This document shows positions 1 to 20,912 of a stretch of DNA of 20,912 nucleotides, one piece after another; position 1 is the stretch's first letter; each line of letters starts with the position of its first letter. The stretch is from Lachnospiraceae bacterium UBA6403 (GTDB taxonomy: Bacteria; Bacillota; Clostridia; Lachnospirales; Lachnospiraceae). The notes below the pieces were generated by a model, which was given only the letters and a program-made list of their open reading frames with translations, was not told where the DNA came from and ran no database searches. The stretch is taken from the NCBI GenBank assembly GCA_002437435.1, contig DJPV01000039.1:1-20912 (forward strand). The letters are read 5' to 3'. The position numbers were made by a program, and so were the translations under genes.

Positions 1-1
1 A

Positions 2-94
2 ATGATAAGGAGTGCCGGCAATGCTTATCAGTTGTTATTAGAAAAGAATATCACTTTAAAAAGTCTTGAATATCACTATAATGATGATATTTGA
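2..94 (+). other. possible 3' end of an upstream gene
   Basis: Two plus-strand frames are open from the left edge. One runs to a TGA at 67-69. The other runs from position 2 to a TGA at 92-94 and reads as a plausible protein tail (AGNAYQLLLEKN near its start). Either could be the C-terminus of a gene lying mostly outside the window, since a strong terminator (58-102) follows at once. The frames overlap the terminator stem and too little sequence is present to choose between them or name a product. Confidence 0.25.
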
Positions 95-102
95 GACTTT
101 TT
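58..102 (+). terminator. intrinsic terminator of the upstream gene, possibly bidirectional
   Basis: A nine-base arm AAAAAGTCT (58-66) pairs exactly with AGACTTTTT (94-102). A second helix AATATCA (69-75) with TGATATT (85-91) stacks inside it, and the loop is CTATAATGA. The A-run on the left and T-run on the right would allow termination in both directions. It isolates the following DUF262 gene from transcription entering from the left. Confidence 0.8.
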
Positions 103-191
103 GTGTAAATAATAATTGCTTTTTTTATGATGGAGAGATTAAAATGTAGGCATATAGATTTATATACAAAAACATAAAGAGGGAGATTATT

Positions 192-2003
192 ATGCAGGGT
201 GAAAAATTTACATTAATGCAATATAATATCAGTGCAATTTTAGGACTCATTGAAGCTGGAAGTTTTGTTATTCCAGAAATACAGAGACCGTTTGTGTGGA
301 AAAAATCCCAAGTTAGAGATTTGATTGATTCTCTTTATAATGGATATCCTACAGGATATATAATTACTTGGAAAAATCCGGATGTGCATACAAAAGATGG
401 CTCAATAGCGAGTGGAAAACATGTGTTAATTGATGGACAACAGAGGATTACTGCATTAATGGCTGCTGTTTCTGGACTGGAAGTGTTAGATGAGGATTTT
501 AATAGAGAGCGTATAAAGATTGCATTTAATCCACTTGCTCAAGAGGTTGATAAAAGATTTGCAGTGCAGGATGCATCACATCTTAAGGATAAAAAGTGGA
601 TTCCGGATATAGCTGAGTTATTTGATAATGATTTTGATCCATTTGATTTTTCTGAAAAGTACTGTGAAGACAATCCGGGGGTTCGAGAAAAAGAGATTCA
701 TAGTGCAATAATGAATTTAAAAGGTATTGCAAATAGGCAAATAGGAGTTATTGAATTAAGTCATACATTGGGAATTGATGAGGTTACAGAAATATTTATT
801 CGAATCAACTCAAAGGGTACTGCATTAAGTCAATCGGATTTTGTTATGTCTAAAATGGCATCGGATACAATTCATGGAGGAAATACTTTACGTAAAGTTG
901 TAGATTACTTTTGTCATTTAGCCGTTAAACCTGATTTTTACCCACAAATGATAAAGGATATTGAGTTTGAAAAGACGGAATATGCGTCTAAGATTAAATG
1001 GTTAGAAAAAGACAATGAAGATATATATGATCCTGATTATAATGATATGCTTCGTGTTGCATTTATGTGTAGTTTTGACAGAGCAAAACTTGCAGATTTA
1101 GTTAGTTTGCTTTCTGGACGGGATTTTGAGACCCGCGAATTTAAGGATGAAATAATAGAAGATTCATATAATAAATTGAGTGAAGGAATAAAGCTTTTTA
1201 TTAATGAGCATAATTTCAAACAATTTGTATTAGCCATTAAAGGTGCAGGGTATAAATCAAGTAAACAGCTTAATTCGCAGATGACACTCGATTTTGCATA
1301 CATGCTCTATTTGAAATTATCAAAAGAATCGACTATCCCTCATGATCAGGTAAAACACCATGTACAGAAATGGTTTGTACTATCTACATTGACAGGAAGA
1401 TACGTTGGTTCTCCTGAATCAGTCATGAGTAGGGATATAAGACTTATTAATGAAAAAGGGTTTATAAATTTCTTTAAGGAAGTAGAAGCTTCAGTTTTAT
1501 CAGATACATTTTGGAATATTACACTGCCACAAAATCTTGAGACAACGTCAACAAATAGCCCTGCGTTTAATACTTTTCTTGCGGCACAAATTAATCTTAA
1601 CTGCAATTCATTATTTATGCATGGAACAATGATATCTGATTTAATTAACATATCGGGAGATGTACATCATATTTTCCCCAAAGCATATCTAAAAAATAAT
1701 GGTGTGGATACGAAGGGGAGATATAATCAAGTTGCAAACTTTACATATCTTGATACGCAAGTAAATAAAGCAATAAAAGATGATGCACCTAATGTATATT
1801 TTGGAAAAGTAATTGAACAATGCAAAAATAAAAGTATAGCATTTGGCAATATAGCAGATAGAGAGGTTTTAGTGAAGAATCTTGAGGAGAACGCTATACC
1901 AGAGGATGTTGTAGAAATGACTGTCGAGAGTTATGATATTTTTTTAGAAAAAAGAAGAAAATTAATGGCAAAGTTAGTTGAAAAATATTATAAGAAACTG
2001 TAG
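192..2003 (+). CDS. DUF262 / HNH nuclease protein, GmrSD-like
   Basis: This 603-residue protein has an N-terminal DUF262 (ParB/sulfiredoxin-like) domain and a C-terminal HNH-type nuclease domain, the arrangement of GmrSD-type modification-dependent restriction enzymes. DUF262 marks are PEIQRPFVWK (residues 28-37), the nucleotide-site motif IDGQQRITAL (80-89) and the later FIRINSKGTALSQ block. The HNH part shows HHIFPK at 492-497, then N516 and N525 in ANFTYLDTQVNK, matching the DUF1524-like pattern. In the family, DUF262 binds or hydrolyses NTP to control cleavage of modified phage DNA; a defence role here is inferred from family and context. The ATG at 192 is preceded by AGAGGGAGA at a normal distance. 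The gene is A+T-richer than the housekeeping genes to its right, which suggests horizontal acquisition. The DUF3800 gene follows about 200 bases downstream. Confidence 0.85.
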   Translation: MQGEKFTLMQYNISAILGLIEAGSFVIPEIQRPFVWKKSQVRDLIDSLYNGYPTGYIITWKNPDVHTKDGSIASGKHVLIDGQQRITALMAAVSGLEVLDEDFNRERIKIAFNPLAQEVDKRFAVQDASHLKDKKWIPDIAELFDNDFDPFDFSEKYCEDNPGVREKEIHSAIMNLKGIANRQIGVIELSHTLGIDEVTEIFIRINSKGTALSQSDFVMSKMASDTIHGGNTLRKVVDYFCHLAVKPDFYPQMIKDIEFEKTEYASKIKWLEKDNEDIYDPDYNDMLRVAFMCSFDRAKLADLVSLLSGRDFETREFKDEIIEDSYNKLSEGIKLFINEHNFKQFVLAIKGAGYKSSKQLNSQMTLDFAYMLYLKLSKESTIPHDQVKHHVQKWFVLSTLTGRYVGSPESVMSRDIRLINEKGFINFFKEVEASVLSDTFWNITLPQNLETTSTNSPAFNTFLAAQINLNCNSLFMHGTMISDLINISGDVHHIFPKAYLKNNGVDTKGRYNQVANFTYLDTQVNKAIKDDAPNVYFGKVIEQCKNKSIAFGNIADREVLVKNLEENAIPEDVVEMTVESYDIFLEKRRKLMAKLVEKYYKKL

Positions 2004-2090
2004 ATTCGTCTACAAAGGACTTTGATTATATTTGATATAATATTTATTGTATTAACAAATTAATTATTTAACTTGAACAGGATGCATTTT

Positions 2091-2196
2091 TATGATATCA
2101 TCATCATACGATATAAGTGTGGCAAGTCACATTTCTGGGCTGGTCGGAAGACCCAGGTCCAACCTAATTAGGCGGGGAAACTCCCCGCCATTTTTT
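2091..2196 (+). ncRNA. structured RNA leader upstream of DUF3800 gene (candidate DUF3800-associated RNA)
   Basis: The 206-base gap between the DUF262 and DUF3800 genes carries a compact G+C-rich stretch in otherwise A+T-rich DNA. It holds GTG/CAC arms around GGCAAG (2117-2130), then CTGGG (2135-2139) facing CCCAG (2152-2156). An alternative nested helix is GGTC-GGAA-GACC (2142-2153) with a GNRA tetraloop. Next come the palindrome CCTAATTAGG (2163-2172) and a seven-pair terminator hairpin. Published comparative genomics (Weinberg and colleagues, 2017) described several conserved 'DUF3800' RNA motifs found near DUF3800 genes. The position matches, but I cannot assign a particular motif class by eye. 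The 5' boundary is a guess. Confidence 0.55.
2171..2196 (+). terminator. intrinsic terminator or attenuator just before the DUF3800 gene
   Basis: GGCGGGG (2171-2177) pairs perfectly with CCCCGCC (2183-2189) around the loop AAACT, and a run of six T follows at 2191-2196. Only four bases then separate it from the GGAGGTGG ribosome-binding site. Either a short RNA ends here, or readthrough into the DUF3800 gene is controlled at this point. Confidence 0.8.
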
Positions 2197-2209
2197 ATAC
2201 GGAGGTGGA

Positions 2210-2890
2210 ATGAGGGAGTTAAGTATTTTTGTTGATGAATCTGGAGATTTTGGAAGTTTTGAGTCACATGCACCGTATTATATAGTGATGATGGTATTAC
2301 ATGATCAAAGGGTAAATATAAGTGAAAATATTAGAAAATTGAATGAATCATTAGGATATCTGGGATATGCAGATGAACAAGCGATTCATACAGAGCCGTT
2401 GATCAGACGCGAGACGCCTTATCGGGAATATGCACCAAATGAAAGACGTGCCATCTTTTCAAAATTATATTATTTTACATTAAATTGTGATATACAATAT
2501 AAATCATTTGTGTTTAAAAAAGATGAATATAAAGATATTTTTAAATTAGAAGCAAAAATGGCAAAAGAAATATCATTGTTTATTCGAGAAAATCTTTCTT
2601 ATTTTCAAAGCTTTGATAAGGTGATTTTGTATTATGATAATGGACAACATGAATTAAATAGAATTTTAAATACAGTACTTGCAACAGAACTTACGGATTA
2701 TGATGTTAGAAGAGTGCAACCCAATGATTATAAACTTTTCCAAGTTGCTGATTTGATATGTACCTTGGAACTTTTGGAACAAAAAATTAAGAATGCACAA
2801 ATGACTAGATCAGAAACCTTAATATTTCATAGTAAAAGAGATTTAAATAAGGATTTTCTAAAAGGAATACATAAAAAACAATTTTTATAA
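2210..2890 (+). CDS. DUF3800 family protein
   Basis: This 226-residue protein belongs to the DUF3800 family, which is predicted to have an RNase H-like fold. The hallmark N-terminal motif FVDESGDFG spans residues 7-15 (acidic residues D9, E10, D13). A second acidic strand ILYYDNGQ includes D143, and the family's C-terminal QVADLICTLELL includes D181. These acids are the likely metal-binding set, by analogy with RNase H-fold nucleases. The biochemical activity of the family is not firmly established, and no function is claimed. The start at 2210 has a strong Shine-Dalgarno, GGAGGTGG at 2201-2208. The unusual feature is the structured RNA and terminator immediately upstream, and the co-location with a GmrSD-like gene. 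The gene shares the A+T-rich composition of the DUF262 gene. A defence or RNA-linked toxin role is possible but only inferred. Confidence 0.85.
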   Translation: MRELSIFVDESGDFGSFESHAPYYIVMMVLHDQRVNISENIRKLNESLGYLGYADEQAIHTEPLIRRETPYREYAPNERRAIFSKLYYFTLNCDIQYKSFVFKKDEYKDIFKLEAKMAKEISLFIRENLSYFQSFDKVILYYDNGQHELNRILNTVLATELTDYDVRRVQPNDYKLFQVADLICTLELLEQKIKNAQMTRSETLIFHSKRDLNKDFLKGIHKKQFL

Positions 2891-2971
2891 TTATAGTGTT
2901 TTTAAATATAGAATAATATATGAAATAAATTGCAACAGCTCTATGTTAAAAATAATAATGTATATTTAGAT

Positions 2972-3016
2972 AAAGAAAAGAACAGGTGGAAAAATTTTCT
3001 GCCTGTTCTTTTCTTT
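2972..3016 (-). terminator. terminator of the NSS transporter gene, likely bidirectional
   Basis: AAAGAAAAGAACAGG (2972-2986) is the exact complement of 3002-3016, a 15-pair stem, with further weak pairing of GGAAAA against TTTTC inside. The stem abuts the stop codon of the minus-strand transporter gene. Its A- and T-rich outer arms suit termination in either direction, so it also shields the transporter from the accessory block. Confidence 0.75.
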
Positions 3017-4344
3017 TAGAACGATATATGTTTAAATAATGCAACTGCACATAATACAATGGCAAGGGGTACATAGAGGTAACGTCCGATGGAATACCAG
3101 AGTGTGCCACGATTCTTTTTGCTGCCACAGTTGACAGCTTCGAGCAGTTCATCCTTCTTCATGACATAGAACCATGAGACAGCACCGATGGTTGCGCCGA
3201 TCGGGATAATGTAGATAGAAACAATATCCATCCAAGGTCCCCATTTGGAGATAGTCTCCATACCGATGCCACAGCCAAGACATAACACACCGATGATGAT
3301 CAGAACTGCGGTACGGCTAAGCTTCGGAAACTGGTGTAAGAGAGATTCGGCAACCGCTTCAAACATATTCTGAAGGGAACTTACACCGGCGAAGATCATT
3401 GCTATATACAGGATGATCGCAAATAACCGTCCAAGCGGAATGTTCTGTAAGATGGTTGGCAGGGTAACAAAGAGAAGACTTGGACCTGCACCGACATCAA
3501 CGCCATAAGAGAAGCATGCCGGGATAATGACCAGTGCTGCGACAACAGCGGCGATTGTATCAAAGATAGCGGTATGTCTTGCAACTCCGACAACATCTTC
3601 ATCCTTTGACAGATAAGCTCCGTAGACAACCATGCCGCTTCCTGTGACTGACAGGGAGAAGAATGCCTGTCCCATTGCCCAGATCCAGATCATAGGATCA
3701 GCAAGCTTCGACCAGTCCGGTGTGAACATGAACTTATATCCTTCTGCTGTGCCCGGAAGCATGGCAACACGGACTGCAAGGATCAGGAAAATGATGAAGA
3801 ATAACGGCATCATGATCTTATTTGTCTTTTCTATACTATGTGCTCCGAAGAACAGAGTCAGAAGCGTTCCGGCTACCACGATAATATGAAGCGGGATTAC
3901 GGAGAACGGTTTGGATGAAAATGAATCAAACCAGACTGCTGTATCTTCATGCATTAAAGTTCCGATCAGAGAATCGAGGAAGGCTTTTAAAATATAGGAA
4001 ACGATGATCGCATAACCGATCGCGATACATAAGGAGCCTGCAAGTGGAAGCCAGCCAAGCAGTCCGCCGACAGTACCGGCTTTTTTACCTCTTGTTTCCC
4101 ATGCATGTTTATAAGCACCAAGTGTTCCTGTGCCGGCTTTTCGTCCAATCGCAAATTCAGTAGGAAGCGCAACATAGCTGAATATAAAGATAAAGAGCAG
4201 GTAGATCAGCAGAAATGCGCCGCCACCATTACTTCCCATTTTATTCGGAAATCCCCAGACATTTGCCATACCAACGGCAGAACCAACAGAAGCCAGAATG
4301 AACCCCCATCTGCTTCCAAAACTTTTCGTATTTTTATTACTCAT
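3016..4344 (-). CDS. neurotransmitter:sodium symporter (NSS/SNF) family transporter
   Basis: This is a hydrophobic protein of 442 residues. The N-terminal segment SRWGFILASVGSAVGMANVW followed by GFPNKMGSNGGGAF is the unwound-TM1 sodium and substrate site signature of the NSS family (LeuT fold). The length and hydrophobic pattern fit the eleven-helix bacterial form, as in the Fusobacterium tyrosine transporter Tyt1 and MhsT, rather than twelve-helix LeuT. It probably imports an amino acid with Na+, but the substrate cannot be read from sequence. The usual WRFPY is WGFPNK here. The ATG at 4344 is chosen over an in-frame TTG at 4350 because an AGGGT ribosome site (about 4352-4356) then has proper spacing. 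It is transcribed divergently from the suf operon and ends at a strong terminator (2972-3016). Confidence 0.9.
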   Translation of the reverse strand: MSNKNTKSFGSRWGFILASVGSAVGMANVWGFPNKMGSNGGGAFLLIYLLFIFIFSYVALPTEFAIGRKAGTGTLGAYKHAWETRGKKAGTVGGLLGWLPLAGSLCIAIGYAIIVSYILKAFLDSLIGTLMHEDTAVWFDSFSSKPFSVIPLHIIVVAGTLLTLFFGAHSIEKTNKIMMPLFFIIFLILAVRVAMLPGTAEGYKFMFTPDWSKLADPMIWIWAMGQAFFSLSVTGSGMVVYGAYLSKDEDVVGVARHTAIFDTIAAVVAALVIIPACFSYGVDVGAGPSLLFVTLPTILQNIPLGRLFAIILYIAMIFAGVSSLQNMFEAVAESLLHQFPKLSRTAVLIIIGVLCLGCGIGMETISKWGPWMDIVSIYIIPIGATIGAVSWFYVMKKDELLEAVNCGSKKNRGTLWYSIGRYLYVPLAIVLCAVALFKHISF

Positions 4345-4439
4345 AAGCAAACCCTATCTCAGTTGAATAACTGCTTTCTATATATTAGTCATACTGTTCC
4401 AGTTTAAAGGTTTACAGTCGAAAAAGCAACAAAAATATT

Positions 4440-4466
4440 ATTCACCTATTGACACGGTAGGCGAAT
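4440..4466. promoter_or_regulatory. candidate Rrf2 operator overlapping the suf -35 region
   Basis: ATTCACCTA (4440-4448) is a one-mismatch inverted repeat of TAGGCGAAT (4458-4466), with nine bases between the arms. The repeat embraces the -35 hexamer. An overlapping variant pairs CCTATT (4445-4450) with AATAGG (4464-4469). Rrf2 regulators of suf/isc operons commonly autoregulate through a dyad at their own promoter, so this is the natural binding site, but the assignment is inference. Confidence 0.5.
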
Positions 4467-4477
4467 AGGAATATTAT
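4449..4477 (+). promoter_or_regulatory. sigma-A promoter of the rrf2-suf operon
   Basis: A perfect -35 hexamer TTGACA (4449-4454) is followed, after exactly 17 bases, by TATTAT (4472-4477). The first gene starts at 4513 behind an AGAGGGAG ribosome site. This is the best-matching promoter in the window. Confidence 0.85.
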
Positions 4478-4512
4478 CTTTGTAGCATAATTTGGAAAGA
4501 GGGAGAAATACT

Positions 4513-4938
4513 ATGGTCATCTCGTCAAAAGGACGGTATGCACTACGCGTTATGGTTTATCTGGCGGTAAATCATGATGGCAGTTTTATACCATTGAAAG
4601 AAATATCACAACACGAAGAACTGTCGCAGAAGTATCTGGAAAGCATTACACGAATGCTGTCAAAAGCACATTTGATCGAAGCGGCAAGCGGACATGGAGG
4701 TGGCTATCGTCTGACCAGAGAACCGGAGGAATACAGCGTGGGAGAGATCCTGAAGCTGACCGAAGGAACCCTTGCACCGGTATCCTGCCTGAAAGATGAT
4801 TCGGCACCATGTGACCGGTCAGAATTGTGTTATACATTACCGATCTGGCAGGGACTTGCCGATCTGATCAATAATTATTTTGATAATATGACACTTGCCG
4901 ATGTGGCAGGAAAAGCTGAGCAAACAATGAAAGAATAG
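4513..4938 (+). CDS. Rrf2-family Fe-S responsive regulator of the suf operon
   Basis: This 141-residue protein has the canonical Rrf2 start MVISSKGRYALRVMVYLA and the wing motif GHGGGYRL (residues 60-67). Its cysteine cluster is C92, C100 and C106. In IscR the [2Fe-2S] ligands are three cysteines and a histidine three residues after the last cysteine. Here that position is leucine (CYTL), so the fourth ligand must come from elsewhere or differ. It probably senses Fe-S status and controls sufCBDSU, which starts 23 bases after its stop. The ATG at 4513 is preferred over an in-frame TTG at 4492, because AAAGAGGGAG (4496-4505) is ideally spaced for it and family members begin with this residue pattern. 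An inverted repeat at the operon promoter is the likely operator. Confidence 0.9.
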   Translation: MVISSKGRYALRVMVYLAVNHDGSFIPLKEISQHEELSQKYLESITRMLSKAHLIEAASGHGGGYRLTREPEEYSVGEILKLTEGTLAPVSCLKDDSAPCDRSELCYTLPIWQGLADLINNYFDNMTLADVAGKAEQTMKE

Positions 4939-4961
4939 ACGAATATACAGGAGGCACGAAT

Positions 4962-5723
4962 ATGTCAGAGAAACAGTTATTAAATGTAAAGAATTTGTAT
5001 GTAGATGTAGAGGAGAAGCAGATCCTTCACGGTGTGGATCTGTCGATCGGAAAAGGAGAGACACACGTTCTCATGGGACCAAACGGAACAGGTAAATCAA
5101 CACTGGGATATGCGATAATGGGTAACCCAAGATATACCATAAAGAGCGGTGAGATCTGGTTCCAAGGTAAAAACATTACAGAAGAGCCGGTCAATGAACG
5201 TGCAAAAGCAGGAATCTTCTTATCATTCCAGAATCCATTAGAGGTTCCGGGCGTTACCTTAAGTTCATTTATCAGAAATGCATTGGAGCAGAAGACAGGA
5301 AAGAGACAGCGTTTATACGATTTCAAGAAAGAACTGGAGCGTACAATGGAGATCCTTCAGATGGATCCATCCTATGCAGAACGTGATCTGAATGTCGGAT
5401 TTTCCGGTGGTGAGAAAAAGAAGGCAGAGATCTTACAGCTTCTGATGCTGAAGCCTTCACTTGCAATCCTTGATGAGACAGATTCCGGTCTTGATGTTGA
5501 TGCAGTAAGAACGGTATCTGCCGGTATTGAAGAATACCAGAAGAACTGCAAGGGCAGCCTTCTGATCATTACCCACAGCACGAAGATCTTAGAGTCCTTA
5601 TCTGTTGATTATACTCACGTTATGGTAGAAGGTAAGATCATACAGACCGGTGATGCATCTCTGGTAGAGGAGATCAACCAGAATGGATTTGCAAAATACG
5701 AGAAAACAGAGCAGAATCAGTAG
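4962..5723 (+). CDS. sufC: Fe-S cluster assembly ATPase SufC
   Basis: This 253-residue ABC-type ATPase is the energy subunit of the cytosolic SufBCD Fe-S scaffold; it is not a transporter ATPase. Walker A is GPNGTGKST (residues 39-47), the signature is FSGGEKKKAEILQ, and Walker B is AILDETDSGLD with the SufC-typical ETDSGLD. The extended signature with GGEKKKAEILQ is characteristic of SufC. CAGGAGG (4948-4954) precedes the ATG by seven bases. It is the second gene of the rrf2-sufCBDSU operon, 25 bases upstream of sufB, and length is normal for the family. Confidence 0.97.
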   Translation: MSEKQLLNVKNLYVDVEEKQILHGVDLSIGKGETHVLMGPNGTGKSTLGYAIMGNPRYTIKSGEIWFQGKNITEEPVNERAKAGIFLSFQNPLEVPGVTLSSFIRNALEQKTGKRQRLYDFKKELERTMEILQMDPSYAERDLNVGFSGGEKKKAEILQLLMLKPSLAILDETDSGLDVDAVRTVSAGIEEYQKNCKGSLLIITHSTKILESLSVDYTHVMVEGKIIQTGDASLVEEINQNGFAKYEKTEQNQ

Positions 5724-5748
5724 CCTTTGAAAGGAGCATCCGATAGAT

Positions 5749-7155
5749 ATGAAAGAAAAAACATATGTAGAAGACATAGACAGAAATATATATGACTTCA
5801 AAGATGATGAAAAAGATGCTTATAAGATCAAGGCAGGACTGACGCCTGAGATCGTTGAGCAGCTTTCGAAAGAAAAACATGATCCGGCATGGATGCAGAC
5901 CTTCCGTCTGGAATCCCTGCAGATCTATAATAATATGGAAGTACCGGACTGGGGACCATCGATCGAAGGTCTGAATATGGACAACATCGTAACCTATGTC
6001 AGACCAAATACAAATATGAAAGCAAAATGGTCTGATGTGCCGGAAGATATCAAGAATACATTTGAACGACTGGGTATCCCACAGGCGGAGAGAAAATCTC
6101 TCGCGGGTGTCGGAGCACAGTATGATTCTGAACTGGTATATCACAATGTCCGTCAGGAAGTAGCTGAAAAGGGTGTTGTATATACCGATATGGAGAGTGC
6201 ATTAAATGGCGAATACGCAGATATGGTAAGAAAACATTTCATGAAGCTGGTTCGCCCGAATGACCACAAGTTTGCAGCCCTTCATGGTGCTGTATGGTCA
6301 GGCGGTTCCTTTGTATATGTACCAAAGGGCGTATCCGTAGAGATTCCGTTGCAGTCTTATTTCCGTCTGAATGCACCGGGAGCCGGACAGTTTGAACATA
6401 CACTTATCATAGTCGATGAAGGTGCGGATCTTCATTTCATCGAGGGCTGTTCTGCACCAAAATATAACGTGGCAAATCTCCATGCCGGATGCGTGGAATT
6501 ATTTGTCGGTAAGAATGCAAAACTTCGTTATTCTACGATCGAGAACTGGTCAAAGAATATGTATAATCTGAATACAAAACGCGCAGTTGTAGAAGAGGGA
6601 GGAACGATCGAATGGGTTTCCGGTTCTTTCGGATCACACGTATCCTATCTGTATCCAATGAGTATCCTGAAAGGAAAGGGTGCGAAGATGGAATTTACCG
6701 GTATCACATTTGCCGGAAAAGGACAAAATCTGGATACCGGAGCAAAGGTTGTTCACAGCGCACCGGATACCAGTTCTTACATTAATACAAGATCTATTTC
6801 AAAGGATGGCGGTATCAGTACCTTCCGTTCTTCCGTTGTAGTAGCAAAGGAAGCAGAGAATGCCAAGGCGGCAGTATCCTGTCAGTCACTGATGCTGGAT
6901 TCCATTTCAAGATCCGATACGATCCCTGCGATGGACATCCGTACCAGAAAGGCAAATGTAGGACATGAGGCACAGATCGGCAGTATCAGTGATGATGCAG
7001 TATTTTATCTGATGTCCCGTGGTATGAGCGAGGAAGATGCCAGAGCTTGTATCGTCAGTGGATTTGCGGATAACGTATCAAAGGAACTTCCACTGGAATA
7101 TGCTTTGGAGATGAACAATTTGATCCGTCTGGAAATGAAGGGCAGTATAGGTTAG
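5749..7155 (+). CDS. sufB: Fe-S cluster assembly scaffold protein SufB
   Basis: This 468-residue SufB is the core scaffold on which clusters are built with SufC and SufD. The parallel beta-helix core contains the conserved GAVWSGGSFVYVPKGV and HTLIIVDEGADLHFIEGCSAP blocks. C378 in AVSCQSLMLD and E407 in GHEAQIG align with the functionally essential C405 and E434 of E. coli SufB, and the 29-residue spacing is the same. The C-terminal helices (MSRGMSEEDARACIVSGF) are typical. The AAGGAG site lies somewhat far (about 12 bases) from the ATG. The stop codon overlaps the Shine-Dalgarno of sufD, indicating translational coupling. Confidence 0.97.
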   Translation: MKEKTYVEDIDRNIYDFKDDEKDAYKIKAGLTPEIVEQLSKEKHDPAWMQTFRLESLQIYNNMEVPDWGPSIEGLNMDNIVTYVRPNTNMKAKWSDVPEDIKNTFERLGIPQAERKSLAGVGAQYDSELVYHNVRQEVAEKGVVYTDMESALNGEYADMVRKHFMKLVRPNDHKFAALHGAVWSGGSFVYVPKGVSVEIPLQSYFRLNAPGAGQFEHTLIIVDEGADLHFIEGCSAPKYNVANLHAGCVELFVGKNAKLRYSTIENWSKNMYNLNTKRAVVEEGGTIEWVSGSFGSHVSYLYPMSILKGKGAKMEFTGITFAGKGQNLDTGAKVVHSAPDTSSYINTRSISKDGGISTFRSSVVVAKEAENAKAAVSCQSLMLDSISRSDTIPAMDIRTRKANVGHEAQIGSISDDAVFYLMSRGMSEEDARACIVSGFADNVSKELPLEYALEMNNLIRLEMKGSIG

Positions 7156-7168
7156 GAGGAAATGAGCA

Positions 7169-8263
7169 ATGGACAAGAATACAATCAATATTAATAAACT
7201 TCCATCCAAGACATGGTACTGGCTTCATATGAATGACACAAAGGTTTCATGGAATCCTGATATAGCACCATGTAAGGTGACGGTAGAGGAAACATTTGAA
7301 GATAAAGAGACAAACAGCCTGATATCCAGCGCTGCAATAACGGAGTTTGAGGCTGTTGAGAGTGGAGCAGGCAGAGAGGCTGATCCGATCTTTGCAGATG
7401 CAAAGACAGAAAAAACAGTCCTGACTGCTTCAGACAAAGGCGCAAAGGCAACGATCCGTCTGGCTGTTGATGGAACGACAGCAGAGTCCGCTGCGGGTGC
7501 ATGTTATCTGACAGCGGAAGAGGGCACGGATACGACCGTGATCGAGACATTTACAAAGAAGAGTGAGCAGGCAGGTTCACTTGCATACCGTACGATGATA
7601 CAGGCAAAGAAGGACAGCTATGTCCGTCTGGTACAGGTATTTATGCAGGACGAAGGACAGACCCTGTTAAATGATATCGGATGCGTCTGTGATGAAAATG
7701 CAAAGTTCGATATCCTTCAGATCTTTATCGGAGAAGGAGATTTATATAACGGAATCCGTACAGATCTTAAGGGTGCAGGCGCAGATACTCAGGTTGAGAT
7801 CGGTTACCTCGGACAGAAGAAACAGAAGATCGATGTGAACCTGATCGTAAATCATTTTGGTAAGAAGACAAAATGTGAGATTCAGGTAGACGGAACTTTA
7901 AAGGATGCAGCAGAGAAAGTGTTCCGCGGAACAATTGATTTCAAAAACGGCGCATCCGGATCCACAGGTGCAGAGACAGAAAATGTACTCCTGCTTGGTG
8001 ATGATGTTATCAATAAGACGATTCCGATCATTCTCTGTGCAGAGGAGGATGTAGAAGGTTCTCACGGTGCAACGATTGGTGAACTGGATGAGGAAACATT
8101 ATTCTATTTTGAATCAAGAGGCATCGACAAGGAGACCGCGGAGGATATCATGACCCGTGGCAAGTTCGAGATGTTATATCGTCACATAGGAGATGAGCAG
8201 ACACAGAAGCTGGTAGAAGTACAGCTTGCGGAGGTAATGGCAGATGACAGAGAAGAATTATAA
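7169..8263 (+). CDS. sufD: Fe-S cluster assembly protein SufD
   Basis: This 364-residue SufB paralogue is the partner subunit of the SufBC2D complex. Its N-terminal half is divergent, but the C-terminal family hallmark SHGATIGELDEETLFYFESRG is present. H299 in that motif corresponds to the conserved SufD histidine (H360 in E. coli) implicated at the SufB-SufD interface where the cluster forms. The ATG at 7169 follows AGGAGGA (7154-7160); a nearer ATG at 7162 is out of frame. The gene ends 20 bases inside sufS, a coupled overlap. Assignment rests on the C-terminal motif, the position directly after sufB and the overall beta-helix-like pattern. Confidence 0.93.
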   Translation: MDKNTININKLPSKTWYWLHMNDTKVSWNPDIAPCKVTVEETFEDKETNSLISSAAITEFEAVESGAGREADPIFADAKTEKTVLTASDKGAKATIRLAVDGTTAESAAGACYLTAEEGTDTTVIETFTKKSEQAGSLAYRTMIQAKKDSYVRLVQVFMQDEGQTLLNDIGCVCDENAKFDILQIFIGEGDLYNGIRTDLKGAGADTQVEIGYLGQKKQKIDVNLIVNHFGKKTKCEIQVDGTLKDAAEKVFRGTIDFKNGASGSTGAETENVLLLGDDVINKTIPIILCAEEDVEGSHGATIGELDEETLFYFESRGIDKETAEDIMTRGKFEMLYRHIGDEQTQKLVEVQLAEVMADDREEL

Positions 8264-9461
8264 AGAGGATTTTCCATTATTACAGACAAATAAAACCATT
8301 TATATAGACAATGCGGCTACAGCACAGAAGCCGGCCGTTGTAATTGAAGCAGAGAAGCGTTTTTATGAAGAAAGCAATGCGAATCCGCTTCGTGGCTTCT
8401 ATCCGCTGAGTCTTGCAGCAACAGAAGCATATGAGGATGCCAGAAAAGTTGTGCGTGATTTTATTCATGCGGATTCTGAAAAAGAGATTATCTTTACAAG
8501 GAATACAACAGAGAGTCTGAACCTTGTTGCATACAGCTATGCATGCAGTCATTTGCAATCAGGAGATGAGATCGCAGTCAGCATCATGGAACATCACAGC
8601 AACATTCTCCCATGGCAGATGGCAGCAAGAATGACAGGTGCAACTGTCCGGTATCTGAACTGTGAAAAGGACGGGGCTTTGACAGATGAGACACTTGCAG
8701 CAGGAATCAATGAGAAGACAAAGCTTGTAGCGATCGGACAAGTATCCAATGTTCTCGGTTGTGTGAATCCGATCAAGAAGATCGCAAAGCTTGCACATGC
8801 AGTTGGCGCAGTCATTGTAGTAGATGCAGCACAGAGCGCACCGCATATGCCGATTGATGTCAAAGATCTGGATGCAGATTTCCTTGCATTTTCCGGTCAC
8901 AAATTGATGGGACCGATGGGGATAGGTGTGTTATATGGAAAAGAAGCATTACTGGAAGAGATGCCACCATTTATGACAGGTGGAGAGATGATCCAGTCGG
9001 TAACGACAGAAGGAGCGGTATGGGCTGAACTTCCACATAAGTTCGAGGCCGGAACCGTAAATGCAGCCGGAGCAGCCGGACTTGCAGCCGCAATTTCGTA
9101 TATTAATAAGATCGGTTTAGAGACAATCGAGCAGAGAGAACTGGAACTGACCAGACATGCGATGGAAGGACTAGCAAAAATCCCTCATGTTCATGTGATC
9201 GGATCGGAAGATCCTGCAAACCATACCGGTATTGTGGCATTTACGATCGACAACGTACATCCACATGATGTCAGTGAGATCATGGCAGCAGATGGTATCG
9301 ATGTTCGTGCCGGCCACCATTGCGCACAGCCATTACTTACTTATCTGAAGGTGTATAATACAACAAGAGCCAGCTTTATGTTCTACAATACGATAGAAGA
9401 AGTCGATGCATTTGTAGATAGTGTTGCAAATGTCAGAAGGAGAATGGGATATGGAGAATAG
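8244..9461 (+). CDS. sufS: cysteine desulfurase SufS
   Basis: This 405-residue type II (SufS/CsdA-like) PLP enzyme removes sulfur from L-cysteine as a persulfide and yields alanine. The PLP lysine is K220 in SGHKLMGP, and the catalytic cysteine is C360 in RAGHHCAQPLL. MEHHSNILPW and YIDNAATAQKP are standard. The short RAGHHC loop is the type II form that needs a sulfur acceptor, here supplied by SufU encoded next door. Start 8244 lies inside the end of sufD with GAGGT at 8231-8235 upstream. It overlaps sufU by 11 bases. Confidence 0.97.
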   Translation: MTEKNYKEDFPLLQTNKTIYIDNAATAQKPAVVIEAEKRFYEESNANPLRGFYPLSLAATEAYEDARKVVRDFIHADSEKEIIFTRNTTESLNLVAYSYACSHLQSGDEIAVSIMEHHSNILPWQMAARMTGATVRYLNCEKDGALTDETLAAGINEKTKLVAIGQVSNVLGCVNPIKKIAKLAHAVGAVIVVDAAQSAPHMPIDVKDLDADFLAFSGHKLMGPMGIGVLYGKEALLEEMPPFMTGGEMIQSVTTEGAVWAELPHKFEAGTVNAAGAAGLAAAISYINKIGLETIEQRELELTRHAMEGLAKIPHVHVIGSEDPANHTGIVAFTIDNVHPHDVSEIMAADGIDVRAGHHCAQPLLTYLKVYNTTRASFMFYNTIEEVDAFVDSVANVRRRMGYGE

Positions 9462-9873
9462 AAGTTTTTATAATGAGATCCTGACGGAACACAATATCCG
9501 GCCGGAATTCAAACATGATCTTCCGGATGCGAACATCGTACTGGAAGGTGTAAACCCGAACTGTGGAGATGATATCTGGTTGAAGTTAAAGGTAGAAAAC
9601 GGAATCATCGAAGACGGAGCATTTGTCGGAGATGGTTGTGCGATTTCACAGGCATCCGCTGATATCATGCTTGGCATGATCGTCGGAAAGACCGAAGAAG
9701 AAGCCTTAAAACTTGGAAAGCTTTTCCTAAAGATGATACAGGGCGAAGCGACTGACGAGGAGATCGATGAACTGGAAGAAGCATCCGCCTTAAAAGACAT
9801 TTCCCATATGCCCGCCCGTGTAAAATGCGCGGTTCTTGGCTGGCACACCCTGGAGGAAGCATTAAAGAAATAA
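9451..9873 (+). CDS. sufU: sulfur acceptor / SUF system protein SufU
   Basis: This 140-residue Zn-dependent sulfurtransferase accepts the persulfide from SufS and hands it to the scaffold. Zinc and transfer residues are C38 and D40 in NPNCGDD, C63 in GDGCAIS and C126 in VKCAVLGW, matching B. subtilis SufU C41, D43, C66 and C128. The ATG at 9451 follows AGAAGGAGA at good spacing; an in-frame GTG at 9421 would add ten non-family residues, so the ATG is used. It overlaps sufS by 11 bases, is the last gene of the operon, and is followed four bases later by a terminator. Confidence 0.95.
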   Translation: MENRSFYNEILTEHNIRPEFKHDLPDANIVLEGVNPNCGDDIWLKLKVENGIIEDGAFVGDGCAISQASADIMLGMIVGKTEEEALKLGKLFLKMIQGEATDEEIDELEEASALKDISHMPARVKCAVLGWHTLEEALKK

Positions 9874-9876
9874 ACG

Positions 9877-9925
9877 AAAAACAGCTACTGTCACATGTCA
9901 GACAACATAGATAGTAGCTGTTTTT
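9877..9925 (+). terminator. terminator of the suf operon
   Basis: AAAAACAGCTACT (9877-9889) is fully complementary to AGTAGCTGTTTTT (9913-9925), a 13-pair stem with a 23-base loop. It lies four bases after the sufU stop codon. Terminal A- and T-runs would allow use from the opposite strand as well. Confidence 0.8.
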
Positions 9926-9992
9926 AAGTTCTCAGTTATTCACATCGGTTCTTAGCGATAATGAAATGTATTTATTATTGAGAAATAGAAAC

Positions 9993-10140
9993 AAAAATGG
10001 AAGAGGGTATTACTATTATGAAGTAAGCCTGCCTGAGCGCTGGTACTTAGGCTGCGTATTTTGCAGCCTTATGTACCACTGCGTCGAAGGTAGAGTGAAA
10101 ACGTCTTACGTAATAATAGGTAATACCCTCTTCCATTTTT
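9993..10140. repeat. 148-bp MITE-like palindromic element or structured RNA
   Basis: The ends are perfect 21-base inverted repeats (9993-10013 and 10120-10140; outer bases AAAAATGGAAGAGGG). After a one-base bulge, pairing continues with TATTAT (10014-10019) and GTAAG (10023-10027) against CTTAC (10105-10109). At the centre is a second hairpin: TGGTAC (10041-10046) with GTACCA (10073-10078), enclosing GGCTGC (10050-10055) with GCAGCC (10063-10068). No coding frame of note lies within. Clear target-site duplications were not found. The element sits between two convergent operons that already have, on the suf side, a conventional terminator. It could be a non-autonomous transposon, a stable RNA, or a terminator for the minus-strand ABC operon that ends at 10150. 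Confidence 0.7.
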
Positions 10141-10149
10141 GAGCACAGT

Positions 10150-10974
10150 TTATAATACTTTCGAAAGGAAATCCTTCAGTCGAGGATTCTTCGGATTGCC
10201 AAAGAATTCTTCCGGCGTACCGGTTTCAAGAATCTGTCCCTCATCAATAAAGAGGACTTTATTGGCAACCTCCTTTGCAAATCCCATTTCATGAGTAACC
10301 ACGATCATGGTCATTCCTTCTTTTGCAAGATCCTTCATCAGATCGAGAACTTCTCCAACCATTTCAGGATCAAGAGCAGAAGTCGGTTCATCAAATAAGA
10401 TCACATCCGGATTCATAGCAAGTGCACGGATAATGGCAACTCGCTGTTTCTGACCACCGGATAAAGTAGAAGGATATACATCTGCTTTATCTTCCAGACC
10501 GATTCGTTTCAGAAGTTCTTCTGCCTTTGCTCTTGCCTCGGCAACGATCTGAGATTTACTTGTTGTGATCTCTATTTTCTCCTGCTTTTCTTTGCGGAAC
10601 AGGTTCGTAAACGGAAGCATGCGATTGTGACGCTTCGCTTTTTTCAGATCCTGACAACGCACCAGTACAGGAGCGAGCATGATATTCTGAATAACAGTTT
10701 TGTTATTATACAGATTGAAATGCTGGAATACCATTCCCATGTGGCGACGGTGGATGTTGATATCAACCTTTGGGTCTGCAATATCGACACCATTGAAGAT
10801 GATCTGACCGCCGGTCGGGTCTTCCATACAATTTAAACAGCGAAGAAATGTACTTTTACCAGAACCTGAAGGACCGATTACAACCATTATATCGCCTTTA
10901 TCGATTGTGACATTGATGCCTCGTAAAACTTCATTGTCACCAAAGTGTTTTTCAAGATTAATGACGTCTATCAC
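10150..10974 (-). CDS. polar amino-acid ABC transporter ATP-binding protein (GlnQ/HisP type)
   Basis: This 274-residue ATPase subunit carries Walker [10 protein letters not shown] (residues 34-42), Q-loop FQHFNL (83-88), signature LSGGQKQR (171-178), Walker [13 protein letters not shown] (191-202) and the switch VVTHEMGF. The family is normally about 240 residues. The extra length is a basic segment of about 30 residues (roughly 115-145, [18 protein letters not shown] and on) inserted in the helical subdomain ahead of the signature. It starts with GTG at 10974 and overlaps the permease gene by 17 bases; no nearby ATG fits. It energises uptake of an amino acid, probably polar, with the permease and lipoprotein encoded upstream on the same strand. 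Confidence 0.93.
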
Positions 10975-11668
10975 TCTTTCTCAGGCTCCTTTCCATTATT
11001 TTGATACCAAGACTGATCAGGAGCACCATCACAATATAGATCAGTGCCATAACCAGATATGGGATCATGAATTCGTAGCTGTTACTTCCGATATAGTTAA
11101 ATGCTACATACAGATCAGTAGCACCGACAAAACTTACAACAGATGTTTCCTTAATCAGAGATATAAATTCATTTCCCAGAGTAGGCAGGATATTTTTAAC
11201 TGCCTGAGGAATCACGATCTTACGCATGGTCGTTGCAAAGCTAAGTCCCATGGCACGTCCACCTTCCATCTGACCGGGATCTACAGACATGATACCACCA
11301 CGCATGATCTCAGAAATATAAGCACCACTGTTTAAACCAAATACAAGCATGGATACCTGAACACCGCTCATATGTCCGCCAACTAAAGGAAGGAGAACAT
11401 AATAGAAGAGCAGCAGCTGGACTACCATAGGAGTTCCACGGAAGAAACCTACATAGACGCTGCAGATCGCATCCAGAACCCGTGGCAGGCGTTTATATTT
11501 CGGGATAACACGGACGGTAGCGATCAGGGTTCCGATCAGGATACCAAGTACCAGACCGACAACAGCGATCAGTACTGTATGGCGTAATCCTTCCAGAACC
11601 TTGACATAGCCTCTGTTATCAATGAATATTTCTATGAATTTTTGTATTTTATTTGAAATGTCTCCCAT
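10958..11668 (-). CDS. polar amino-acid ABC transporter permease (HisM/GlnP type)
   Basis: This 236-residue integral membrane subunit of the His/Glu/Gln/Arg/opine family has several hydrophobic segments. The cytoplasmic EAA coupling loop is [20 protein letters not shown], which docks to the ATPase. The family block [12 protein letters not shown] and the [11 protein letters not shown] motif are present. ATG at 11668 is preceded by AAAGGA at seven bases. It lies 37 bases downstream of the binding-protein gene and overlaps the ATPase gene, so all three form one operon. Only one permease is encoded, so it probably works as a homodimer. Confidence 0.94.
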
Positions 11669-11705
11669 GAAATATCCTTTCGACTATTTATCACCAGTAT
11701 TTATC

Positions 11706-12578
11706 TTACTGCATAGAGTTTAATGCTTTTGTAATAGCTTCAGCAGGAGCTGAATCGATGATAACGTAATTTAAGTTTCCGTTTAATAAATCCTGAACTG
11801 CAAGTGAACCGTTCTTGTAACCTGTAGATGTCATCTTAAGACCGGCAAATCCCCAGTCATCATCACCTTCGCAGTAGAACTGTCCGGTTGTACCTGTCTG
11901 GAAACCGATCTTGCTGCTTGAATCCTTAGCGTTAAGGATTGCATTTACATCATCAGCAGTCTTGCAGTCATCAAATTCTGTGTTGTCAGATGGAACGATC
12001 AGTTTCTGGGAAGCCTTGTAGTAAGGGTCTGAGAAAGCTACATATTCTTCACGGTCCGGTTTGATTGTAAGACCAGCCATAGCGATATCACATTTCTGCT
12101 GACCAACGGAGAGACATACAGCATCGAAATCCATATTCTGGATAACCAGTTCCTTACCAAGTTTGTCAGCAAGTGCCTTAGCGATCTCCATATCAATTCC
12201 GTAGTAGTTCTCACCCTTTGTATACTCAAATGGTTCGAATGCAGCGTTTGTTGCTACAACTAACTGATCCTTGCTTGAATCCAATGTAGCTGATTCAACA
12301 GCAACAGGCTCTCCGTCACCGAAGTAGTGGTTGCAGATCTCTTCAAATGTACCATCTGAATTCATATCTGCGATAAACGTATTAACTTCTTTTAATAAGT
12401 CAGGCTGTGTTTTGTCAACACCAAAAGCGTATTCCTCATCTGTGAGGTCGATCTCGATAACTTTGGCTGTCTTCTTGTCAGAAGATTTGCTGTCATCATT
12501 TTTGCTTCCACATGCTGTTAATGCAGTCATAGCCAGAGCTGCAGACATAGTAATTGCTAAAAATTTTTTAAGTTTCAT
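11706..12578 (-). CDS. amino-acid ABC transporter substrate-binding lipoprotein, apparently circularly permuted
   Basis: This 290-residue lipoprotein has signal peptide MKLKKFLAITMSAALAMTA and lipobox LTAC with C23 as the lipidated residue. The SBP_bac_3 fold is recognisable but its order is rearranged. In ordinary members the mature protein begins near LVVATNAAFEPFEY and ends with a lobe-I segment of the type LTEEEYgiavkKgn..LL..vN..l.....GT...I...yF. Here that terminal segment comes first (residues about 38-87: LTDEEYAFGVDKTQPDLLKE then VNTFIADMNSDGTFEEICNH). A linker (about 88-104) follows, then the normal start LVVATNAAFEPFEY (106-119), FSDPYY and GTTGQF. The protein stops shortly after VIIDSAPAEAI, exactly where the moved segment should follow. 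Ligand residues (R of KPDREEY, D of VIIDSAP) remain. The reading frame is intact and its operon position is normal, so it is probably functional. Confidence 0.92.
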   Translation of the reverse strand: MKLKKFLAITMSAALAMTALTACGSKNDDSKSSDKKTAKVIEIDLTDEEYAFGVDKTQPDLLKEVNTFIADMNSDGTFEEICNHYFGDGEPVAVESATLDSSKDQLVVATNAAFEPFEYTKGENYYGIDMEIAKALADKLGKELVIQNMDFDAVCLSVGQQKCDIAMAGLTIKPDREEYVAFSDPYYKASQKLIVPSDNTEFDDCKTADDVNAILNAKDSSSKIGFQTGTTGQFYCEGDDDWGFAGLKMTSTGYKNGSLAVQDLLNGNLNYVIIDSAPAEAITKALNSMQ

Positions 12579-12611
12579 TTTTCATTACTTCCTTTCATTC
12601 TTTTCTGAATA

Positions 12612-12640
12612 AATATACCATTGTGTTTGGGAAAATGCAA
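12612..12640 (-). promoter_or_regulatory. probable promoter of the amino-acid ABC operon
   Basis: Read on the minus strand, TTGCAT (12640-12635) is followed after 17 bases by TATATT (12617-12612), 34 bases ahead of the binding-protein start codon. The -10 matches five of six consensus bases and the -35 four of six. A GAAAGGAAG ribosome site precedes the ATG. I see no convincing terminator for the YitT gene that lies just upstream, so some readthrough may add to expression. Confidence 0.5.
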
Positions 12641-12686
12641 TTTATATATGCAAAAAAAGCTGGAAATTACAGGTTTTATGCAGGTT

Positions 12687-13565
12687 TTATAAATGTTTTT
12701 CATATTTCCCGCCAATATGCATACCTTCTTTTACCACAATGAAGGCATGTTCGTCGATGTTTTTCAGCCCGCGGCGGAGATGAACACATTCATATTTGGA
12801 TAGGATTGTAACGATCATATAGGTTGTTTCTTCGGTGTAACCACCACGTGCTTCCCACCAGGTCGCATCTCGATGAAATTCATTTACGATATAATCAAGG
12901 ATTGCTTCCGGTTCTTCTTTCGTGTAAATCACAACTTCGGTATTGATGTTCTGTGTGTGTGCTTTGTCAGTCATCAGTGTGCTGACCGCTGAATAGATAA
13001 TACTGTATACGGCTGTCGGAATACCAAAAAGGATCGCACAGATACCGTAGACAACAGCGTTGACTGTCAGAGAGACTTTTCCCACGCTGAAGTTTTTGTA
13101 TTTCTTTGTAAAGAACATGCCGACGATATCCATGCCGCCACTGGAACCACCGGAGCGTAAGGAGATACCGATGCCTGTACCCGCAAGAAGTCCACCCATG
13201 ATGCTGGCAGTCAGGCTGTCATTTACCAGTGGGGTCGTCGGAATCGGAAATACACTTAAAAATATCGTCTGACTGATCAGACACACCAGTGTCCGTCTGA
13301 AGAAACTCTTTCCGATCGAGATATAAGCAATGATAAATAAAGGTACATTTAAAATAAAGTTAATGATACCTGCGATATCCGTTCCTGATGCGAGTGATGG
13401 AAATACCTGAATCAGTAAGGTTCGTATGATCTGACTGATACCAAGGACACCGCCATTATACAGACTGGCGGGAACGATAAAAAAGTTGATTCCGGCAGCA
13501 AATAAAACCATGCCGCCGATTGCAGCAGCATTTCTCTGCCAGAGTGTTTTGTCTTTAAGATTCAT
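12687..13565 (-). CDS. YitT family membrane protein with C-terminal DUF2179 domain
   Basis: This 292-residue protein has about five hydrophobic segments in its first two thirds, with the family's INFFIVPASLYNGGVLGISQ and LRSGGSSGGMDIVGMFFTKK blocks. A cytoplasmic C-terminal DUF2179 domain follows (from about residue 205: NTEVVIYTKEEPEAI, TYMIVTILSKYE, DEHAFIVVKEGMHIGGKY). The molecular function of YitT proteins is not settled. The second ATG (13565) is chosen because AGGGAGG lies eight bases before it, whereas the first ATG (13571) would be only about two bases from it. It is encoded between the ABC operon and the divergent ion-transporter gene, with no obvious functional link to either. Confidence 0.9.
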   Translation of the reverse strand: MNLKDKTLWQRNAAAIGGMVLFAAGINFFIVPASLYNGGVLGISQIIRTLLIQVFPSLASGTDIAGIINFILNVPLFIIAYISIGKSFFRRTLVCLISQTIFLSVFPIPTTPLVNDSLTASIMGGLLAGTGIGISLRSGGSSGGMDIVGMFFTKKYKNFSVGKVSLTVNAVVYGICAILFGIPTAVYSIIYSAVSTLMTDKAHTQNINTEVVIYTKEEPEAILDYIVNEFHRDATWWEARGGYTEETTYMIVTILSKYECVHLRRGLKNIDEHAFIVVKEGMHIGGKYEKHL

Positions 13566-13810
13566 ATGCATGCCCTCCCTTATTAATGATTGCGTAGTTT
13601 GTGTAGATTATAAGCTTTAACCGGTTGACATTACCAATACAGGAACGCTTTTATAATTATTTATATGTAGAGTATAAAATATTTCCGGCAAAAAAGCATC
13701 TAAAATATAAGGAAGATCTGATCATAAATTGCAGAATTACGGGTTGTGGGGCGGAAATGAATGCAGTACAATAGTTCAGACAGAAAATATGCGTTAAGAG
13801 GGTCAGATAA
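13566..13810. promoter_or_regulatory. divergent intergenic region with weak promoter candidates
   Basis: On the plus strand a perfect TTGACA (13625-13630) is followed by TATAAT (13652-13657), but the spacing is 21 bases; with 18 bases the -10 would be the poorer TTTTAT. On the minus strand TATAAT occurs about 35 bases before the YitT ribosome site with a weak -35. An eight-base palindrome AACCGGTT adjoins the TTGACA. The next gene has AAGAGGGT before its ATG. No other structure was seen. Confidence 0.35.
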
Positions 13811-15034
13811 ATGAAGAAGATTTTATATTTTATAAAAAGCGAAACGGTTTTATCAATAGCGATCATGCTGGCAGTAGTATCAGCTTTTTTTGTAGTCCCT
13901 GATCGGGAATATATTTCATATATTGATTTCCGGACATTGGCGATCCTGTTCTGCCTTATGGGAATTGTCACGGGATTGAGGAATATTGGTGTGTTTGATA
14001 AATTGGCAGAACGGCTGTTAGTAAAGGTGCATGGGATCGGGGGAGTAACGGTGATCCTTGTATGCCTGTGTTTCTTTATGTCGATGTTTATAACAAATGA
14101 TGTATCACTAATTACATTTGTGCCGTTTACAATTATTTTAATGAAGAAACTGAACCCGGATGCCGATGGCAGATGGATGTTAAAAGTAATTGTCATGCAG
14201 ACGATCGCAGCAAACCTTGGCAGTATGCTGACACCTGTTGGCAATCCTCAGAATCTCTATCTGTATGGGAAAGCAGGTATCAGTGTTGCGGGGTTTTTAA
14301 AGATCATGCTGCCGTATACCGTCTGCGCATTTGCCTTGTTAATGGGATGGATCGGTCTGGCTGTCATAGTTCGAAAAGGAAAGGTGGACTATGAGGGAAA
14401 GACAGAAGTGAAGGAAAATAAGGATTTGGAATCTAAGGCAGATGAAGCTTTGCCGAAAAGAAAGACATTTATGTCAGAGATTTCTGATTCAAAAGGGATT
14501 CAAGATAAGTCAGGATGGGTTGAAAAACTTGTAGTATATATTTCCCTTTTTGCAGTGAGTCTGCTTGCGGTTTCGCATATCCTTCCGTACGGTGTGCCTT
14601 TTATTCTGGTTCTTTTATATCTGATCCTGCGAGATCGGAAGATCCTGACACAGGTTGATTATTCCCTGTTGTGTATTTTTATTGCACTGTTTATATTTAT
14701 TGGTAATCTCGGACGCATCCCGGCATTCAGCCAGATGCTTTCAAATATATTGACCGGACGGGAAGTCGTCACTTCGGTAATTGCAAGTCAGGTAATGAGT
14801 AATGTTCCGGCGGCAATTCTGTTATCTGGATTTACAGACCGTATACGGGAACTGGTGATCGGCACAAATCTTGGAGGACTTGGAACCTTGATAGCATCAA
14901 TGGCAAGTCTGATCAGCTTCAAATATGTTGCAAAGGAAAACCGGTCGTTCCGTGGCAGATATTTTCTGGAATTCACAGTTGCAAATGTTATTTTCCTTCT
15001 TATAATGCTGATCCTTTATCGTTTGCTTTCTTAG
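13811..15034 (+). CDS. ion transporter superfamily permease (ArsB/NhaD/SLC13-like)
   Basis: This 407-residue multi-pass membrane protein has the two inverted halves typical of the IT superfamily. The first half carries FITNDVSLITFVPFTI and MLTPVGNPQNLYLYG; the second carries SNVPAAILLSGF and the related NLGGLGTLIASMASLISFKY. These paired TND/SNVP and TPVGNPQN/GTLIASMAS motifs form the re-entrant hairpin substrate sites. A charged, poorly conserved cytoplasmic loop (about residues 195-235) joins the halves. The substrate (anion, dicarboxylate, arsenite or Na+/H+ exchange) cannot be decided, because no ars or metabolic genes lie nearby. ATG 13811 follows AAGAGGGT. The last 35 bases overlap the 3' end of the convergent TetR pseudogene. 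Confidence 0.88.
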   Translation: MKKILYFIKSETVLSIAIMLAVVSAFFVVPDREYISYIDFRTLAILFCLMGIVTGLRNIGVFDKLAERLLVKVHGIGGVTVILVCLCFFMSMFITNDVSLITFVPFTIILMKKLNPDADGRWMLKVIVMQTIAANLGSMLTPVGNPQNLYLYGKAGISVAGFLKIMLPYTVCAFALLMGWIGLAVIVRKGKVDYEGKTEVKENKDLESKADEALPKRKTFMSEISDSKGIQDKSGWVEKLVVYISLFAVSLLAVSHILPYGVPFILVLLYLILRDRKILTQVDYSLLCIFIALFIFIGNLGRIPAFSQMLSNILTGREVVTSVIASQVMSNVPAAILLSGFTDRIRELVIGTNLGGLGTLIASMASLISFKYVAKENRSFRGRYFLEFTVANVIFLLIMLILYRLLS

Positions 15035-15603
15035 CATAATCAAGCAGTACAGCAGGAATGGAGGTATGAATGATGATCGAATAATATTCGATAAGTTGCT
15101 CTTTCTTGTAAGCATTGGGATGCTGTGCAAGCTGGATCAGCATACCGGCCATTCCTTCGGTGAAAAGGTTGCAAAGAAAGTTCAGCAAATCATCTGATAC
15201 CCGGATGTCTAGTGTTTCTTCCATAGAAATAATAATTTTTCTTGTGATGCTGATAAAATCCTGATAAAAGAAGCTTTTCAGAACATCCCTGCCAAGAGAG
15301 TCGTAGGTGCAGCTTATTATAAAAGCATTGTGTTGAACATAATCAAAAACAAAGTTGATCACATCGGTATAATCATTGATCAGGTCATATTTTTTTACAA
15401 TGTCGATGGCTTCCTGTTCAAATATCCATTTTAATAAAGATATATATATCTTCAAAATGATAATAAAAGGTTTTGCGGTTTACATTACATTCGCGGATGA
15501 TCTCACTGACGGTTATTTTAGAAAACGGTTTGCGCGTCATCAGTTCTTTTAATGTATCTGCCAAAGCCTTTTTTGTATTATAAGAAACTTCTTCGTTGGT
15601 CAT
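15000..15603 (-). pseudogene. TetR/AcrR-family regulator, frameshifted at an (AT)5 tract
   Basis: One TetR-type gene is split between two frames. The N-terminal frame starts at ATG 15603 (GGGAGGA ribosome site upstream) and encodes the helix-turn-helix, with TVSEIIRECNVNRKTFYYHF-like sequence, then runs into a stop soon after FEDIYIF. The rest continues in another frame from about 15450 to 15000, as LLKWIFEQEAIDIVKKYD through a C-terminal ligand-binding domain ending AKKANDKGSAL. The switch lies at an (AT)5 run (15440-15449) inside a 16-base palindrome. Adding one AT unit, or losing one base, restores a single reading frame of about 200 residues. Both halves look well preserved, so the lesion is recent, a reversible slippage event or a sequence error. 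It is divergent from the MMPL operon, its most likely target. Confidence 0.85.
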
Positions 15604-15650
15604 AAAATTTCCTCCCATTTTCTTCGTACAAGTTATGTTTTGTTTAAATT

Positions 15651-15743
15651 TATTATACAGTTGTCCATCAAACTTTCAACGGACAAACAGGAAATATTTG
15701 CCCATCAAATAGCACCGATTTGTCCGATATTACACAGTTGTCC
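15651..15743. promoter_or_regulatory. repeated TTGTCC/GGACAA boxes, candidate TetR operators
   Basis: The divergent region carries TTGTCC at 15661, 15720 and 15738 and its complement GGACAA at 15681. CGGACAAA (15680-15687) and TTTGTCCG (15719-15726) are perfect inverted copies. A 16-base segment is directly repeated with one mismatch at 15651-15666 and 15728-15743 (TATTAnACAGTTGTCC). A TATAAT lies downstream at 15779-15784 without a good -35, as expected of a regulated promoter. The link to the adjacent TetR gene is inferred from position. Confidence 0.5.
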
Positions 15744-15843
15744 TGCGATTGACCATAGAAGAACATAACAGGTCTGCATATAATCTTATCCAGTGTAGAT
15801 GATATCTGACCGGATAAATCCTATTAATATAGAAGAAACGCAT

Positions 15844-15939
15844 ATCATGAGAGATAGGTTTCTATATGGAAGGAATGTAGATCATGACAGACAGTTTCTT
15901 TATAAAAGAAACATAGGTTATGACAGATAGATTTTTTTT
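15844..15939 (+). repeat. three imperfect tandem repeats in the MMPL leader
   Basis: Units beginning ATCATGAGAGATAGGTTT (15844), ATCATGACAGACAGTTT (15881) and GTTATGACAGATAGATTT (15917) recur with a 36-37 base period just upstream of the MMPL ribosome site. The middle unit ends in a hairpin, GTTTCTTT (15894-15901) with AAAGAAAC (15905-15912). The last unit runs into eight T. The repeats lie in the presumed 5' untranslated region and could bind a regulator or fold as RNA. Confidence 0.55.
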
Positions 15940-15971
15940 GAAGGTCAGAGAGAGAAAGGAGAAACACGAGC

Positions 15972-18008
15972 ATGGAAAAGTTTTACAGAAAAATTGTAAA
16001 TCATCCAAAACTCATAATTGCGATATTTGCAGTCCTGTTTGTCCTGTGCGCGATTGCAAAACAGTTTGTATCCGTTGATTATGATATGAATGATTATCTG
16101 CCGCCAGACAGTGCATCGACAACAGCACTGGATAAAATGAATGAGGAATTTGACGGTGGCATACCGAATGCCAGGGTAATGATACGGGATGTGAGTATCG
16201 CGGAAGCTCTGGACTATAAGAAACAGTTAGAGGCAGTGGATGGGGTAACAGATGTTACGTGGCTGGACGATGCCGTATCCATCACGGTTCCGCTTGAAAC
16301 ACAGGATCAGGAGCTGGTTGAAAACTATTATAAGGATGGAAATGCCTTGTATTCCATAACTATTGAAGAAGAAAAACGAAGGGATGCTGTTGCGGATATC
16401 AGGGAGATTATTGGAAGAGATAATTCAATGACCGGAAGTGCGGTATCTTCTGCTGTAGCAACGGAAAGTACCGTGAGTGAAGTCAGGAGGATCACTGTAT
16501 TTGCCGTATTATTTGTAATCGTTGTGTTACTGCTTACGACAAATGCGTGGGCAGAATCGTTTGTTGTACTGGTTGGTCTGGGTGTTGCGATCATAATAAA
16601 TGCCGGATCAAATCTGATATTTGGCGAGATCTCATTTGTTACAAACGCAGCAGGAAATATCTTACAGCTTGCGGTATCACTTGATTATTCGGTATTTCTG
16701 ATACACAGATTTACCGAATGCAGGAGAAACCATTCCAATGCGAAGGATGCAATGGTAGAGGCTCTGTGCATGTCGACATCTTCGATATTATCGAGTGGAC
16801 TGACTACGGTTATCGGCTTCCTTGCACTTTGCCTGATGCAGTTCCAGATCGGACCGGACCTTGGCAGAGCGCTTGCAAAGGGTGTTGCGATCAGTCTGGT
16901 CACGGTATTTATATTTATGCCGGTGGTTATTCTGTACACATATAAATGGATCGAGAAGACAGAGCATCGTTCATTGATGCCATCATTTAGAGAATTTGGG
17001 AAGTTTGTAACTAAGATCATGATTCCTATGGTTATCTTATTCTTTATGGTGATTATTCCGGCTTATCTGGCATCAAACTCAAACAGTTTTTATTATGGAG
17101 CTTCGCATTTATTTGGGACAAATACACAGCTTGGCAGAGATACCCGGACGATTGAGGATGCATTTGGGAAGAAGGATACTTATGTGTTACTGGTTCCTGA
17201 TACAGACCGGTCAACGCAGGTGGATTTATCCGATGCCCTGCATGATATCAATGCGGTGAGTGGAATCATCTCCTATGTAGATACAGTTGGAGCGGAGATA
17301 CCGGAAGCATATCTGGATACGGAGACACTCTCAAAGCTGACATCTGGAGAATATACAAGAATGGTACTTACGGTAGATGCAGCATATGAAGGTGAGGAGA
17401 CCTTTGATCTGGTTGAGAAGATCCGGGATACCGCAGAACAGTACTATCCGGGTGAGTGGTATCTGGCAGGCGAAGGTATATCTACCTATGATCTGATGGA
17501 TACGGTCACGGCAGATATGGTTAAGGTGAATCTGGTAGCGATCGCAGCAGTATTTATCGTATTACTGTTTACGATGCGTTCGGTCGCACTTCCTATTATA
17601 TTGGTGCTTGGCATCGAGACTGCGATTTGGTTAAATCTGTCGATTCCGTATTTTACCGATTCCTCGATATTTTATATCGCATACCTGATCATCAGTTCTA
17701 TTCAACTTGGAGCAACCGTTGACTATGCGATCCTGTTCACGGAGCGCTATAAGGAATGTCGTCAGACCATGGAAAAGAAGGCGGCAGTCATTGAAACAAT
17801 CGCAGTAACCGCAGTATCGATCCTGACATCGGGAAGTACATTGACTGTTGTAGGCTTCCTGCTTGGTAAGATATCAACGCATGGACTGTTGTCGCAGCTT
17901 GGTTATTTCCTTGGAAAAGGAACCTTATGCTCCCTTGCGATCGTGTTCTTTGTATTGCCGGGACTGTTATATCTGTTTGACCGGACATTTGTAAAAAAGA
18001 AGAAATAG
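15972..18008 (+). CDS. MMPL-family (RND superfamily) transporter
   Basis: This 678-residue exporter of the MMPL branch has two six-helix halves. Each has one N-terminal helix, an extracytoplasmic domain (about residues 35-165 and 370-500), then five helices. The proton-relay signature appears in both fourth-helix positions: AVSLDYSVFLIHRF with D238-Y239 and GATVDYAILFTERY with D584-Y585. The family moves lipids, amphiphiles or drugs using the proton gradient; the substrate here is unknown. AAAGGAG precedes the ATG by about ten bases. The next gene, a secreted heptad-repeat protein, starts 12 bases after the stop, so the two are co-transcribed. The broken TetR and the operator-like boxes upstream suggest repression that may now be lost. 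Confidence 0.93.
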   Translation: MEKFYRKIVNHPKLIIAIFAVLFVLCAIAKQFVSVDYDMNDYLPPDSASTTALDKMNEEFDGGIPNARVMIRDVSIAEALDYKKQLEAVDGVTDVTWLDDAVSITVPLETQDQELVENYYKDGNALYSITIEEEKRRDAVADIREIIGRDNSMTGSAVSSAVATESTVSEVRRITVFAVLFVIVVLLLTTNAWAESFVVLVGLGVAIIINAGSNLIFGEISFVTNAAGNILQLAVSLDYSVFLIHRFTECRRNHSNAKDAMVEALCMSTSSILSSGLTTVIGFLALCLMQFQIGPDLGRALAKGVAISLVTVFIFMPVVILYTYKWIEKTEHRSLMPSFREFGKFVTKIMIPMVILFFMVIIPAYLASNSNSFYYGASHLFGTNTQLGRDTRTIEDAFGKKDTYVLLVPDTDRSTQVDLSDALHDINAVSGIISYVDTVGAEIPEAYLDTETLSKLTSGEYTRMVLTVDAAYEGEETFDLVEKIRDTAEQYYPGEWYLAGEGISTYDLMDTVTADMVKVNLVAIAAVFIVLLFTMRSVALPIILVLGIETAIWLNLSIPYFTDSSIFYIAYLIISSIQLGATVDYAILFTERYKECRQTMEKKAAVIETIAVTAVSILTSGSTLTVVGFLLGKISTHGLLSQLGYFLGKGTLCSLAIVFFVLPGLLYLFDRTFVKKKK

Positions 18009-18020
18009 GAGGAAAAGCAA

Positions 18021-20018
18021 ATGAAAGCATATAAGAGTATAATGGCTGTTGCATTGTCTGGTGCACTGGTTTGCAATTATGTCCTGCCGGCATATGCAGC
18101 AGAGGATACACATACAGGAAAAGAAGAAGTTATATATATAGGAACAAATGCAGAAGGTTCAATATCGGATATCAATGTGGTAAATATCTGGGCTGGCGGA
18201 GATGTGAAAGATTATGGCGGCTATACATCTGTTAAGATGCTGACAACGACTGATCCGATCACACAGGATGGAGATACGGTGACATTTTCATCGGATTCAT
18301 CAGAGGTGTATTATCAGGGAACAATGGAAGCATCTACACAGATTCCATGGAAGATTCAGATCACTTATAAACTGGATGGAGAAACGATCGCACCGGAGAA
18401 TCTCGGTGGCAGATCCGGACATCTTGAGATTGATTTCTCAGTTACAAAGAACACCGCATGTAAGGGAACCTTCTATGATGATTATGCCATTCAGGCAACA
18501 TTTGCACTGGATACAAAGAACTGCAAGAATATCGTAGCAGAAGATGCAACGATGGCAAATGTGGGTGCCAATAAACAGTTAAGCTATACCATGCTTCCGG
18601 GCAAGGGTATCCAGACCGTGATCCAGGCTGACGTAACTGATTTTACGATGGATGCAGTATCAATTAACGGAATCCAGATGAATCTGGATGTGAATATCGA
18701 TGACAAAGAACTTATGGACAAAGTTGAGGAGATCATGGATGCCGCAGAACAGTTGAATAAGGGGGCAGGAACATTGCAGGATGGCTTCTACCAGTTGAAG
18801 ACCGGCGGTTTATCTGTGAAAAATGGTGCATCCGATGTGGCAGATGGTGTAGACAGTCTGGATCGGGGAATATCAGATCTTCAGACAGGTATAGGTAATA
18901 TGAAGACTGGACTTGATACACTGAATAAGAAATCATCGGCATTGACAAGTGGATCTTCACAGTTACTGACAGCGCTTACAACATTGCAGACCGAGCTGTC
19001 GGGTATGTCGATCACAACGGAACAGCTTACGGAATTGACAAAGACATCAAGTGAGATCAAGACCGGAATCAGCAATCTTTATTCAGGCGCAACAGAACTT
19101 CAGAAAAATCTGGGATATGCACAATATAAGGCAGCAGTAAAAAGTGCCAGTGGCGGAAGCCTTGATATTGATTCTCTGCTTGCAGGAAATACGCAGGCAA
19201 TAACTACCTTAAATTCTCAGATCACAGCATTACAGGGAAATATACAGGCTATCAAATCGACAAAGGGATATTCTGAGAGCGCGGAGCTTCAGGCACAGGT
19301 TACACAGATGGAAGCTCAGGTTTCAAGTCTTAGTCAGGTTATTACTCTGTTAAAAGGAAATAATGCTGCGATCGGTGGCGTAGAGACATATCTGGATTCT
19401 GTATCAGGTGGTGTAAATACACTGGTCTCCGGCTTAAAGTCGTTGAATGATAATTATAAGCAGTTTGACGCCGCTATCGTAAAGTTATCAAAGAATCTTT
19501 CGAATATGGCTGGCAATATGACCAAACTTACTACAGCAGTTAATAAGCTGGTGAAAGAGTATAAGAAATTAGATAAAGAAATTACTGAATATACAGGTGG
19601 TGTTGCAACGATAGTTGCCGGATACAAACAGATCGTGACAGGAGTATCAACTCTTGCGGCAGGCAGCAGCAAGCTGGTAACAGGAGCCAATTCATTAAAG
19701 AAAGGCACTTCCGATCTATATAATGGAATAGAAAAATTATATGACGGATCATCAGAACTTCAGGATGGCACCTCTGAATTTAATGATAAAACAGATGATA
19801 TGGATACTCAAGTTCAGGATCAGATCGATGAAATGCTGGAATCGATATCTGGTGGAGATAAGAAAGTTGTATCCTTCACATCATCGAAAAATACAAATGT
19901 AGATTCAGTTCAGTTCGTTATCAAAACTACAGCAATCGAGAAACCGGAAAAAGCCGTTACTGAGACAAAGACAGAAACCAAACGGACATTCTGGCAGAAA
20001 GTAAAGGATCTTTTCTAA
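18021..20018 (+). CDS. secreted heptad-repeat protein (YhgE/Pip-like repeats), MMPL partner
   Basis: This 665-residue protein has a Sec signal peptide with probable cleavage after AYA (residue 26). After an N-terminal globular region (to about 230) come blocks of the xxxLxxG heptad repeat known from YhgE/Pip and related proteins: about 245-300 (DGVDSLDRGISDLQTGIGN) and 529-595 (VTGVSTLAAGSSKLVTGANS and on). Coiled-coil-like helices rich in Q, L and S lie between. Unlike YhgE it has no clear C-terminal membrane helix and ends in the short amphipathic TFWQKVKDLF. The mature protein probably lies outside the membrane and associates with the MMPL pump as a long helical bundle. This pairing is inferred from the 12-base spacing. 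GGAGGAAAAG precedes the ATG. No obvious terminator follows. Confidence 0.85.
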   Translation: MKAYKSIMAVALSGALVCNYVLPAYAAEDTHTGKEEVIYIGTNAEGSISDINVVNIWAGGDVKDYGGYTSVKMLTTTDPITQDGDTVTFSSDSSEVYYQGTMEASTQIPWKIQITYKLDGETIAPENLGGRSGHLEIDFSVTKNTACKGTFYDDYAIQATFALDTKNCKNIVAEDATMANVGANKQLSYTMLPGKGIQTVIQADVTDFTMDAVSINGIQMNLDVNIDDKELMDKVEEIMDAAEQLNKGAGTLQDGFYQLKTGGLSVKNGASDVADGVDSLDRGISDLQTGIGNMKTGLDTLNKKSSALTSGSSQLLTALTTLQTELSGMSITTEQLTELTKTSSEIKTGISNLYSGATELQKNLGYAQYKAAVKSASGGSLDIDSLLAGNTQAITTLNSQITALQGNIQAIKSTKGYSESAELQAQVTQMEAQVSSLSQVITLLKGNNAAIGGVETYLDSVSGGVNTLVSGLKSLNDNYKQFDAAIVKLSKNLSNMAGNMTKLTTAVNKLVKEYKKLDKEITEYTGGVATIVAGYKQIVTGVSTLAAGSSKLVTGANSLKKGTSDLYNGIEKLYDGSSELQDGTSEFNDKTDDMDTQVQDQIDEMLESISGGDKKVVSFTSSKNTNVDSVQFVIKTTAIEKPEKAVTETKTETKRTFWQKVKDLF

Positions 20019-20072
20019 ATAAATATATATTGGAATCAACCTCGCTCCGGACATGCTACAGAACAAAAAACG

Positions 20073-20081
20073 ACAGTTCAG
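20073..20081 (+). promoter_or_regulatory. possible LytTR/AgrA-type binding box
   Basis: ACAGTTCAG matches the half-site consensus bound by AgrA-like LytTR regulators (ACAGTTnAG). A second good half-site at the expected one-to-two-turn distance was not found. A 20-base-period direct repeat of CAGAACAAA (20059 and 20079) overlaps it. It lies upstream of the small peptide gene, about 500 bases before a response-regulator gene. Confidence 0.3.
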
Positions 20082-20108
20082 AACAAATAAATAGAAAATA
20101 CCACTTTA

Positions 20109-20175
20109 TCCCTTTAAACTAAAACCATCGTACGAAACAAACAACTGATGGCGCCTAAAGGGAAAGGGGAAATTC
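20109..20175 (+). promoter_or_regulatory. structured leader that may mask the ribosome site of the small peptide
   Basis: TCCCTTTA (20109-20116) is the exact complement of TAAAGGGA (20156-20163), with an inner helix CCATC (20125-20129) and GATGG (20147-20151). TCCCTTT could alternatively pair with the AAAGGGG Shine-Dalgarno at 20163-20169. The two choices would leave the ribosome site free or sequestered. The fold is predicted by eye only. Confidence 0.4.
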
Positions 20176-20235
20176 ATGTTGTACGGTATAGAAATCATTG
20201 AGTGGATCAAGAGATTTTTAGGCTGGGGGAAATAA
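20176..20235 (+). CDS. 19-residue amphipathic peptide, unknown function
   Basis: ATG at 20176 follows AAAGGGG with six bases of spacing, and the frame encodes MLYGIEIIEWIKRFLGWGK then TAA. The peptide is rich in I, L, W and F, alternating with E, K and R, so it would form an amphipathic helix with net positive charge. This is the style of phenol-soluble modulins, delta-haemolysin, small type I toxins or leaderless bacteriocins. It has no signal peptide and no double-glycine leader. Its strong ribosome site, structured leader and location upstream of a LytTR-type regulator support a real gene, but its small size means chance occurrence cannot be excluded. It was not recognised as a known family. 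Confidence 0.45.
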   Translation: MLYGIEIIEWIKRFLGWGK

Positions 20236-20344
20236 GGTATATTATGTAAGGCATTTGTTCGGAAAAAGTAGTTGTATTGGTATAGGTTAGATAAATACAT
20301 ATAGATATATATTTTTTAATAGAGTAAAGGGGAGCTCAAAATAT

Positions 20345-20369
20345 TTGACATAAAGGGATACTTTATAAT
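20345..20369 (+). promoter_or_regulatory. possible promoter for the RNA at 20420-20488
   Basis: Consensus TTGACA (20345-20350) and TATAAT (20364-20369) occur together, but only 13 bases separate them, too short for a standard sigma-A promoter. The hexamers could be used with a different partner or an activator. The stretch 20236-20420 is otherwise A+T-rich with no gene seen. Confidence 0.25.
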
Positions 20370-20423
20370 GAAAAAGATATAACTATAAAAAGATACAGCT
20401 AAATGTGAAGTATAAATAATATA

Positions 20424-20488
20424 GACTGCGGCAGTTGGTGGGTGCATCAACTGGAAAAATAGTTCAGGAAGTCCTGAACTATTTTTTT
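20424..20488 (+). ncRNA. two-hairpin RNA ending in a strong intrinsic terminator
   Basis: CAGTTG (20432-20437) pairs with CAACTG (20448-20453) around a ten-base loop. The terminator follows directly: AAAAATAGTTCAGG (20455-20468) pairs perfectly with CCTGAACTATTTTT (20473-20486) around a four-base loop, and T continues to 20488. The terminator is well supported. Whether the whole is a small RNA, the 3' end of the peptide transcript or an antitoxin RNA is not decided by the sequence. A further roughly 100 A+T-rich bases precede the regulator gene. Confidence 0.6.
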
Positions 20489-20595
20489 GACTATTTTTGT
20501 CTAAAAATGTCGAAACGGAAAGTTATTATTGTAAAAAGACAGAAAACAATTTATTATTTTAATATAACTTAAGTATGTGGGAAGAGGGGCAAAAG

Positions 20596-20912
20596 ATGAA
20601 TATCGTCATTTGTGATGATGAAAGAAAAGTTATTGAAGAAGTAGGTGCGATATGCAGGGAATGCTTATCGCAAAATGTCAAAATATATGGATTTCAGTCG
20701 GCGGAGAGTTTACTGAAAAAGCTTGATAAGATAGATGGGGATATTGATCTATTTATATTAGATATAGAAATGCCGGGCAGGGATGGCCTGTGGCTTAGGA
20801 AAGAATTAGAACGATACAGGTATGGAAGCAGCATTATTTATCTGACAAGTCATGATGAGTTAGTGCAGGAAGCATTTGGAAGATATGTAATAGGTTTTGT
20901 TGATAAAGTTAG
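20596..20912 (+). CDS. response regulator receiver domain, probably LytTR/AgrA type (partial)
   Basis: The first 105 codons of a response regulator run off the window edge. Receiver landmarks are the acidic pair D7-D8 in VICDDE, the phospho-acceptor D56 in FILDIEMPGRDG, T84 in IYLTSHD and K104 in GFVDK. The CDDE start, the ILDIEMPGRDG block and the QEAFGRYVIGF end resemble regulators that carry a C-terminal LytTR DNA-binding domain, but that domain is outside the window. ATG 20596 follows GAGGGGC at good spacing. A cognate sensor kinase would be expected downstream. Confidence 0.85.
   Translation, partial: MNIVICDDERKVIEEVGAICRECLSQNVKIYGFQSAESLLKKLDKIDGDIDLFILDIEMPGRDGLWLRKELERYRYGSSIIYLTSHDELVQEAFGRYVIGFVDKV

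Follow-up and report, generated by a model that had tools for sequence, protein, structure and literature searches.

Here, we present a comparative analysis of an ABC importer receptor encoded in the window, a 20,912-nucleotide stretch of DNA from the gut-type bacterium Lachnospiraceae bacterium UBA6403 (contig DJPV01000039.1). Sequence comparisons confirm that this protein is an SBP_bac_3 amino-acid receptor with a circularly permuted chain. Our data make it very probable that this permuted, lipid-anchored receptor serves an ABC importer for polar amino acids, that both inter-lobe crossings are kept, and that the permutation arose by tandem duplication.

Segment order of the window receptor

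The receptor is encoded by an ORF at 11706-12578 on the minus strand that has an ATG start and a lipobox with Cys23 and specifies 290 residues. The features of the receptor and its importer are:

12510..12578, minus strand: signal peptide and lipobox (residues 1-23), with Cys23 as the predicted lipidation site, based on sequence; Cys23 is invariant in alignment A1 (59 rows, the window receptor and 58 relatives)
12468..12509, minus strand: linker (residues 24-37) connecting the lipid anchor with lobe 2; residues 23-32 have low confidence in the model
12315..12467, minus strand: moved segment C (residues 38-88), based on matches to the C-termini of AncQR and AncCDT-1 and on secondary structure; it comprises the last lobe-2 strand (38-41), the second hinge crossing, and then the lobe-1 C-terminal strand and two helices
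12267..12314, minus strand: linker (residues 89-104) between what were the C- and N-termini of the ancestral chain, based on sequence comparison
12012..12266, minus strand: segment N1 (residues 105-189), the N-terminal part of lobe 1, with N111, G169, T171, and R176
11709..12011, minus strand: segment L2 (residues 190-290), lobe 2 minus its last strand, with the conserved D275; the new C-terminus follows the last helix
10958..11668, minus strand: permease of the importer (BPD_transp_1), based on Pfam and NCBIfam
10150..10974, minus strand: GlnQ-like ATPase of the importer, its family match divided into two halves by an insert, based on Pfam and NCBIfam

Based on Pfam, the receptor matches SBP_bac_3 (PF00497) with 115.4 bits against a curated cut-off of 26.4, and the only other match up to an E value of 0.001 is a weak one to Lig_chan-Glu_bd. 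The usual segment order of the family, N1-L2-C, is absent from the window receptor, in which the order is C-N1-L2; because SBP_bac_3 is defined by homology, we file the receptor there as a permuted variant. In phmmer searches against PDB sequences, residues 105-284 match residues 11-176 of AncQR (4zv1), i.e., the start and middle of the chain, while residues 38-88 match residues 183-233, its extreme C-terminus. These separate matches in reversed order bear out the original prediction of a natural circular permutation with the moved segment right after the lipobox and linker and the classic mature start at about residue 106. Taken alone, the match of the moved segment is weak (17.3 bits, i-Evalue 0.021). 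With the A1 profile, positions 33-87 align with AncQR residues 179-233 at an i-Evalue of 1e-6 and the first part of the chain is matched at 1.2e-25, again in reversed order; at 1e-6, the match of segment 38-88 is beyond chance. The weak single-sequence match, together with structure searches that leave residues 38-88 uncovered, could also be taken to mean that these residues are an unrelated N-terminal extension that resembles an SBP C-terminus and that the protein is a truncated SBP. We consider this extremely improbable, as it is contradicted by the profile match to the AncQR C-terminus and by the comparison within genus g211, in which permuted and canonical genes have the segment in common at high identity. 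Moreover, a profile of segment C hits the C-terminus of canonical relatives (e.g., L113 at 5e-21 and L158 at 4e-20).

The receptor ends in VIIDSAPAEAITKALNSMQ, and its stop codon is separated from the permease ORF by only 37 bases (11669-11705), leaving no second copy of the moved segment downstream; the expectation that nothing resembling it would precede the permease gene thus holds. The tandem domains SBD1-SBD2 of GlnPQ (6h30) have a C-terminal end, a short linker, and the next N-terminal start in succession, and the window receptor matches across this junction. However, GlnPQ contains two complete canonical domains, whereas each segment occurs once in the window receptor; two complete substrate-binding domains were not found in its 290 residues, and the near-identical gene L082 in G001, the nearest genome examined, has one C, one N1, and one L2 segment. 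G001 also carries a canonical receptor elsewhere in its genome. Canonical receptors of the GlnH/HisJ type, among which AncQR (4zv1), GlnBP (1ggg, 1wdn), and the Thermotoga maritima ArgBP have solved structures, are homologous to the window receptor over all three segments and have the same lipobox, the same ligand-type residues, and the same operon context with a permease and an ATPase. They differ in having the order N1-L2-C and the anchor on lobe 1 instead of, as we infer for the window receptor, lobe 2.

Position of the cut, ligand residues, and the importer operon

The original prediction placed the cut near the second hinge crossover, such that lobe 1 would become contiguous in sequence and a single covalent hinge strand would be left. 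Lobe 1 is indeed contiguous, and the rotated order stands, but the exact site does not, as segment C begins with a lobe-2 strand rather than at the hinge. In AncCDT-3, the small domain spans residues 99-194 and His195 lies at the hinge centre (excerpts of PMC7683729). By way of the AncCDT-1 alignment, and with an inferred numbering offset of 11, His195 corresponds to residue 47 of the receptor; residues 38-46 map to lobe 2, where strand 38-41 is predicted. With residues 38-46 in lobe 2, the cut would lie inside this lobe and both hinge crossings would remain in the chain, which argues against a single remaining hinge strand. In GlnBP, the large domain comprises residues 5-84 and 186-224, the small domain residues 90-180, and the hinges residues 85-89 and about 181-185 (excerpts of PMC13229503 and PMC7400645). 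Thus, both inter-lobe crossings appear to stay covalent in the window receptor and, by homology, the lipid anchor appears to have shifted from lobe 1 to lobe 2. The AlphaFold model of the receptor (pLDDT 88.2, pTM 0.73) contains strands at 38-41 and 49-54 and helices at 59-74 and 77-86. Structure searches with this model align about residues 99-290 only, so that the packing of residues 38-88 rests on homology and model confidence. The best solved-structure matches of the receptor are type II proteins, and the type I (Cluster B) sugar-receptor fold was not found among them.

We suggest that the ancestral ends, both in lobe 1, would have been joined by the linker of about 16 residues, while new ends would have been opened in lobe 2 between the last helix and the last strand. 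Because both inter-lobe crossings would be covalent, ordinary Venus-flytrap closure on the amino acid is expected from the domain mapping, and the closed receptor is predicted to deliver its ligand to the permease with the lipid tether on lobe 2.

Consistent with the expectation of normal ligand residues and a normal operon context, N111, G169, T171, R176, and D275 are invariant in A1 and the permease and ATPase genes are neighbors. The ligand contacts of GlnBP include Asp10, Gly68, Thr70, and Arg75 (excerpts of PMC13229503 and PMC7400645), which correspond to N111, G169, T171, and R176 based on the match to 1ggg (receptor residues 103-209 to residues 3-109, taken as ungapped); D275 would be the amino-group contact by homology to Asp157 of GlnBP. 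The residues typical of SBP_bac_3 members that contact the alpha groups of the amino acid are thus present as G169, T171, R176, and D275, and their conservation suggests that the ligand is probably some amino acid; because of the change from Asp10 to N111, glutamine is not simply to be assumed. In the GlnQ-like ATPase (10150-10974, minus strand), about 35 inserted residues (around residues 105-145) split the family match in two; the homolog in G208 is without this insert, and ATPase lengths vary among relatives of the window operon, many having 240 or 277 residues.

The window also holds other genes. Beside the importer, genes of a SUF iron-sulfur cluster operon lie at 4962-9873 on the plus strand and encode an ATPase, a SufBD core protein, and a class-V aminotransferase (ORFs 7169-8263 and 9421-9873 lie outside the scan). 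At 192-2890 (plus strand), an ORF for a GmrSD_N-type restriction protein is followed by a DUF3800 ORF, possibly a defense pair. An MMPL-family transporter ORF and a 665-residue ORF at 15972-20018 (plus strand) are divergent from an ORF for a TetR_C_8 regulator at 15000-15455 (minus strand).

Relatives, other cut points, and the number of origins

A scan of one genome per species gave 166 confirmed relatives, of which 80 were kept. As anticipated for a survey of Lachnospiraceae, to which most of them belong, all 80 are collinear with the window receptor over at least q35-287 and classify as C-N1-L2 (the alpha order); in 73 of them, a permease ORF like that of the window lies within 400 bases downstream. 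Besides alpha, there is a second order (beta), in which the receptor is sometimes fused to the permease, as well as one additional cut. Among the matches listed in a family survey of 150 genera, alpha is present in at least 16 and beta in at least 29 (in this 150-genome survey, G095:C11 is outside the set of genes fetched, and G081 and G013 are without a clean class); for the surveys of the class and the phylum, matches were cut at 1e-20 and 1e-35. Among the same listed matches, alpha and beta never occur together in 45 genomes, and a Cys in a lipobox-like setting is present in 56 of 57 canonical ORFs. Domain mapping places every cut (alpha, beta, and the third) in lobe 2, and no cut in lobe 1 was found among the classified loci.

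Four beta receptors (L094, L107, L108, and L111; ORFs of 518-537 residues) are fused directly to their permease, and the C-terminal lobe-2 strand of the receptor runs into the membrane domain. We also considered whether the beta proteins have a single hinge strand; when these domain limits are applied to them, the strand QVIIV at their C-terminus belongs to lobe 2 and both crossings are kept. Three further candidates were reassigned: L113 (G054) had a profile match over q2-284, and L160 and L161 were junction-like, but all three are classified as canonical, showing that a match such as that of L113 is no proof of the alpha order. In the genes fetched, stops inside junction-like matches are beta genes in which the match overruns the stop.

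The shared location of all cuts in lobe 2 and the mutual absence of alpha and beta would fit a permutation kept by selection because it moves the tether from lobe 1 to lobe 2 and thereby alters docking or holding near the permease. Tethering is also raised by the authors of the TpMglB-2 study as a reason for a permuted receptor (excerpts of PMC4990184). However, either form serves the same operon in g211, and lipobox-bearing canonical receptors are common in the same taxa; we regard this explanation as possible but doubtful.

With the segments restored to canonical order, a 71-sequence tree (196 columns) gives four changes for alpha (bootstrap 5-95% range, 4-4), and a single alpha clade is rejected (p-AU 4.9e-07). 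A quick tree of 121 rows, which omits 36 of 157 rows as near-copies, gives four alpha changes too; the 71-row tree omits 50 of these 121 rows, including long canonical rows, L228, and L234. The alpha linkers fall into three unlike families, i.e., those of the window lineage, of L121-L128 plus L112, and of genus g211. L112 has the linker of the L121-L128 group, yet its tree neighbor is another canonical gene, L211, indicating that recombination or reversal also occurred. Based on the three linker families and the conflict at L112, the tree and the linkers together suggest about three alpha origins rather than four. The placement of L112 and the disagreement between the permease and receptor trees of g211 could alternatively indicate few permutations followed by recombination or reversal to the canonical order. 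We think this unlikely in view of the three unlike linkers, the match of the g211 alpha linker to the canonical linker of its own genus, and the rejection of a single alpha clade. Genus g207 was considered as an in-place switch, as L245 (alpha) and L247 and L248 (canonical) have common neighbors; L245 adjoins L159, a canonical gene of another family, on the tree, making replacement by transfer as likely as an in-place switch.

Genus g211, the route of permutation, and precedents

Among 85 genomes of g211, 78 contain a single match at a cut of 1e-30, and none contains two; 22 matches run across the junction (alpha) and 56 are of canonical type, starting at q40-68. The 59 genes fetched comprise all 22 alpha and 37 canonical genes, the remaining 19 of the 56 canonical-type matches lying outside this set. 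A matching permease ORF is present at 59 of 59 loci and the ATPase at 54, the other five loci being short; the permeases are 61-86% and the ATPases 71-91% identical to those of G208. In seven g211 loci examined, G208 and G350 (alpha) and G235, G285, and G308 (canonical) have three upstream neighbor families in common, while G409 and G390 (both canonical) have other upstream neighbors. In the g211 receptor tree, alpha forms one clade (96/98) nested among canonical genes, and trees of N1-L2 alone (95) and of C alone (94, with only 48 columns) likewise give a single change. The permease tree, in contrast, splits alpha (three changes; one-clade p-AU 0.0009), which argues that operon genes recombined or that further switches happened.

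Alignment of alpha L238 to its canonical neighbor in doubled form scores 931 (190 identities in 239 residues) compared with 746 in plain order, while doubling gains nothing for a canonical g211 pair (885 and 885). At the junction of alpha L275, KYIPVEG is followed by about 17 residues and then FTTIESGKLIMATN; canonical L295 ends in KYIPAEG and carries FTTIESGKLIMATN after its lipobox linker. Judged from these sequences, the L275 junction looks as expected after a head-to-tail gene duplication with fusion. We propose that the receptor gene was duplicated in tandem, that copy 1 was fused to the post-lipobox part of copy 2, and that the parts made redundant, at the beginning of copy 1 and the end of copy 2, were then lost. 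This origin is read in g211; the window lineage itself is an old alpha form on a long branch. Tandem arrays exist in L163, L183, and GlnPQ, and a fused full-length two-domain intermediate adjoining an alpha clade was not found among the loci examined.

Several loci contain repeated receptor units: L163 (1000-residue frame) and L183 (1149-residue frame) have tandem beta-like units in one chain, and L162 (619 residues) has a beta-like unit behind another receptor-like domain; the domain register of these three arrays is ambiguous. L104 contains two tandem beta receptor genes (ORFs at frame positions 1224 and 2169), the kind of duplication from which permuted forms could arise.

Tandem duplication may also permute genes now and then in a fold that copes, with fixation by drift and no benefit. 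That alpha and canonical forms serve the same g211 operon, with permeases and ATPases of the identities given above, and that several cut points are in use speak for such neutral tolerance. So does the beta model, which can be aligned from end to end, at low sequence identity, to type II folds of canonical order, as expected if the two lobes are similar in topology. Tolerance alone does not predict the lack of a lobe-1 cut, unless lobe 1 cannot be opened, and the alpha clades persist and spread; we put this explanation slightly below even. For the broader proposal that permutation of amino-acid receptors is recurrent in Clostridia-type bacteria, by head-to-tail duplication and, in all cases seen, with opening of lobe 2, and that the permuted form can replace the canonical gene in its own operon, we see an even chance.

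As a precedent, TpMglB-2 (Tp0684; Type Ic/Cluster Bc), a sugar receptor of Treponema pallidum, comes closest: it is a permuted type I receptor that still binds ligand, in which permutation adds a fourth inter-lobe crossing and whose relatives are mostly in treponemes and Gram-positive bacteria (excerpts of PMC4990184). Like the window receptor, TpMglB-2 is a lipoprotein receptor of an ABC importer with a naturally permuted chain. The two belong to different fold classes, TpMglB-2 being a type I sugar receptor and the window protein a type II receptor for amino acids; TpMglB-2 gains a crossing, while the crossing number of the window receptor is unchanged by mapping; and genes related to the window receptor show several rotations. 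Among the matches listed from open-licence PMC literature, we found no earlier case in which a type II amino-acid receptor is naturally permuted, an absence that carries little weight.

Circular permutations in nature are seldom observed close to the event that produced them. In g211, a permuted clade lies inside canonical genes, in the same operon and with a fusion-like junction, which makes it possible to test directly how the permutation came about and how it affects the opening and closing of a well-studied type of receptor. This configuration suggests that one importer can take receptors tethered through either lobe, and the repeated rotations amount to a natural experiment on the function of two-lobed receptors. 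Domain models that match part of such proteins hide the rearrangement. If our interpretation is correct, there would be a class of lobe-2-anchored receptors, some of which, the beta receptors fused to a permease, are held at both ends; what evolves would be where the receptor is attached to the membrane, and not its binding pocket.
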